64,000 bases of DNA from Chitinophaga pinensis. Lineage in GTDB: Bacteria > Bacteroidota > Bacteroidia > UKL13-3. The position numbers and the translations under genes were made by a program. Each line of letters opens with the position of its first letter. Position 1 is the stretch's first letter. Location of the stretch: the NCBI GenBank assembly GCA_945870425.1, contig CAMBSD010000003.1, forward strand, positions 62,001 through 126,000. Direction: 5' to 3'. Below are positions 1 through 64,000 of this stretch, one piece after another. Under the pieces are notes generated by a model. It worked only from the letters and a program-made list of their open reading frames with translations. It did no database searches and had not been told where the DNA came from.

Positions 1-470
1 TAATTGGCGGCTACTACGATTTCATCGGTAATAGAGGCACATATTTCTTCAACTTTAGCATCTTCTAAACCTAGAACCGCTGCCATAGTGGAAGGCTTCA
101 TTTCGCAGGCTTTTTGCATGGCCAATGCACGTGCGTATACCAATTTTAATCCATCTTCAAAGCTCAGTGTTTTGTTGGCTACCAATGCTGAAAACTCGCC
201 AAGGCTGTGACCTGCGACCATATCTGGTGCAAAAGCATCACCCAAACATAAGGCCTTAATTACTGAGTGTAAAAACACAGCTGGTTGGGTAACCCGGGTT
301 TGTTTCAAATCCTCGTCAGTACCATTAAACATTAAATCAGTAATACTGAAACCGAGAATTTCGTTGGCTTTATCGAAAAGTTCTTTAGCCAAAGGTGATG
401 ATTCATAAAGGTCTTTTCCCATGCCCACAAATTGCGCGCCTTGTCCAGGAAATACGTATGCTTTTTTCAT
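1..470 (-). CDS. fabD: Malonyl-CoA:ACP transacylase FabD, 5' part (cut by window edge)
   Basis: The N-terminal part reads MKKAYVFPGQGAQFVGMGKD and contains the GHSLGE nucleophile elbow whose Ser carries the malonyl group. The oxyanion-loop motif PGQGAQ is near residue 8. FabD moves malonyl from CoA to acyl carrier protein in fatty-acid synthesis in the cytoplasm. About 156 of the usual ~290-300 residues are inside the window, and the gene continues past base 1. The ATG at 470 lies 18 bases after the stop of the queD-like gene on the same strand, so the two are probably co-transcribed. There is no Shine-Dalgarno sequence, as usual in Bacteroidota. The family call is secure. Confidence 0.95.
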   Translation of the reverse strand, partial: MKKAYVFPGQGAQFVGMGKDLYESSPLAKELFDKANEILGFSITDLMFNGTDEDLKQTRVTQPAVFLHSVIKALCLGDAFAPDMVAGHSLGEFSALVANKTLSFEDGLKLVYARALAMQKACEMKPSTMAAVLGLEDAKVEEICASITDEIVVAAN

Positions 471-488
471 GTAAATATTTTTTGAATG

Positions 489-914
489 TTATTCTCCGTA
501 GTATTCTACAAAGTTATTTTCAGTTTCGATTAGTTTTAAATAGTGCAATTTGCCATTCGTTATTTTGGCATCCAAAATTTCCCAAATGGCAATAATGATA
601 TTTTCGATAGAAGGCATCTGACCTTTTAAAAAATCAATATCCTCATTCAAGTTTTTGTGGTCCAGTTTTTCTGTTACTTCTTCTTTGATAAGTGCTTTTA
701 ACTCTTTCAAATCCATCACCATACCCGTATCAGGGTTAGCAATTCCTTTTACGGTTACAAACAATTCAAAATTATGCCCATGATAGTAATGATTGGCGCA
801 TTTACCAAAAAAGGCTTCATTTTCTTCTTTGGTCCATTTTGGATTATATAATTTATGAGCCGCATTGAATCTTTCTCTGCGGGTAATGTATACTATTTTT
901 CGTCTATCAGCCAT
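489..914 (-). CDS. 6-pyruvoyl-tetrahydropterin synthase / QueD family protein
   Basis: At 141 residues this is the usual size for the PTPS/QueD fold. The zinc ligands are visible: His in FNAAH near residue 20 and the HGH pair in YYHGHNF near residue 45. The Cys in GKCANHYYHGH is at the catalytic position, and a later DHKNLN segment supplies the Asp-His pair. The family makes 6-carboxy-tetrahydropterin for queuosine (QueD) or 6-pyruvoyl-tetrahydropterin. No other queuosine gene is nearby, so the choice between these roles is inference. It sits directly upstream of fabD on the same strand. Confidence 0.88.
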   Translation of the reverse strand: MADRRKIVYITRRERFNAAHKLYNPKWTKEENEAFFGKCANHYYHGHNFELFVTVKGIANPDTGMVMDLKELKALIKEEVTEKLDHKNLNEDIDFLKGQMPSIENIIIAIWEILDAKITNGKLHYLKLIETENNFVEYYGE

Positions 915-1061
915 TTAGCTATAAAAATCAAGTGCAAATATAGGATTTGCCTTAAAATATCAAGTAATATCTCTGTTTTTGGAATACAAATGTTTCATGC
1001 TTTTGATGGTATTAACTCATTAACCAACAACAGGCAATCAACACCTATCATCAATAATTAT

Positions 1062-2504
1062 CTACATCTTAATGCAAACATTCTTAGCTTCTGTGAAGAA
1101 ACGAATGGCCTCCCAACCACCTTCGCGGCCTACACCACTTTGTTTCATGCCTCCGAAAGGGGTGCGTAAGTCGCGTAGTAACCAGCAATTAATCCATACA
1201 ATACCACTTTTGACTTTGGCTGCCACCCTGTGCGCCTTGTTTAGGTTTTCTGTCCAAATGTTACAAGCTAAGCCATACACAGTGCTATTGGCCATCATCA
1301 ATACTTCTTCTTCGCTATCGAAAGGAGTAAGTGTAACAATAGGTCCGAATATTTCCTCTTGGTTGGTTCTGCAATGGTAGGCAAGGTTTTCGATAATGGT
1401 TGGAGCAATAAAGTAGCCGTTGGTATTTTCGCCATCTAGATTCACCTCATGGCCTCCAAGCAAAATATTTCCTCCTTCTTGTTTGGCTAAATCTATATAG
1501 CTTAACACCTTTTCAAAGTGCATTTTGCTAGCAATGGCGCCCACTTTGGTATCGTCAGCCAAAGGGTTTCCTACTTTCATTTTCTTGCTTTCTTCCACAA
1601 ATGCCGCTTTAAATTTATCATAAATGGAGCGCTCAATAAAAATCCTAGAACCACACAAACATATTTCACCTTGGTTTGTGAACGATGACCTTACAGATTC
1701 TTTTACAGCCTTATCAAAATCGCAGTCAGCAAAAATGATGTTCGGGTTTTTGCCACCTAGTTCTAGAGATAATTTTTTAAACATAGGTGCAGCTACTCTT
1801 GCTATTTCAGCACCTGTTTTGGTACCACCGGTAAAGGATATGGCGGTTATTTTTTCATGTGAAACCAAGGCTGATCCTACTTTTGGACCAAGTCCATGAA
1901 CAATGTTCAATACACCTTTTGGTAAGCCCGCTTCAATACACAATTCTGAGAGCATAAAGGCTGTCATAGGAGTAATCTCACTTGGCTTAGCCACTACACA
2001 ATTGCCAGTAGCCAAGGCAGGTGCTATTTTCCAAGTGAAAAGGTATAGAGGCAAATTCCAAGGACTGATGCAGCCTACCACACCAATGGGTGTGCGCAAA
2101 GTATAATTCAAAGCATGACCACCCATCGAGTGGGTTTCACTTGCATAATGTTCAATGGCAGTGGCAAAAAAATGAATATTTTGTTGTGCGCGAGGTATTT
2201 CACCTTTCTGAGCCAACCAAAAAGGTTTGCCTTGGTCAATGCTTTCGGCTTTGGCAAGTTTATCGTTATCGCGTTCAATGAATGAGGCCAGTTTTAATAG
2301 TATCTTACTCCTGTTATCTGAAGGCATATTGCTCCAATTTTCAAAGGCAGCTTCTGCCGCTTGGTAAGCTAATTCCACATCTCTTTCGTCACTATCAGGA
2401 CAGAGAGAATAGGCCGCACCTGTGGCAGGATTTATGTTATCTATATATTGTTTTGAGCTAGGCTCTACTAATTCACCGTTGATGTAGTTTAGTATCTTTT
2501 GCAT
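1062..2504 (-). CDS. Aldehyde dehydrogenase, 2-aminomuconic semialdehyde dehydrogenase type
   Basis: This is a full-length 480-residue NAD(P)-dependent aldehyde dehydrogenase. It has the catalytic Asn in SPWNLPLYLFTWK, the general base Glu in LELGGKNP, and the catalytic Cys as the first Cys of NQGEICLCGSR near residue 287. The combination of WNLPLYLFTWKIAPA, RSSFTNQGEICLC and WINCWLLRDLRTPFGGMKQSG is characteristic of the ALDH8A1 / 2-aminomuconate-6-semialdehyde dehydrogenase branch, which oxidises the semialdehyde in tryptophan (kynurenine) breakdown. 2-Hydroxymuconic semialdehyde is the main alternative substrate. It is cytoplasmic, with no signal peptide. The RidA-like deaminase at 61622 matches the next pathway step. 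Confidence 0.88.
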   Translation of the reverse strand: MQKILNYINGELVEPSSKQYIDNINPATGAAYSLCPDSDERDVELAYQAAEAAFENWSNMPSDNRSKILLKLASFIERDNDKLAKAESIDQGKPFWLAQKGEIPRAQQNIHFFATAIEHYASETHSMGGHALNYTLRTPIGVVGCISPWNLPLYLFTWKIAPALATGNCVVAKPSEITPMTAFMLSELCIEAGLPKGVLNIVHGLGPKVGSALVSHEKITAISFTGGTKTGAEIARVAAPMFKKLSLELGGKNPNIIFADCDFDKAVKESVRSSFTNQGEICLCGSRIFIERSIYDKFKAAFVEESKKMKVGNPLADDTKVGAIASKMHFEKVLSYIDLAKQEGGNILLGGHEVNLDGENTNGYFIAPTIIENLAYHCRTNQEEIFGPIVTLTPFDSEEEVLMMANSTVYGLACNIWTENLNKAHRVAAKVKSGIVWINCWLLRDLRTPFGGMKQSGVGREGGWEAIRFFTEAKNVCIKM

Positions 2505-2678
2505 GCCGCGAAGTAATGAATTTTATGTGAGATTTGGGAGATGGTCTATTTGTTCGAGTTTAAATAGGGTAGGTAAAGCCCTTGTTGTTGTGCAAAGGAT
2601 AATGCTAGGTTCATTAACAAGTATTTAATGGTTTGGTTTGTTGGTGAATTCATCAAAGGCGAATATCCTTCAAGCTAA

Positions 2679-2709
2679 TTTGTTTGTAATGTTTTATGGG
2701 ATAATTTTG
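2679..2709 (+). promoter_or_regulatory. Bacteroidota-type promoter for the lipoprotein gene at 2738
   Basis: TTTG at 2679-2682 is separated by 19 bases from TAATTTTG at 2702-2709. This matches the Bacteroidota consensus TTTG, N19-21, TAnnTTTG. Transcription would start near 2716, about 20 bases before the ATG at 2738. Confidence 0.6.
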
Positions 2710-2737
2710 TTTTTTTTAGTATTTAATTTTTAAGAAT

Positions 2738-3328
2738 ATGTATAGAAGTCAATTAAAAAAATCGAGCATGGTAGTCATGCTATTTTTATGTCTTTTGGCT
2801 TCATGTAAAAAAGATACACAAATACGCGAGACCTACCTAGAATTAAATGATACAGCACATTTAGTTAACCTTTCTTTATTAAAAGATGTCCCTCAGTTTT
2901 TAGATACATTAAAAAAATATCCGCAATTGCAATTAGCTGAAGTAATGGAAGATGAATATATGACTGCGATGTATTGTAATGTTTTTTATAAAGGTCTTAA
3001 AATTTTTGATGAACAATATGATATGTTTAAAGCAAAGAGAAATGGTATTATATTTGGTATTGATACGATTATTGACACATTAAATATTGATTTGAAGCCC
3101 AGATTGACTTATAAGCATGCCGTAAATACAGCCAAGAATGCACTTGAGTTTAGTGATAACTTCCTGTATTATCGATTAGGTATTTATGTAGAAGGAAGGA
3201 ACCCTTTGAATAACTTATTTCAAGCTAGGCTTGCTTGGAAAATTCAAAATGAAGGAGGGATGCCATTCGTAATTGTTGATGCATTAAACGGATCAGTTAT
3301 AACAAAGGACGATGGTATTAGGTATTAG
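2738..3328 (+). CDS. Hypothetical lipoprotein
   Basis: This is a 196-residue protein that I do not recognise. The N-terminus has charged residues, a hydrophobic stretch and the lipobox LLASCKKD, with Cys near residue 23, so it is expected to be a membrane-anchored lipoprotein outside the cytoplasm. The remainder is a mixed-charge globular domain with no clear repeat or catalytic motif. The C-terminal segment (AWKIQNEGGMPFVIVDALNGSVI) resembles the shape of PepSY-like domains, but this is too weak to name. A good promoter lies upstream. It converges with the lipoprotein at 3337-3948, leaving only 8 bases between the stops. Confidence 0.75.
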   Translation: MYRSQLKKSSMVVMLFLCLLASCKKDTQIRETYLELNDTAHLVNLSLLKDVPQFLDTLKKYPQLQLAEVMEDEYMTAMYCNVFYKGLKIFDEQYDMFKAKRNGIIFGIDTIIDTLNIDLKPRLTYKHAVNTAKNALEFSDNFLYYRLGIYVEGRNPLNNLFQARLAWKIQNEGGMPFVIVDALNGSVITKDDGIRY

Positions 3329-3336
3329 ATTTAGGG

Positions 3337-3948
3337 TTATTTACTCATAAGAATAATCCAATCCCATTTATTTGGGTCTCCTACACCAACACCAGGTGTA
3401 TAAAGAAATACCCCGATTTTTTTGTTTGACTTCATGTATTCTGAAACTATGGATAAATTGCTAATAGCATTCCAAATTTTATCATATTCAATGTCACCGT
3501 TGTCGAAAATCGTTTGAAACATTGAACTATCAGGTTTTGTGATGCTAAATTTATTTAATGGAAAACTCGAAGCATTCCGAAATGAAGTAGGGTATGAAAT
3601 TACTCCATTACCCATCCAAACAATTGATCCATCAAAAATCAAATCACCAGTAGGTTGATAATACAAAGTTAAATGACCGAAATCATTTGGTGATTTATAT
3701 ACCACTTTAATAGGCAAAGTATCTGTCTTGGCTAATCCTTTAATTATAGTTTCCTCGCTGGCTCCTTCGAATTTATAGCTCCTAAAATTAACTTTCATTA
3801 GTAGAATTGTATTGGTTGTTTCTCCTCTTTCTATTACACTATCCTTTGAACAAGATACTAAAATAATTAATGGACTTATTATAAGAAATAATCGAAAACT
3901 TGAAAGTAATGAATTTTGGTTGTTGCTTGAATTATTGTAAAATTTCAT
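3337..3948 (-). CDS. Hypothetical lipoprotein
   Basis: This is a 203-residue protein of unknown function. It has a hydrophobic N-terminal segment (about residues 17-33) ending in the lipobox ILVSCSKDS, so the mature protein should be lipidated on Cys and exported. The remainder is rich in beta-prone and aromatic residues, with no recognised domain. It is a monocistronic minus-strand gene converging with the lipoprotein gene at 2738. The 278-base spacer upstream (3949-4226) is AT-rich and holds nothing else I can name. Confidence 0.7.
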   Translation of the reverse strand: MKFYNNSSNNQNSLLSSFRLFLIISPLIILVSCSKDSVIERGETTNTILLMKVNFRSYKFEGASEETIIKGLAKTDTLPIKVVYKSPNDFGHLTLYYQPTGDLIFDGSIVWMGNGVISYPTSFRNASSFPLNKFSITKPDSSMFQTIFDNGDIEYDKIWNAISNLSIVSEYMKSNKKIGVFLYTPGVGVGDPNKWDWIILMSK

Positions 3949-4226
3949 ATAGGCTATTGCTAAATAAATGATTCGACATATTTAAATAATGACTGAGTAA
4001 AATAAATTAGAATCTGGTTAGGAACAAAATTATTCAAAAACCTCAAAAAACTATTGAATATAAATTGATTTTATTTTCAAATAAAGTTAACATAGATGAA
4101 AATATACTATTGAAAATTTAGATTTAAACATGATTACACCCCTTTAATGTATATTAACCAAACTATGTTCCCATTTGTTGCTTTGCTAATAATTGGTTTA
4201 CTTCGTTTCAAAAAAATACATCATCC

Positions 4227-6305
4227 ATGAAACGAATAATCTTCTTGTTGCTTTTGCTTCCTTGTTTGCTATCCGCACAAAACAAACTCACCATTGAAAA
4301 GCTTTGGCAATTGGGCCGCGTGTCTGACCCGCAAGTTTCGCCTGATGGTAAATTACTTATTTATGGTGTTCGCACTTTTGATGTGAAATCTAACCGAAGT
4401 ACAAACCTAATTTATAGCATGCCCGCTGCAGGTGGAGAGCCAAGAGCTATAAGTGAGGTAAAGATAAACGCATTCAGTGCCCGTTGGAGACCCGATGGGG
4501 CTAAAATAACCTACCTAAGTGCGGTTACAGGCGAGGTGCAAGTTTGGGAAATGAATCCAGATGGTACTTCAAAAAGCCAAGTAACAAAAATTGCAGGTGG
4601 TGTAAATGGTTATAAATACTCGCCTGCTATGAATGCCATCGCCTATGTAGCGGATGTGAAACTAGATAAAGAAGTGAAAGAGATTTACCCTGATTTGGAT
4701 AAAACCAATGCTCGCATTATTGATGGTTTGATGTATCGCCATTGGGATGCTTGGCATGACTATGCTTACAGCCATTTGTTTTACATGAACTATGCAGAGG
4801 GTAAAGCAACTGGTGAAGCCATTGATGTAATGAAAGATGAACGCAATGATTGTCCGCTTCCACCTCATGGGGATGATGATGAGTTTAACTTTAGCCCCGA
4901 TGGAAAAAAATTGGTTTACAATAGCAAGAAGTTTAGTGGCACCGAAGCTGCCATTTCAACCAACAGCGATATTTATTTGTATGACCTAAAATCAAAAGAA
5001 ACCGTTAATTTATCATACAAAAATTTGGGTTATGATAAAGGTGCACAATTCAGTCCTGATGGTACTAAAATAGCTTGGCTACAAATGAAAAGAGCGGGCA
5101 ACGAAAGTGATAGAAATACCCTGGTGATGTATGATTTTAATTTTGCTAAAAGTATAAAGCAAGGTGATAAAATGATGACGGTAGAGCCCATAAAATCGCT
5201 TACTGCCAACTTTGATTATACTTTAGAAAACTTCTTGTGGTTGGATAACAGTCGCCTTTGTTTTACAGCCGTGTTTGAGGCTACCAAACAGATTTATTTG
5301 TTCGACCCTAAGTTGAAATCAACAACACAAACAGTACCGTTGACCCAAGGGGCGCATGATTATGGAAGTTTTTCGATTGGGTATAACAATAAAAAGCCAG
5401 TATTGGTGGGTGCTAAGATGAGCATCAGCATGTCTACTGAATTGTTTTTAATAGACATGAACGGCAAGCCTGAAAAGCAAATCACATTTAGCAACAAGTC
5501 TATTCTTGATAATATGAAAATGGGCAAGGTTGAAAAACGCATGGTGAAAACCACTGATGGCAAAGACATGTTGGTGTGGGTGATACTTCCACCAGATTTT
5601 GATGCTACGAAGAAATACCCAACCCTTTTGTATTGTCAAGGTGGGCCACAAAGTCCGGTTTCGCAATTTTTTAGCTACCGTTGGAATTTCCAATTGATGG
5701 CAGCCAATGGCTATATTGTTGTAGCTCCTAACCGCAGAGGTTTACCTGGCTTTGGCAGCGAATGGAATGATGCCATTAGTCAAGATTATGGAGGACAATG
5801 TATGAAGGATTACTTAAGTGCCATTGATGATGTGAGCAAAGAGCCTTTTGTGAACAAAGATAAATTGGGTGCTGTGGGTGCCAGTTTCGGTGGCTTTTCG
5901 GTATATTGGTTGGCAGGCAATAACAATAAGCGTTTCAAGACTTTTATAGCACATTGTGGTATGTTTAACATGGAGAGTTGGTATGGTAGCACTGAAGAGA
6001 TGTTTTTTGCCAACAATGATAATGGAGGGCCTTATTGGAGCCAAACAGCGCACCCAAATAATTTTGATTCATCGCCACATAAGTTTGTTCAAAACTGGGA
6101 TGCACCTATTTTGGTTATTCATAACGAAAAAGATTTTAGGGTGCCAATCACACAAGGTATGGAAGCCTTTACCGCAGCGCAAATAAAAGGTGTGCCAAGC
6201 AGGTTCTTGTATTTCCCTGACGAAAACCATTGGGTGGTGAAACCTCAAAATTCTGTATTGTGGCAAAGGGTGTATTTCGAATGGTTGGACAAGTGGTTGA
6301 AGTAA
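4227..6305 (+). CDS. Secreted S9 family serine peptidase (prolyl oligopeptidase / DPP-IV superfamily)
   Basis: This 692-residue protein has a clear signal peptide (MKRIIFLLLLLPCLLSAQN). Residues ~30-420 form a beta-propeller with WD40-like/PD40 motifs such as FSPDGKKLVY and FSPDGTKIAW. The C-terminal alpha/beta-hydrolase domain carries the nucleophile Ser in GASFGGFS near residue 552, Asp in HNEKDFRVP near 635 and His in DENHW near 667. Such enzymes cut short peptides after Pro or Ala, or remove acyl-amino acids, in the periplasm or outside the cell. There is no T9SS sorting domain, so periplasmic location is most likely. It stands alone between lipoprotein genes and a palindrome cluster. Confidence 0.93.
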   Translation: MKRIIFLLLLLPCLLSAQNKLTIEKLWQLGRVSDPQVSPDGKLLIYGVRTFDVKSNRSTNLIYSMPAAGGEPRAISEVKINAFSARWRPDGAKITYLSAVTGEVQVWEMNPDGTSKSQVTKIAGGVNGYKYSPAMNAIAYVADVKLDKEVKEIYPDLDKTNARIIDGLMYRHWDAWHDYAYSHLFYMNYAEGKATGEAIDVMKDERNDCPLPPHGDDDEFNFSPDGKKLVYNSKKFSGTEAAISTNSDIYLYDLKSKETVNLSYKNLGYDKGAQFSPDGTKIAWLQMKRAGNESDRNTLVMYDFNFAKSIKQGDKMMTVEPIKSLTANFDYTLENFLWLDNSRLCFTAVFEATKQIYLFDPKLKSTTQTVPLTQGAHDYGSFSIGYNNKKPVLVGAKMSISMSTELFLIDMNGKPEKQITFSNKSILDNMKMGKVEKRMVKTTDGKDMLVWVILPPDFDATKKYPTLLYCQGGPQSPVSQFFSYRWNFQLMAANGYIVVAPNRRGLPGFGSEWNDAISQDYGGQCMKDYLSAIDDVSKEPFVNKDKLGAVGASFGGFSVYWLAGNNNKRFKTFIAHCGMFNMESWYGSTEEMFFANNDNGGPYWSQTAHPNNFDSSPHKFVQNWDAPILVIHNEKDFRVPITQGMEAFTAAQIKGVPSRFLYFPDENHWVVKPQNSVLWQRVYFEWLDKWLK

Positions 6306-6338
6306 AAGGTATTTAGCTAGGGGCTTTTCAATAGGCTC

Positions 6339-6464
6339 ACTCGCAAGTTGCGAGTCCAATTCAAGTGTTAGATTTATGGTAAAAAGGCAAGATGCCTTAG
6401 AGATAATCTGTCACTAGGCAGAGCCTAGCGACTGCACATGAATTACTCACTCGCAAGATGCGAG
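6339..6464. repeat. Cluster of four short palindromes with 3-base loops
   Basis: Four near-perfect inverted repeats lie in 126 bases: ACTCGCA/AGT/TGCGAGT (6339-6355, arms drawn around AGT), AAGGCA/AGA/TGCCTT (6384-6398), CTAGGC/AGA/GCCTAG (6414-6428) and CTCGCA/AGA/TGCGAG (6450-6464). All have a three-base loop (AGA or AGT), and the first and last share the ACTCGCA arm. The cluster lies between the stop of the S9 peptidase and the terminator of the giant adhesin. It looks like a REP-type intergenic repeat. It does not resemble a simple terminator, because no T-run follows. Confidence 0.6.
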
Positions 6465-6549
6465 CGAGTGCGAAAGATGAGTCGGTATTTTCTTGTCGCA
6501 TTTTGAATCTACGCTCACGCCATCTCCATCCTAACAATAAATCAAAAAC

Positions 6550-6579
6550 AAAAAAGGCCGACTCATTGATGAGACGACC
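6550..6579 (-). terminator. Rho-independent terminator of the adhesin operon
   Basis: Read on the minus strand, GGTCGTCTCAT and ATGAGTCGGCC form an 11-base stem with one mismatch and one wobble around a two-base gap, followed directly by six Ts (6555-6550). It lies 27 bases after the stop of the giant PKD protein. Confidence 0.75.
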
Positions 6580-6606
6580 CATTTGCACTGTGAAAAAAAC
6601 TACCTT

Positions 6607-9600
6607 TTATTCGTTTATGTTAAATTTAAGTCTGGCATTGTCGCCCGACTCGTTGTTGATAATAACAAAGTAATAACCACTTCTCGCTTCGCTTAAGACG
6701 AAATCAATGCTATTGCTTGCTTTGTTAATTGTAATTTGAGCATCAATACTTCTTCCCAATATATCTACTAAATAGATATCAAGGGCATTTGAAATGTTGA
6801 GACTATGAACACTGAATGAGCCCGAATTAGGGTTTGGATACAAGGTCCACTCATTTTGTGATTTTGTTTTTGCTTCTTCTACACCAGTTGCTTCTCCGCT
6901 TGCAATGGCAGTGTACATATCATTCATTTTAGGATCAAACATTTGCATAGGAACCCCCGCGCTTAAACAGGCACCTGCATTTACTTGAACGGTCATTAGC
7001 ATGGTATCACGACAATCTTCGTTACCAACAGCTATAAGTCTTACACTATATGTTCCCACATTGGTGTATTTTTTATTGTAAACAAAAGTGTTTGTGGTAT
7101 CGAATGTTCCATCACCAAAACTCCAATAATATTTGTTAATCCATCCTGCACCCATGTATTGTGATTGGTTATAGAAATTGAAATTATTGTTCGCTAAACA
7201 TTGAGAAGTATTATCTGTGGTGAATGAAGCGCTTGGACCTTTTGCTGTGGCAGGCACAAAAACCTGAGCCGAAGCTTTACTAAAGCAACCGTTTGTATCG
7301 CTCACAGTTAAACTTACGTTGTAGTTTCCTGTGGCAGCATATCCTTTATTTGGATTCATTTGGGTAGATGTGTTTCCATCTCCGAAGTTCCATAAATAAC
7401 TATTTGCATTTCCATTGCTTGTATTAGCGAATTTTATTTTGTTTGAACAATAACAATCGCAATTGGAATTATTGAAATTGAAAGAAGCATCTAAAGGATT
7501 TGTACCCCCATTAACAGTAATGGTATCAGACATTGAATAAATACAGCCAGAAAGATTGGTTACATCTAATTTAACAATATAATCGCCATTCGAACTAAAT
7601 GTATGCGAAGTGATGTTACCAGTTGAAGAATCTAATGCCGAACCCGCATCTCCAAAATGCCATTTGAATAAATTCGCATTGCTCATATTGCTTGTAAAGG
7701 AGACTGTTTTAGAACAAGTACTTGCCACAAAATCAAATGAACCTGTAGGAGCATTTTGGATATTGATAACTTGGCTTAAAGTATCAGAGCATGATCCATT
7801 CATTACCACCAATTGAAGGGTGTGAACACCTGCTGTTGCAGCAAGAATACTATCATTAGACAAATTGCTTACCAAGTTTCCATCAAAATACCAAGCACGT
7901 GATGATTGATTAGTTGATAGGTCATTCATCTTTATGATATTGGTACAAGCTGCAATGGTATAGTTGAAATTGGCTTTTGGTAAAGCTAAGTTCCAGCCTT
8001 GAGGCGCTCTTACGATAAATGAATAGGTGCTTAAACAAGATGAACCGTTTGATGCCGTTAAGGTAACTACATAATTTCCTGCCACCGCATAGGCATGTGT
8101 TGCATAATAGTCATGACCTAAAGGAGAACCATCACCAAAATCCCAAACGAATTCAGAACCACCCATAGTGGTGTTATTAAAGTGGATTGAGTTATTGCAA
8201 GCTATCGTATCATAAGTTAACGATATTTGAGGTATGTGGACAAGTGTTGTGTTGATACCATTTACGGATGAGTCTATACAGCCATTTGCTCCAATGGCAT
8301 ATAACTTAATAAAGTACCAATCTTGGTCGTTGTAAGTATGATTGATTGAAAAATTATTGTTTTCTTCAAATCCTCCGTCTCCGTAAGACCAGATATTAGA
8401 AATTGCATTAGTGGTATGGTTGGTAATTGTTGCTGTCATTCCACAATTAGTAATTGCGGTAAATGTAGCAGTAGGTGAGGGTAATACCTCAACAGTACTG
8501 AAGTAACTATCACTACAACCGTTACTTCCTATGGTAGTTAACTTTACTGTATACACACCAGGAGCATTGTATTTTTTATTATATATAAAAGTATTGCTTG
8601 TATTGGTATCACCATCACCAAAATCCCATTTGTATGAAGTATTGTAACCTCCACCAATAAATATGGATGTATTATTAAAGTCAAAACTATTTCCAACCAA
8701 GCACTGTTTTTGCTTGTTGATGCTGAAACTTGCCACTGCACCGCTTGTGTTACCCGCAATATTTAAAGTTTGTGTAGCTGTATCATAACAATTACTCGCT
8801 GATTTGGCGACTAACTTAACGATGTAGTTTCCAGCAGTTGGGAAGCTATGGCTTACATTGGCTTGATTGACAATTGAACCATCACTAAATATCCATTGTA
8901 ATGAAACAGCATTAATTGATGTACTATTGAAAGTAAAGTTCTTCACACAAGTTCCGCTGTTAAGCGAATAAGCAAATGAGGCTATTGGTGCTGTGCCTGT
9001 TGAATTTACTATTACCGTTTTAAGTAATGTATCAGGACAACCTTGCAAATTTTTGGTTATTAAACGCACATTGTAGCTGCCATCAACTGCATAGGTATGA
9101 GTTGGAGAAGCAGAAGCGCTCAGAGCAGTTCCTAATGGTAATATCCCAAAATCCCATTCATATGTATTTCCATTTAATGAGAAGTTATTAAATTTTATTG
9201 TTTTGGTGCATCCAATTCCATCTGCATTGAAAACCGCTATAGGATTAGGGTCTATGGTAAAACTATGTCTAATGGTATCAGAACACCTTCCATTGTTTCT
9301 TGCAATCAAGGTAACCGTATAGGTGCTTGATACATTGCCATTACCTGGGTTAAATACCCTTGAAAAAGTTGATGTAGAATTGGTACAATAACTACCATTG
9401 CCAAATATCCATTCATAATCAGTAGCATTTATAGAGGTATTTGTGAACTCAACAATTCCGCCACATTTTTTAGTATACGTAAACGATGCAGTTGGGTTCC
9501 CAACAAATACTGATTTACTTAGCGAATCTTTACACCCATAAATATTGTAAACTAGTAATTTGATTACAAAATTACCAGTTGTAGTATAGTTTTTAGCAGG

Positions 9601-12600
9601 AGGTGTAAACAAGTTCGATGTTGAGGCATCACCAAAATTCCATAAAGTGCTGAAGGTACCTTGACTTTGTATTGAATTGTTTGTTAATACAAAACTATTA
9701 TTAATACTACATTGAGAAGGGTTGTTAATGTCGAAATATACTTTTGGTTCTGGTGATAATGAAATAGTAACACCTAAGCTGCTGTCAGATTTACAACCGC
9801 CAACATCTGAGGTAACCACTATATAAACACCTGCTGAATCAAGCACATAATTTGGGTTTGTAGCGCCTAATATAGCAATGCCATAATGATACCATTGGTA
9901 TGCATATGCTGAAGTACTGGTAAGCGTGGTCGTTTGACCCGGACATAAATTTACATTACCTGATATAACAGGTGTGCTTACATTACACTTATACCCTGCA
10001 TCAATGGTAGGATTGATTCTACCAATACCTCCATTGATTAAATCCATCACAATTACTGGGCTGAATCCAGTTCCTGCATTAGCATCACTATTTCCGTTTA
10101 TACCAGCAGTTCCATTTGCATTAGTAAGTATTTTGGTGCTAACGCTTGTTGGGAATTTTACTTTATAGTTTCCAATTTGGTCAATTACAAAATTGTAATA
10201 ACCTGTATTTCCATTGGTATCATTTGCAGTAAGAGTTGAATCAAATAAGATATATGAACTTCCGTTGTCTTTATATAAATAAACTTTTTCACCATTGATT
10301 CCATAAGAAGCAGGTTCGTCTTGAAGACCATTTTTATTATCGTCAAACCAAATATAATTACCAAGAGAACCAATTACATAAAAGCCTGCATCAATGGTTG
10401 TATTGTCTTTATCTTGTCCTGTTCCACTTGCGTTGATGGTTACTAAGCCACTATTTCCTGTGCCCAGCTCAGCGTCATTATTACCATCCGTTTGTGATCC
10501 TTGGTTTACAACAGGTGATTGCACAAAGAAGCTATAATTGGTCTGAAAATTCACATAGTATTTGCCACTTGCTAACTCTACAAACTTATAGTAGCCTGGA
10601 TTGCCAAAAAAATCATTTGAAGATATGGTAGAATCTAATAAAATATCATCCCCACCACCTATTGCATTATTTGGACCTGCGCCATAAAGATATACTTTTA
10701 ACCCATTTAGTCCCATATTTGAAGCCTCATCTTGCAAGCCGTTTTTATTGGCATCAATCCAAACATAGTTGCCTATGGAGCCTAAAATTGGTAAACAACT
10801 TGTTTTCATAACCACCATAATTGGAGTGGTTGGTAACAATTGGCTATTGTCATCTGCTCTTTTAATTTGATACATGATCGAATTGTTCATCAATTTGTTT
10901 ATTGGCACCCCAACAGGCGCGCGCATTGGCCAAGTCAAAACAATACTATCAAGAGGGGCTATGATAGAAGATCTTGTAATCTTAATGGCTTTTACCTTAG
11001 TAATATCTATTGGAGGTATCGTGCTCCAATTAGGTGCTGAGCATCCACTAGGGTTAAAGGCAGGGGTAAAATCAGTATAGCAAGGATTGTTTATAATAGA
11101 ATAATAAACGGTTGAGTTAGGATCGCTAATAGTAACAGGTCCAACCAAGTTTGCAAACCATTCTGAACCTCTAATGTCTCCAATAAATGGAAATACATCT
11201 ACAAGCACTAAATCTTTAGCACCAACATTACCTTGGTTTATCAATGAAATTTTATAGTTTACTGCACCGCCTTCTTGAGCCAATGCAACTGATGGGTAGT
11301 AAACGAAATTTGGATCACAACCACTTTGTCCTTTATATGCCCTTAATGCAGCTGAGCTAATAACAGTAGCTATGCTCGTGCTGGTTGTTTGACCATTTGG
11401 CATCAACGCATTACTGCTATTAAATTTCATTTTGTTTGGAATACTTCCTGCAACGGTTCCTGGCTTTATCCTGGCTCTTAAGAAAACATAATAAGTGCTG
11501 CCAGGCGTTAATGTACCTAAATTCCAATACAAAGCATTACCATTTACTGTAGGAGTTATCGTTGTATTACCCGTGTTTCCCCCATTAGTGCCAAAAGTTG
11601 AACTTCCTGTAATATAAGTTAGTTTGTTATCTAATGTGTCAAACAATTCAACATCAGTGGCATTCACATTACCTCCTAATTGAACACTAAATCTATAAAT
11701 TATGGTATCACCACCGTTAAAATTGCTGGATGCGTTTCTTATAGATTTAGTTGGCGTGTTGAAGACTGGCTGAGCGATAAGTATTTCAGCACTTCCACTG
11801 CAATTGCTATATGAAAAAGTGGTTCCATTGTAATAATAATTTCCGCTTGAGTTATTTGTTACAACCGTTCCATCATCCCCTAAATTGCTTGGAAGGTATG
11901 TGGTTCCCTCAGTGATTGCACTTCCATCTTTTGCACCTTGTGCAGCTGTTCTGGCATCACCACAGTAGCTGAAACTTTGGGTAGCACCAATAGGCAAATG
12001 TCCAGTTATAGTAAAATTAACTTGTGTAATATATTCACCTGAAGGTAGTGAAATAGTTAGGCTTAATCCACCACCGATACTGGTTGAATCATAAGTTCCT
12101 TGTGTAACAAAACCATTTAAATTAGTTGCATATCTAACCAAAACTTCAGCTTGAGATTTTCTTCCCAATCCGTCAAACATTTGGTTAACTTTAATAACAT
12201 TCATGTTGATGTTTTTGTCAACATCATAGGTTAAAGTCACACTGTCCAATTCTGTATTACCAGAGTTGAACCAACCATTTCCAAATGAGTTACATGTTGT
12301 ACCTGCTAAAATATGTTTGTTTAACCAACTTGCAGTGGCTGCGCTTATTCCGCCACCAGAGCATGCTGCACCTGGGGTAGGGGTTTGTATGTTAAAGCAA
12401 ACATTACCACTTTTAGTAGATGATGCATACGTTCCAATAGGTAAAACAGGAATACTTCCTGACATATAAGCTGTATTACAAGCTGACGAACCAATGCTGT
12501 AGGTAGGTGAATTATACTTGACTACTACATAGGCTGATGAACTATAATTTGTTGCTAATTGTGATGTGGTAAAAGTCCATGTTATGGTTCTGTGTATATT

Positions 12601-13383
12601 ATCATAAACAGGCTCACTAGTGCCACTAAATGCTGTAGCTTCTATATAAGTTGTTCCAATTGGCAATGTATCAACAATTGTTGGGTTGTTTAATATAAGT
12701 GCTCCGCTGCCTGAAGAGCTTGAACCAATATTTATTTTAAAAATGGAAATATCGTTAATTGCCCCACCTGAACTTAGTACTTTTCCAACAGTGAAATTAT
12801 TGGCAGCTAAAGTTGTTACGTTTATTACATTACTCAAAACAGGTCCAGTGCTTGTATCGGGTAGGTTTACATTATTTGCTGCATCAATTGATGTTACCAA
12901 ATCAGGGGCATAATTATTAGGAGTAGTTCCATTAATATATTTAAACTTTATTTGTAACTGTCCCGTACTACCTGCTGGTATTGGATTTACAAAAGTAACA
13001 TTGATTGTATTTGTTACTTGATTATAGGTAACACTGCTTACTTGTGAAGAACTAAATGAAACAGAATTACTAAAATTGCTGACATCAAATGGCTCAAGAT
13101 TTTGAGGTAAAGCCATTGTTGCAACCACATTTTGACCATTGGTTGTTAAACTCGAAACCTGATAATTCAGGGTGTAAATAAATTGGTTTCCTGTGTTAAT
13201 TGAAGGCACATTAGAGGAGCCGACAACCATTAACTGAACAGAGGCCTTAGATTGGACGGCCATAAATACCAAAAGCAGGGTGATTACCATGCATATCTTT
13301 TTGGAAAATGCTATAAAGTTTTTACAGACATTTTCTGATTGTTTGATACGTTTCATAATGTTTGGTTTTCTTTTTATTGACAT
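6607..13383 (-). CDS. Giant PKD/SdrB-like repeat cell-surface protein with T9SS sorting domain
   Basis: This is a 2258-residue exported protein; an internal ATG at 13356 (2249 residues) gives a more usual signal peptide. Residues ~50-860 are DUF11-like beta-sandwich repeats. Two SdrD B-like modules follow (GSIGNYVWIDANKNGLQDE near 865, GSLGNYIWFDDNKNGLQDE near 1005), then an Ig-like module near 1140. About eleven PKD domains with the W-x-F-G-D-G signature fill ~1215-2135. The C-terminus (WTLYPNPNSGSFSV, then the GYYFVIINN strand) is a type A T9SS sorting domain, so the mature protein should be exported by T9SS and anchored at the cell surface. The repeat content suggests adhesion or a stalk-like role. 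It is probably co-transcribed with the 137-residue protein upstream, overlapping it by 10 bases. Confidence 0.92.
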   Translation of the reverse strand: MSIKRKPNIMKRIKQSENVCKNFIAFSKKICMVITLLLVFMAVQSKASVQLMVVGSSNVPSINTGNQFIYTLNYQVSSLTTNGQNVVATMALPQNLEPFDVSNFSNSVSFSSSQVSSVTYNQVTNTINVTFVNPIPAGSTGQLQIKFKYINGTTPNNYAPDLVTSIDAANNVNLPDTSTGPVLSNVINVTTLAANNFTVGKVLSSGGAINDISIFKINIGSSSSGSGALILNNPTIVDTLPIGTTYIEATAFSGTSEPVYDNIHRTITWTFTTSQLATNYSSSAYVVVKYNSPTYSIGSSACNTAYMSGSIPVLPIGTYASSTKSGNVCFNIQTPTPGAACSGGGISAATASWLNKHILAGTTCNSFGNGWFNSGNTELDSVTLTYDVDKNINMNVIKVNQMFDGLGRKSQAEVLVRYATNLNGFVTQGTYDSTSIGGGLSLTISLPSGEYITQVNFTITGHLPIGATQSFSYCGDARTAAQGAKDGSAITEGTTYLPSNLGDDGTVVTNNSSGNYYYNGTTFSYSNCSGSAEILIAQPVFNTPTKSIRNASSNFNGGDTIIYRFSVQLGGNVNATDVELFDTLDNKLTYITGSSTFGTNGGNTGNTTITPTVNGNALYWNLGTLTPGSTYYVFLRARIKPGTVAGSIPNKMKFNSSNALMPNGQTTSTSIATVISSAALRAYKGQSGCDPNFVYYPSVALAQEGGAVNYKISLINQGNVGAKDLVLVDVFPFIGDIRGSEWFANLVGPVTISDPNSTVYYSIINNPCYTDFTPAFNPSGCSAPNWSTIPPIDITKVKAIKITRSSIIAPLDSIVLTWPMRAPVGVPINKLMNNSIMYQIKRADDNSQLLPTTPIMVVMKTSCLPILGSIGNYVWIDANKNGLQDEASNMGLNGLKVYLYGAGPNNAIGGGDDILLDSTISSNDFFGNPGYYKFVELASGKYYVNFQTNYSFFVQSPVVNQGSQTDGNNDAELGTGNSGLVTINASGTGQDKDNTTIDAGFYVIGSLGNYIWFDDNKNGLQDEPASYGINGEKVYLYKDNGSSYILFDSTLTANDTNGNTGYYNFVIDQIGNYKVKFPTSVSTKILTNANGTAGINGNSDANAGTGFSPVIVMDLINGGIGRINPTIDAGYKCNVSTPVISGNVNLCPGQTTTLTSTSAYAYQWYHYGIAILGATNPNYVLDSAGVYIVVTSDVGGCKSDSSLGVTISLSPEPKVYFDINNPSQCSINNSFVLTNNSIQSQGTFSTLWNFGDASTSNLFTPPAKNYTTTGNFVIKLLVYNIYGCKDSLSKSVFVGNPTASFTYTKKCGGIVEFTNTSINATDYEWIFGNGSYCTNSTSTFSRVFNPGNGNVSSTYTVTLIARNNGRCSDTIRHSFTIDPNPIAVFNADGIGCTKTIKFNNFSLNGNTYEWDFGILPLGTALSASASPTHTYAVDGSYNVRLITKNLQGCPDTLLKTVIVNSTGTAPIASFAYSLNSGTCVKNFTFNSTSINAVSLQWIFSDGSIVNQANVSHSFPTAGNYIVKLVAKSASNCYDTATQTLNIAGNTSGAVASFSINKQKQCLVGNSFDFNNTSIFIGGGYNTSYKWDFGDGDTNTSNTFIYNKKYNAPGVYTVKLTTIGSNGCSDSYFSTVEVLPSPTATFTAITNCGMTATITNHTTNAISNIWSYGDGGFEENNNFSINHTYNDQDWYFIKLYAIGANGCIDSSVNGINTTLVHIPQISLTYDTIACNNSIHFNNTTMGGSEFVWDFGDGSPLGHDYYATHAYAVAGNYVVTLTASNGSSCLSTYSFIVRAPQGWNLALPKANFNYTIAACTNIIKMNDLSTNQSSRAWYFDGNLVSNLSNDSILAATAGVHTLQLVVMNGSCSDTLSQVINIQNAPTGSFDFVASTCSKTVSFTSNMSNANLFKWHFGDAGSALDSSTGNITSHTFSSNGDYIVKLDVTNLSGCIYSMSDTITVNGGTNPLDASFNFNNSNCDCYCSNKIKFANTSNGNANSYLWNFGDGNTSTQMNPNKGYAATGNYNVSLTVSDTNGCFSKASAQVFVPATAKGPSASFTTDNTSQCLANNNFNFYNQSQYMGAGWINKYYWSFGDGTFDTTNTFVYNKKYTNVGTYSVRLIAVGNEDCRDTMLMTVQVNAGACLSAGVPMQMFDPKMNDMYTAIASGEATGVEEAKTKSQNEWTLYPNPNSGSFSVHSLNISNALDIYLVDILGRSIDAQITINKASNSIDFVLSEARSGYYFVIINNESGDNARLKFNINE

Positions 13384-13787
13384 TCTTTAATTACACAAAA
13401 TGTTACCAAGCCTTCTTTACTAAGTCCTATTATTGCTTTACAAGCACTTGAACTTATGCTTAGGTTATATTGAAAGATTGATTGTTGGATTTTGAAGTTA
13501 GGCTCGCCTAATAGGTTAATTAACTCATCGGATGTAGTAGCTTCGTTTGTGTTTCCATTTGCATCTATACTTGTAATCAAATGTTTTATTTGATCAAATA
13601 GTAGGATTCTATCCTGTCCTGGACTTGATTTGAAGTTGCTTATGTTTGTTAAATCGCTTGCTGTTAGCTTTGAATCCTTTTCATTTTGTGTTTGCGAATA
13701 ACCCTTGCTCGACAGAAGCACTGTGAAAGCTAAAAAGCAAATAAACTGAATAGTAATTTTTAAATGAGGAAATGAATTCTTTTTCAT
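13374..13787 (-). CDS. Small exported protein of unknown function, upstream partner of the adhesin
   Basis: This 137-residue protein has an N-terminal signal peptide (hydrophobic core ICFLAFTVLLSSKGYSQT, cleavage likely after YSQ) and no lipobox. The mature part is a ~110-residue globular domain with Cys near residue 114 (SSSACKAIIGLS) and Cys residues near the end (VTFCVIKECQ), which could form a disulfide. I do not recognise the family. Its stop overlaps the 13383 start of the giant adhesin by 10 bases, so translation is probably coupled. A role in adhesin folding or presentation is inference only. Confidence 0.7.
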   Translation of the reverse strand: MKKNSFPHLKITIQFICFLAFTVLLSSKGYSQTQNEKDSKLTASDLTNISNFKSSPGQDRILLFDQIKHLITSIDANGNTNEATTSDELINLLGEPNFKIQQSIFQYNLSISSSACKAIIGLSKEGLVTFCVIKECQ

Positions 13788-14063
13788 AGCACTTAGGTTT
13801 ACTTGTGTTTGAGCAAAGCCTAAGCCCAGTGTTTAATTAACTGATTTTCAATACTATTTCTAGTGACAATGGAATTAGTTTGTTCTTATTTGAAACAGAA
13901 TAGCCCCAATTTAGGAATAATCATGTTTAAAATTATTTAAAATAATAAAATAGATGGATTATTCGATTTAAACTAATGAATTGATTTTATGTGTTTCTAT
14001 ATGAGAATGCCTTGTTTTAAAATTATTTTAATTGTATTAAATGACAAAAAATACAGTAAAGAA
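13788..14063. other. AT-rich intergenic region between the adhesin operon and rpsU
   Basis: This spacer between divergent transcription units holds no open reading frame I can support. It must contain the promoter of the minus-strand adhesin operon, but I cannot pick out a convincing consensus. The rpsU promoter begins at 14064. Confidence 0.5.
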
Positions 14064-14094
14064 TTGGAAATTGAATAATTCTAATTACTTTTGC
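14064..14094 (+). promoter_or_regulatory. Promoter of rpsU
   Basis: TTG at 14064-14066, 19 bases, then TACTTTTGC at 14086-14094. This is an exact match to the Bacteroidota promoter TTTG-N19-TAnnTTTG. Transcription would start near 14100, giving a ~48-base leader that carries the strong Shine-Dalgarno sequence. Confidence 0.75.
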
Positions 14095-14129
14095 AGTCCT
14101 TATAAATAATAGAAATAAGAGACTATAGG

Positions 14130-14140
14130 GAAAGGAGGTG
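14130..14140 (+). promoter_or_regulatory. Extended Shine-Dalgarno sequence of rpsU
   Basis: GAAAGGAGGTG can pair over 11 bases with the typical Bacteroidota 16S rRNA 3' tail (CACCTCCTTTC). The GGAGG core ends 9 bases before the ATG at 14148, which is ideal spacing. Nearly every other gene in this window lacks any SD. In Flavobacterium johnsoniae an extended SD on rpsU mediates autoregulation: ribosomes lacking bS21 expose the anti-SD and preferentially translate rpsU. Confidence 0.85.
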
Positions 14141-14147
14141 TACACAA

Positions 14148-14342
14148 ATGATATACATTAATGTAAAGGAAAACGAATCTTTAGACAAAGCTTTAAAGAA
14201 ATTCAAGAAGAAATTCGAGAAAACGGGTGTTGTAAAAGAACTTCGTTCACGTCAAGCATTCACTAAAAAGTGTATTGTGAAACGTCATCAAATCATTCGT
14301 GCAGCTTACAAGCAACAGCTCCAACAAGCCGCAGAATTGTAG
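14148..14342 (+). CDS. rpsU: 30S ribosomal protein bS21
   Basis: This is a 64-residue basic protein. MIYINVKENESLDKALKKFKK and the following KELRSRQAFTKK segment are the bS21 signature. bS21 sits on the 30S platform beside bS18 and bS6. In Bacteroidota it helps hold the 16S 3' tail so that ribosomes ignore SD sequences. The start is fixed by the very strong SD at 14130-14140. It is followed by a xerC-like gene and hpf, the usual neighbours of rpsU in this phylum. Confidence 0.97.
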   Translation: MIYINVKENESLDKALKKFKKKFEKTGVVKELRSRQAFTKKCIVKRHQIIRAAYKQQLQQAAEL

Positions 14343-14447
14343 TTTTAGTTGAATTTCAGCTATATAAAAGCCGATGGAAATATTTTTCATCGGCTTTCTA
14401 TTTTCAAGGAAATATGTTTACATTCGAAGTAGATTATTGCACAGCCT

Positions 14448-15338
14448 ATGTTGCTTGTTGATTCAATTAATAATTATTTAAAATTTCTTCAATTTGAAAA
14501 ATTAAGCAGCAAGCACACTGTCATTTCATACCAAACAGATTTGTTGCAATTTAAATCCTTTCTCGAATTACATTATAAAACAGATGATATTATTAAAGTG
14601 AATCATCTGATTATTCGTTCGTGGTTGGCTCATATGCTCAATGAAGGTATTTCAGCTAGAAGTATTTCAAGAAAATTATCCACGCTTCGCGCATTTTATA
14701 AATTTTTAAAGAAGGAAAATCTAATTGTAAATAATCCACTTACAAAAGTTCAAGCTCCTAAAATTGAGAAAAGATTACCCGTTTTTTTAGAGAAAAAGTC
14801 AATTGATAAATTAATTGATGATACTGAATTTACAGATGATTTTGAAGGCGAAAGAGATAAGTTGATTATTAATCTATTCTACTCTGCCGGTTTACGATTA
14901 AGCGAATTGATTAACTTGAAGATATCTGATATTGATAGCTATAACAATCAAATTAAAGTATTGGGTAAAAGAAATAAAGAAAGAATCATTCCTGTAAGTA
15001 ATGAGATAATTAATCAAATAAATAAGCATCTACTTAATAAAAACAGTAAAGGATTTTCAAATGAATTATTATTTTGTACAAACAAAGGACAGAATTTGTA
15101 TTCAAGATTGGTTTATAATATCATACATCAAAAATTAGCATTAGTTAGCAGCTTAAAAAAGAAGAGTCCACATGTATTAAGGCATACCTATGCTACCCAT
15201 TTATTAAATAATGGAGCTGATCTAAATGCAATAAAGGAATTGCTTGGACATTCAAGTTTAGCTGCTACCCAAGTATATACTCACAATAGCATTGAACGAC
15301 TAAAGGATGTTTATAATAAACGTCATCCTCGAAGTTAG
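14448..15338 (+). CDS. xerC: Tyrosine recombinase, XerC/XerD-like
   Basis: This 296-residue protein is the size of a chromosomal Xer recombinase. The N-terminal SAM-like DNA-binding domain covers about residues 1-90. The catalytic domain shows Arg in SAGLRLSELINL, Lys in KVLGKRNKER, HxxR in HVLRHTYATH, His in LLGHSSLAATQ and the nucleophile Tyr in QVYTHNS. Xer proteins resolve chromosome dimers at dif. Its place between rpsU and hpf, the standard Bacteroidota housekeeping arrangement, argues against it being a mobile-element integrase. Whether it corresponds to XerC or XerD cannot be decided here. Confidence 0.9.
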   Translation: MLLVDSINNYLKFLQFEKLSSKHTVISYQTDLLQFKSFLELHYKTDDIIKVNHLIIRSWLAHMLNEGISARSISRKLSTLRAFYKFLKKENLIVNNPLTKVQAPKIEKRLPVFLEKKSIDKLIDDTEFTDDFEGERDKLIINLFYSAGLRLSELINLKISDIDSYNNQIKVLGKRNKERIIPVSNEIINQINKHLLNKNSKGFSNELLFCTNKGQNLYSRLVYNIIHQKLALVSSLKKKSPHVLRHTYATHLLNNGADLNAIKELLGHSSLAATQVYTHNSIERLKDVYNKRHPRS

Positions 15339-15373
15339 TCAGGCATTTTAATTAACAATTTAAATATAAAATT

Positions 15374-15676
15374 ATGAAAGTTGACATTCAATCCATCCAT
15401 TTTGATGCAGATCAAAAACTATTAGATTTTATTAACAAAAAAATTGAAAAAGTTGGTACTTATTATGAAGATATAAGAAGTATTGATGTTTACTTGAGGC
15501 TTGAGAAAGATGCTGAAAAGGACAATAAAACAGTAGAAGTTAAAATTAATTTAAACCATAATCCCATTTTTGCTAAAGAACATAGTTCAACATTTGAAGC
15601 TGCAACAGACATGGTTTTAGACAAATTGGTTGCTCAAGTAAAGAAACATAAAGAAAAGCTCCAAGCAAAAGGCTAG
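15374..15676 (+). CDS. hpf: Short ribosome hibernation-promoting factor (HPF/RaiA family)
   Basis: The 100-residue protein begins MKVDIQSIHFDADQKLLDFI and carries the conserved KIEKVGTYYEDI and VEVKINLNHNP strands of the HPF/YfiA fold. It ends in a basic helix (VAQVKKHKEKLQAKG). At this length it is the short form without the dimerisation domain. It binds the 30S decoding region and inactivates ribosomes in slow growth. It lies 35 bases after the xerC-like gene and probably belongs to the rpsU operon. Confidence 0.93.
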   Translation: MKVDIQSIHFDADQKLLDFINKKIEKVGTYYEDIRSIDVYLRLEKDAEKDNKTVEVKINLNHNPIFAKEHSSTFEAATDMVLDKLVAQVKKHKEKLQAKG

Positions 15677-15742
15677 TATCTCTATTAGACCCATTAAATT
15701 GCCCAAAATTGCAGTTTTACCTATTGCATCTTCTAAAAACAG

Positions 15743-15770
15743 TAAACGTGGCAAACGTTTATTCTTTTTT
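15743..15770 (+). terminator. Probable terminator of the rpsU-xerC-hpf operon
   Basis: AAACGT (15744-15749) and ACGTTT (15755-15760) form a six-base stem around GGCAA, followed by ATTCTTTTTT. The stem is short and AT-rich, so the call is moderate. Confidence 0.45.
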
Positions 15771-16190
15771 CACCCATCAGTTCAATTTAGTTGGTTAACT
15801 TAATTATTAGGATTCAAAGTAGTTTATTGTATGAGTCTTTGAGTAATTATTTCTTGAATAGTTGCACCTTAACTAATTCAAATATAACGTCTAGAAATTT
15901 GTTAAGAAAATCAAACATTATCCCCTAAAGTGGTTACTAATTAAACTTTTTAGGTCTTCATAAATTATTCATTTTTTATTGTGCTAAACAAATTTCAGTG
16001 CCCTAAATTCTATTCAGTGCCACTTAAATTATGCTCTTTTTCTGTATTTATTTTTTATGCTAAATTATTATGTTAATTCAATAGTCGTATCTTTGATTTT
16101 TTTTGGAAAGATGTATGATTTTGAAATATAATTGTCATTTCACTGCATCTTTTTAACAAATAAAATAGTATTACAAATCGTGAATGTAAG
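15771..16190. other. Non-coding AT-rich spacer
   Basis: I find no gene or tRNA here. Two imperfect direct copies of TTCAGTGCC..TAAATT lie at 15994-16009 and 16013-16030. TATCTTTG at 16088-16095 fits the -7 box of a Bacteroidota promoter for the gene at 16191, but no clear TTTG lies 19 bases upstream. Confidence 0.4.
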
Positions 16191-16916
16191 ATGTTGAAAT
16201 ATAGGTTTACTTTTCTTGCGTTACTATTTTCTTGTGGCATTTTGTTGGCTCAGATAGGTGGAATCCGAATTGGTGGAGGTGTCGGTTATAGTTTATATAC
16301 TGGCAACCAAATGGATCAAAATATATCATTTTCAACAAGAGGTAAAAGCGAACTCAATTTGGGTAACACCCAACAAATGCATGTTGCTATTAATGATAAA
16401 TATGAGATTGGAATAAAATATTTGACAACTAGTTTGTGGTCATTCAAATCAAAGGATCAATTGGGACTTAGTGCAGAAATTGAGGAACTGGGATTAATTC
16501 TGCAAAGAAGTTTGAACGATAATATTAAAATAAATGATGGTCGGTTTACGTTTAATGTTTTTGCTGGGGTAGGAGCATGTAGATTCAAATCCGCTTTTTA
16601 TGATTTTTCAAATCCTTATTTACCCTTTACATCTATAGGTTATGGAAATAACGCAACAGTAAGTGGAATATCATTACCTGAAAAATTAGTACAACCTATT
16701 CTGATTGGTGGATTTAGTATTGGTTTCAGAATGACAGACTTTTTAACTATTTACCTTGAGAATAGTTATTCAACTACCAATTCCAACAAAATTTCCGGTA
16801 ACTTATTTCGCAAAAATGCCATACCTCCTGATGGTTATACTTTCCACGCCCTTACTCTATATTTAAATTTGTACAAAAGCCGAGACTCAAGAAGGATAAG
16901 GTATCCTAGGTTTTAA
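16191..16916 (+). CDS. Outer-membrane beta-barrel-like protein, function unknown
   Basis: This 241-residue protein has a signal peptide (LLFSCGILLAQIGG). The Cys lies within the hydrophobic core rather than at a convincing lipobox. The mature part alternates glycine-rich and aromatic strands (GGVGYSLYTGN, FNVFAGVGACRF, ILIGGFSIGFRM, IYLENSYSTTN, ALTLYLNLYKS), typical of a small OmpA/PorT-like outer-membrane barrel with eight to ten strands. I cannot assign a specific family. Its stop overlaps the end of the convergent sirtuin gene by 4 bases. Confidence 0.7.
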   Translation: MLKYRFTFLALLFSCGILLAQIGGIRIGGGVGYSLYTGNQMDQNISFSTRGKSELNLGNTQQMHVAINDKYEIGIKYLTTSLWSFKSKDQLGLSAEIEELGLILQRSLNDNIKINDGRFTFNVFAGVGACRFKSAFYDFSNPYLPFTSIGYGNNATVSGISLPEKLVQPILIGGFSIGFRMTDFLTIYLENSYSTTNSNKISGNLFRKNAIPPDGYTFHALTLYLNLYKSRDSRRIRYPRF

Positions 16917-17599
16917 TTTATGAGCAGATTGAATAATTGCTCAACACCTGCCACTGCTTTTTCCTTTATGAAATGAACTTGTTTATTGTTTAGTGTGATT
17001 TGCTTTGGGTCAATTACGTAAACAGGTGTTTCAGGTTTTGTATAATTAATCAAACCTGCTGCGGGGTATACTTGTAAGGATGTACCAATGATTATAAATA
17101 TATCAGCATCGCTAACAATTTCTGCAGCTGGTTCTATCATAGGAACTGACTCCCCAAACCACACAATATGTGGTCGAAGTTGATGTCCTGATTTACATAC
17201 ATCGCCCATTTTTAGCTCCCAACCTGATATTGGATAGATATCATCAGAATTGTGTGTACTTCTAGATTTAACAATTTCGCCATGTAAATGTAAAATATTA
17301 CTTGATCCTGCCCTTTCATGCAAATTATCAATGTTTTGAGTTATAATTTGCACATCAAAATGCTTTTCTAATTCAGCTAATAAAACATGCGCTTTGTTAG
17401 GTTTAGCATTTAAAACTGCCCTGCGTCTTTCATCATAAAATTGCTGAACCAAAGAAGGATTTTTATGCCAAGCTTCAGGCGTAGCAACATCTTCGATATT
17501 ATAACCTTCCCACAATCCATCGCTATCTCTAAATGTTTTCAAACCACTTTCTGCACTTATACCAGCACCAGTAAGGATAACTAGTTTTTGATTTTTCAT
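16913..17599 (-). CDS. cobB: SIR2-family NAD-dependent protein deacylase
   Basis: This 228-residue sirtuin has the NAD-binding motif GAGISAESGLKTFRD and the catalytic TQNIDNLHERAGS with HLHGE. YDERR corresponds to the Tyr-x-x-Arg pair that binds acidic acyl groups in SIRT5-like (class III) enzymes, so desuccinylase or demalonylase activity is plausible. The usual four zinc Cys are absent: the region between HLHGE and LRPHIVWFGE has only one Cys (DVCKSGHQ). I believe this loss is common in Bacteroidota homologues. It is a cytoplasmic, monocistronic minus-strand gene. Confidence 0.9.
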   Translation of the reverse strand: MKNQKLVILTGAGISAESGLKTFRDSDGLWEGYNIEDVATPEAWHKNPSLVQQFYDERRRAVLNAKPNKAHVLLAELEKHFDVQIITQNIDNLHERAGSSNILHLHGEIVKSRSTHNSDDIYPISGWELKMGDVCKSGHQLRPHIVWFGESVPMIEPAAEIVSDADIFIIIGTSLQVYPAAGLINYTKPETPVYVIDPKQITLNNKQVHFIKEKAVAGVEQLFNLLIN

Positions 17600-17669
17600 T
17601 CTTGAATTTTAATCAAATTTATTCACATTTTGTTACATTTACTTTTCATTTAAATTTCGTTTATTATGC

Positions 17670-20600
17670 TTGTATATTGCAACTGTGAGGCAAAAAGGTA
17701 TTGGCTTGTTTATAATATTATTGTTTGTGGGGCTCATTGGCCTTTCGCAAAGTAAGCGAACACGTAATATTTTGCTCACTTCTGACACCTTAGTTTTAGA
17801 TTCAAATGTTATTTTAAAGGGTTCTCTTTCTGTTTATCATTCTCAAAGAAAGTTAATCGAAAGCCAAGATTACTCATTTAATTATTTCAACAACGCCTTC
17901 ATTAATAAAACCATTGAAAAAGGTAGTTTGCTCCAAATCAGTTATCAAGTTATAGCACTTGATTTAAAACAAAAATTATCACACAAAGATGTTTCGTTAA
18001 TTCAACCCGAGTTTATTATTACCCAAAATCCATTTTTATATTCACCTACAAACACAAGCGACAATTTTTTTAAACAAGATGGTTTAAGAATGAATGGTAG
18101 TATCAGTCGCGGTTTGAATTTTGGTAACAACCAAAATGTGGTGCTCAACTCTAATCTAAACTTACAACTTGCAGGCAAAATCAACAATGATGTAGATGTT
18201 TTGGCAGCTATTAGTGATGAAAATAAACCCATACAACCGGAGGGAAATACACAACAATTGCAAGACTTTGATAAGGTTTTTGTGCAGTTTAGTAAAAATA
18301 GAAATCAGTTAACAGTGGGTGACTTTGAAATGATGAGGCCTCAAGAAAGCTATTTTATGAATTATAATAAAAAGTCAAGAGGTGCCCAAATACAAAGTGC
18401 TTTTGATATTGGTAAAAAAGGCATACTGCAAGTAAATGCAGAAGCTGCTTTATCCAGAGGAAGATTTGCTCGAAACATCATTAATGGAATAGAAGGAAAT
18501 CAAGGTCCATATAGATTAAGTGGTGCCAATGGAGAGCAGTTTATTATCATGATTTCGGGAACAGAAGCCGTTTATCTAGATGGTCAAAAGCTTACGCGTG
18601 GCGAGCAAAATGACTATGTGATAGATTACAATGCGGGTTCGATAACTTTTATGCCTAAGCGTATAATTACTCAATACAGTCGTATAGTGGTTGAGTTTCA
18701 ATATAGTGATCGAAATTATGCCCGTACGGTTTTTACCTCTGGCCTTGCTTATCAGCAAAAAAACTATAGAATTTATGGCAATTATTTTAGCGAACAAGAC
18801 GATAAAAACCAGCTCTTTCAACAAACATTAAGTGATAGCAATAAATTATTACTTGCATCTGTTGGAAATAGATTGAACGAGGCATTGGCACCATCTGAAA
18901 TCATCAGTAAAACCTTCAGCAGCAGTCGAATTCAATATCGAAAAATTGATACACTTGGCTATACGGGAGTATATGTTTATACAGATGCTACCAACAATGA
19001 CACCCTATTCTATCAGCTCAATTTTTCATTTGTAGGTGAGGGGATGGGTAATTACCTGCCATCCGCTAATGCCGCTAATGGTCGGGTTTTTAGTTGGGTA
19101 CCACCCATAAATGGCAATAAACAAGGTAGCTATGAACCTGTCATGCTATTAGTTGCCCCGAACAAAATGCAGATGCTCAATATGGGTGTTGATTTTAAAT
19201 TAGATAAGAACAACAATGTTAAATTGGAAATAGCTCAAAGCAATTATGATCGCAATTTGTTTTCGCAAAATGATAAACAAAATAATATAGGATATGGGTT
19301 ACGGTTTGCTTTTGAGAATTTGAATGAACTTCAAAAAAAGCAAAATGGTTTTGTATTGAAAAATGAGTTACAATATGAGTTTGTCGATAAAAATTTCAGG
19401 TATGTTGAAAGATATAGAAATGTGGAATTTGACCGAATATGGAGCAGACAATTAAGAAATCTAAGATCAAGTGATACTGGCTATCAAGAGCATATCATGT
19501 ATTTTAAAAGTTCATTTTATAAACCTCAAATGTTAAACATGTCGTATCAGTTGGGTTATTATAACAGGGCCTTTATATACACAGGCATACAGCAAAGCAT
19601 GGGTCTTTTATATGATCATAAAAATAATTTGTTAAAAGCAGAAGGAGAGTGGTTGAGGACTTCAATAAGCGCTAGTACAATGCAAATACCTCAAAACTCT
19701 TTGCTCAGGTATAAGGCCGAATACGCAAGGGTGATTAGTAAGTTTCAAGTAGGCGGAGGAATCGAGAATGAGCAAAGTCGTTTTGTTAAAAATACTGACT
19801 CTTTGCTAAGTGGGAGTTTTCAATACATTCAACAAAGCTATTTTATAAGAAACATCGATTCGCAATATTTTAAAACTCGTATATCCTATACCCAAAGAGA
19901 GGATTATTCTCCTATAGGTAATGAGTTTAAATCAGCCACAATAGGGAAGAATATTAATTCAAGCATGCAATGGATTCAGAAGAACTTTAACCGACTGAAT
20001 ATCGATTTTACATACCGAGAATTTAGTATTAAGGATGCTGCCTTTAGTAAGCTGAAACCTGAACAAACATTGCTCACACGGATAGAATATGATTATGGCT
20101 TTTTGAAGCGTGTATTTACTGCAAATACTTATTTTCAGTTAGGTTCGGGTAATGAATTGCGAAGGGATTATCAATATCTTGAAGTGCCTGTTGGACAAGG
20201 ATTGTATGTATGGAAAGATTTTAATGGTGACGGCAAACAACAACTAAATGAATTTGTGATTGCCTCTTTTGCTGATAGAAATTTGGCCAATTATATTAGG
20301 GTTTTTTTACCAACAACCACGCTTGTTAGAACCAACACAAACCAGTTTAATCAAACATTCAATATTAACCCAGCTGCAGTTTGGAACAATGCCATAGGAT
20401 GGCAGAAATTTATGGCTAAATGGTATAACCAAACAGCCTTAAAGATTGATCGTAAAACAATGGCATCAGGTAATTTTGACTTTATCAATCCCTTTGCAAA
20501 TACACTTGATACCTCATTGATAAGTTTGGCTTCTTTGGTGAAAAATACTTTGTTTTTCAATCGCAGTCATTCAGTATTTGGTTTTGATATAAATTACCAA

Positions 20601-21173
20601 GACAATAAAACACGTTCTTATTTAACCAATGGTATTGAATCACGTGAACGAAACGAAAAAGGTATAAATCTTAGGTGGAATTTTAGCCGAGAATGGAGTG
20701 TAAATGCCAACCTAAATACTGGCAATCGTTCACTTTCTTCACAATTTTTCAGTTCTAATAATTACAATTATAATTACAATGAATTTAAGCCCAAATTGAT
20801 TTACCAAGCCACAACAAATTTTAGAGCAAGTTTTAATTATAGCTATTTTGAAGGGTTTAATAAAGATGTATTTGGAGGGCAGAAAGGAAATATCAGTGAA
20901 CTAGGTGCTGAAGGAAGATACAACATCACACAAGTCGGTGTGTTGAGTATTAGATATAGCTACTATGAGGTTAATTATACAGGAGAAGCTAGTGGTAATT
21001 TAGCTTATGATATGTTACAAGGTTTTATCGTAGGCAAAAATCAATTGTGGAATATTAGCCTTCAACAACGCATTGGTCAGAGTCTTCAGTTGAACATTAA
21101 TTATGATGGTCGTCAATCAGGTAATTCAGATATGATACATATTGGTAGAATGGAAGCCAGGTATTTATTTTGA
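17670..21173 (+). CDS. Very large outer-membrane protein of unknown function
   Basis: Up to 1167 residues. No in-frame ATG precedes the signal peptide, so it starts at TTG 17670 or, giving a cleaner signal, GTG 17685 (VRQKGIGLFIILLFVGLIG). An N-terminal ~100-residue beta domain is followed by NGSISRGLNFGNNQNVVLNS and LAAISDENKPIQPEG. Near residues 290-350 is an Ig-like motif (AVYLDGQKLTRGEQNDYVIDYNAGSITFMPK) like those in SprA-type and other large barrel proteins. The remaining ~750 residues alternate aromatic and polar strands, as in a large TonB-receptor-sized beta-barrel. An EF-hand-like loop (DFNGDGKQQLNEF) occurs near residue 850. I know of no assigned function. It stands alone upstream of padR. 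Confidence 0.75.
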   Translation: MYIATVRQKGIGLFIILLFVGLIGLSQSKRTRNILLTSDTLVLDSNVILKGSLSVYHSQRKLIESQDYSFNYFNNAFINKTIEKGSLLQISYQVIALDLKQKLSHKDVSLIQPEFIITQNPFLYSPTNTSDNFFKQDGLRMNGSISRGLNFGNNQNVVLNSNLNLQLAGKINNDVDVLAAISDENKPIQPEGNTQQLQDFDKVFVQFSKNRNQLTVGDFEMMRPQESYFMNYNKKSRGAQIQSAFDIGKKGILQVNAEAALSRGRFARNIINGIEGNQGPYRLSGANGEQFIIMISGTEAVYLDGQKLTRGEQNDYVIDYNAGSITFMPKRIITQYSRIVVEFQYSDRNYARTVFTSGLAYQQKNYRIYGNYFSEQDDKNQLFQQTLSDSNKLLLASVGNRLNEALAPSEIISKTFSSSRIQYRKIDTLGYTGVYVYTDATNNDTLFYQLNFSFVGEGMGNYLPSANAANGRVFSWVPPINGNKQGSYEPVMLLVAPNKMQMLNMGVDFKLDKNNNVKLEIAQSNYDRNLFSQNDKQNNIGYGLRFAFENLNELQKKQNGFVLKNELQYEFVDKNFRYVERYRNVEFDRIWSRQLRNLRSSDTGYQEHIMYFKSSFYKPQMLNMSYQLGYYNRAFIYTGIQQSMGLLYDHKNNLLKAEGEWLRTSISASTMQIPQNSLLRYKAEYARVISKFQVGGGIENEQSRFVKNTDSLLSGSFQYIQQSYFIRNIDSQYFKTRISYTQREDYSPIGNEFKSATIGKNINSSMQWIQKNFNRLNIDFTYREFSIKDAAFSKLKPEQTLLTRIEYDYGFLKRVFTANTYFQLGSGNELRRDYQYLEVPVGQGLYVWKDFNGDGKQQLNEFVIASFADRNLANYIRVFLPTTTLVRTNTNQFNQTFNINPAAVWNNAIGWQKFMAKWYNQTALKIDRKTMASGNFDFINPFANTLDTSLISLASLVKNTLFFNRSHSVFGFDINYQDNKTRSYLTNGIESRERNEKGINLRWNFSREWSVNANLNTGNRSLSSQFFSSNNYNYNYNEFKPKLIYQATTNFRASFNYSYFEGFNKDVFGGQKGNISELGAEGRYNITQVGVLSIRYSYYEVNYTGEASGNLAYDMLQGFIVGKNQLWNISLQQRIGQSLQLNINYDGRQSGNSDMIHIGRMEARYLF

Positions 21174-21253
21174 GTTTTATGTTTATACTTTTGTTATAAT
21201 TTGACTCGGATTTTTACTTTACTATAAAGTATTTGAATTTTTTTATAGAAAAC

Positions 21254-21302
21254 TTGCATTTTGAAAATTAATACATAGATTTGTGATGTATTATAAATCT
21301 AT
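21254..21302 (+). promoter_or_regulatory. padR promoter with an overlapping inverted repeat (candidate PadR operator)
   Basis: TTG at 21254-21256, 19 bases, then TAGATTTG at 21276-21283 matches the Bacteroidota promoter. ATAGATTT (21275-21282) and AAATCTAT (21295-21302) form a perfect 8-base inverted repeat with a 12-base spacer. It covers the -7 box and start site, where an autorepressor would bind. A second small dyad, TACAT/ATGTA, sits inside it. Confidence 0.6.
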
Positions 21303-21307
21303 ATATT

Positions 21308-21664
21308 ATGTCGTTTACACAAAAAGAATTATTGAAAGGAACATTGGGTCCCATTATATTAAAGCTACTTACCGAGAATAAGAAAATGTATGGTTATGAA
21401 ATAACCCAACATATAAAGGAAACAAGTGGAGGTAAGATTTTAATTAAAGAGGGTTCTTTGTATCCGGCCTTACACAAGTTAGAGGCTGATGGTCTGCTTG
21501 AAAGTGAAGAGTTAGCAGTTGGTGGCAGAACAAGAAAGTATTACAAGCTTACTACCAAAGGTAAAAAAGAATCCAAAGCAGCATCAGAAGAATTGTTGAG
21601 TTTTTTGCAAACTATCCATGCTATAATAAACCCTAATAAAATTTTGAGTCATGCCAGTATTTAG
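21308..21664 (+). CDS. PadR-family transcriptional regulator
   Basis: This 118-residue winged-helix protein reads MSFTQKELLKGTLGPIILKLL, then MYGYEITQHIKE, GSLYPALHKLEADGLLESE and GRTRKYYKLTTKG, the PadR signature from residue 5 to 80. PadR proteins are usually repressors of their own operon. The perfect inverted repeat over its promoter supports autoregulation. Its stop overlaps the start of the membrane-protein gene at 21651 by 14 bases, so the pair is translationally coupled. Confidence 0.93.
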   Translation: MSFTQKELLKGTLGPIILKLLTENKKMYGYEITQHIKETSGGKILIKEGSLYPALHKLEADGLLESEELAVGGRTRKYYKLTTKGKKESKAASEELLSFLQTIHAIINPNKILSHASI

Positions 21665-22265
21665 TAAAACACATGTAGAAATTATTGAAGAAAGACTTCG
21701 CAAGTCGGGCCTACAAAATGAATCTATCATTCTTGATTTGATAGATCATTATTGTTGTATAGTGGAAGAAGAGATGGACAAAGGGCGCAGTTTTGATGAG
21801 GCCTATACCAAAGCATGGAATTCCATTAGTCCCAATGGTACCATTGAAATTGAAGAGGAATTAATTTTTTTGTTAAATTTAAATAATCAAATCGTTATGA
21901 AAAAAATCATGTATCTAAGTGGCTTCTTTGCTGCAAGCACCATCACGCTATCTTTTTTGTTCCGCACCTTAAATTGGCCCGGGGCAAGGGTTTTTCACAT
22001 TTTGGGATTTAGTTTTTTATTTATCACTTGCCTAATATTATTAGTCAATGCAATTAGAAATAAATCTAAATTATCTAAACAAGAAATGGTAAGGATTGTC
22101 TCAGGAAACTCAGCCGCCTTTTTAATTTCACTGGGTAGTTTATTCAAATCTTTTTATATGCCAGGAGCGAATGTAATGATGCTCTTGGGCTTTGTGATTT
22201 TGATTTCATTTTACATTCCTATGTTTTTTCATCATCTATATAAGCGTTCTTTAATAGAGGCTTAA
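21651..22265 (+). CDS. PadR-associated membrane protein with two GldL-like transmembrane hairpins
   Basis: In this 204-residue protein, residues 1-75 are a soluble helical domain (VEIIEERLRKSGLQNESIILDLIDHYCCIVEEEM) of the kind often encoded next to PadR in Bacteroidota. Residues ~80-200 hold four transmembrane helices in two similar halves: FLFRTLNWPGARVFHILGF and SLFKSFYMPGANVMMLLGF. The F-(K/R)-x-x-x-x-PGA-x-x-x-x-x-LGF motif resembles the membrane part of the gliding/T9SS motor protein GldL. It is inner-membrane. A role as anti-regulator or stress sensor with PadR is inference. Confidence 0.8.
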   Translation: MPVFSKTHVEIIEERLRKSGLQNESIILDLIDHYCCIVEEEMDKGRSFDEAYTKAWNSISPNGTIEIEEELIFLLNLNNQIVMKKIMYLSGFFAASTITLSFLFRTLNWPGARVFHILGFSFLFITCLILLVNAIRNKSKLSKQEMVRIVSGNSAAFLISLGSLFKSFYMPGANVMMLLGFVILISFYIPMFFHHLYKRSLIEA

Positions 22266-22283
22266 TTTAGATTAATACAGTCA

Positions 22284-22320
22284 AAAGTCCGCAGAAAATA
22301 ATATCTGTGGACTTTTTTTT
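22284..22320 (+). terminator. Terminator of the padR operon
   Basis: AAAGTCCGCAGA (22284-22295) pairs with TCTGTGGACTTT (22304-22315), 12 bases with one wobble, followed by a run of Ts to 22320. It lies 18 bases after the stop of the membrane-protein gene. Confidence 0.85.
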
Positions 22321-22469
22321 AATTTATGTTAAGGCTTCTATATTTTCGGGAGCTAAGCAAATCTTTTAATCCATAAAATGCTACTATTTAATGATACTTG
22401 TCTTATAAATCGCATTTTCATTTTTTAGAATTTCTTATATATTCGTTCTGTAAAAAAACAAAACAGAAA

Positions 22470-24407
22470 ATGAGTCAATCATATCGTATAAATAGCTTCG
22501 ATGAATACAAAGAAGCATATCAAAAAAGTATTGATAATCCTGAACAGTTTTGGGGGGAAATTGCTGAGAATTTTACTTGGAGAAAAAAATGGGATAAGGT
22601 TTTGGAATGGAATTTTACTGAACCTAAAGTGGAGTGGTTTAAAGGTGGTAAATTAAACATTACTGAGAATTGTATCGACCGATATTTAGAAACTATGGGC
22701 GAGAAACCTGCCTTTATTTGGGAACCTAATCATCCTGATGAAAGGGTAAGGGTTGTTACCTATAACCGTCTGCATAAAAGGGTTTGTCAGTTTGCACAAG
22801 TACTAAAAAACAATGGCGTGAAAAAAGGTGACAGGGTTTGTATCTATATGGGCATGGTGCCTGAATTAACTTATGCTGTTCTAGGTTGCGCTCGAATTGG
22901 GGCAATTCATAGTGTTATCTTTGGGGGATTTTCTGCCCAAAGCATTGCAGATAGATTGGATGATGCACAATCTGAATTTATTGTTACTTGTGATGGAGCT
23001 TTTCGTGGTGATAAAGTAATTCCTCTTAAGAGTGTTATTGATGATGCTTTAATTGGAAATAAAACCATAAAAAAAGTAATTGTTTACACACGTACACGCA
23101 CTCCTGTTTCTATGATAAAAGGTCGTGATGTGTGGTGGGAAGATGAAATGGAATTTGCCGAACACCAAGTTGAAAAAGATGGTGTGGTTAGTTTTCCTGC
23201 AGAAGAAACGGATGCGGAAGACCCATTATTTATTTTATATACTTCTGGCTCTACAGGCAAACCAAAAGGAGTAGTGCATTCAAGTGCAGGTTATATGCTT
23301 TGGACGAATTATACCTTCAATAATGTGTTTCAATACAAGCAAGGGCAAGTGCATTTTTGTACTGCTGATATAGGTTGGATAACCGGGCATAGCTATATTG
23401 TATATGGACCTTTAAGCGCAGGTGCAACCTCGCTTATGTTTGAAGGCATACCTACCTATCCTGATGCAGGTCGTTTTTGGGATATTGTTCAAAAACATAA
23501 AGTCAATATTTTATACACAGCACCAACTGCCATTCGAAGTTTGATGGGCTTTGGCTTAGACCCACTTAAAGAAAAAGATCTTAGTAGTTTGCAAGTTTTA
23601 GGAACCGTTGGAGAACCAATTAATGAAGAAGCTTGGCATTGGTATGATGAAAACATAGGCAAGAAAAACTGCCCTATAGTGGATACTTGGTGGCAAACAG
23701 AAACAGGTGCTTGTATGATAAGTAATATGGCTGGTGTAACGCCTTCAAAACCAAGTTGGGCATCCTTGCCTATGCCAGGTGTGCAGCCCATTTTGGTGGA
23801 TGACAAAGGTAAAGAGGTTACTGAAAAAGATGAGAATGGAATGTTGAAAGGTAACCTATGTATCAAAGCACCTTGGCCTGCTATACTAAGAACCACCTAT
23901 GGTGATCATGAACGCTGCAGAACCAATTATTTTGCAACTTACCCAGGCCTGTATTTTACAGGTGATGGGGCTATAAAAGATGAAAATGGTTTTTATCGTA
24001 TCACAGGTAGGGTAGACGATGTGTTGAATGTTAGTGGGCATCGCATAGGAACAGCAGAAGTTGAGAATGCAATCAATATGCATGCTGGTGTGGTCGAAAG
24101 TGCTGTGGTTGGATACCCCCATGATGTAAAGGGTCAAGGAATTTATGCATTTGTAATAGATAACAATACCCACGGTGATGATGAATTAACGCGTAAAGAT
24201 ATTTTGCAAACCGTCACCCGCATCATTGGTCCAATTGCTAAACCCGATAAGATTCAATTTGTAAAAGGTTTGCCTAAAACCAGAAGTGGCAAAATCATGC
24301 GAAGAATTCTGCGTAAAATAGCTGAAGGTGAATTAGAAAACTTGGGTGATATTACTACATTGCTAGATCCTAACGTAGTTGAAGAGATTAAGTATGGTGC
24401 ACTTTAA
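22470..24407 (+). CDS. acs: Acetyl-CoA synthetase (AMP-forming)
   Basis: Starting at ATG 22470 the protein has 645 residues (MSQSYRINSFDEYKEAYQKS), the normal size. An earlier in-frame TTG at 22398 adds a tail unlike the family. Core motifs include the ATP/AMP loop YTSGSTGKPKGVVHS, TADIGWITGHSY, DTWWQTETGACMI, FTGDGAIKDENGFYRITGRVDDVLNVSGHRIGTAEVE and the acetylatable catalytic Lys in PKTRSGKIMRRILRK near the end. It activates acetate through acetyl-AMP to acetyl-CoA in the cytoplasm. The gene is flanked by terminator-like hairpins and seems monocistronic. Confidence 0.97.
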   Translation: MSQSYRINSFDEYKEAYQKSIDNPEQFWGEIAENFTWRKKWDKVLEWNFTEPKVEWFKGGKLNITENCIDRYLETMGEKPAFIWEPNHPDERVRVVTYNRLHKRVCQFAQVLKNNGVKKGDRVCIYMGMVPELTYAVLGCARIGAIHSVIFGGFSAQSIADRLDDAQSEFIVTCDGAFRGDKVIPLKSVIDDALIGNKTIKKVIVYTRTRTPVSMIKGRDVWWEDEMEFAEHQVEKDGVVSFPAEETDAEDPLFILYTSGSTGKPKGVVHSSAGYMLWTNYTFNNVFQYKQGQVHFCTADIGWITGHSYIVYGPLSAGATSLMFEGIPTYPDAGRFWDIVQKHKVNILYTAPTAIRSLMGFGLDPLKEKDLSSLQVLGTVGEPINEEAWHWYDENIGKKNCPIVDTWWQTETGACMISNMAGVTPSKPSWASLPMPGVQPILVDDKGKEVTEKDENGMLKGNLCIKAPWPAILRTTYGDHERCRTNYFATYPGLYFTGDGAIKDENGFYRITGRVDDVLNVSGHRIGTAEVENAINMHAGVVESAVVGYPHDVKGQGIYAFVIDNNTHGDDELTRKDILQTVTRIIGPIAKPDKIQFVKGLPKTRSGKIMRRILRKIAEGELENLGDITTLLDPNVVEEIKYGAL

Positions 24408-24420
24408 TAGCTGATTTATG

Positions 24421-24458
24421 CTTACTTACCCATAGAAAGTAAGTAATTAGTAATTTTT
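24421..24458 (+). terminator. Weak terminator-like hairpin after acs
   Basis: CTTACTT (24421-24427) and AAGTAAG (24437-24443) form a seven-base stem. The T-rich stretch comes only ten bases later, so termination here is uncertain. Confidence 0.3.
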
Positions 24459-24503
24459 TATTCCTACTTAAATAATACTGATTTTTTGACCTTTATTTGG
24501 AGA

Positions 24504-26480
24504 ATGATAAACCAAGTACTAGGTCGTAAAATTGTTATTCTATGTCTTATCCTTTCCTTTTTTGGTAATTTCAAAAGCAAAGCACAACACCAATGCTCAC
24601 TTTCAAAAATAGCTGGGCATGCTGTTTTGTTAAACAAATCCAATGCTAGTAATGAGCAAATGGATATTATGGAAAGATATGACGTAATCTTCCATGAATT
24701 AGATTTAAATGTAGAAAGAACCTCAACCTATATTTCTGGAAGCGTTGTAACCCTTGCCAAATCTAGGGTGTCAAAGCTTGATTCCTTTATGTTTCAGCTT
24801 CATGCCAATTTGATTTTAGATTCTGTTTTAGGTTATAAAAATCAAAAGTTGAATGTAATTAGACTTACTGACGTGGCATTGGTTTTATTAGATTCTTCTT
24901 ACTCCAAAGACCAGTTCTTATATGTTAAGATCTTCTATCACGGCACACCTCCTAGTGGCGCAAGCGCGGCAATTGGCAATGGTTTTAGCAACAAAGCTTC
25001 TCCAACTTATGCAAATCAAATCACTTGGAGTTTGAGTCAACCATACAGTGCATACGAATGGTGGCCTTGCAAGCAGTCATTGCAAGATAAAATAGATTCT
25101 GTTTTTATTTCTGTAACAACTGATAGTAGCAACAAAGTGGGTGCAAATGGTATATTAAAAAGCATCAGCCCAAAACCTGATGGTAAAAATACATTTAGGT
25201 GGGAAACCAGATACAAAATGAATTACTACTTGGTGATGGTAACTGTTGGGCAATATACCGAATACAAGGCATATGCAAAGCCAAAGCAGATAGCAGATAG
25301 TATATTAATTCAACATTATATTTATTCAAATCCCAAAGCCTATACCAATAATGTTAACAGTATCAATGCAACCGTTCCTCAGCTTGAATTGTTTTCTGAT
25401 TTATTTGGATTGTATCCTTTTTATAAAGAAAAATATGGTCATGTCATGGCTCCTTTTTCAGGAGGTATGGAGCATCAAACCATGACCAGTCTTGGGGTGA
25501 TTAATTTTGGATTAGTAGCACATGAGTTAGCCCACCAATGGTTTGGTGATTATGTTACTTGTGCCACTTGGAAAGACATTTGGTTAAATGAAGGATTTGC
25601 AACCTATTCGGAGTATTTAGCAGCCAAATATTTAACAACAGCCTCAAATGCCGCTAGTGTTTTAAACTCCATGTTTAATGACGCAAAGAAATCGGATGGT
25701 ACTGTATATGTTACCGATACCACGAATGTAAATAGGATTTTCTCTAGTGATATTACCTATAACAAAGGAGGTTCGGCCATTCGTGTATTGCATTATTTAT
25801 TGGGAGATAGTCTTTTTTTTAATGTAAGTAAACAGTACCAAATCCAAAACGCAAATGGAAATGCTTCTACTTTTGATATGAACCAATTGGTAAATCAACT
25901 TAGTGGAAAGAACTATAATTACTTTTTTAATCAATGGATTTATGGCAATGGCATTCCAAATTATAATGTAAAATGGAACCAAATCGGTAGTAATTTTATT
26001 TTATCTGTCGAACAATCAAATACCACTGCCCCTTTGAATTTATTTCAATTGCCTTTGCCATTTTTAATCAAAAGCAACTTGGGGGATACCACTATTTATG
26101 TTCAACAAGGGGAAGCGAAAAATTTGTATAAATTCAATATTGGTAGAACCATTAATTCAATCGTGTTTGATAATGACAACTGGATTTTGAAATATGCCAG
26201 TTTAAGTAAAGACGCTACTTTGAGCGGAATTGAAGATCTATTTACTAACAATGGAATTAGAATCCAGCCGAATCCGGCATCAGCCAATGTATATGTTTCG
26301 GGAAACAATTTATTGCAAGCCCAAGTAAGTTTATATGATATTCAAGGTCGTTTATGTTTAAGCACTATTCTCAATGGAAACGGTACTTTAGAATGTTCAA
26401 ATTTAAATAGAGGTGTATATATTGCCATTGTCAAAAGCTTTGATGGTTTGGTTCACAAGCAAAAGCTTGTTTTGGAATAG
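24504..26480 (+). CDS. Secreted M1 family zinc aminopeptidase with T9SS sorting domain
   Basis: The start ATG 24504 (658 residues) gives a good signal peptide (KIVILCLILSFFGNFKSKAQ); the in-frame TTG at 24486 is less likely. The beta-saddle domain lies at about residues 40-280. The catalytic domain has the substrate loop SGGMEHQ and zinc motif HELAHQWFGD with the third ligand Glu in WLNEGFATY, near residues 320-370. The last ~80 residues (GIRIQPNPASANVYV to HKQKLVLE) are a type A T9SS sorting domain. It should therefore act outside the cell or on its surface, removing N-terminal residues from peptides. It stands alone upstream of hldD. Confidence 0.95.
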   Translation: MINQVLGRKIVILCLILSFFGNFKSKAQHQCSLSKIAGHAVLLNKSNASNEQMDIMERYDVIFHELDLNVERTSTYISGSVVTLAKSRVSKLDSFMFQLHANLILDSVLGYKNQKLNVIRLTDVALVLLDSSYSKDQFLYVKIFYHGTPPSGASAAIGNGFSNKASPTYANQITWSLSQPYSAYEWWPCKQSLQDKIDSVFISVTTDSSNKVGANGILKSISPKPDGKNTFRWETRYKMNYYLVMVTVGQYTEYKAYAKPKQIADSILIQHYIYSNPKAYTNNVNSINATVPQLELFSDLFGLYPFYKEKYGHVMAPFSGGMEHQTMTSLGVINFGLVAHELAHQWFGDYVTCATWKDIWLNEGFATYSEYLAAKYLTTASNAASVLNSMFNDAKKSDGTVYVTDTTNVNRIFSSDITYNKGGSAIRVLHYLLGDSLFFNVSKQYQIQNANGNASTFDMNQLVNQLSGKNYNYFFNQWIYGNGIPNYNVKWNQIGSNFILSVEQSNTTAPLNLFQLPLPFLIKSNLGDTTIYVQQGEAKNLYKFNIGRTINSIVFDNDNWILKYASLSKDATLSGIEDLFTNNGIRIQPNPASANVYVSGNNLLQAQVSLYDIQGRLCLSTILNGNGTLECSNLNRGVYIAIVKSFDGLVHKQKLVLE

Positions 26481-26704
26481 TCCTACAAATAGAAGTTTTG
26501 GCTTAGTAAATTTTATTTACATAAGTAATTCAATTTTGGTTGATAAATGCATTCAATTTAATTAAAGTTTCTTCAAGCATTAACTAGGTATTTTCATTGA
26601 TGTTACTAATAATCGTTTACCTATAAATTCGGGTTATGGTATTATTTCTTTTTAGTTATGGTCTAATATCATAAAGTATTCATACTTTTTTTTACTTTCG
26701 CCTT

Positions 26705-27673
26705 ATGATTATAGTAACAGGAGCCGAAGGTTTTATTGGCAGCTGCTTGGTGGCTAGACTTAACCAAGAAGGTTTTAGTGATATCGTATTGGTAGATGAT
26801 TTTGGGGCAGTTGAGGGTAGAGAGAAAAATATTGAAGGTAAGAATTTTAAGCTTAAAGTTGAACGCACAGATTTTATGCTGTGGTTGAAAAAAAATGTCA
26901 ATCAAGCAGAATTCGTCTTTCATATAGGTGCGCGTACCGATACCACAGAAAAGGATGAGGCTATCTTCAAATTATTAAACTTAGATTTTAGTAAACAGCT
27001 TTTTGAAATTTGTGCTAATGAAGGGATTCCTATGGTTTATGCTTCGAGTGCTGCAACATATGGGGATGGCGCAAATGGCTATGATGATGATGTGAAAGAA
27101 TTGGAAAAATTGATGCCTATGAACCCTTATGGAAATAGCAAACATGATTTTGATAAATGGGCTTTGTCGCAAAGCAAACAGCCCTATTTTTGGGCAGGAT
27201 TGAAGTTTTTTAACGTATATGGTCCGAACGAATATCATAAGGCCCGCATGGCATCAGTAGTTTTTCATTCATACCATCAGATTAAAAATACGGGTAAAGT
27301 GAAGTTGTTCCGTTCGCATAGGGATGATTATAAAGATGGCGAACAAAAAAGAGATTTTATATATGTGAAAGATCTTTGTGATGTGTGTATGTATCTAATG
27401 CATAATCGGAAGCACTCAGGATTATACAATTTAGGAACAGGACAGGCACGCACATGGAATGATTTGACAAAAGCTATTTTCAAAGCTTTGAACATAGAAA
27501 CTAATATTGAATACGTTGATATTCCTGAAGATATTAGAGATACATACCAATATTTTACTGAGGCAAATATGAAAAAACTTCATGATATTGGCTATGATAA
27601 TGCATTTACGAGTGTTGAAGATGCAGTTGCCGATTATGTAAACAACTACCTAGAAATTGGTCATTACATTTAA
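26705..27673 (+). CDS. hldD: ADP-L-glycero-D-manno-heptose 6-epimerase
   Basis: This 322-residue SDR-family epimerase has an NAD-binding MIIVTGAEGFIGS start, ASSAATYGDG (Ser/Thr), the catalytic Tyr-x-x-x-Lys in NPYGNSKHDFDKW, and GLKFFNVYGPNEYHKARMASVVFH, which is specific to HldD/RfaD. It makes the heptose precursor for the lipopolysaccharide inner core. Its stop lies 6 bases before the TTG start of the histidine kinase, so the two genes are probably one transcript. TACTTTCG just before the ATG resembles a -7 box, which would give a nearly leaderless mRNA. Confidence 0.93.
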   Translation: MIIVTGAEGFIGSCLVARLNQEGFSDIVLVDDFGAVEGREKNIEGKNFKLKVERTDFMLWLKKNVNQAEFVFHIGARTDTTEKDEAIFKLLNLDFSKQLFEICANEGIPMVYASSAATYGDGANGYDDDVKELEKLMPMNPYGNSKHDFDKWALSQSKQPYFWAGLKFFNVYGPNEYHKARMASVVFHSYHQIKNTGKVKLFRSHRDDYKDGEQKRDFIYVKDLCDVCMYLMHNRKHSGLYNLGTGQARTWNDLTKAIFKALNIETNIEYVDIPEDIRDTYQYFTEANMKKLHDIGYDNAFTSVEDAVADYVNNYLEIGHYI

Positions 27674-27679
27674 AAAGTT

Positions 27680-30600
27680 TTGAATAAAATAATTTCAAAA
27701 TACTTATTTTATTTACTCATTGACCTTTCAGGCCTATGTGTATCGCTGCTTTTGGAACAGCGATATATTGAGAATACTGAAGTGCAGATTGAAGACAAGT
27801 ACAAAACAGCTGAATCTGCGATTCATGATAAGGAGCTGCAATTTGTTGATGTTTTTCAAAACCAATTACGTGATACTAGCAACCTAAGAAAAAAATGGGT
27901 TGATTTGATTGACATCAACAATAAAAATCAAATCATTATTGATGTATTTAAAAATGATACCCTTCAGCTCTGGACAAGCAATATTATTAATGTTAAGAGA
28001 CTATTAAACCAATTAAAACCCGGCATTAGTTTAATCAATAGCAGTAATGGATCGTATTTGTTATACTTTCAACCATACGGCACCTATAAATTTGTGCTGA
28101 TGTATTGTCTTCGAACAAATTATTCATATCAAAATCAATATTTAGAAAATGAGTGGAGCAATGACCTGTCATTTTTAAAAGATGCCGTTATCAGCCCTTC
28201 GCCTATTAAAGATTTTTTTGATTTGAAAAGTAGGGGAGGTAATTATCTTTTTTCATTACAAATTTTTTATAGTCAAGATAATGATGAGCCTCTCATTTGG
28301 GCATTAATTATTCTTTTTGCAATAGTATCATTTGTAAGCGCGAATCTTCTTTTTAGGTTTTTTATTAGAAAGAATGTTCTATTAACAAGTTTGGTATTTA
28401 TTGGTATTGCAGCATCAATAAGATATGTAAATATAGCAATGCATTTGCCTGTTTTTTTATACCATATGGATATGTTTAAGCCTCAGGCTTATGCTTCATC
28501 TAATTTATTAGGTTCATTAGGCGATTTTTTGGTCACAGTGTTGCTTGTTTTATGGTATTTTTTATTACTTGAAAGTGTAAGAAGTAAAGCAAAGCCAAAT
28601 AAAATGGGCAGCATATTTTATATGGTTTCCCTCTCTATGGTAACTATTTTGGCTTCAGATTCAGCTTTTGATTCCATTCGAAGTTTAGTTTTCGATTCTC
28701 AAATTTCATTTGATTTTAACAATATTTATAGTATTGATAGTTTTACCATAATTGCACTTCTCATTTCGGTTTTTTTACTTCTCATTTCGTTTTTTGCTAC
28801 CAAAAATTTATACAGGTTTTTTGTAAGCAGCCTATTATCTAAATCATTAAAATGGATAATTTTTATCTTATGTTTGGCTTTTCTACAACCGTTAATTATT
28901 AGATATGTTTTTGAAAGAGGTAGTTATCACTTGATGGAAACATCCATATTAATTACTGTGTTTTTCGGTTTTAATTATTTTGGTAGAAAAGTAAATCGCT
29001 TTCAATATTATTTCCTACTTATAATTTGTGTTTCATTCTTTTCATCAGTTTCAATTTATAGATGGAATTATTTAAAGGAACAAGAGAACCGAAAATTGTT
29101 TGCCAATAAATTGCTCTCACAAAATGATATTACCACAGATTATTACCTGAAATCAATTGAGCATAAATTGATGGATGATAAGTATATCAAGCATTATTTT
29201 ATTAATCCGATAAGTTTAAAATCTCAATTCGAAAAGCGATTAAGACTTATCTATTTTACAGGTCATTTGAGTCGTTATGAAATTTCTGTTTTTGATTTTG
29301 ATACCATTGGAAATCATTACAAAGTTCGAAATCCTTTTTCGTTTAAACAGCTCGATTTTGCCTATAAAAACCAAACTATTCCGACCATTGACAACTATTT
29401 TAAGTACCTTAATAATGGAGCAGATTTAAAAGGCTATTTGGCCAAATTTCCTGTTAAATTGGGTAAGCAAAAATTGGGATATATTTTTATCCAACTTCAG
29501 CCTAAATTGATTCAAGAAGATAATCGATTTGATGATTTGTTGATTGAAGGGTTTAGACAAACGAAAAAGCGCAAGGTCGATTATTCTTATGCCATTTACC
29601 ACGATAAGAACCTTGTTAGCCAAAGTGGCAATTTTCCTTATCGTGTTACAAGTACATGGCCAGTTCCTGATAGTCAATATTTGTTTACTACACTCGATAA
29701 ATTCAATCATCTAGTATTTGCTGATAATGACCAAATGCTCGTGGTGGTGAGTAAATCTGCCGACAAACTCTATGCACCATTAGGTTTGTTTAGTCTTGAG
29801 TTTACCTTCTTTACATTGTTGCTTATTATCATGTTGGCTATCTATGCAGCTTTCAATTGGAGAGAGTTAAAGAAGTTCACTTTTTACAATACGGTTGTTT
29901 TTATTAGGATACGTAATATAGTAAATCGGCTTTTACTTGTTAAGGACCCTGATGTGGTATTGATTCGTACTAGAATCCAAGTCTCAATTGTGTTAATCGT
30001 TTTTATAACCTTAGGTGTTACAGCTTACTTTACAATTAGTTTTATAAGCAATCAATACAATGACAAGCAGAGTGAAAAATTGATGAAGAAAATTCATAAT
30101 GTGGTTAATACCATTGAAAGTGAAAACTTATCAGATTTAAATACTATTAAGAGAAGCGATGCAGAGGCATTTATTAATCAAATAGCTGACTTTTACGAAA
30201 CGGATATTACTATTTTTAATTTGAATGGAGAGATGGTTTCATCAACTACTAATAAGATTTATGAAGATGGAGTTATATCTCACTTAATGAATGCAAATGC
30301 CTTTTTTCACTTGAATTTTTTGAGAGAATCTCAGTTTAGTCAAAATGAAATGATTGCAAATTTTGCTTACATTGGAGCCTATGTACCTATATTCAAAAAC
30401 GAAAAAGAGGTGATTGGTTATATTCAATTGCCTTATTTTAACAAGCAATCCGATTTACTTAATGAAATATCTAGTATCATAGTTGGGTTTATTAACTTAT
30501 ATTCTGCCTTATTTATTGTTATTGGATTTATCGCTTACCTCATATCCACAAGCATTTCATATCCGCTTATTTTAATTCAAAACCAATTGAAGAAAACTAT

Positions 30601-31396
30601 TTTAGGTAGGAACGAACCAATTAAGTGGAAGCGCAAAGATGAAATTGGAGATTTAGTTGAACAGTATAATTTGATGATTGATAAATTGGCTGAGAGCGCC
30701 AATATACTTGCCCAAAGTGAAAGAGAAGGTGCTTGGCGAGATATTGCAAAACAAATTGCACATGAGATAAAAAACCCCCTAACACCCATGAAATTAAGTG
30801 TACAGCACCTTGAAAGAACTTGGAATGATAAATCTCCTAAACTTGAAGATACATTTAAAAGGGTAACCAAAACGCTTATTACTCAAATTGACACACTAAA
30901 TGATTTGGCAAGTGAGTTTAGTAGCTATGCTAAGATGCCTGACCCAGTTATTGAAAGCGTGTTATTGTATAATTTATTAAAGAGTGTGGCAGACTTGTAT
31001 TCAGGCGCAGACGATGCTGAGATACTGCTTGATTGTCCTGATGATATTAATGTTTCATTTGATGTAGGATATTTAAATAGAGTAATAACCAATTTGGTTA
31101 AGAATGGAATCCAAGCTGTTAATGAAGGTGATATACCCAAAATAGAAATTATTGTAGATTCTATATTTATTGATTTTGTGATCATTCGAGTTAAAGACAA
31201 TGGAACTGGTGTGTCAGAAGATAAAGCAGGCAATATTTTTACCCCATATTTTAGCACCAAAATAAGTGGAATGGGTTTGGGCCTGCCAATTGTAAAAAAT
31301 ATGGTTGAAAGCTGTGGAGGAGAAATTTGGTTTGAAAATAATATTGATGTAGGAGCTAGTTTTTTTGTGAAGTTGAGAAAAGTAGATTCGGAATAA
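27680..31396 (+). CDS. Large multi-transmembrane sensor histidine kinase (NtrY-like organisation)
   Basis: The 1238-residue protein begins at TTG 27680; no ATG precedes the first membrane helix. An N-terminal helix and exported region (~25-200) are followed by a block of transmembrane helices (~205-470), a second soluble region (~480-700), two more helices (~705-790), another sensory region (~790-930), a helix and HAMP-like segment (~930-1010). The kinase core has the H-box Q-I-A-H-E-I-K-N-P-L-T-P-M-K-L near 1030, N-box NLVKNGIQAVNEG, G1 VKDNGTGVSED and G2 GMGLGLPIVKNM. No response regulator is adjacent. Coupling to hldD suggests envelope sensing, which is inference. Confidence 0.9.
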   Translation: MNKIISKYLFYLLIDLSGLCVSLLLEQRYIENTEVQIEDKYKTAESAIHDKELQFVDVFQNQLRDTSNLRKKWVDLIDINNKNQIIIDVFKNDTLQLWTSNIINVKRLLNQLKPGISLINSSNGSYLLYFQPYGTYKFVLMYCLRTNYSYQNQYLENEWSNDLSFLKDAVISPSPIKDFFDLKSRGGNYLFSLQIFYSQDNDEPLIWALIILFAIVSFVSANLLFRFFIRKNVLLTSLVFIGIAASIRYVNIAMHLPVFLYHMDMFKPQAYASSNLLGSLGDFLVTVLLVLWYFLLLESVRSKAKPNKMGSIFYMVSLSMVTILASDSAFDSIRSLVFDSQISFDFNNIYSIDSFTIIALLISVFLLLISFFATKNLYRFFVSSLLSKSLKWIIFILCLAFLQPLIIRYVFERGSYHLMETSILITVFFGFNYFGRKVNRFQYYFLLIICVSFFSSVSIYRWNYLKEQENRKLFANKLLSQNDITTDYYLKSIEHKLMDDKYIKHYFINPISLKSQFEKRLRLIYFTGHLSRYEISVFDFDTIGNHYKVRNPFSFKQLDFAYKNQTIPTIDNYFKYLNNGADLKGYLAKFPVKLGKQKLGYIFIQLQPKLIQEDNRFDDLLIEGFRQTKKRKVDYSYAIYHDKNLVSQSGNFPYRVTSTWPVPDSQYLFTTLDKFNHLVFADNDQMLVVVSKSADKLYAPLGLFSLEFTFFTLLLIIMLAIYAAFNWRELKKFTFYNTVVFIRIRNIVNRLLLVKDPDVVLIRTRIQVSIVLIVFITLGVTAYFTISFISNQYNDKQSEKLMKKIHNVVNTIESENLSDLNTIKRSDAEAFINQIADFYETDITIFNLNGEMVSSTTNKIYEDGVISHLMNANAFFHLNFLRESQFSQNEMIANFAYIGAYVPIFKNEKEVIGYIQLPYFNKQSDLLNEISSIIVGFINLYSALFIVIGFIAYLISTSISYPLILIQNQLKKTILGRNEPIKWKRKDEIGDLVEQYNLMIDKLAESANILAQSEREGAWRDIAKQIAHEIKNPLTPMKLSVQHLERTWNDKSPKLEDTFKRVTKTLITQIDTLNDLASEFSSYAKMPDPVIESVLLYNLLKSVADLYSGADDAEILLDCPDDINVSFDVGYLNRVITNLVKNGIQAVNEGDIPKIEIIVDSIFIDFVIIRVKDNGTGVSEDKAGNIFTPYFSTKISGMGLGLPIVKNMVESCGGEIWFENNIDVGASFFVKLRKVDSE

Positions 31397-31460
31397 ATAA
31401 GCAATTTTCTTTGGGAATGTTAAGATACCAAACATCTTTTCAGTATAGGCTAAAAACAAA

Positions 31461-31492
31461 AAACCTCCATTCTGTTGAGAATGAAGGTTTTT
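31461..31492. terminator. Bidirectional terminator between the kinase gene and tRNA-Asp
   Basis: AAACCTCCATTCT and AGAATGAAGGTTT form a 13-base stem with one mismatch around GTTG. There are A-runs on the left and Ts on the right, so it can stop transcripts from both sides. It separates the plus-strand kinase from the minus-strand tRNA. Confidence 0.75.
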
Positions 31493-31511
31493 AAATTTAC
31501 CCAAAGATAAT

Positions 31512-31588
31512 TGGCGGTGCGGACGGGACTCGAACCCGCGACCCCCTGCGTGACAGGCAGGTATTCTAACCAACTGAACTACCACACC
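31512..31588 (-). tRNA. tRNA-Asp (GTC), CCA encoded
   Basis: Read on the minus strand, the 74-base body (31588-31515) has a GGTGTGG/CCGCACC acceptor stem, AGTTCAGTTGGTTAGAAT D-loop region, anticodon stem CCTGC/GCAGG with loop CTGTCAC (anticodon GTC), the TTCGAGT T-loop, discriminator G and an encoded CCA at 31514-31512. The GTC anticodon reads Asp codons. Confidence 0.96.
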
Positions 31589-31604
31589 ATTTGTTTTGGG
31601 GAGT

Positions 31605-31635
31605 GCAAATATACATCCTTTATTTATCTTCGCAA
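31605..31635 (-). promoter_or_regulatory. Promoter of tRNA-Asp
   Basis: On the minus strand TTG (31635-31633), 19 bases, then TATATTTGC (31613-31605) exactly matches the Bacteroidota promoter. Transcription would begin about ten bases before the tRNA 5' end. Confidence 0.7.
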
Positions 31636-31736
31636 GTGTTAATGAAATATTTTTCAAATATTATTTGTTTGCTTAACATTGCCACCTGATTAAACGTAAA
31701 TTCATTTTCTAAAAACTAATTTATAAAGATATTTAT

Positions 31737-32690
31737 ATGGCTTATTTTGATTTTGAAAAACCGATAGAGGAACTTGAAGAGCAATTGCACGACTTAAATA
31801 AAACCCAAGAAAAAGGAAAGGTTGATGTGTCAAAGTCGATTGCTGAATTATTGGTTAAAATAGAAGAAACGAAGAAAGAGGTATATTCGAAACTTAATGG
31901 TTGGCAAAGGGTACAAATTAGCCGTCATGCCGATAGGCCCTATACCTTGGATTATATAGAAAACTGTTTTGAGAACTTTATTGAATTACATGGTGATAGA
32001 AATGTGAAAGATGATAAAGCCATTGTGGGTGGGTTTGCAACCATCAATGGACAAGCAGTTATGGTTATTGGACACCAAAAAGGTAGAAATACAAAACAAA
32101 GACAATTTAGAAATTTTGGTATGCCCAACCCAGAGGGTTATAGGAAGGCTTTAAGATTGATGAAATTGGCTGAAAAGTTCAATAAGCCAATTATTACACT
32201 TATTGATACTCCCGGTGCTTCTCCTGGCCTTGAAGCTGAGGAGCGAGGACAAGGTGAGGCTATTGCTAAAAACTTGATGGAAATGAGCGTTTTGAAAGTG
32301 CCAGTAATATGTATTGTAATAGGAGAGGGTGCAAGTGGTGGAGCTTTGGGAATAGGAGTTGGTGATAGAGTTATGATGCTTGAAAATACTTGGTATTCGG
32401 TTATATCCCCCGAAAGTTGTTCATCCATTTTATGGAGAAGTTGGGAACATAAAGAGAAAGCGGCTGAGGCACTTAAACTTACTGCTACTGATATGTTGAA
32501 TAATAAATTGATAGATGGTATTATACCTGAACCATTGGGCGGGGCTCATTCAAACCCTACCATAATATATCAGGAGTTTAAGAAAACAATAAAACGAGAA
32601 TTAGATACTTTATCTAAAGTGAATGTTGACGAACTTATATCAAGTAGAATTGAAAAGTTTTCTGCGATGGGTGATTTTAATGAGAACTAA
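31737..32690 (+). CDS. accA: Acetyl-CoA carboxylase carboxyltransferase subunit alpha
   Basis: The protein is 317 residues, the normal length. It starts [17 protein letters not shown] and has the coiled N-terminal helix, [80 protein letters not shown] and [17 protein letters not shown]. AccA with AccD transfers the carboxyl group from biotin to acetyl-CoA, the first step of fatty-acid synthesis. accD and accBC are not in the window. It converges with the ABC-F gene, 21 bases apart. Confidence 0.97.
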
Positions 32691-32711
32691 TTGGGTTCTA
32701 TTAAAAAAAAT

Positions 32712-34640
32712 CTAACCATCAACAGCTATTAATTCTTCAAATGCTTTTTCATAGTCTGTTTCTTTAATAGCAAGTTCGCTTTTAAGCATAGCCAATACCT
32801 TTTGTAATTCCAAAACTTTGCTTGCATTGCTAGAAATAGATGAATCTGCGAAGCTTAATTCTATTGTTGAGATTTCCTTTTTCAATTTCTCAACTTCAGC
32901 TTCAACTATTTCAAAATTCTTGCGAATGCTTTGTATGTGATTTTTGCTTGGCTTGTTTTTTTCCTCTTGTTTAATTTCAGTTTTCTTTTCTTTTACCTTT
33001 TGGATAACATTGGGATTTAATTTTTCATGTCTCAACTTTTCTTCCAATCTCTTGTTGTTCCATTCTTCCCATTCGTGGTATGAACCTAAATATTCTTTTA
33101 ATTCTTCATCTTCAATCCACCAAATTTTGTTAGCAATGCTGCTCACAAAAAACCTGTCATGACTAACCGTGATAAATGTGCCTTCGTATTGCTGCAATGC
33201 TTTAATTAAAATATTAATACTTCGCATATCCAAGTGATTTGTTGGCTCATCCAGCAGTAAAAAATTTGATTCTGTTAATAAGGTTTTAGCCAATGCAACG
33301 CGAGCCTTTTCACCTCCACTTAATACCTTAATTTTCTTAAATACATCATCACCAGTAAATAAAAAGCACCCTAAAATAGTTCTTAGTTCAGTTTCGGGTC
33401 TATCACTCGCATGGTGCGAAAGTTCTTCTAATATTTCAACATTTACATTTAACGACTCCAATTGATGCTGCGCATAAAACGCCTCAGTTACATTATGACC
33501 TCTAGATATTTTACCCTCAAAAGGTTCAGTACCTGCAATCATTCTAAGTAATGTGGATTTCCCTTTTCCATTTGCTCCGATTAAAGCAATTTTATCACCT
33601 TTTTCAATCCTTGCGGTTGCATTTTCAACAATGTCAACCATAGGGAATGACTTAGAAACATTATCAATCTCAGCAACTACGCGCCCTGATTGAAAGGCCA
33701 ATCTAAATTGAATGTTAATGTCTGCATTGTCTTCCTCAGGAGCTTCAATCTTATCAATTTTGTCGAGCATTTTCATTCTGCTCTGTGCCATTGCCGCTTT
33801 ACTAGCTTTGGCCTTAAATCGATTAATAAGTTTTTCTTGGTCTTTAATAAATTGTTGTTGGTTATCAAATTGTCTTTGTTGTAGTTCGTCTCTTTCTAAT
33901 TTTGACTCAAGGAAGAAGCTATAATTACCTGCATATTCATACAACCTTTGATTTGCTACCTCGACTGTCTTATTAATCATTTTATCAAGAAATTCTCTAT
34001 CATGACTAACAACGACCACTGTTCCCTCGTAGCCTTGCAAATAGTTTTCTAGCCATTCAATGGTAGGTAAATCCAAGTGATTTGTAGGCTCATCAAGCAT
34101 TAATAAATTTGGCCTTTGCAACAGTAATTTTGCTAACATTACCCTCATTCGCCAACCTCCAGAGAAAAGTTTGAAGGGTTGCTCTAATTGTTCTGTTTTA
34201 AAACCAAGACCTTCTAATATTTTTTCGCATTTATGTTTAATATTATAACCATCTAAGTTTTCAAACTCATGCTGTTTGTCGGCCAATAGATTTATTATCT
34301 CATCAGAATGGTCTGTTTCTAGTTTGACTAAAATTTCTTCAATTTCTTTTTCAAGGTCGAGTTGACGTTGAAAGGCTGTCATTGCTACATTTAAGATGCT
34401 TTCTTCAATTTCAAAACTAAGTAAATCTTGATTTAAAAACCCGATGGTTAAATCCTTAGGACGAGAAATGCTTCCACCACTTAGGCCATATTCGCCATTT
34501 ATTACACGTAGTAATGTTGATTTACCTGTTCCGTTTCTACCGATTAATCCAATGCGCTCACCCGGTTTAATATGCCAATTGGCATTTTTATACAAGTAAC
34601 GACCTCCAAACTCAAAAGAAATATTATTTAATGCTATCAT
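32712..34640 (-). CDS. ABC-F family ATP-binding protein
   Basis: The start ATG 34640 (MIALNNISFEFGG, 642 residues) fits the family; an upstream ATG at 34673 adds eleven unlikely residues. It has two nucleotide-binding domains without membrane segments. The Walker A motifs are IGRNGTGKSTLL and IGANGKGKSTLL, the signatures LFSGGWRMRVMLAKLLL and VLSGGEKARVALAKTLL, and the Walker B motifs LLMLDEPTNHLD and FLLLDEPTNHLD. Between them is a charged linker (INRFKAKASKAAMAQSR), and a C-terminal coiled coil follows. ABC-F proteins act on ribosomes (translation rescue or antibiotic protection) rather than in transport. The C-terminal coiled coil suggests the Uup-like group. Confidence 0.93.
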   Translation of the reverse strand: MIALNNISFEFGGRYLYKNANWHIKPGERIGLIGRNGTGKSTLLRVINGEYGLSGGSISRPKDLTIGFLNQDLLSFEIEESILNVAMTAFQRQLDLEKEIEEILVKLETDHSDEIINLLADKQHEFENLDGYNIKHKCEKILEGLGFKTEQLEQPFKLFSGGWRMRVMLAKLLLQRPNLLMLDEPTNHLDLPTIEWLENYLQGYEGTVVVVSHDREFLDKMINKTVEVANQRLYEYAGNYSFFLESKLERDELQQRQFDNQQQFIKDQEKLINRFKAKASKAAMAQSRMKMLDKIDKIEAPEEDNADINIQFRLAFQSGRVVAEIDNVSKSFPMVDIVENATARIEKGDKIALIGANGKGKSTLLRMIAGTEPFEGKISRGHNVTEAFYAQHQLESLNVNVEILEELSHHASDRPETELRTILGCFLFTGDDVFKKIKVLSGGEKARVALAKTLLTESNFLLLDEPTNHLDMRSINILIKALQQYEGTFITVSHDRFFVSSIANKIWWIEDEELKEYLGSYHEWEEWNNKRLEEKLRHEKLNPNVIQKVKEKKTEIKQEEKNKPSKNHIQSIRKNFEIVEAEVEKLKKEISTIELSFADSSISSNASKVLELQKVLAMLKSELAIKETDYEKAFEELIAVDG

Positions 34641-34703
34641 AAAAGTGCTGCAAATGTAGGCTTTAATAAGCAAACTTATGAGTTTGATGCTGATGTTTAG
34701 GCG

Positions 34704-34739
34704 AAAAAAAAGCCCTGATTGAATACAATCAGGGCTTTT
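34704..34739 (-). terminator. Terminator-like hairpin between ABC-F and the binding-protein gene
   Basis: GCCCTGATT (34712-34720) and AATCAGGGC (34727-34735) form a perfect nine-base stem. It has an eight-A run on the left and Ts on the right. On the minus strand it ends transcription of the carbohydrate-binding protein gene 20 bases after its stop and insulates the ABC-F gene. Confidence 0.88.
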
Positions 34740-34758
34740 CTTAGTATAAACTAATTAA

Positions 34759-36525
34759 TTATTCGATAACTAATTTAACGTTAGCTGATTGATTCAAGTT
34801 GTTTGTAATATTGATCATATAAACACCTTGTTTCAAATCTTCTTTATCAATACGAAGAGTCGATAAATCATAGTTTTCAATAGTTCTCACAACACGTCCA
34901 GTTACATCCATCATTATTACATTATGTAATTTAGCAGCATCATTAAATTCAACTACCGTGAATGTGCTTGTAGGGTTTGGATATAATTTAACTAGATTAG
35001 AGATATTGGCTAACTCAGAAACACTTGAGCTAGGAACAAAACCAGCATCGCAGCTATTCCACAATTTGCTGATAGTTACATCAGTTGCAACTGTTCTTAC
35101 ATAGGCTCTGTTAAATCCACCAACACCGTTGGGCTCAACACAAGGAGTTGCAGTTGAGTCATCTAGAGGCTCACCAGTACCAGCAGCTTTTGGATCGCCA
35201 TTGCTGAAACGATAAGCTAATTTACCTGGGCAGATTGAATCGATTGTTACAGTATAAATACCAGGTTTACCTGTTATCTGTGTCATTTCTTTAGCTCCAT
35301 CTTGCCATTGTGGTTTAGTGAAATCACCCATTAAATATATTTTGCTTGCTGGAGGTGTTACAGTTTTAGTAAAATCAACAATGAAAGTGATTTTTGATGG
35401 GGCTGGTTTGCTTGGGCAATTTCCAACCACTCTAGAGTTAAAACAAGTTATTGGGGTTGTATCATTTTTAGCCAAAGTTAGAGTTCTATTAGAACCACCT
35501 TCCCAATTTGTATTGCCATTTTTGTGGAAACGATATTTGAAACTTACTTCACCTGAATCTAAATCTGCAACTGTTATTGAATAAACACCAGTTGAACCAA
35601 CTTTACTCATTTTTGAACCAGCACCAAAACCAGTTAATTTAGCGCCTGCACCTGCTACTGTTACTGAATCGAAACCTCCATCACAATCTGAACTACTCAT
35701 GTCAACTTGGAATGTTAATGCATAAGTAGGAATTGGAGCTGTGGGACAAGCAGTACAAGAACCAAAACAAACTTTAGCTAATGCAGTTGATGCGCTAGCA
35801 GCTTGGAAAAAACGGTTTTGATTTCCTCCACCTTTTTGACAAGAAGAAGGAACCGATTCGCTTGTAGGCCAATCGTTACCATTTAAATATTTCCATTCAA
35901 CACCAGCCGTTGTATCAACATAGGCGATGTATTCATAAACTTTATTTGAACCAAATAAATTAACCATTCTAGTTTCATTAGGTTTCCAATTTCCTGAAGC
36001 TCCATTTGAACCTTGGAAATCACCAGCAATATAAACACCATTAGCACTTACCGCAGTTTCCTTTTGTAAATCTACAGCGAAACGTAATGCAATTTTACCA
36101 GCAGGTGCTTCTCCACCAAATAAAATAGCAGGTAAAATAGTTGTATCATTTTTTAATGAATCAATATAAGCCCAACGATTACCGTTTTGTCCACCGTTTG
36201 CAGCTGATTCAACTTTTGAAATGGCTGGAATAGACTCTTCTCCTGGTCCCCAGTTGTTATCATTAATGATTTTGAATTCATAAACAGCCATTGCTGGAAT
36301 ATCAACAACTACTGAATAAATATTTCCAGAACCACCATTAGTCATAGCAGTCTCGTTTGGTTTCCAATTATCTGAAGCACCTGCTGCTTTTTGAAAATTT
36401 CCTGCAATGTGTACTCCATTAGGACTGATTGTTTTTCCAGTCATATCAACCTGGAATTTAACTTTCTTAGCAAACAAACCGCTTGTTGCGGCTAGTGCTA
36501 CTGACATTAGTAAATATTTTTTCAT
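34759..36525 (-). CDS. Secreted multi-domain carbohydrate-binding-like protein with T9SS sorting domain
   Basis: This 588-residue protein has a signal peptide (MKKYLLMSVALAATSGLFA). Four successive beta-sandwich modules start KVKFQVDMTGKTISPNGVHIAGNFQ (~20), RFAVDLQKETAVSANGVYIAGDFQ (~148), TFQVDMSSSDCDGGFDSVTVAG (~270) and TFIVDFTKTVTPPASKIYLMGDF (~380). They contain W-K-P-N-E-T and related motifs similar to starch-binding CBM20/CBM48-like folds. The C-terminus (LVKLYPNPTSTFTVVEFND to SANVKLVIE) is a T9SS sorting domain. There is no catalytic domain. It diverges from a GH13 amylase and is probably a surface starch-binding protein; the ligand is inferred from this context. Confidence 0.82.
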   Translation of the reverse strand: MKKYLLMSVALAATSGLFAKKVKFQVDMTGKTISPNGVHIAGNFQKAAGASDNWKPNETAMTNGGSGNIYSVVVDIPAMAVYEFKIINDNNWGPGEESIPAISKVESAANGGQNGNRWAYIDSLKNDTTILPAILFGGEAPAGKIALRFAVDLQKETAVSANGVYIAGDFQGSNGASGNWKPNETRMVNLFGSNKVYEYIAYVDTTAGVEWKYLNGNDWPTSESVPSSCQKGGGNQNRFFQAASASTALAKVCFGSCTACPTAPIPTYALTFQVDMSSSDCDGGFDSVTVAGAGAKLTGFGAGSKMSKVGSTGVYSITVADLDSGEVSFKYRFHKNGNTNWEGGSNRTLTLAKNDTTPITCFNSRVVGNCPSKPAPSKITFIVDFTKTVTPPASKIYLMGDFTKPQWQDGAKEMTQITGKPGIYTVTIDSICPGKLAYRFSNGDPKAAGTGEPLDDSTATPCVEPNGVGGFNRAYVRTVATDVTISKLWNSCDAGFVPSSSVSELANISNLVKLYPNPTSTFTVVEFNDAAKLHNVIMMDVTGRVVRTIENYDLSTLRIDKEDLKQGVYMINITNNLNQSANVKLVIE

Positions 36526-36645
36526 ATTTTTTTTGTTTAATTTAATGTGAGCAATTTATAAATTTTACAGAATATTTATACACTCAATTATAAAAATATT
36601 TGTTGAATGATGTATTTTTACAATCAAAATCAGTACAATAATTTC

Positions 36646-39600
36646 ATGAAAAAGTTAAAAAATAACATTGTTAAATGCCTATTTGCCCCAATTTTTAGTT
36701 TAGTTTTTTTTCAATCTTTTGGTCAAACTGTGACCATGTCACCCACTTTTGCCACTTCCGATGATAACAATGTTGTTTTAACTTATGATGCATCCCAAGG
36801 AACAACAGGTCTATTGGGAGAATCAACAATTTATGCTCATACAGGCGTAATAACAGACAAAAGCACTTCAAGCAGTGATTGGAAATATGTGATTACGGGT
36901 TGGACTACCAATTTACCTAAAGCTTTATTAACAAGAATAGGCACAAGTAATCAATATACCTTGAATATCGGTAATATTCGTAGTTATTATGCAGTTCCCG
37001 CAGGTGAGAAAATTCTTAAACTCGCAATGGTTTTTAGAAATGCAACTGGAGCTAGAGAAGGCAAGGGTGTTGGAGGTACTGACATATTTGTGGATGTTAA
37101 CCAAGGAACCTTTCAAGTGAAAATTTTAACACCAACTAAGGCAACCTATTTCTTAAGTTCAGACAATGTTTCTATTAGTGCCTTTTCATCAACTAAATGC
37201 AATTTGACATTATATGCCAACGGAAATCAATTGAATTCGCTTTCAAACGATTCTACCATTTCATATAGTGGACTTATGAGTAATATTGGAACAGGTAAAG
37301 TGCAATTGGTGTTAAAGGGAACATCGGGTTCATTTACTGCCTACGATACAACATATATTGTAAACAGGCCAGGCGGTAATGTCTCAAATCCGCCATCTGG
37401 GATAGTAGATGGTATAAACTATATTAATGATAATACGGTCACACTTATGTTATATGCTCCCAATAAAAATTTTGTATTCGTATATGGTGATTTTAACAAT
37501 TGGGAATTAGATCCAACATATATGATGAATCGCACTCCTGATGGTAGTCGATATTGGATTACCTTGAATGGATTGCAAAAAGGAGTTGAATATGCTTTTC
37601 AATATGTAATTGATAATGAAAAATTGAAAGTTGCAGATATTTATTCGGATAAAATTCTTGACCCATTTAATGATAAGTGGATCAATAAAAACAATTTAGT
37701 TATCTATTCAAATTTAAAGCCATTTCCGGAGGGAAAAACCACAGATCCAGTTTCCATTTTTCAAACGGGACAAACGCCATATAATTGGCAGTTTTCAAAT
37801 TACAACAAACTCAGGTCTGATAGATTGGTAATATATGAACTATTGTTGAGAGACTTTTTAGCAACTCACGATTTTAAAACTTTAACAGATACAATTGATT
37901 ACCTCAAAAACTTAGGTGTAAATTGTATAGAATTAATGCCAGTTAACGAATTTGATGGAAACGAAAGTTGGGGATATAATCCTAACTTCTACTTTGCACT
38001 AGATAAATATTATGGAACAAAGGATGATTACAAAAGATTCATTGATGTGTGCCATAGTAAAGGAATTATGGTTGTTATGGATATTGTGCTGAACCAATCT
38101 TGGGGATTAAATCCTCAAGTGAAAATGTATTGGGATGCAGCTAATAACAGACCCGCTGCGAATAATCCTTGGTTTAATCAAGTACCTACCCATCCTTTCA
38201 GCCCAGGTTATGACTACAATCACGAAAGTCAAGCTACTAAAGACTTTGTGGACAGGGTTATCAAATATTGGGTAACTGAATATAAAATTGACGGATATAG
38301 ATTTGATCTATCAAAAGGATTTACCCAAAAAAATACAGGTAGTGACGTTGCAGCATGGGGCGTTTACGACCAAAGTAGAGTTAATATTTGGAATAGAATA
38401 AGAACTGAATTTGTGAAAACTTGCCCTGATTGTTATATGATATTGGAGCATTTAGGAGAAAACAGTGAGGAGAAAGTATTAGCCAACGCTGGTTTCTTGC
38501 TTTGGGGTAAAATGACAGAGCAATATAATCAAATAACCATGGGTTATTCTGCCAATTCAGATATCAGTAGTGGAAATTACAAGAACCGTCAATTTACTTT
38601 CCCTAATTTGGTAACTTATGCTGAAAGTCATGATGAAGAGAGGCTTATGTATAAAAATTTAACTTTTGGAAATAGTGCAGCTAAGGATTTAAATACCGCT
38701 CTGAAAAGGACCGAAGCAGCTATGGCCATGTTAATTCCTTTGAAAGGACCAAAAATGTTATGGCAATTTGAAGAATTAGGTTTTGATAAATCAATATTTA
38801 GTTGCGGTGATGGTAGTGTTCCAACTCCATACGGAAATGATAAATGTAAAACAGATAATAAGGCACCCACATGGAATTATCAAACCATACCAGCTAGAAA
38901 AAACTTGTATAATGCTATTTCAAAATTAATAGCATTGAAAAAATATTCGACAATGGAAAGTGATAATTATAGCTATGATGCTTCTGGTACTGGTAAATTT
39001 TTAAAAGTAACGGGCGATACCATGAATGTAATTATTGTAGCCAACTTTGATATAAATTCTTTAAACATAAAGCCTCAATTTCAAAATAATGGTTGGTGGT
39101 ATGATTATATGACTGGTGACTCAATTAATGTTACATCTGCTGATTATAATATTGCATTGAGTGCAGGAGATTACAAAGTTTATACAAGTAAAAATCTTAA
39201 TAAAAATGTAACTATCGATAATCTAAATATTGATAATTCAACCTTGTCAATTAAATCGACAGCGGTTGACACTTCAATAATTTTAACCAGTAACAGATCT
39301 TGGGTTATAAGTAATGCTAATAATTGGGTAACCATCACTTCTATGTCGGGTTCGGGAAACACAAAATTAGGTATTAGTGTAGCCGCTAATACTGCTCCAA
39401 TTTCAAGAACTGCAAACATTAATATTCAAGCTGGTTCGGTATATAAACAATTACAAATAAATCAATTAGGCTACTCTGGTATAGACAATATAGAAAAAGA
39501 AGTATTTGAAATTTATCCTAATCCATCAAATAATGGAAAATTAAGTGTACGATTATTAGAAAAAAATAATTCTCCCTTTAAATTAGCTGTTTATGATATA

Positions 39601-39765
39601 GTGGGCAAAGAAATTGCTGTTTTTGAAAATGAAAAACTTTATATTAGTGGGGGTGAAATAATCGAATTGGATTTGTCAAATACTGTACAACGCAAAAGTG
39701 GATTGTATTTTATTAAATTGTTCTACGAAGAAGGAACTTATTTAGAAAAGATATTAATTCAATAA
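36646..39765 (+). CDS. Secreted GH13 alpha-amylase-family glycoside hydrolase with BACON and T9SS domains
   Basis: The start ATG 36646 gives 1039 residues with a signal peptide (FAPIFSLVFFQSFGQT); the ATG at 36607 is less suitable. N-terminal beta domains include a CBM48/E-set-like module (VFVYGDFNNWELD). The GH13 barrel starts near residue 380. It has the nucleophile Asp in DGYRFDLSKGF (~553), acid/base Glu in ILEHLGEN (~600) and Asp in AESHDEER (~662). A BACON-like module (SNRSWVISNANNWVTITSMSGSG) lies near 880 and a T9SS sorting domain ends the protein (FEIYPNPSNNGKLSV to YLEKILIQ). It should degrade alpha-glucans at the cell surface. A susCD pair follows on the same strand. Confidence 0.95.
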   Translation: MKKLKNNIVKCLFAPIFSLVFFQSFGQTVTMSPTFATSDDNNVVLTYDASQGTTGLLGESTIYAHTGVITDKSTSSSDWKYVITGWTTNLPKALLTRIGTSNQYTLNIGNIRSYYAVPAGEKILKLAMVFRNATGAREGKGVGGTDIFVDVNQGTFQVKILTPTKATYFLSSDNVSISAFSSTKCNLTLYANGNQLNSLSNDSTISYSGLMSNIGTGKVQLVLKGTSGSFTAYDTTYIVNRPGGNVSNPPSGIVDGINYINDNTVTLMLYAPNKNFVFVYGDFNNWELDPTYMMNRTPDGSRYWITLNGLQKGVEYAFQYVIDNEKLKVADIYSDKILDPFNDKWINKNNLVIYSNLKPFPEGKTTDPVSIFQTGQTPYNWQFSNYNKLRSDRLVIYELLLRDFLATHDFKTLTDTIDYLKNLGVNCIELMPVNEFDGNESWGYNPNFYFALDKYYGTKDDYKRFIDVCHSKGIMVVMDIVLNQSWGLNPQVKMYWDAANNRPAANNPWFNQVPTHPFSPGYDYNHESQATKDFVDRVIKYWVTEYKIDGYRFDLSKGFTQKNTGSDVAAWGVYDQSRVNIWNRIRTEFVKTCPDCYMILEHLGENSEEKVLANAGFLLWGKMTEQYNQITMGYSANSDISSGNYKNRQFTFPNLVTYAESHDEERLMYKNLTFGNSAAKDLNTALKRTEAAMAMLIPLKGPKMLWQFEELGFDKSIFSCGDGSVPTPYGNDKCKTDNKAPTWNYQTIPARKNLYNAISKLIALKKYSTMESDNYSYDASGTGKFLKVTGDTMNVIIVANFDINSLNIKPQFQNNGWWYDYMTGDSINVTSADYNIALSAGDYKVYTSKNLNKNVTIDNLNIDNSTLSIKSTAVDTSIILTSNRSWVISNANNWVTITSMSGSGNTKLGISVAANTAPISRTANINIQAGSVYKQLQINQLGYSGIDNIEKEVFEIYPNPSNNGKLSVRLLEKNNSPFKLAVYDIVGKEIAVFENEKLYISGGEIIELDLSNTVQRKSGLYFIKLFYEEGTYLEKILIQ

Positions 39766-39860
39766 AATAGGAAAGTGATTTATGAAATTGTCGCATTTTG
39801 AAAGTAATTAAGTCAGAGAATTTCATATCCAAAAACAAATTAGATAAACAATTGAAATAT

Positions 39861-42800
39861 ATGAGGAAACAATTACTAATAATGCTGCTTGCCTTTTTTG
39901 CTTTAGGTAAGGTGTTTGGGCAAAGTATCAAAGGTCGAGTTGAAGATAACAAAAAAGAACCTGTTATTGGCGCAACGGTATTGATTGAAGGAACAAAACA
40001 AGGGGCTGTGACAGACGCATTAGGTGCATTTGAAATAAAAAATATTACACCTGGCGATTACAAATTAAAAATATCAGGTGTTGGTTATGTAACCACATTC
40101 CGTGAAGTAGCGGTAACAGCAAATGGAGGTAATGTTTTAGTAAGCATAAAAACAGATACTAAATTGCTAGATGAGGCAGTTGTGGTTGGATATGGTGTTC
40201 AAAGGAAGCGCGAAGTAACTGGTTCTGTAGGCAAAATAACCGGTAAGGAATTAAATGATATGCCTGTTCCAAGTTTTGAAAGTGCCTTGCAAGGTAAATT
40301 AGCGGGTGTTGCAGTAACAACGGGTAGTGGACTTGCTGGTTCTGCTGCTATAGTAAGAATTAGAGGGGTGGCTTCCATAAGTGCAGCAGGTGATCCTTTA
40401 TATGTTGTGGATGGAATCGCTGTAAACCAAGATTATTCAAGTTTAGGTAATGGAGGTGGTTTCAATCAAAATCCATTGTCATCACTAAATCCAAATGATA
40501 TTGAATCTATAGATGTGTTGAAGGATGCAGCTGCTACATCTATTTATGGATCTAGGGGAAGTAACGGTGTAATTTTAATTACCACCAAAAGAGCAAAAGG
40601 AAATGGGTTGGTTATTAATTATGATGGTCAAATTGGAACATCATCCCCAACAGCATTGCCTAATATGACTAATTCACAGCAATTCCTTCAATTATATAAA
40701 GAGGCTTGGATTAATGATGGTAATACTGGAAATCCTGATTTGAAGGCAGGTGGTGTAGCAATGACTTGGGACCAAGCTGTAAAAAGCGGAAATAATACCA
40801 ATTGGTTAGATTATACCACAAGAACGGGTGTTAAACAACAACACAATATCACCATTCAAAAAGGAAGTAAATATGTTAGAGCAAGTGGTGTATTTGGATA
40901 TTCTACAAATGAAAGTTTTTTAGTTGGTAATAGCTTTGATAGACTTTCAGGTAGGTTGAATATGGATTTTCAAATCACTAAAAAATTATCAGCTACATTA
41001 AGTTCATCATATTCTCAAGGCACAAATAATAGGGTGTATAGCGGTTGGTCTGGAGGCTTCGGTCAAGTAATGTCATCTGCCTTACCTATTTATCCTGTTA
41101 GGAATGCTGACGGCAGTTATTTCTTATTCCAAAACTCAAGTGGAGGTCCAAATAATAATAACCCAGTGATGATTCAAGATTTATATCAATGGAGAACAAT
41201 AGAAAAGAAAGCTATTAATGGAATAACTTTCGATTGGAAACCTATTAAAGATTTAACACTTAAAGCAAATGGAAATTATGATTATACTGATTTATCTGAT
41301 CAATATTTTGCACCACAAAACCTATTAAAAAAGCTTGATCCAACTATTGGAGGTATAGATACAATACCAGGATATGCATATGGTAATAGCACTTATACAA
41401 ATAATTACAACTATTTGCTACAAGCCAACTATTCTTTGGATGTCAACAAAACTAATAAATTTGATTTTATGGTTGGTCATGAATATCAAAGAACACATGC
41501 AAACTTCTTTAATCAGCAAATAATATCTTCAAAACCACTGTGGAGTGATCAAACTGCAACCATCGCTAATATTAATAATAACCCGAGAAATAATGGAGGT
41601 GTTATTGACCGTATCACTGCCTTTTTGGGTTATTTTGGAAGGGTAAATTATAATTTTAAAGATAAAGTTTTTTTACAAGTTAGCGGTCGTGTTGATGGCT
41701 CTTCAAAGTTTGGTGCCAATAATAGGTATGCATTTTTACCAGCTGCTTCAGTTGGATATATTTTAACTGAAGAAAAATTTTTGAAGGGTAATAAATTTAT
41801 CAATTTTTTAAAATTTAGATACAGTTATGGTAAGTCTGGTAATTCTGCTTTTGAAGATTATGCAAGATTTGGCACTTTCTCTGCTGGAAATAACACTTCG
41901 AATTACCATGGTAACAATATATTGTTTCCAACAAAACTTGAAAATAAAGACCTTAGATGGGAAACCTCTTGGACATCTAATTACGCCATTGATTTCGGTT
42001 TGTTTAATGATAGAATTAATGGTACGGTTGAGTATTATGATAAGAAGACAGAAGATGTTATTATGAATTTAACGATTAGCTCAACCAACGGCTTTGGTTC
42101 ATATTATGATAATGTGGGAGGAATAAGAAATCGTGGGGTAGAGTTTAATTTGAATACTAAAAATACAGTTGGAAAGTTCAAATGGTCGACCAATTTTAAT
42201 ATTGCACGAAATGTGAATGAGCTAACAAGTACGGGTTCTTATACTCAAGATGCAGTTAGTGGTGGTACAAATGATACCAGAGCAGTAGTTGGTTCTCCTG
42301 TTGGGACTTATTACATCGTTAGATTTAGTCGTGTAGATCCAACTGATGGTCGACCAATTTATCTTGATAAAGATGGCAAAGAAACTAAAACATGGGACGT
42401 AAATAATAGGGTGCCAGTAGGAGCTATTTTACCTGATGCTGTTGGGTCGATCACCAACCGATTTGAGTACAAGAATTTTGATTTGAGTTTTATGGTTTAT
42501 TTTCAGTTAGGAGGTAAAATTTATGACGCTTCTGCTAAGAGACAGATGGGTGTAACTTCGTTTTGGAACTATAGAACAGATATTGCCGACAGATGGCAAA
42601 AACCTGGTGACATAGCCACATTCCCTCGTTTAACACTTGATCCTAAAACGTATGGATTGCCTGATTATTGGCAATATAATACCACCATGTGGTTATATGA
42701 TGGAACTTTTGCTAGATTAAGGAATGTAACTATTGGTTATAGAATTCCAAACTCTGTTACAAAGAAAATGCATATTGCATCTGCAAGAATTGCCATTATT

Positions 42801-42968
42801 GGAACAAACCTTCTTACATTTACCAAATATCCCGGTTTAGATCCAGAAATTGCCCGTGATGGTGAAGGCAGTATTAATGCATCAAGAAATATGCAATCTC
42901 AAGGTACCTATTACCTTAACGCACCTCAAGAAAAAACCTATACATTTCAAATATCTATTAATTTTTAA
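39861..42968 (+). CDS. susC: SusC/RagA-family TonB-linked outer-membrane protein
   Basis: The start ATG 39861 gives 1035 residues (MRKQLLIMLLAFFALGKVFGQ signal). The N-terminal carboxypeptidase-regulatory-like domain (SIKGRVEDNKKEPVIGATVLIEG) is followed by the SusC plug motif EAVVVGYGVQRKREVTGSVGKI and LYVVDGIAVNQDY, DIESIDVLKDAAATSIYGSRGSNGVILITTK. A ~22-strand barrel ends in an aromatic residue (QISINF). It imports oligosaccharides with SusD using TonB energy. The SusD gene follows after 11 bases. The neighbouring GH13 implies maltodextrin or another alpha-glucan. Confidence 0.97.
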   Translation: MRKQLLIMLLAFFALGKVFGQSIKGRVEDNKKEPVIGATVLIEGTKQGAVTDALGAFEIKNITPGDYKLKISGVGYVTTFREVAVTANGGNVLVSIKTDTKLLDEAVVVGYGVQRKREVTGSVGKITGKELNDMPVPSFESALQGKLAGVAVTTGSGLAGSAAIVRIRGVASISAAGDPLYVVDGIAVNQDYSSLGNGGGFNQNPLSSLNPNDIESIDVLKDAAATSIYGSRGSNGVILITTKRAKGNGLVINYDGQIGTSSPTALPNMTNSQQFLQLYKEAWINDGNTGNPDLKAGGVAMTWDQAVKSGNNTNWLDYTTRTGVKQQHNITIQKGSKYVRASGVFGYSTNESFLVGNSFDRLSGRLNMDFQITKKLSATLSSSYSQGTNNRVYSGWSGGFGQVMSSALPIYPVRNADGSYFLFQNSSGGPNNNNPVMIQDLYQWRTIEKKAINGITFDWKPIKDLTLKANGNYDYTDLSDQYFAPQNLLKKLDPTIGGIDTIPGYAYGNSTYTNNYNYLLQANYSLDVNKTNKFDFMVGHEYQRTHANFFNQQIISSKPLWSDQTATIANINNNPRNNGGVIDRITAFLGYFGRVNYNFKDKVFLQVSGRVDGSSKFGANNRYAFLPAASVGYILTEEKFLKGNKFINFLKFRYSYGKSGNSAFEDYARFGTFSAGNNTSNYHGNNILFPTKLENKDLRWETSWTSNYAIDFGLFNDRINGTVEYYDKKTEDVIMNLTISSTNGFGSYYDNVGGIRNRGVEFNLNTKNTVGKFKWSTNFNIARNVNELTSTGSYTQDAVSGGTNDTRAVVGSPVGTYYIVRFSRVDPTDGRPIYLDKDGKETKTWDVNNRVPVGAILPDAVGSITNRFEYKNFDLSFMVYFQLGGKIYDASAKRQMGVTSFWNYRTDIADRWQKPGDIATFPRLTLDPKTYGLPDYWQYNTTMWLYDGTFARLRNVTIGYRIPNSVTKKMHIASARIAIIGTNLLTFTKYPGLDPEIARDGEGSINASRNMQSQGTYYLNAPQEKTYTFQISINF

Positions 42969-42979
42969 TTCAAACAGAA

Positions 42980-44371
42980 ATGAAAAAAACGATATATATA
43001 ATTATACTAGTTTGTACTATTCTGAATAGTTCATGCGATAAGCTAATTGACCTAAATGCAAAGGATTTAAACCTATTTATTCCTGAAGAAGCTTTGAAGA
43101 AACCTGAAGATATGCAGGCTTTGTTAAATTCATGTTATGATGCTACAGCCAATATGATGAACGGACGTTTTCAGATAGCGAATGATTTATTGGGAGACGA
43201 TATTGTCCCACTATTAAATAATGGAAACTATCTTGGAATTTACAATAGAAACAGTAACCAATTTAATGGTGTAATAGGTGATCTATATTCTCAACCTTAC
43301 TTTTCTATATACAGAATTAATGTGATGGACCTGTATTATAATCAAATAGCTGGTTTGTCGGCTGATGACATTACACGAATGAAAGGTGAGGGAAGTTTTT
43401 TGCGTGCACTTTGTCATTTCGAAACGGTGAAATTATGGGCGCAACCTTGGGGATTTACAAATGATAATTCGCATCTTGGTATTATTTTAAGGGAAAGAGC
43501 TAAAAACGAGGCAATAGCTAGATCAAGTGTCTCGGCTTCTTTTAATTTAATAATTAATGATTTATTGTTTGCGATAGATAATTTGCCAGAGACTAACGGT
43601 GTATATGCTGATAAAATGTCCGCAAAAGCATTGTTGGCAAAAGTTTACTTTCACATAGGTAGATACAATGAAGCATTGCCTTTGCTTAATGATGTTATTA
43701 ACTCAAATAAATATACTTTAAGTGATAGTTTAAATAGATATGATAGAATTAAAACTAAATCTGAAATTGTTTTTGGTTTTGTGGCTGATAGCGCTTTTGA
43801 AATGCAAAGAGGGGATGCTTTCAGATCTAACTATACAACAAAAGGAACTGCACAAATGGGAATTTCTAATGATTTATTTAACCTCATACACTCCGATACA
43901 ACCGATAGAAGAAATAACCTTTTAAAAGTAGTTGTTAAGGATGGGGTTCAAACCATCCTTACCACAAAATTTGATTTATCTACAGTGTTTGCATGCCCTT
44001 ACATTACACTTACAGAATTGTTGCTAACAAGAGCAGAATGTTTAGGAATGTTGAACAACAATATAAGTCAAGGTGTAGATGATTTAAATAGAATAATCAA
44101 ACGTGCTTATGGCGAATCTACAACTCGTGCTTTGAACTCTAGCACAGATGCAATTGCCTTATTATCAGAAACCAGATTGCAAAGAAGAATAGAAATGTTT
44201 TGTGAGGGCGACCGAGTGCAACAATTTAAACGTATCGCTGTAGCTTCTCAAAATAACCCTCAAGAAATTAGAGGCGCTAAATGGAATTGCCCTGGCATGA
44301 TATTACAGTTTCCTGGTTCGGAGGGTACTTCAGCTAATTTTATTTATAATCCAACCACAGTTTGCAATTAA
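42980..44371 (+). CDS. susD: SusD/RagB-family substrate-binding outer-membrane lipoprotein
   Basis: The 463-residue protein has a lipoprotein signal (ILVCTILNSSCDKL), so it is lipidated and surface-exposed, capping SusC. It shows SusD features: an N-terminal helical segment with ALLNSCYDATANMM, RIKGEG-like MKGEGSFLRALCHFETVKLWAQPWG, TPR-like helices (KALLAKVYFHIGRYNEALPLLNDVI), LLLTRAECLGMLN and the C-terminal ETRLQRRIEMFCEGDRVQQFKRI. It lies 11 bases after susC and overlaps no neighbour, as the next gene starts at 44377. Substrate specificity is inferred from the adjacent amylase. Confidence 0.95.
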   Translation: MKKTIYIIILVCTILNSSCDKLIDLNAKDLNLFIPEEALKKPEDMQALLNSCYDATANMMNGRFQIANDLLGDDIVPLLNNGNYLGIYNRNSNQFNGVIGDLYSQPYFSIYRINVMDLYYNQIAGLSADDITRMKGEGSFLRALCHFETVKLWAQPWGFTNDNSHLGIILRERAKNEAIARSSVSASFNLIINDLLFAIDNLPETNGVYADKMSAKALLAKVYFHIGRYNEALPLLNDVINSNKYTLSDSLNRYDRIKTKSEIVFGFVADSAFEMQRGDAFRSNYTTKGTAQMGISNDLFNLIHSDTTDRRNNLLKVVVKDGVQTILTTKFDLSTVFACPYITLTELLLTRAECLGMLNNNISQGVDDLNRIIKRAYGESTTRALNSSTDAIALLSETRLQRRIEMFCEGDRVQQFKRIAVASQNNPQEIRGAKWNCPGMILQFPGSEGTSANFIYNPTTVCN

Positions 44372-44376
44372 TTTTT

Positions 44377-44898
44377 ATGAAAAAGATAACATATATTATT
44401 TTATTATGCCTAAGCGTCACCGCTTGTAAAAAGGATTTTTACAAACAGGATTTAGGCACAGATATTTATCCATCTTCACTTAATTATAAAAATATTCAAG
44501 GGAAATGGAATTTAAACTCGGTAGTTCAAACCGATGAGAAATCCTTAATCAAAGAGTCATTAATCATTACGGATTTTTTTGACAATTCTAGCAAGCCAAA
44601 CATTAGTTTTTTGATTGATGGTAACGATACCACTTTCTCAGTTGATACAGCCGGTTTGCTAATTAACTATTTTGGGGATATTTCAGGAAAATGGAGCTTT
44701 GATAATTATGAATTTCCTAAAAATATTAACCTAACAACCACTAAAGGAAATCAGGTGGTTTTACCTATCTCATCTAACCTAATTTCTTCAGCATTGCCAA
44801 GTGTAATAAGTTTTAAGCAGACACTTACTTGCCCTGATCCAGATGATCCAACAAAAACGGTAAACACCATGTCATTTTCAATTAACTTAACTAAATAG
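44377..44898 (+). CDS. Lipoprotein of the Sus locus (lipocalin-like candidate)
   Basis: The start ATG 44377 gives 173 residues (MKKITYIILLCLSVTACKKD) with a lipobox Cys near residue 17; the ATG at 44362 would overlap susD. The IQGKWNLNSV motif and following beta strands (GKWSFDNYEFPKNINLTT) resemble lipocalin-like DUF5004-type lipoproteins of Bacteroidota. Its position directly after susD is where surface glycan-binding SusE-type proteins are encoded. It is much shorter than SusE, so any sugar-binding role is inference. Confidence 0.75.
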   Translation: MKKITYIILLCLSVTACKKDFYKQDLGTDIYPSSLNYKNIQGKWNLNSVVQTDEKSLIKESLIITDFFDNSSKPNISFLIDGNDTTFSVDTAGLLINYFGDISGKWSFDNYEFPKNINLTTTKGNQVVLPISSNLISSALPSVISFKQTLTCPDPDDPTKTVNTMSFSINLTK

Positions 44899-44902
44899 AA
44901 AC

Positions 44903-45772
44903 ATGAGAAAGTACGTATTTTTATTACCATTATTATTAATAACCCAATTTGTATTTGCTCAAGCCACTTGGGTGGAACCTAAAAATCCTGATGTGAATAA
45001 AAAAATCAGAATTTACTGTGATTTATCCAAAGCCACCGCCACTACAGCAGATAAAATGAAAGCAGATCCAATTGGACCATACTACATTTGGACTTGGAAA
45101 CCTACTGAGGCTGAAAGAGCTGATACGCTAGCAAATGGAACCGGTGACAAAGCTTGGAAAAATTCGAATGATAGGTTAATGATGATAAAAGATGATACCA
45201 AAGGTGCAAACGTTTGGTATTATGAAATGATACCAGTTCAATTTTATAATTGTGATGCAGCTAAAGTTTATAGTGATGGAATATCCTTCTTAGTAAAACC
45301 TAAAGATGGTGGAGGATATGGCGACCCAGATGTAAAAACTGAAGACTTCAGTGTTACCATTGATCCACCAAAAACAGACAGAGGGGTAATTTATCCAATT
45401 CCTGCCACTGTATATTCAGATCAATTAACATCTATAATATATGACAACCCAGTTGAGAAGAAGATTAGCATGCAAAATCTAAAGGCCGGAGATGTATATG
45501 TTTGGATTAATGCAACTATTAAAGATACTGCTTCCGGTAAAATCCGAACCTATGCCCCTAATACGTTGTTTAGCGTTCAGGATAATTCAAAATTAATGAT
45601 GAAAAAGGATTCAAATGGTAAATTTCGATTATCTATTATTCCAAATCAGTTCTTTGGAATAACTTCAAAAGAAATTATTACCCAAATTGATGCAATTGTT
45701 AGAAAGAAAGATTACCTAGGAACTGATGATAGAAGCGATACTCAAGCTAAAATCATTATTGGATGTCCTTAG
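44903..45772 (+). CDS. Exported protein with a duplicated domain, last gene of the Sus locus
   Basis: This 289-residue protein has a type I signal peptide (LLPLLLITQFVFAQATW). It lacks both a lipobox and a T9SS sorting domain, so it should be periplasmic or released. The two halves are related: NDRLMMIKDD..WYYEMIPVQFYN..ISFLVKPKDGGG (~residues 85-145) matches NSKLMMKKDS..FRLSIIPNQFFG..DAIVRKKDYLG (~215-275). I do not recognise the family. Both halves look like beta-sandwich modules that could bind a glycan. It is 4 bases after the lipoprotein gene and ends in a strong terminator, so it completes the susCD operon. Confidence 0.78.
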   Translation: MRKYVFLLPLLLITQFVFAQATWVEPKNPDVNKKIRIYCDLSKATATTADKMKADPIGPYYIWTWKPTEAERADTLANGTGDKAWKNSNDRLMMIKDDTKGANVWYYEMIPVQFYNCDAAKVYSDGISFLVKPKDGGGYGDPDVKTEDFSVTIDPPKTDRGVIYPIPATVYSDQLTSIIYDNPVEKKISMQNLKAGDVYVWINATIKDTASGKIRTYAPNTLFSVQDNSKLMMKKDSNGKFRLSIIPNQFFGITSKEIITQIDAIVRKKDYLGTDDRSDTQAKIIIGCP

Positions 45773-45801
45773 TTAATTAAAACTATTACGAATATTTGAA
45801 T

Positions 45802-45833
45802 GAGGTTGCAATTTTTTGCAGCCTCTTTTTTTT
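45802..45833 (+). terminator. Terminator of the Sus operon
   Basis: GAGGTTGCA (45802-45810) pairs with TGCAGCCTC (45817-45825), nine bases with one wobble, followed by eight Ts. It is 29 bases after the last gene of the locus. Confidence 0.9.
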
Positions 45834-45913
45834 GTTTGGCTCATTCTATTTGATTATTTCTTTTTAGATATAAACTGAGTGTTGGCATTATTTGGGGTGC
45901 ATCGTCCAAAAAC

Positions 45914-45940
45914 AAAAAATCCCGCATGAAGCGGGATTTT
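45914..45940 (-). terminator. Terminator of rpsF-rpsR-rplI
   Basis: On the minus strand ATCCCGC-type arms (CCCGC 45921-45925 with GCGGG 45931-45935, extended by A-T pairs) are followed by a T-run (the As at 45914-45919). It lies 25 bases after the rplI stop. Confidence 0.85.
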
Positions 45941-45965
45941 AATATCAATCAAATTAGTGTAATAA

Positions 45966-46406
45966 TTATTCAACTACTACTTCAACACTAATGTTTACAG
46001 ATACTTCACGATGTAAGTTAACTGTAGCTTGATAGGTACCAAGGGTTTTAACATCATCAATTTCAATTTTTCTACGATCGATTTCAAAACCTTTAGCTTT
46101 TAATGCTTGAGAAACTTGCAATGGAGTGATTGAACCAAAGATTTTGCCATTAGCACCAGCTTTAGTGGCAATAGTGATGGTTAAATCTTTTAAGTTTTCG
46201 CTCATTGACAACGCGTCTTCTTTTAATTTTTCGCGTCTTTTAGCTCCTTGGCGATTGTTTTCTTCTAGGATTTTGATGTTAGATGCTGTAGCCATTACTG
46301 CCAATCCTTTTGGGAATAGGAAGTTGTTTGCATAACCATCTTTTACTGTTACCACATCTCCTTGGATTCCAAGGTTTTTAAGGTTTTCTTTTAAAATAAT
46401 TTTCAT
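45966..46406 (-). CDS. rplI: 50S ribosomal protein bL9
   Basis: This 146-residue protein reads MKIILKENLKNLGIQGDVVTVKDGYANNFLFPKGLAV, the bL9 N-domain. The central helix and C-domain (AGANGKIFGSITPLQVSQAL, KTLGTYQATVNLHREVSVNI) follow. It binds 23S rRNA at the base of the L1 stalk. It is the last gene of rpsF-rpsR-rplI. Unusually for this phylum it has a clear SD, AGAGGAGG, in the 19-base rpsR-rplI gap. Confidence 0.97.
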   Translation of the reverse strand: MKIILKENLKNLGIQGDVVTVKDGYANNFLFPKGLAVMATASNIKILEENNRQGAKRREKLKEDALSMSENLKDLTITIATKAGANGKIFGSITPLQVSQALKAKGFEIDRRKIEIDDVKTLGTYQATVNLHREVSVNISVEVVVE

Positions 46407-46415
46407 TCTGTTTTT

Positions 46416-46423
46416 CCTCCTCT
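46416..46423 (-). promoter_or_regulatory. Shine-Dalgarno sequence in front of rplI
   Basis: On the minus strand AGAGGAGG precedes the rplI ATG (46406) with 9 bases after the GGAGG core. The AGGAGG core can pair with the 16S anti-SD, and the preceding G can wobble-pair. rpsF and rpsR in the same operon have no SD at useful spacing. Confidence 0.75.
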
Positions 46424-46425
46424 AA

Positions 46426-46704
46426 TTATTTTAATAAATCGCCTCCAAAAGGTAATACAGCTATGTGGCGAGCACGTTTGATAGCTTCAGAAACTTTACG
46501 TTGGTATTTTAATGAAGTACCAGTTAATCTACGAGGAAGAATTTTTCCTTGGTCGTTAACAAACTTCATTAAAAAATTAGCATCTTTATAATCGATGTAC
46601 TTAATGCCATTCTTTTTGAAACGGCAATATTTTTTACGTTGCGTTGCATCCGGTGTGGTATTAAATACCATCATAGGGTTTGCTTTTCCAATAGGTTTTG
46701 CCAT
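46426..46704 (-). CDS. rpsR: 30S ribosomal protein bS18
   Basis: In this 92-residue protein [41 protein letters not shown] and [19 protein letters not shown] are the bS18 signature. It binds 16S rRNA on the platform as a pair with bS6, next to bS21. The start follows the rpsF stop by 6 bases with no SD in range; a GGAGG in the rpsF tail is 20 bases away. In Bacteroidota bS18, bS6 and bS21 form the pocket that hides the anti-SD. Confidence 0.97.
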
Positions 46705-46710
46705 AATGTT

Positions 46711-47121
46711 TTACTTTTTAGCAGCCTCCTGTTGCTTGTTTTTGTTTTGATTAAACTCACCATTGCGTTTGCGTTGGTTGTAAATTAATGCGTCCTTGTC
46801 TAAAGAAGTGGTCAAAAAACGCATAATGCGTTCATCGCGTCTGAAAGCAAGTTCAAGTGAAGATACAAAAGAGGTAGCAGATTTAAACTCATAAATGTGG
46901 TAAAAGCCTGTACTTTTCTTTTGAATAGGGTAAGCCAATTTGGTCAAACCCCAGTTTTCTTCATGAACCAGCTCTCCACCAGCTTCCGTAATTAAATTAC
47001 GGTACTTGGCCACAGCTTCTTTTAGCTGTTCATCGGAGAGTACGGGAGTGAAAATAATCACTGACTCATAATCTTTTAGGACAACCGATTCTTGTTTTGT
47101 CGATTTTGTTTTAGTTGCCAT
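46711..47121 (-). CDS. rpsF: 30S ribosomal protein bS6
   Basis: The start ATG 47121 gives 136 residues; an ATG at 47184 would add residues upstream of the promoter and is rejected. After a short Lys-rich extension (MATKTKSTKQESVV) the bS6 fold begins: YESVIIFTPVLSDEQLKEAVAKYRNLI, GGELVHEENWGLTKLAYPIQKKSTGFYHIYEF and RRDERIMRFLTTSLDKDA. It pairs with bS18 on the platform. It is the first gene of the operon, 33 bases after its predicted -7 box. Confidence 0.96.
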   Translation of the reverse strand: MATKTKSTKQESVVLKDYESVIIFTPVLSDEQLKEAVAKYRNLITEAGGELVHEENWGLTKLAYPIQKKSTGFYHIYEFKSATSFVSSLELAFRRDERIMRFLTTSLDKDALIYNQRKRNGEFNQNKNKQQEAAKK

Positions 47122-47153
47122 TGTTTTAGAAAACTTATTTTTGTTTAAGGGTT

Positions 47154-47185
47154 GCAAAAGTAAGCCATTTTTTGTGATTCCCAAA
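47154..47185 (-). promoter_or_regulatory. Promoter of rpsF-rpsR-rplI
   Basis: On the minus strand TTTG (47185-47182), 19 bases, then TACTTTTGC (47162-47154). The -7 box is identical to the one in front of rpsU, with the same spacing. Confidence 0.8.
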
Positions 47186-47363
47186 TCAATTTGAACCTTT
47201 TATTTTTAACTGTCTATTATAATGGTTTCATTATGATAGCTTTTCAGATAATTTTGGCCAATAAATTGTCTAAATTAGCTTGCAATTGCCCAAATATTCG
47301 TGCACAAATCATACATTAAATAAATTTCAAAAAACTACATTTGTCGCAAATACGTAATTAATA

Positions 47364-48620
47364 ATGGATTTATTCGAAAAACTAAAAAAGAAAGCTGGAC
47401 CTCTTGGTCAATACGCTGATGATGCCTATGGATATTATATGTTTCCAAAATTAGAGGGTGAAATTGGACCGCGCATGATGTTTAGGGGAATTGATGTTTT
47501 AAATTGGAGTTTGAATAATTACTTAGGACTTGCCAATCATCCTGAGGTGAGAGCAGTGGATGCGCAAGCTACTCAAGATTTTGGATTAGGTTATCCAATG
47601 GGTGCTAGGATGATGAGTGGTAATAGTATTTACCATGAACAATTAGACAGAGAACTGGCTGCTTTTGAAAGTAAAGAAGATGCGGTCTTGTTAAATTATG
47701 GATACCAAGGGATGGTTTCAACAATTGATGCCTTAGTAGATAGACATGATGTTATAGTGTATGACGCTGAAAGCCACGCTTGTATTGTAGATGGTGTTCG
47801 CCTTCACATGGGTAAACGATTTATTTTTAAACACAACGATTTGGATAGCCTAGAATTGCAATTGCAACGCGCTGAAAAGCTAGTTGCAGAAACTGGTGGA
47901 GCCATTTTGGTTATTACTGAAGGTGTTTTTGGCATGACAGGTGCTCAAGGTAAATTGAAAGAAATTGTCGGTTTAAAGGCAAAATATAAATTCAGGTTAT
48001 TCGTTGATGATGCGCATGGTTTTGGTACTATGGGTAAAACGGGTGCTGGAACAGGTGAGGAGCAAGGCTGTCAAGATGGGATTGATATTTATTTTGGAAC
48101 TTTTGCTAAAAGTATGGCTCTAATTGGGGGGTTTATTGCTGCTGATAAAGAAGTATGTAAGTTCTTAAGATATAATCTTCGTTCTCAAATTTATGCTAAA
48201 TCGGTGCCAATGCCAATAGTAATCGGTGCATTGAAGAGATTGGATTTGATTAGAAAACATCCTGAATTGCGCGAAAACCTCTGGAAAATTGTGAATGCGC
48301 TTCAAACAGGATTGCGTGAAAAAGGATTTGATTTGGGTAAAACCAATTCGCCTGTTAGTCCCGTAATTATGCATGGTTCGGTTCCAGAGGCAACGGCTGT
48401 TGTGCATGATTTAAGAGAAAACTATAAGATTTTCTGCTCTGTTGTAGTGTATCCGGTTATTCCAAAGGGAATGATTTTGTTAAGGTTAATTCCAACAGCT
48501 GTGCATACGCTTGAAAACGTAGAAGAAACCATTGTTGCGTTCTCGGAAATTAGAGAGAAATTGAAAGCAGGAACTTATGCCAATTTGCAGAATATTGTAG
48601 CTATGGCAGAGACCGTTTAA
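47364..48620 (+). CDS. Alpha-oxoamine synthase family PLP enzyme (serine palmitoyltransferase / cysteate acyltransferase candidate)
   Basis: This 418-residue fold-type I PLP enzyme has LNWSLNNYLGLANHPEV, the MMSGNSIYHEQLDRELAAF substrate loop, YDAESHACIVDG, FVDDAHGFGTMGKTGAG with the cofactor-binding Asp-x-x-His, and the PLP Lys in YFGTFAKSMALIGGF near residue 250. The family condenses an amino acid with an acyl-thioester. Members are serine palmitoyltransferase (sphingolipids), 2-amino-3-ketobutyrate CoA ligase, BioF and, in Bacteroidota, a cysteate acyltransferase for sulfonolipids. No tdh or biotin gene is beside it. TACATTTG at 47336-47343 is a possible -7 box. Confidence 0.85.
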   Translation: MDLFEKLKKKAGPLGQYADDAYGYYMFPKLEGEIGPRMMFRGIDVLNWSLNNYLGLANHPEVRAVDAQATQDFGLGYPMGARMMSGNSIYHEQLDRELAAFESKEDAVLLNYGYQGMVSTIDALVDRHDVIVYDAESHACIVDGVRLHMGKRFIFKHNDLDSLELQLQRAEKLVAETGGAILVITEGVFGMTGAQGKLKEIVGLKAKYKFRLFVDDAHGFGTMGKTGAGTGEEQGCQDGIDIYFGTFAKSMALIGGFIAADKEVCKFLRYNLRSQIYAKSVPMPIVIGALKRLDLIRKHPELRENLWKIVNALQTGLREKGFDLGKTNSPVSPVIMHGSVPEATAVVHDLRENYKIFCSVVVYPVIPKGMILLRLIPTAVHTLENVEETIVAFSEIREKLKAGTYANLQNIVAMAETV

Positions 48621-48663
48621 AATATTAACATAAAAATAAGAAACACAATTATACATTTGAAGT

Positions 48664-49125
48664 ATGAAAAAAATAATATTTGCCTTACTAGCACTCATTT
48701 TTATTAGTCAATCATCTTTCAAGCATGAAGAAGAAATAAAATGGTTAGGATTTAACGAGGGTTATGAAATAGCCAAGAAGAAAAATAAAATCATGATCAT
48801 TGACGTCTATACCGATTGGTGTGGATGGTGCAAGCGCATGGATAGAGATGCTTATGCAAAAGAAGAAATTTCCAAAATAGTTAACAAAGATTATGTACCA
48901 GTAAAATTTAACCCAGAGATCGAAGGTGTTAAGTATTTATATAATGGCAAAACATACAGTGGACAGCAATTAGCGGGTGTACTAAGTAATTTCAAAATTA
49001 ATGGTTACCCTACAACTATTTTTGCTTATCCCAAAAAGAACATAACTGAAATAGTGGTTGGATATAAAAATGCAGAGCAATTAAAGCCAATTTTAGAAGA
49101 TATCAAAGTTCGTCTTAAAAAGTAA
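48664..49125 (+). CDS. Exported thioredoxin-fold protein
   Basis: This 153-residue protein has a signal peptide (MKKIIFALLALIFISQSSFK). The thioredoxin-like domain carries DVYTDWCGWCKRMDRDAY, a W-C-G-W-C active site near residue 58, and the cis-Pro in NGYPTTIFAYP. The extended form with CKRMDRDAY resembles DUF255/SoxW-like thioredoxins. It is expected to reduce or rearrange disulfides in the periplasm. It follows the PLP enzyme by 43 bases and could share its transcript. It overlaps the 3' end of the convergent membrane-protein gene by 11 bases. Confidence 0.87.
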   Translation: MKKIIFALLALIFISQSSFKHEEEIKWLGFNEGYEIAKKKNKIMIIDVYTDWCGWCKRMDRDAYAKEEISKIVNKDYVPVKFNPEIEGVKYLYNGKTYSGQQLAGVLSNFKINGYPTTIFAYPKKNITEIVVGYKNAEQLKPILEDIKVRLKK

Positions 49126-50470
49126 TATTCCTTTTTTCTTTCTTGAAATAAGTCAATACAGAATTACTTAAGATTACTAAAAATAATAGTATGATTAAGT
49201 AATTCTGTCTAGTTGAATAACGGTCCTCTAAACCTACTAAGCCGCCTGTGACAATAGCATTGCTTATTATTGCCACACCTACCACAATAATGAATTTAGC
49301 ATACTTTCTTTTAAAGTAAATAAGTCCTAAGGCTGACACAGACAATAAAAAAACATACACTTTTGACATCCCTTTAAATGGAAGATTTAATGCATTTTTA
49401 TTTTGTAAAGATGAGTTGTAGTGCTTCATTTCATTTGGATAGTATTTAGCAATGGCATTATACGGCCCCCAGCCACCTTCTGGAAAAGCATAAATTGAAC
49501 TACCTATTTCATTTCTTGAGAATGACTTTATTGCTTCTATGAATATGGATTTGCCATATAGCCATGCATATTTAGGGGTAAAGATAATATCATTGATAAT
49601 GATTTTGTACTCATCGTGAGGGGAACTCCATTCACCTGTTTTCTGAAAAGCACTTGCAGGATGAAAAAGGAAATTACCACTATAGTTATCTATAGCTAAG
49701 CTGTCTTTATATTTACAAATTTCATAGTTTTTATGTGTGCACTCTGCGTCTAAATAAGATTTTAAGACGCCATTTTCAACCAATTTACCCATTAAGAAAA
49801 TATGAGAAACTTTACTGAAACCATCAGCACCTAATGCTTTCTTCTCCAAGCTAAATAAACCTATATTACCTATAACGCCCATAAATAAAACTATAGTCGC
49901 AGTGGTTGAAATGCTTTTGATAAAGCCAAATGAGATTAGTCGAAAGACTAGAAGAATACCCAAAACCAAACAATGAAATAGCATAAAAGAAAAATGCATT
50001 TGAAGGCTCATTAGATAAAATGCAAACCATGCAAACCATGACTTTGTAAAAGGTCTTTTGTGTTGAATAATGATGACTAAAAGTAAAATGGAAATGGCTG
50101 AAAATACATCAGGCATGATGTAGCAAATATCCCAAGCCAATGCCGTGAAAAGACTTAGAAGTGAAATCAAAACGACATACATACTATCTGTATATTGTTT
50201 CCAATTTTGCTTTACAAAGGCATAGCAAGAAAGGTTAAAAAGAATGGATTGCGCTATGATTGTATACCACAAGGAAATGCGAAGACTTGTTATACCCACA
50301 AACCACCCATACACAAAGGATCGGTCTTCAGTAAAGCTAAATTCGTTGCCACAATTGATATACAATTCTGAATCGGTGAAGACCAATACATAATGGTTGT
50401 AAATAGCTGGCCAAAGTGTAATGACTATTCCTAAAACAATCGAAATTAATGATTTATAAAGAGGCTTCAT
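49115..50470 (-). CDS. Polytopic inner-membrane protein, function unknown
   Basis: This 451-residue protein has about nine to eleven transmembrane helices. After helix 1 comes VLVFTDSELYINCG, whose Asp-Ser placement recalls GT-C-type glycosyltransferases, and a periplasmic loop of ~130 residues lies at about 225-345. This resemblance is weak, and I do not assign a function. Its start overlaps the end of the Pif1-like helicase gene by 17 bases on the same strand, so the two are co-transcribed, although no functional link is obvious. Confidence 0.7.
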   Translation of the reverse strand: MKPLYKSLISIVLGIVITLWPAIYNHYVLVFTDSELYINCGNEFSFTEDRSFVYGWFVGITSLRISLWYTIIAQSILFNLSCYAFVKQNWKQYTDSMYVVLISLLSLFTALAWDICYIMPDVFSAISILLLVIIIQHKRPFTKSWFAWFAFYLMSLQMHFSFMLFHCLVLGILLVFRLISFGFIKSISTTATIVLFMGVIGNIGLFSLEKKALGADGFSKVSHIFLMGKLVENGVLKSYLDAECTHKNYEICKYKDSLAIDNYSGNFLFHPASAFQKTGEWSSPHDEYKIIINDIIFTPKYAWLYGKSIFIEAIKSFSRNEIGSSIYAFPEGGWGPYNAIAKYYPNEMKHYNSSLQNKNALNLPFKGMSKVYVFLLSVSALGLIYFKRKYAKFIIVVGVAIISNAIVTGGLVGLEDRYSTRQNYLIILLFLVILSNSVLTYFKKEKRNITF

Positions 50471-52646
50471 TAGTTGTTTTTGGCTTGGACAAACTTTTTA
50501 AATAGGTTAATACCATTCGTATTTGACCATAGCTAATGGCATCACCCAAAATTTGTTTGATAGGCGAAAACTTATCAAAGCCCACTTTTTCAGCGGTAAG
50601 TTTTATTTTTGTAATTTGTTCTTCACTCACAAAATCATGAATGGATAGCTCGCCTTTGCCAATATAATCTGATAAGTGTCCTTCGATGGTGCTATTAACC
50701 AAACCTCTTTGTTTAGCAATCTCTTCAATGCTTTTTCCTTCTTTGTAAAGTTTGAAAGTTTCTGTTTTGCTTTCACCTTTTTCTTCTTTGTGCTTGGGTA
50801 TTTCGATGGGTGACGAAGTCTTTTCAATTTCAGGGACATCAAATGTCATTTCGCCAAAACTGGCTTTTTGCACCTGTCTAAGCTTCTTCCAAAAGTTAGA
50901 CTCCAAATCATTTACTTCCATACTGTATTCTTTCACCTTGGTTTTGCCTTTTAGCACTGATTGTAATGTGTTTATAGATGCTATTATTTCATCATGTAAA
51001 ACCTTTGCAAAATACTCTTTAGCTTTGCTAACCCTATCGTATAAAAGCTTTTCATCAATCACTTCCTTCTCTAATATTTGTTGTAATTGCTTGCAAAACT
51101 TGTCGGCCACTTGTTGCTGTGCAATGGCCTTATCTATCATGTATTGTGCCGTACTTTCAAACAATTCTTTTTCAGGTAGTTTTTTCTCTAGTGTGGTGTT
51201 CTTAAAATTTTCTAAGGCCACTATCAACTTTCTCCAATCAAATGTTTTAAGCAAAATTTGTGCAGTGAATTTTGGCTTCTCTTTTTGTAATACTTCTTCA
51301 ATTTCGTGAATACTATTTTCACGGGTAGCAAATGAAATAATGCGTTCATCACTTTGAATACTATCTGGATGAATTTTAGACAACAACAAAACTCCATCTA
51401 TAGTGCGACAGCGACTAAGAGCTACATATACTTGACCTGCGGCAAATGAATACCCAGCATCAATAATGGCTTTATCAAAGGTTAAGCCTTGGCTTTTATG
51501 AATGGTGATGGCCCAAGCCAATCTGATTGGGTATTGGGTGAAACTACCTAATTCTTCCTCCTCAACTTTATTGGTGTCTTTGTTGAAATTGTATCTGATA
51601 TTGCTCCATTTCTCTTTGGATAAGGTAAGCTCATCGTGGCTTTCGGCTAATGAAACAACAATCTCATTTGGACTTAAACTTTTAACACTGGCTAACTTTC
51701 CGTTAAAGTATTTTCTTTCACCGCTGATATCATTTTTAATAAACATGATTTGAGCGCCAATCTTCAAATCTAGGTTTATCTCTGTGGGAAGTGCCTTGTC
51801 CGAAAATTCACCTTTTATTTCACCCGGAAAGCTAATTAATTCTCCATCCAACTTAGCCAATTCTTGTCCATTTATTTGGTCTGCCGTACGGTTATGAGTA
51901 GTAAGTGTAATCACATTGTCCGAAAGGTCCATGGCATCGCGATTGTACCTTTCGTTTAGTATCTCAAAATCGTAATCATCCAAATTGTTGTTACGAATAT
52001 TGTTAAGCAATTGAATGAATATTTTTTCATTCTGCCTATACATTTTCTTCAGTTCAATAAATAGGGGAGGGTTGTTTTCAATTACCTTGGCGCTAAAGAA
52101 AAAAGGACTACTGTAATCGTTTTTCATCAAAGCCCATTCTTCATCACCTACTACGGGTGGCAACTGAAATAAATCTCCAATAAACAAAACCTGCACACCT
52201 CCAAATGCATCTCTACTGTTGCGCCTAAAATACCTGAGCAAATCATCTATGGCATCAAGCATATCCGCCCTTAACATACTCACTTCATCAATAATGAGTA
52301 GTTCTAATTCGTTAAGTAATTCAATCTTTTCACGGTTAAATCTAACACCTTTTATCAAGGCATGTTTGTCTGCAGTTTTGATATCACCAAACATATTGGT
52401 TTGGCCTGGTACGTAAGGTATAAAAGGTAAATGAAAAAAAGAGTGCATGGTTACACCACCGGCATTGATGGCAGCTACACCAGTTGGCGCTAAAACGGCA
52501 GTATGCTTTTGGGTATGAGACTTTATATACTTTAAAAAAGTAGTTTTACCTGTACCCGCTTTTCCTGTCAAAAAAAGGTTTTGGGATGTGTAATTAACCA
52601 CATCTGAAGCCAGTTTAAACCACTCGTTTTCTAAATCCATGTTCAT
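50454..52646 (-). CDS. Pif1-like helicase with C-terminal helix-turn-helix domain
   Basis: This 730-residue protein (start 52646, or Met3 at 52640) is a superfamily 1B helicase. It has Walker A LTGKAGTGKTTFLKYI (~25), motif Ia APTGVAAINAGGVTMHSFF, Walker B LLIIDEVSMLRADM (~118), GDLFQLPPV and the C-terminal WAITIHKSQGLTFDKAIIDAG with YVALSRCRT. Residues ~500-620 form a charged coiled linker. The end (LYKEGKSIEEIAKQRGLVNSTIEGHLSDYI) is an HTH domain like those following RecQ-type helicases. It unwinds DNA 5' to 3', possibly at G-quadruplexes or stalled forks. Homologues with this tail are common in Bacteroidota. Confidence 0.93.
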   Translation of the reverse strand: MNMDLENEWFKLASDVVNYTSQNLFLTGKAGTGKTTFLKYIKSHTQKHTAVLAPTGVAAINAGGVTMHSFFHLPFIPYVPGQTNMFGDIKTADKHALIKGVRFNREKIELLNELELLIIDEVSMLRADMLDAIDDLLRYFRRNSRDAFGGVQVLFIGDLFQLPPVVGDEEWALMKNDYSSPFFFSAKVIENNPPLFIELKKMYRQNEKIFIQLLNNIRNNNLDDYDFEILNERYNRDAMDLSDNVITLTTHNRTADQINGQELAKLDGELISFPGEIKGEFSDKALPTEINLDLKIGAQIMFIKNDISGERKYFNGKLASVKSLSPNEIVVSLAESHDELTLSKEKWSNIRYNFNKDTNKVEEEELGSFTQYPIRLAWAITIHKSQGLTFDKAIIDAGYSFAAGQVYVALSRCRTIDGVLLLSKIHPDSIQSDERIISFATRENSIHEIEEVLQKEKPKFTAQILLKTFDWRKLIVALENFKNTTLEKKLPEKELFESTAQYMIDKAIAQQQVADKFCKQLQQILEKEVIDEKLLYDRVSKAKEYFAKVLHDEIIASINTLQSVLKGKTKVKEYSMEVNDLESNFWKKLRQVQKASFGEMTFDVPEIEKTSSPIEIPKHKEEKGESKTETFKLYKEGKSIEEIAKQRGLVNSTIEGHLSDYIGKGELSIHDFVSEEQITKIKLTAEKVGFDKFSPIKQILGDAISYGQIRMVLTYLKSLSKPKTTNEASL

Positions 52647-52741
52647 CTTTTCAATATTAAGTTATTTTCAGGAAATTGCTAAAAGCATTTAGGCAATTCT
52701 TAATTGTTAGGTAATGGTTTGATTGACTTGTTTTGGTAGGA

Positions 52742-52874
52742 TTGTCAGTTCGAGCCGAGTCGAGAACAAGCTTGGGGAAAGGAGTCGGTCTATGTCTCGA
52801 CTCCGCTCGACATGACGGACTCCGCTCGACATGACAGACTCTGCTAGACATGACAGACCAAGCTTGACAAAATG
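52742..52874. repeat. Dispersed repeat, copy 1, with tandem 19-base units
   Basis: GAGTCGAGA (52757-52765) and TCTCGACTC (52795-52803) are perfect inverted arms. Then come 19-base units GACTCCGCTCGACATGACR at 52799-52817 and 52818-52836, a two-mismatch copy at 52837-52855 and a decayed fourth. A second copy of the whole element lies at 54156-54254. Such GTCATGTCGAGCGGAGTCGAGA elements are common between genes in Bacteroidota. Apparent ORFs across it are not genes. Confidence 0.75.
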
Positions 52875-52891
52875 GACTTTCAATAAAGCTA

Positions 52892-52947
52892 CGCGATTAA
52901 TCGCGCTACTTCTGTATTTGTCAGTTAGAGCGGAGTTTAGAAGTAGC
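52892..52947. repeat. Palindromic segment next to dispersed repeat copy 1
   Basis: CGCGATTAATCGCG at 52892-52905 is a perfect 14-base palindrome. GCTACTTCT (52905-52913) and AGAAGTAGC (52939-52947) form perfect nine-base arms around a 25-base loop. The remaining 133 bases to 53080 hold nothing I can name. Confidence 0.6.
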
Positions 52948-53080
52948 TTGAGGTGAGTTTATCTGTTTTTCGGCACCGCTAATTAAAAGCATTGGCTTAT
53001 CCTGTGAGTTATTGAAAATTTTCGCATAGTCTATAAGTTAACTTGAAAAAGAAAATAATACTGTAAATTATTATTTTAAG

Positions 53081-53584
53081 TTAAGACTTTCTTCTCATTG
53101 GAAACTGTTCTGATTTCAGTTCGCCTCCTTTCTTACCAGATATCTCGGCTAAAAGAGAATCATTGGAAACATGATGATAACTTATTCTTTGAGGGTAGTC
53201 ATGCTCGGCATTTTCAAAAATCAAGTCTTTTTCATTCATGGTTATCAACCTAAAACTAATTCCCAATCCATTGTTTTGATCTTTAACGACTGGAATGAAC
53301 AATAACTCTCCATTCCTTTGCACCAAACTAATGGATTCAGAAAATGAGGTGTCAGTTCCTGTTACAAAATAGCTTTGACCATTAAATGTTGAATCGTTCA
53401 TCTTTTCCCATGACTCGGTAAGTGTTCCCTCTTTTGATTGGTTCTCCCAAATTCCCTCAAGCCAATCAAAACCTTTTGTTCGACTATAATTGTTTGCAGG
53501 TAATGATTTGCTTGAATCATTGCATGCAATTAAAGCCCATAATGAAATGCTTATTATGCTTATATTTTTTATCAATTTGTTCAT
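53081..53584 (-). CDS. Lipoprotein of the DUF6265 type
   Basis: This 167-residue protein has a lipoprotein signal (ISLWALIACNDSSK). The mature domain begins FDWLEGIWENQSKEGTLTESWEKMNDSTFNGQSYF and includes LIFENAEHDYPQRISYHH, the conserved pattern of DUF6265, a small lipocalin-like beta-barrel family. Its function is unknown and its substrate, if any, is not known. It follows the DUF1801 gene by 38 bases on the same strand. The two genes together are bracketed by the two copies of the dispersed repeat. Confidence 0.82.
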   Translation of the reverse strand: MNKLIKNISIISISLWALIACNDSSKSLPANNYSRTKGFDWLEGIWENQSKEGTLTESWEKMNDSTFNGQSYFVTGTDTSFSESISLVQRNGELLFIPVVKDQNNGLGISFRLITMNEKDLIFENAEHDYPQRISYHHVSNDSLLAEISGKKGGELKSEQFPMRRKS

Positions 53585-53622
53585 AGTATTTATGTATTAG
53601 CTGTTATTTGTTATGAATCGGA

Positions 53623-54015
53623 TTATAATCCTTTTTGAATAATTTCTTTTAGCACATCCAAATCAACTTCACTTAATTTGTTTATATATAAACAGCCTTT
53701 GCCTGTTTTGTATTTACCCAAACGTTTTAATAAGTCCTGATTGTTTGAAACTGCATCATTAATATATAAGGCGATATTTTGCTTACGAGGAGAAAAGCCC
53801 ATCACAAACCAATCTAATTTGCGACCGCTTTCATAAACTAGTAATCTGTCCCCAAAACCAATAATGGCAGGTCCCCACATTTTGGCTTTGGCTTTGGTAG
53901 CCTTTTCCATTAAATCTTTAATGGCATCTATATCTTTTCGTTTTTGTTCCTCAGCAATGCTATTAATAAAATCGTTTACGCTAGCTTCGTTTTGTTTGGT
54001 TTTTAATTCTGACAT
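53623..54015 (-). CDS. DUF1801 domain protein
   Basis: This 130-residue cytoplasmic protein reads VNDFINSIAEEQKRKDIDAIKDLMEKATKAKAKMWGPAIIGFGD, then LVYESGRKLDWFVMGFSPRKQNIALYI and KYKTGKGCLYINKLSEVDLDVLKEII. This is the DUF1801 / YdhG-like fold. No enzymatic role is established. It is probably co-transcribed with the DUF6265 lipoprotein. Confidence 0.88.
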   Translation of the reverse strand: MSELKTKQNEASVNDFINSIAEEQKRKDIDAIKDLMEKATKAKAKMWGPAIIGFGDRLLVYESGRKLDWFVMGFSPRKQNIALYINDAVSNNQDLLKRLGKYKTGKGCLYINKLSEVDLDVLKEIIQKGL

Positions 54016-54155
54016 ACTAGTTAAATTAATTTGTATGGTTCATTTCTTTAATTAGGTTTTTGATGATTATAATTTGACCCAGATGTTAGTGACTATTTTC
54101 TATAATGCCTCTTATGTTTCCTATCCCAATTAAATTAATTATCAAAATTAATCAT

Positions 54156-54254
54156 TTGTCAGGCTAAAGGAGCTGAGTCGAGAACTGGCTTAAAGGAAAG
54201 ATTCTGTCTATGTCTCGACTCCGCTCGACATGACAGACTCCGCTCGACAGAACA
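54156..54254. repeat. Dispersed repeat, copy 2
   Basis: It repeats the order seen at 52742: TTGTCAG, GAGTCGAGA (54175-54183), TCTCGACTC (54213-54221), then 19-base units at 54217-54235 (identical to unit 2 of copy 1) and 54236-54254 (GACATG changed to GACAGA). It is in the same orientation as copy 1. Confidence 0.75.
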
Positions 54255-54307
54255 GACTCCTTTTTATATGAAATGTCTTTGAGGTTATAATCAGGATTTG
54301 TAAGCCA

Positions 54308-54805
54308 TTATTTAGGCTCCCATAGTTCAATTTTATTGCCATCGGCATCCATAATGTGAACGAACTTGCCATATTCTGAATCTTGAATGGTATCAACTAT
54401 GATCGCACCATTATCAGATAGTTTTTTTAGCAGCCCTTCTATGTTTTGAACTCGGTAGTTTATCATAAATTCCTTTTTTGAAGGTGCAAAGTATTTGGTA
54501 CCAACATTGAAAGGACTCCATTGTAATCGGGTAATTTCCTCTGCATTATGCAAGTCACGCGATACAAATGTTGAGCCATAATCATTCACATCCATTCCTA
54601 AATTGTTCTTATACCACTCCCTTGTTTCCTTCGGGTTGCTTGAAAAAAAGAAAATACCTCCAATGCCGGTAACCTTGGGAGTGCTGTCGTTTTGAGTATT
54701 TATTTCCATTTTATTGTTCGTGTCTTCAGTAGTGTTTGTTTTGTCGTTATTAGTATTACAGCTAGTCATAACTGCTACAAATGATATGATGAGAAATTTT
54801 TTCAT
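54308..54805 (-). CDS. VOC-superfamily lipoprotein
   Basis: This 165-residue protein has a lipoprotein signal (MKKFLIISFVAVMTSCNTNND) and a low-complexity Asn/Thr linker. The VOC (glyoxalase-like) beta-alpha-beta-beta-beta repeats follow: GGIFFFSSNPKETREWYKNNLGMDV and KKEFMINYRVQNIEGLLKKL, ending HIMDADGNKIELWEP. The last Glu is the usual metal ligand, but the first ligand position (GGIFFFSS) has no His, so metal catalysis is doubtful. VOC proteins are normally cytoplasmic; a lipid-anchored one is unusual. It stands alone, upstream of repeat copy 2. Confidence 0.82.
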   Translation of the reverse strand: MKKFLIISFVAVMTSCNTNNDKTNTTEDTNNKMEINTQNDSTPKVTGIGGIFFFSSNPKETREWYKNNLGMDVNDYGSTFVSRDLHNAEEITRLQWSPFNVGTKYFAPSKKEFMINYRVQNIEGLLKKLSDNGAIIVDTIQDSEYGKFVHIMDADGNKIELWEPK

Positions 54806-54990
54806 TAACGAATGTAATTATTTCAAAGCAATATTAAAATTGTATGGTTAAGAAAAGATAATATATGATTATAAAGGTTGAAATAACATTGATCAAGTTG
54901 ATTAAGTATAAAAATACAGGCTAAAAAAAATACAAATTCTCACTTCAAAACATTCCAGTAAAATATCTTAAATTGCCAAAGCATTTTACT

Positions 54991-57900
54991 ATGGCCAAAA
55001 GAATATTTCTATTTCTGTTTTCCTTGGGTATGCTATCAAGTATATGGGCGCAACCCTTCGGATTTGAGTGGATACAAGCGGGTCAGCCTTACTATAAGTT
55101 TAAAATAACTAAGCAAGGTATTTACCGGTTAAATGCTGCCACCTTAGCTGCGGCAGGTATAAATATGGAGGGTATTCATCCTAATCGTTTTCAGTTATAT
55201 AGAGATGGCCAAGAACAAGCCATATTTATCAATGGCGATAAAGACGGTCAGTTTGATGTAGGCGATTTTATTGAATTTTATGCTGACAAAAATGATGGGA
55301 AACTAGATACTGAATTGTATCGAAGTGCGGCAGACCAAGCACACAAATTTTATAGTTTATACACAGATACGGCCTATTATTTCTTGACTATTCTTCCAGC
55401 AAGCAGCCCAATAATTGTTGCAAGATTAGGTGAATTGAATGATACAAATTATGCAGCATACATACCAGAGCCTTATTTTAGCTACAGTCAAAACATAGTA
55501 CTCAAAGATTTTTATTACAGAGGTGGTTTCATACCCTCATACCCTGATCCCTATTATTTAAGCCCTTATTTGGATGGTGAAGGTTGGGTGGGTTCCTTGA
55601 TAAATGCGGGAGAGAGCAGAGAGTTTACTTTCAATACACCGTTTGCAGCAGCCTCAGGATTTAGTCCAAGTTACGAAACAAAGGTGTTTGGAAATAGCAA
55701 TGCCAACCTGAATGCCAATATGGTAAACCACCATTTGCGAATCAGCGTGGCTGCTGATGCTGGAAATTATACTACTATAAAAGATTCGAGTTTTGTGGGA
55801 TATGGCGTAAATACATTTAGTAATAAATTGTCTAACTCAAACATAGGCAATATCAGCACCCGCTTTCGATTTGATGTGGTAAATGATTTGGGTGTGGCAA
55901 GTGATATACAAGCGGTATCCTTTGTAAACTTAAAATATGCAAGGTCGTTTAATTTAGGCAATCAATCTATTTTAAGGTTTAAACACAATGCCCTTCAAGT
56001 AGGATTGAGGTCTTATTTTAAATTTGATTCATATCCTGTTGAGCTTCAAAATCCCATTCTATATGATTTAAGTTTAGGTCAAAGAATAACAGTCACATGT
56101 AAGAATAGCAATGAAATTCATGCCTTATTAAACAATGATGGAAAGCCTCACGAAATATTTCTTTGCGACTCTATAGATGTTACGGCAGTTGAGGCTTTGC
56201 AACCAGTCAATTTTGTTTCAATTGATCCAAATAACAACTATGAATTTTTGATTGTGTCGAATGAGAAATTGAATACTGCGGCCACTCGATACAAACAATA
56301 TAGGTCGAGCAAATACAATACTTTGTTGGTAAATAGTAATCAATTATATGATTTGTATTTTTATGGATATCCTCACCCACTGGCTGTAAGAAGGTTTTCA
56401 AATCATCTTTTAACTAAGCAACTTATCAAACCTTCATTTCTATTATTATTGGGTAGAGGTTACCAAAACAGCTTATCTAGATTACCTAGCACCAATGAAT
56501 ATTTTGCAAACAACCTTGTCCCATCCATAGGAGAGCCTGCTAGTGATAATATGTTTACTGCAGGCCTTGCTGGAAGTACCAAAGAACCTGCCATTGCCAC
56601 TGGTCGTATATCCGCTTCAAGCAATGAGGAAGTAGATAATTATTTGGATAAATTAATATATTATGAAACCTCGTCAGATAGTATTCAAGCTTGGCGCAAG
56701 CAGGTTTTACATTTGAGTGGAGGAAGCGATGCAGGTCAACAAGCCATCTTTAAATCTCAATTAGCGACAAAAGGCAATATCATTAGTGGTAAGTATTTTG
56801 GTGCAAATGTGAGTTCATATAATAAAAATTCTACCTTGCCTACACAAAGTAATTTGAAACAAACCCTTGTTGATGAAATTAACATTGGTAAATCTTTGGT
56901 TACCTTTCTAGGTCATGGCTCGCTATCCATACTTGATTTAGATTTTGGTAGTATACGCGATTTAAACAACCGAAACCGTTACCCGTTTTTTTACTTCAAT
57001 GGCTGTAATATTGGCAATGCTAATGATATTGACCCAGGAGGCACGGGGCAAGTATATGGCAAAGATTATATCTGCGCCAAAGACAAAGGGGCTATTGGTT
57101 GGTTAGCTCATTCTAATTTTACTTTTGATGGTAACCTCTATACCCAGATGGATGCTGTATATAAAAAGCTATGCGTTGATGCCTATGCAAAACCTATCGG
57201 TCAGGTATTGCAAGAAGCATTCAGAAGCATTAATTCCACAGATGATTATACAACATCACATGCCTTGCAATTGCTACTTCAAGGCGACCCTGCACTGAAA
57301 ATTTATAGTCCACTTCTGCCTGACTATATAGTTGCAAATAATGATTTGTTTTTATCTGCTGGAGCTTCTGCCCAAAGCGATTCTTTTGCTTTAAATGTGG
57401 TTATTACAAATCTTGGTAAAACAGCTCAAGATAGTATTGAAGTGTATATTAGTCAAACCCTTGCAGATGGAAAGAAAAGAGATTTGCCTGTTATGAAAAC
57501 ACTTTCACCTAATTATAAAGATACCTTACAAATATGGATTAAAGGGGCTGACAAGGCTTTGGTGGGCAATAATTCTTTTGGATTGTGGCTTGATAAAAAC
57601 AACCTATTAAACGAATCGCAAAAACAAAATAACAGCGCAATTTTAAATGTGTTTATACCAGGCACAGGTATTAGTAATCTATTGCCTTTTAACTATGCCA
57701 TTGTAAATAAAGATTCCCTAAAACTCATTGCCCAAAACAACAATTTATTTGCTAGCAATAATGAATATATTTTCGAGATAGACACAAGCATTCAATTCAA
57801 CCCTGCAAGTTCTTTTTACCAAACATCAGGTATAATTACAGCCCAGTCATTAGCAACTTGGAAATTGAATTTGAATGCCAAAGATTCTCAAGTATACTTT

Positions 57901-60018
57901 TGGAGAAGCCGATTAAACCTACCTGAAAGCCAAGGTGGACAATGGAACATGAGTAGTTTCACTTATCTAAAAAATGGGGGAGAGGGTTGGCGACAAAGTA
58001 ATTTTGATCAATATAAAAATTGGTCATTAAGCGAATTGATGATGCAAAATCCAAGTACGAGGCAGCTTGAATTTGCTGATGATGAAAAGCAAATTGGTAT
58101 ATATGTTCGCAGATGGAACACTGCATTAAACTCATTTACTTCACCTTACTTTTTAAATGCCCAAGTATTTAAATGTTTGAATGAAGGCGTGGTAGCAACC
58201 GTGTTTAACAAATACAAAGCCGATGAAAGTATTGAGTTGCCAAACTATCCTTTTCAATGTCAAAATATTATTGATAACAAAAATGGCATGAATGATATTT
58301 CGCTTCGTTATTATACTTTCAATACCAATACCCCGCAAGGACAAATTGATTTAAAAGCCTTTATCGATTCGGTGGGAGAAGGACATTATGTAGGTATGTT
58401 TTCAAGGTTGAATTCAAATGCAGCCAATTGGAGCCCTGATTTAAGAGATGCATTTAAGAAATTTGGTACCATAAAAATTCCAGCTATAGGAAGTAACAAT
58501 ACTGCTTGGGCCATGGTGGGTAAAAAAGGTGCTAATATAGGAACTGCCTTTGAAGATACAATATACAACGACAAGGCTGGAATACCTGATACTGCTTTGG
58601 CAGATCAAGTTAGGTTTACGGCAAATATTGTTGGTAAATGGTATAAAGGCAACTTTACCACATCGGTTATAGGGCCATCCAATGCTTGGCAATCCTTTAA
58701 CTTTCAAATGAACAATACAGATGCTAGTCCTTCAGGTAGGTATTGGTTTGATGTGATAGGTATCAATAAAAATGGGCAAGAAAATAAATTGGCTAGCAAT
58801 ATAAATGTTTCTAATTATAGCCTTTCCAATATTGATGCTATTCAATATCCTTTTATAAAACTAAGGGCTTATTTTGTTGATAGTACATATCGAACACCAC
58901 ATCAATTTGGATTTCTTCAAGTAAAGTATGCTCCTGCCTCTGAAGCCATGCTTGATCCATCATCACAGTTTAGTTTTTATAATGATAAAATCTCTCAAGG
59001 TGATAGTATTAGCATCAAAATATTGGCAAGAAACATTTCTAACATACATTATGATTCAGCTTTAGTAGACCTATCAATTACAGATGAGAATAGAATTGTA
59101 AAATATAATCATCAATTTAAGATGAATGATATACAAGCAAATGATTCATTCTTGATAGAAAAGATGATGCCAACAGGCTTTCTAAATGGATTAAATACTC
59201 TGACAATTAAATTGAATGCAGATGAAAAAGTGAAAGAGCAAAGTTTTATTAATAATACCCTTTCAAAAACATTCACTGTTCAAATGGATAAAATCAATCC
59301 ATATTTAGAGGTAACTTTTGATGGTACAAGAATTGCCAATGAAGATATTGTTTCGCCTAGTCCAAGCATCAGAATTGTATCTATTGATAACAATGTTTTT
59401 AAACTTCAAAACGATACATCTACTTTTAGTTTATACTTGCGCACACCTCAAAATTTTAACTACGAACGCATCAATATAAATAGCCCAGATTTGAAATTTA
59501 TTCCAGCCACAAGTAATGACAACAAAGCTGTTTTGGAGTATAAACCGCAGAAATTAACTGACGGTTTATATGGCTTAAAGGTTATGAGTAAAGATGCAAG
59601 CGGCAATGCCTCTGGAGCCAATGACTACGCGATAGACTTTACTGTAATTAGCAAAAGCAGTATTAGTTATTTTTATCCTTATCCAAATCCATGTACCACA
59701 AATATGCGCTTTGTATACACGTTAACGGGAGATAAAGTACCAGATGATTTACTTATTCGTATCTCTACCATAACGGGCAAAGTGGTGAGAGAGGTTAGCA
59801 AACAAGAATTTGGAACTATGCGCATAGGAAACAATATCTCTGATTTTGCATGGGACGGAACTGATATGTATGGTGATAGATTAGCAAATGGGGTGTATTT
59901 ATACCAAGTATTAAGCAAAATAAATGGAGCAGATATTGAACGCAGACTCAATACCAAAGTGAAGGATGAGAATAAATTCTTTGTTGAGAATACGGGTAAG
60001 ATTTATCTAATGAGATAG
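54991..60018 (+). CDS. porU2: T9SS-associated C25 peptidase-like protein PorU2
   Basis: The start ATG 54991 gives 1675 residues with a signal peptide (KRIFLFLFSLGMLSSIWAQ); the TTG at 54973 is unnecessary. It has the gingipain-type C25 fold at about residues 430-770, with catalytic His in TFLGHGSLS (~641) and Cys in FYFNGCNIGNA (~672). A long CARDB/Ig-rich region follows, and the C-terminus is a FlgD-like Ig module (ISDFAWDGTDMYGDRLANGVYLYQV). This length and layout match PorU2, a paralogue of the T9SS sortase PorU (~1100 residues), which cuts sorting signals and attaches cargo to the surface. The rest of T9SS is not in the window; the window holds four likely cargo proteins. Confidence 0.88.
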   Translation: MAKRIFLFLFSLGMLSSIWAQPFGFEWIQAGQPYYKFKITKQGIYRLNAATLAAAGINMEGIHPNRFQLYRDGQEQAIFINGDKDGQFDVGDFIEFYADKNDGKLDTELYRSAADQAHKFYSLYTDTAYYFLTILPASSPIIVARLGELNDTNYAAYIPEPYFSYSQNIVLKDFYYRGGFIPSYPDPYYLSPYLDGEGWVGSLINAGESREFTFNTPFAAASGFSPSYETKVFGNSNANLNANMVNHHLRISVAADAGNYTTIKDSSFVGYGVNTFSNKLSNSNIGNISTRFRFDVVNDLGVASDIQAVSFVNLKYARSFNLGNQSILRFKHNALQVGLRSYFKFDSYPVELQNPILYDLSLGQRITVTCKNSNEIHALLNNDGKPHEIFLCDSIDVTAVEALQPVNFVSIDPNNNYEFLIVSNEKLNTAATRYKQYRSSKYNTLLVNSNQLYDLYFYGYPHPLAVRRFSNHLLTKQLIKPSFLLLLGRGYQNSLSRLPSTNEYFANNLVPSIGEPASDNMFTAGLAGSTKEPAIATGRISASSNEEVDNYLDKLIYYETSSDSIQAWRKQVLHLSGGSDAGQQAIFKSQLATKGNIISGKYFGANVSSYNKNSTLPTQSNLKQTLVDEINIGKSLVTFLGHGSLSILDLDFGSIRDLNNRNRYPFFYFNGCNIGNANDIDPGGTGQVYGKDYICAKDKGAIGWLAHSNFTFDGNLYTQMDAVYKKLCVDAYAKPIGQVLQEAFRSINSTDDYTTSHALQLLLQGDPALKIYSPLLPDYIVANNDLFLSAGASAQSDSFALNVVITNLGKTAQDSIEVYISQTLADGKKRDLPVMKTLSPNYKDTLQIWIKGADKALVGNNSFGLWLDKNNLLNESQKQNNSAILNVFIPGTGISNLLPFNYAIVNKDSLKLIAQNNNLFASNNEYIFEIDTSIQFNPASSFYQTSGIITAQSLATWKLNLNAKDSQVYFWRSRLNLPESQGGQWNMSSFTYLKNGGEGWRQSNFDQYKNWSLSELMMQNPSTRQLEFADDEKQIGIYVRRWNTALNSFTSPYFLNAQVFKCLNEGVVATVFNKYKADESIELPNYPFQCQNIIDNKNGMNDISLRYYTFNTNTPQGQIDLKAFIDSVGEGHYVGMFSRLNSNAANWSPDLRDAFKKFGTIKIPAIGSNNTAWAMVGKKGANIGTAFEDTIYNDKAGIPDTALADQVRFTANIVGKWYKGNFTTSVIGPSNAWQSFNFQMNNTDASPSGRYWFDVIGINKNGQENKLASNINVSNYSLSNIDAIQYPFIKLRAYFVDSTYRTPHQFGFLQVKYAPASEAMLDPSSQFSFYNDKISQGDSISIKILARNISNIHYDSALVDLSITDENRIVKYNHQFKMNDIQANDSFLIEKMMPTGFLNGLNTLTIKLNADEKVKEQSFINNTLSKTFTVQMDKINPYLEVTFDGTRIANEDIVSPSPSIRIVSIDNNVFKLQNDTSTFSLYLRTPQNFNYERININSPDLKFIPATSNDNKAVLEYKPQKLTDGLYGLKVMSKDASGNASGANDYAIDFTVISKSSISYFYPYPNPCTTNMRFVYTLTGDKVPDDLLIRISTITGKVVREVSKQEFGTMRIGNNISDFAWDGTDMYGDRLANGVYLYQVLSKINGADIERRLNTKVKDENKFFVENTGKIYLMR

Positions 60019-60583
60019 ACCGTAGGTTCGAATCGGTTTTTGCTTGTCATGATCAGTGGTATTGATTATTTAGTTAGTAATCTATCTAATTGTTTTTCAT
60101 TTTCCTTTTGAGGCATCAAAAGGAAACAAAAATGCTAATATCAATATACTCATTATCCCACACAGACCCTCCGACTCGGCCAAAGGTGACAGCCCACGCA
60201 AAGCGAAAATCTAATTCGCTTTTTGAATACATTCTAAAGCTATACATTAAATGTCAGTCATGCCGCGCTAAGCGGGTTCGTTTTGTTGGAAATTAAACTG
60301 ATCAGAGTCGAAGTATCAAGAAAAACGAAAGCTACAACATTATCAATATCGTTTTGGAGCTTTGCCTAATGCCGTTTGAAACCATTGTCTAAGGATTTAC
60401 CCCTAACAATCATACAATTTTTAATGGACTTTTGCAAAGAAAAATAAAGTCTTTTGCTAAGCGACCTTGTTTGCAAAAGCTTTGGTGTCTGCGAGCATTT
60501 GGCAAAGCTGCTGCTACATATTGTAGGGTGCAGCATATTTAGTTTAAATACAGCTTAAATGTCTGCCGATAAAAAATATTTTT
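60019..60583. repeat. Palindrome-rich non-coding spacer
   Basis: I find no supportable gene. Three inverted repeats stand out: TTTCCTTTTG/CAAAAGGAAA (60101-60110 with 60117-60126, loop AGGCAT), CTTTTGC/GCAAAAG (60451-60457 with 60473-60479) and TGCTGC/GCAGCA (60509-60514 with 60530-60535). None has a terminator T-run. The composition resembles dispersed intergenic repeats of Bacteroidota genomes. Confidence 0.5.
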
Positions 60584-60796
60584 TTAGGAAACCCATTGCT
60601 TAACTTTCTTGAATGTAAATGTTGTAGCGAAATTTAGTCCAGTTAAAATTACAAAAACTAGAATAGTCATTATTACGAATTCAAACACAGTTGTCATTAC
60701 ATTTGGATTCCTTGGGTCGCTGTCAACCCAAAAACCAAATGCACATAAACATATTGAAATTACCAAGATTGTCATAAGAGTAATTTTGTATTTCAT
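60584..60796 (-). CDS. Small two-helix membrane protein
   Basis: In this 70-residue protein helix 1 is ITLMTILVISICLCAFGFWV and helix 2 is VFEFVIMTILVFVILTGL. They are joined by a short polar turn (DSDPRNPNVMT) with a basic C-terminal tail (FKKVKQWVS). I do not recognise it. The clean pattern of two hydrophobic segments and a Lys-rich tail supports a real inner-membrane protein, but with no neighbour in an operon it remains tentative. Confidence 0.5.
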   Translation of the reverse strand: MKYKITLMTILVISICLCAFGFWVDSDPRNPNVMTTVFEFVIMTILVFVILTGLNFATTFTFKKVKQWVS

Positions 60797-60913
60797 AATT
60801 TTAGTTTTGTTTCTAACGTGTATGTAATAATAATATTGTCCATTGACAACGTAAATATTTTCTTGGTGTATTGTCAGCCCCTATTTGTGGTAACTTTCAT
60901 TAAGATTTAATAC

Positions 60914-60944
60914 AAAAAAGGCTGAAACTTTCGTTCCAGCCTTT
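60914..60944 (-). terminator. Terminator of efp
   Basis: On the minus strand AAAGGCTGGAAC and GTTTCAGCCTTT form a 12-base stem with one wobble, closed by a GAAA tetraloop and followed by Ts. It is 22 bases after the efp stop. Confidence 0.9.
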
Positions 60945-60965
60945 CTTTATAATGTTTGAAGTAAA

Positions 60966-61526
60966 TTATTTTACTCTTTCTACGTAGTCACCTGTGCGGG
61001 TATCTACCTTCACTTTATCACCTACATTCACAAACAATGGAACCATTACTTGAGCGCCATTGTCTAATGTTGCTGGCTTCAATGTGTTGGTAGCAGTGTC
61101 GCCTTTTACACCTGGTTCTGCATAAGTGATTTCTAAAATAACGAATGTTGGAGCTTCTGCACCAATAGCCACATCACCTTCAAACGAAAGTTTAAGCATC
61201 ATTTCTTCCTTCAAGAATTTAGCAGCATCACCCACCAATGATTCTTCGATATATACTTGGTCAAAAGTTTCAGGGTCCATCACCACTAGGCTAGTTCCGT
61301 CTTTATACAAGTATTGCATTTCTTTAAATTCAACACGAATCATCTCAACACTTTCGCCTGCTCTGAAGCGGTGCTCCATTTGTTTCCCAGTTTTAACATT
61401 ACGAAGCACCACTTGGTAGAAAGCACGTAGGTTTCCAGGGGTACGGTGTTGGTATTCCATTACCTGACATAGTTCGTTATTATGTTTAATAAATGCACCT
61501 TTAAATAAGTCACCGGTATTTGCCAT
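60966..61526 (-). CDS. efp: Translation elongation factor P
   Basis: This 186-residue protein has the three EF-P domains: KOW-like N-domain (GDLFKGAFIKHNNELCQVMEYQHRTPGNLRAF), OB domain 2 (DPETFDQVYIEESLVGDAAKFLKEE) and OB domain 3 (EPGVKGDTATNTLKPATLDNGAQVMVPLFVNVGDKVKVDTRTGDYVERVK). EF-P relieves ribosome stalling at polyproline. The tip residue that is Lys34 in E. coli (PGKGQAF) is Asn32 here (PGNLRAF), so lysyl or rhamnosyl modification cannot occur at this site. A consensus promoter precedes it and a tetraloop terminator follows, so it is monocistronic. Confidence 0.97.
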   Translation of the reverse strand: MANTGDLFKGAFIKHNNELCQVMEYQHRTPGNLRAFYQVVLRNVKTGKQMEHRFRAGESVEMIRVEFKEMQYLYKDGTSLVVMDPETFDQVYIEESLVGDAAKFLKEEMMLKLSFEGDVAIGAEAPTFVILEITYAEPGVKGDTATNTLKPATLDNGAQVMVPLFVNVGDKVKVDTRTGDYVERVK

Positions 61527-61557
61527 AGTCTGTTTTGTTTAATTAATTTTTCGGATG

Positions 61558-61589
61558 GCGAAAATAGGTTTTAGCCATCAAGCTACAAA
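61558..61589 (-). promoter_or_regulatory. Promoter of efp
   Basis: On the minus strand TTTG (61589-61586), 19 bases, then TATTTTCGC (61566-61558), one base from the TAnnTTTG consensus. Confidence 0.65.
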
Positions 61590-61621
61590 GTTTTCTGTGA
61601 ATTTGGTATAATATAATGCTT

Positions 61622-62032
61622 TTAGATTTGCGCAATCACCTTTAACTCAATGCCAATTGGGGTAGGTAGACAGTTAATTTCAAGGGTCGTACGACAAGGA
61701 GGATTTTCTTTAAAATACTCAGCCCAAATCTTGTTATAGATAGGGAAATCGTCTTTCATATTGGTTAAGAAAACCGTTACATCAATTATTTTATCCCAGC
61801 TACTTCCAGCATCTTCTATGATGTAACGAATGTTTTGAAAAACCGAATGGCATTGCTTGGCTATATCATACGAAACGATTTTACCATTTTCGTCTAGTTC
61901 AACTCCAGGGATAATTTTAGTGCCCTTCTCGCGTGGGCCTACTCCTGATAAAAACAATAAGTCGCCTACCCTTTTTGCATGAGGGTATAGGCCAACTGGT
62001 TCAGGTGCTTTTGATGAGTGTATGTCTTGCAT
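61622..62032 (-). CDS. RidA-family deaminase, 2-aminomuconate deaminase-like
   Basis: The start ATG 62032 (MQDIHSSKAPEPVGLYPHAKRV, 136 residues) fits; the ATG at 62083 adds an unlikely tail. The Rid fold is shown by FLSGVGPREKGTKIIPGVELDENGKI, AKQCHSVFQNIRYIIEDAGSSWDKIIDVTVFLTNM and the active-site Arg in PPCRTTLEINCLP, ending PIGIELKVIAQI. SGVGPRE and the PEPVGLYPHA start resemble the subgroup annotated as 2-aminomuconate deaminase in tryptophan breakdown, rather than generic RidA (2-iminobutanoate deaminase). The ALDH at 1062 would supply its substrate. Generic imine deaminase activity remains possible. Confidence 0.85.
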   Translation of the reverse strand: MQDIHSSKAPEPVGLYPHAKRVGDLLFLSGVGPREKGTKIIPGVELDENGKIVSYDIAKQCHSVFQNIRYIIEDAGSSWDKIIDVTVFLTNMKDDFPIYNKIWAEYFKENPPCRTTLEINCLPTPIGIELKVIAQI

Positions 62033-62136
62033 GATAGTTTTTTTGATGTTTGTTAGTTGATAGGATTCAAATTTAAAAATCAAGAATCTTTCTATATTCT
62101 TAGTGATAATTTTTAATTCCTAATTCCTGATTATTC

Positions 62137-63252
62137 CTAGTATCCAAATATTTCATTAAGCTTTCCTTCTAGAGCTTCGCCTCTTAATTTTGTTCCTAAA
62201 ATCTTTCCTTCTTTGTCTAATAAAACCTTAAAAGGAATACCTTCAATGCTGTATTGTTTTACTACAGCTGAATTCCATTTCATCAAATCGCTCACATGTG
62301 TCCATAAAAGTTTATCATCATTGATGGCTTTGGTCCATGCATCACGGTTATCATCCAAACTCACACTAAAAATTTCGAATCCTTTGGCTTTGTATTTATT
62401 GTAAAGCTTGACCACATTTGGGTTTTCCTCACGACAAGGACGACACCAACTGGCCCAAAAATCCACCAATACATATTTGCCCCTTAAAGATGACATGGCT
62501 ATTTGCTTGCCATAAGGGTCACTCAATACGATGTCTGGAGCCTCAGAACCAATGGCTGTTTTAGCTAAATCTTGAACACGTGTATGCAAGGCAGTAGCAT
62601 ATTTAGAAGCTGAAAATTTAGGGTATAGTTTATTGTCTATTTCTTTAAATAACTCGAAATCGGCTTCAGGCATCAAGAAACTGGTAGCAAAATAAGGCAC
62701 CATGGAGTTTTGTAAACTTAAAATGTATTCTTTTATAGCTGTTTTGTTGGCATTAGTCAAACTGTCAAATTGATTTCTGATTTGTTCTTGTACTTCGACA
62801 GGCGGCACTTGTTCACCATACATGGCATATTTCTCTTCAAGCTTGCGCATTTCTGCATAAGAAGCATTATTAATCAAGAATAGTTTTTGCAATTCAATAT
62901 TTTCTTCTGAGCCTTTAACGGTATAGTTTTCAACTTTATCAGCATCAATATCCAATTGAATATTGCTGGTTGAGTCAATCACAACTATCACATCGCCTTT
63001 GGGCAATCTTATGGTACAGAAAGTTTTCTCAGGAATGCTTCCATTTAACTCAAAACTACCATCGGGTGCAATGTTTGAAGAGTCAAGAAACACAAGCCCA
63101 GTAGCCGTAATTTCTTGAATACTAATACTGCCAGTGGTGTTTTTTATCTTTCCACTAAGTTTAAATCCGTTTTGCTTTTCGCTGCTCTTGTCTCCCGAGC
63201 CACAAGAGGCAATAAGGATAACAAAGCTAAGTATGCTTATTAATTTTTTCAT
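62137..63252 (-). CDS. TlpA-like thiol-disulfide oxidoreductase lipoprotein with DUF4369 domain
   Basis: This 371-residue protein has a lipobox (ILSFVILIASCGSG). Residues ~30-130 are a DUF4369 beta domain (FKLSGKIKNTTGSISIQEI), followed by a helical linker. The thioredoxin/AhpC-TSA domain lies at ~240-371, with the active site FWASWCRPCREENPN near residue 272 and cis-Pro in IEGIPFKVLLD. Such proteins reduce disulfides at the periplasmic face of a membrane, for example in cytochrome c maturation or under oxidative stress. It lies 2 bases downstream of gatB on the same strand. Confidence 0.92.
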   Translation of the reverse strand: MKKLISILSFVILIASCGSGDKSSEKQNGFKLSGKIKNTTGSISIQEITATGLVFLDSSNIAPDGSFELNGSIPEKTFCTIRLPKGDVIVVIDSTSNIQLDIDADKVENYTVKGSEENIELQKLFLINNASYAEMRKLEEKYAMYGEQVPPVEVQEQIRNQFDSLTNANKTAIKEYILSLQNSMVPYFATSFLMPEADFELFKEIDNKLYPKFSASKYATALHTRVQDLAKTAIGSEAPDIVLSDPYGKQIAMSSLRGKYVLVDFWASWCRPCREENPNVVKLYNKYKAKGFEIFSVSLDDNRDAWTKAINDDKLLWTHVSDLMKWNSAVVKQYSIEGIPFKVLLDKEGKILGTKLRGEALEGKLNEIFGY

Positions 63253-63254
63253 TT

Positions 63255-64000
63255 CTATTTTTTGTCTAAGGTTTCTTTTAACAAAGCACTGGCCACTTTT
63301 GGGTCGGCTTTACCCTTACTTGCTTTCATTACTTCACCCATAAAAAGGCCTACCAAGCTCACTTTTCCAGCTTTGTATTCAGCTATTTTCTCAGGAAATT
63401 TGGCAATGGCAGCATCTATCCAAACCTGCAACTCGTCTGAATTACTTTCTTGTATTAGGTTTAAGCTTTCAGCAATACTCAACACCGAACTGCTTGGAGA
63501 TTCTATCAATGCAGGGAATATCTTTTGTTGTGCCGCACTGTGACTTACTTTTCCATCATCAATCAAAGCAATGATTTCGGCTATTTGAGCAGGTTTTATA
63601 ATGAATTGTTTGATATGTAAAGCTTGCTCGTTCAAATACGATCGCACATTCACCATCACCCAATTGGCAGCCGATTTGGTATTTTTTGTGTGAGATAATA
63701 CTTCCTCAAAATAGGTGGCTGTGTCTTTATCATCAATCAATACATTGGCATCATATTCATTCAAACCAGATTGTTTGGTATATTTTTCAAACAAGGCCTT
63801 TGGTAATTCAGGCATCAATAGTTTGATACTATCAATATATACAGGGGTGATACGCAATGGTGGTAAATCTGGTTCGGGGAAATACCTATAATCACTCGCT
63901 CCTTCTTTGCTACGCATAGCGGCTGTAGTGCCTTTCAATGCATCAAAAGTGCGGGTTTCCATGTGCAATTTTTCACCTGCTTCAAGGGCTTCAATCTGAC
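63255..64000 (-). CDS. gatB: Asp-tRNA(Asn)/Glu-tRNA(Gln) amidotransferase subunit B, 3' part (cut by window edge)
   Basis: The reading frame stays open to the last base (QIEALEAGEKLHMETRTFDALKGTT), so the ATG at 63968 is internal. The visible ~247 residues contain the conserved MRSKEGASDYRYFPEPDLPPLRI, part of the catalytic cradle that binds the amidation site. The helical domain and C-terminal YqeY-like tRNA-binding domain (SKGKADPKVASALLKETL) follow. GatB with GatA and GatC makes Gln-tRNA or Asn-tRNA. The stop lies 2 bases before the TlpA-like gene, suggesting co-transcription. Confidence 0.95.
   Translation of the reverse strand, partial: QIEALEAGEKLHMETRTFDALKGTTAAMRSKEGASDYRYFPEPDLPPLRITPVYIDSIKLLMPELPKALFEKYTKQSGLNEYDANVLIDDKDTATYFEEVLSHTKNTKSAANWVMVNVRSYLNEQALHIKQFIIKPAQIAEIIALIDDGKVSHSAAQQKIFPALIESPSSSVLSIAESLNLIQESNSDELQVWIDAAIAKFPEKIAEYKAGKVSLVGLFMGEVMKASKGKADPKVASALLKETLDKK

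Follow-up and report, generated by a model that had tools for sequence, protein, structure and literature searches.

SusE and SusF, which are encoded after SusD and have a beta-sandwich repeat architecture, carry lipid anchors of their own. In BoGH13A-Sus, a surface amylase of B. ovatus, the N-terminal CBM98 was reported to bind maltooligosaccharides and the CBM48 was reported not to bind them (PMC11633381). In the B. theta utilisomes for levan and dextran, SusCD is joined by extra glycan-binding and enzyme subunits, which are lipoproteins; neither 'disulfide' nor 'disulphide' was found in the part of the utilisome text that was searched (PMC7618045). Here we describe DUP, an exported protein of 289 aa with tandem CBM98-like domains, encoded from an ATG start (44903..45772, + strand) in a window of 64,000 nucleotides from Chitinophaga pinensis. 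DUP resembles SusE and SusF in its position after SusD, its repeat architecture and its linkage to Sus genes, and the locus resembles the utilisomes in providing SusCD with further subunits, but DUP itself lacks the lipid anchor carried by SusE/SusF and by the utilisome subunits. It shares the starch pathway with BoGH13A-Sus, and its likeness to the CBM98 of that enzyme is a homology traced through the N-terminal domain of the window amylase. In BoGH13A-Sus, the CBM98 is a single module heading an enzyme, whereas DUP consists of two diverged copies and stands alone, with no enzyme attached.

The operon runs in the order amylase-SusC-SusD-DUF5004-DUP, with intergenic gaps of 92, 11, 5 and 4 bp. 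DUP is its last gene, as the earlier note had stated; the next gene lies on the opposite strand and presumably encodes a ribosomal-L9-like protein, judged by eye. The first gene (36607..39765, +) encodes a GH13 alpha-amylase with a CBM48, a BACON domain and a T9SS tail. It is a homologue of BoGH13A-Sus (PDB 8dge, E 7.4e-102) and also of 8xx9 (E 5.8e-162). Its N-terminal CBM98-like domain (36724..37104, +) is homologous to both halves of DUP. The SusC TonB-dependent transporter (39858..42968, +) and the SusD-like lipoprotein (42980..44371, +) are followed by a lipocalin-like lipoprotein of 173 aa (44377..44898, +), the proposed anchor of DUP, which is a member of DUF5004/Lipocalin_4 in Pfam (35.9 bits against a cut-off of 21.6). 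On the other side of the amylase, a divergent gene (34759..36525, -) encodes a secreted protein in which CBM48/CBM20 matches and three matches of the X25 type accompany a T9SS tail, and its homologues flank many of the 39 homologous loci.

Linkage to SusCD is conserved among homologues. SusD lies beside the DUP homologue in all 39 loci with enough sequence and SusC in 38 (L058 has no SusC match), while DUF5004 was detected by BLAST in 38 of 39 and by profile in the remaining one (L047). The earlier note had named homologues mostly unlinked to Sus loci as evidence against its reading; since the homologues are linked, this objection fell away. An amylase-like match was present within 9.5 kb in 30 of the 39 loci and missing from nine, where any BLAST match of at least 240 aa to the window amylase was counted and tail-only matches may be included. 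Among 180 loci with DUP-like genes, 119 genes were distinct (candidates longer than 420 aa were excluded), and 117 of them have a DUF5004-like gene directly upstream. The two exceptions are L200, which has no upstream sequence, and L204, which has one domain plus a T9SS tail. Leaving out these two together with L080 and L191, where a contig end truncates the gene, gives 115 complete pairs. Of 395 genomes sampled from the class, 28 have a full-length relative (E below 1e-40). At E<=1e-5 the number rose to 37, and the extra nine were mostly domain-1-like N-termini of long proteins. Relatives occur in 44 of 64 genomes of the order, in 62 of 199 genomes of another order (E<=1e-15), and in 4/42, 4/10 and 4/13 genomes of further sets. 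Nothing in plasmid records matched DUP.

DUP begins with a signal peptide of the SPase I type (44903..44959, +) cleaved before Q20, a boundary placed by eye; Q20 is invariant in 115/115 homologues. None of the 115 homologues has a lipobox at the cleavage site, and the lipobox-like strings found in three of them all lie inside the signal peptides. DUP had no match to a T9SS tail model at E<=1, whereas the operon amylase does have such a tail. These results agree with the earlier description of DUP as an exported protein without lipobox or T9SS signal. Sec export by itself ends in the periplasm. With its plain signal peptide and absent anchor, DUP could be a soluble maltodextrin-binding protein of the periplasm, placed below SusC and free of any covalent partner, with its terminal cysteine bonded internally or unbonded; we regard this as unlikely in view of the cysteine pattern described below. 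The earlier suggestion of a new class of periplasmic or released glycan-binding protein is thus retained in part: DUP stands as a non-lipidated glycan-binding candidate at the SusE/SusF position, but 'periplasmic or released' is one option only, and anchoring in trans may be another.

The two halves of DUP repeat each other. The motif LMMxKD stands at residues 92-97 and again at 231-236, and IPxQF at 110-114 and again at 246-250; none of 200,000 shuffled versions of the mature protein had each motif twice. When 115-row profiles of the halves were compared by hhalign, the probability was 97.5 (E 6.9e-12). The repeat that the earlier note saw in the motifs is therefore one of homology, beyond motif likeness. 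Domain 1 (residues 20-155; 44960..45367, +) is CBM98-like. Domain 2 (residues 158-287; 45374..45763, +) is a diverged domain resembling CBM98 and the C-terminal part of DUF4961, and does not have the tryptophans of domain 1. The Pfam model DUF4961 (PF16328) matched residues 172-269 with 23.3 bits, under the gathering cut-off of 27.1. Six relatives pass this cut-off, and the model matches 15 of the 16 members of A2 at E<=0.1. The second half of DUP lies on the fringe of DUF4961. An NCBIfam search with DUP returned nothing, and the family search gave no match to a SusE/SusF family.

Profile comparison also links both halves to the N-terminal domain of the amylase. Against the amylase N-terminal profile, half 1 scored 97.3 (E 2.6e-11) and half 2 scored 96.9 (E 1.7e-10). 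Control profiles from related amylases (Ig-like linker, CBM48 and BACON domains) scored 0.3, 0.1 and 0.2 against half 1, and 4.1, 12.8 and 0.3 against half 2. These scores, set against the controls, show that both halves and the amylase N-terminal domain belong to one family. Half 1 compared with flavobacterial amylase N-termini reached 99.5 (E 9.1e-23), and with smaller profiles half 1 scored only 15.0 against the amylase. An hmmsearch with the amylase N-terminal domains found residues 32-131 of BoGH13A-Sus in 8dge (E 1.2e-7), a segment that we take to be the CBM98 on our reading of 'N-terminal'. The amylase N-terminal profile matched this segment with 97.9 (E 6.1e-13), while the single 8dge sequence scored only 48.1 against half 1 and 34.8 against half 2. 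Homology of the DUP halves to the CBM98 of BoGH13A-Sus, through the amylase N-terminal domain as intermediate, is well supported by these comparisons. In the genomes of relatives, the DUF4961 model likewise matches the N-termini of proteins of about 930-1100 aa, including the window amylase. 'Unrecognised', as the earlier note called the protein, no longer fits: its domains are relatives of CBM98, and its second half is on the fringe of DUF4961. The homology to the amylase domain also ruled out an unknown fold, a toxin or an enzyme.

Direct searches of the PDB with DUP did not arrive at BoGH13A-Sus. Profile searches with DUP or its first half gave nothing significant: P0001 produced one chance match (E 0.66), A2 none, and A3 and A4 chance matches. 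The structure model of DUP has a mean pLDDT of 61. Its tail, residues 271-289, is of low confidence, as expected of a flexible tail. In VIA-align, which agrees weakly with the kinship, the best rows for half 1 of this model were 8dge and 8dl2, with Z 6.7 and 6.3 over 105-107 residues, and the value for 8dge (rmsd 3.2, 105 residues) falls below the level that VIA-align calls telling. For half 2, antibodies appeared from Z 5.8 downwards. Foldseek with the DUP model found no match at E<=0.001.

Conservation differs between the two domains. Across the 115 complete pairs, W63, W65 and W85 (codons 45089-45091, 45095-45097 and 45155-45157, +), G79, S88, L130, K132 and G136 are invariant in domain 1, whereas domain 2 has no invariant tryptophan and keeps Y180 and P167. 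The mean frequency of the top residue is 0.55 in domain 1 and 0.44 in domain 2. From the invariant tryptophans and the lower conservation of domain 2, we infer that domain 1 is the glycan-binding half and that domain 2 is structural. The same observations bear on the idea that DUP, as a subunit of a SusCD-DUF5004 complex, serves structure or assembly and that its CBM98-type domains no longer bind glycan. The loss of the tryptophans from domain 2 is in keeping with it, but domain 1 retains all three in 115/115 and is the better conserved domain, and the same module is found on amylases and sugar dehydrogenases, so that we consider a purely structural role quite unlikely. Domain 1 also heads flavobacterial amylases, and it is N-terminal on two glucose/sorbosone dehydrogenases (L195:3-1790, -, and L196:2-1648, -; Pfam GSDH E 3.1e-44 and 4.4e-44), which lie beside a gene that we take by eye to encode a peptide-release-factor-3-like protein. 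In L204 (890-1630, -), the encoded protein consists of a lone domain-1 module and, after it, a T9SS tail; it is a small secreted binding protein, possibly attached to the surface. A carbohydrate-binding role fits a mobile module riding on alpha-glucan enzymes, and maltodextrin or starch binding by DUP, taken alone, is probable. In one homologous locus (L043:2195-2947, +), the operon amylase has shrunk to about 250 aa without a catalytic domain, in which a CBM98-like domain is followed by an apparent remnant of the sorting tail.

The upstream DUF5004 lipoprotein, which was missing from the earlier note, carries a conserved cysteine that matches one in DUP. The penultimate residue of DUP, Cys288 (45764..45766, +), is present in 112/115 homologues, near-invariant within an unconserved tail. 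In DUF5004, Cys17 (44425..44427, +), the lipid anchor, is present in 115/115, and Cys152 (44830..44832, +), the proposed disulfide partner, in 108/115; in 97/115 the mature protein has exactly one cysteine besides that of the lipid. This match of near-invariant cysteines on the two proteins is new. After addition of a second set from DUF5004 searches, with L218-L220 left out as copies of the first set, 153 pairs were compared: both cysteines were present in 136, that of the partner only in four, that of DUF5004 only in none, and neither in 13. The Fisher test gave 1e-15, uncorrected for kinship. The four pairs with the DUP-side cysteine only are all from one genus, and the 13 pairs lacking both come from five families. 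Within the second set, both cysteines are present in pairs with DUF4961 proper and both are absent where the partner is a long tandem-domain protein. The C-terminal cysteine is also missing from 27 of 29 flavobacterial DUF5004-type loci without a DUP-like partner; of the other two, L217 has a cysteine near its end and L232 was not properly read.

On a tree that carries long-branch warnings, the cysteine state changed four times in DUF5004 and three times in the partner. Two independent pairs agree, none opposes and one shows no difference (sign test p 0.5). The two cysteines changed together in only two to three independent events, and the tree-based test is non-significant. Separate DUP-DUP and DUF5004-DUF5004 homodimers with no mixed bond are compatible with this test result, and either homodimer would likewise conserve a lone terminal cysteine. 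The joint absence of both cysteines in 13 pairs from five families, their joint presence in the DUF4961-proper pairs and the fact that the DUF5004 cysteine never occurs without that of its partner speak against homodimers, and we regard them as improbable. These data also bear on the soluble periplasmic alternative. In 60/115 DUP proteins, the cysteines beyond residue 22 are even in number, and the terminal one could therefore pair internally in many members (it is the sole one in three); this and the absence of both cysteines from 13 of 153 pairs favor that alternative. On the other hand, it does not account for a terminal cysteine kept in 112/115 in an unconserved tail, nor for zero pairs with the DUF5004 cysteine alone.

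Other partners for the terminal cysteine were considered within the operon. In SusC, no cysteine column reaches 30% conservation among 37 sequences. SusD has C437 and C462, each conserved in 39/39, the one nearer the C-terminus about 25 residues after the other; these probably form an internal pair. SusC and SusD were rejected as disulfide partners of DUP on these grounds. A low-confidence model puts Cys152 of DUF5004 at the end of strand 143-153, just ahead of a hairpin turn, and PDB searches with DUF5004 and with DUF4961 proper gave nothing significant. Given this position and the disordered tail of DUP, a Cys288-Cys152 bond is sterically plausible, no more. A DUP-DUF5004 disulfide is a tentative assignment, to which we give rather less than an even chance. 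It would not be essential to the unit, since 13 pairs do without both cysteines.

We propose that DUP is a non-catalytic maltodextrin- or starch-binding subunit of a Sus-type starch-uptake complex, which arose by duplication of the CBM98-type module that also heads the operon amylase. Maltodextrin or alpha-glucan would be captured by domain 1, which keeps the invariant tryptophans. Domain 2, having diverged to serve in linkage or structure, would dock together with the flexible C-terminal tail on the lipoprotein DUF5004. In most lineages, the lone Cys288 would form a disulfide with Cys152 of DUF5004, which would anchor DUP in trans. DUP and DUF5004 would then make one lipid-anchored glycan-binding unit beside SusCD, on the outer or the periplasmic face of the outer membrane, replacing SusE/SusF. 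This combined reading, of a maltodextrin-binding DUP anchored through the DUF5004 disulfide beside SusCD, falls in our judgment just short of an even chance. A SusE/SusF-type binding protein built from CBM98-like modules would in itself be new.

DUF4961 proper (e.g., L261, 356 bits) offers a close comparison. Like DUP, it follows a DUF5004 gene and has the same penultimate cysteine, but its N-terminal domain is different, and seven aligned members have a conserved, lipid-site-like Cys26; DUP itself scores under the family cut-off. The disulfide-tethered DUP, and the pair of DUF5004 with DUF4961 or DUP, may tentatively be regarded as a general, unnamed SusCD component across Bacteroidia, a possibility that we hold with less than even confidence. 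In a literature search with most subscription journals outside it, DUF5004 did appear and no mention of DUF4961, PF16328 or PF16395 was found; the disulfide met in the excerpts on SusD-linked glycan-binding proteins lay within an enzyme. The proposal provides a hypothesis of function and anchoring for two unnamed Pfam families, DUF4961 and DUF5004, that are adjacent in starch loci, and if true, it would account for the working of a Sus locus whose binding protein has no lipid anchor. A second long protein with a CBM98/DUF4961-like N-terminal domain, in a frame of about 1067 codons, is encoded on contig 6 of the source genome (L027, L065).
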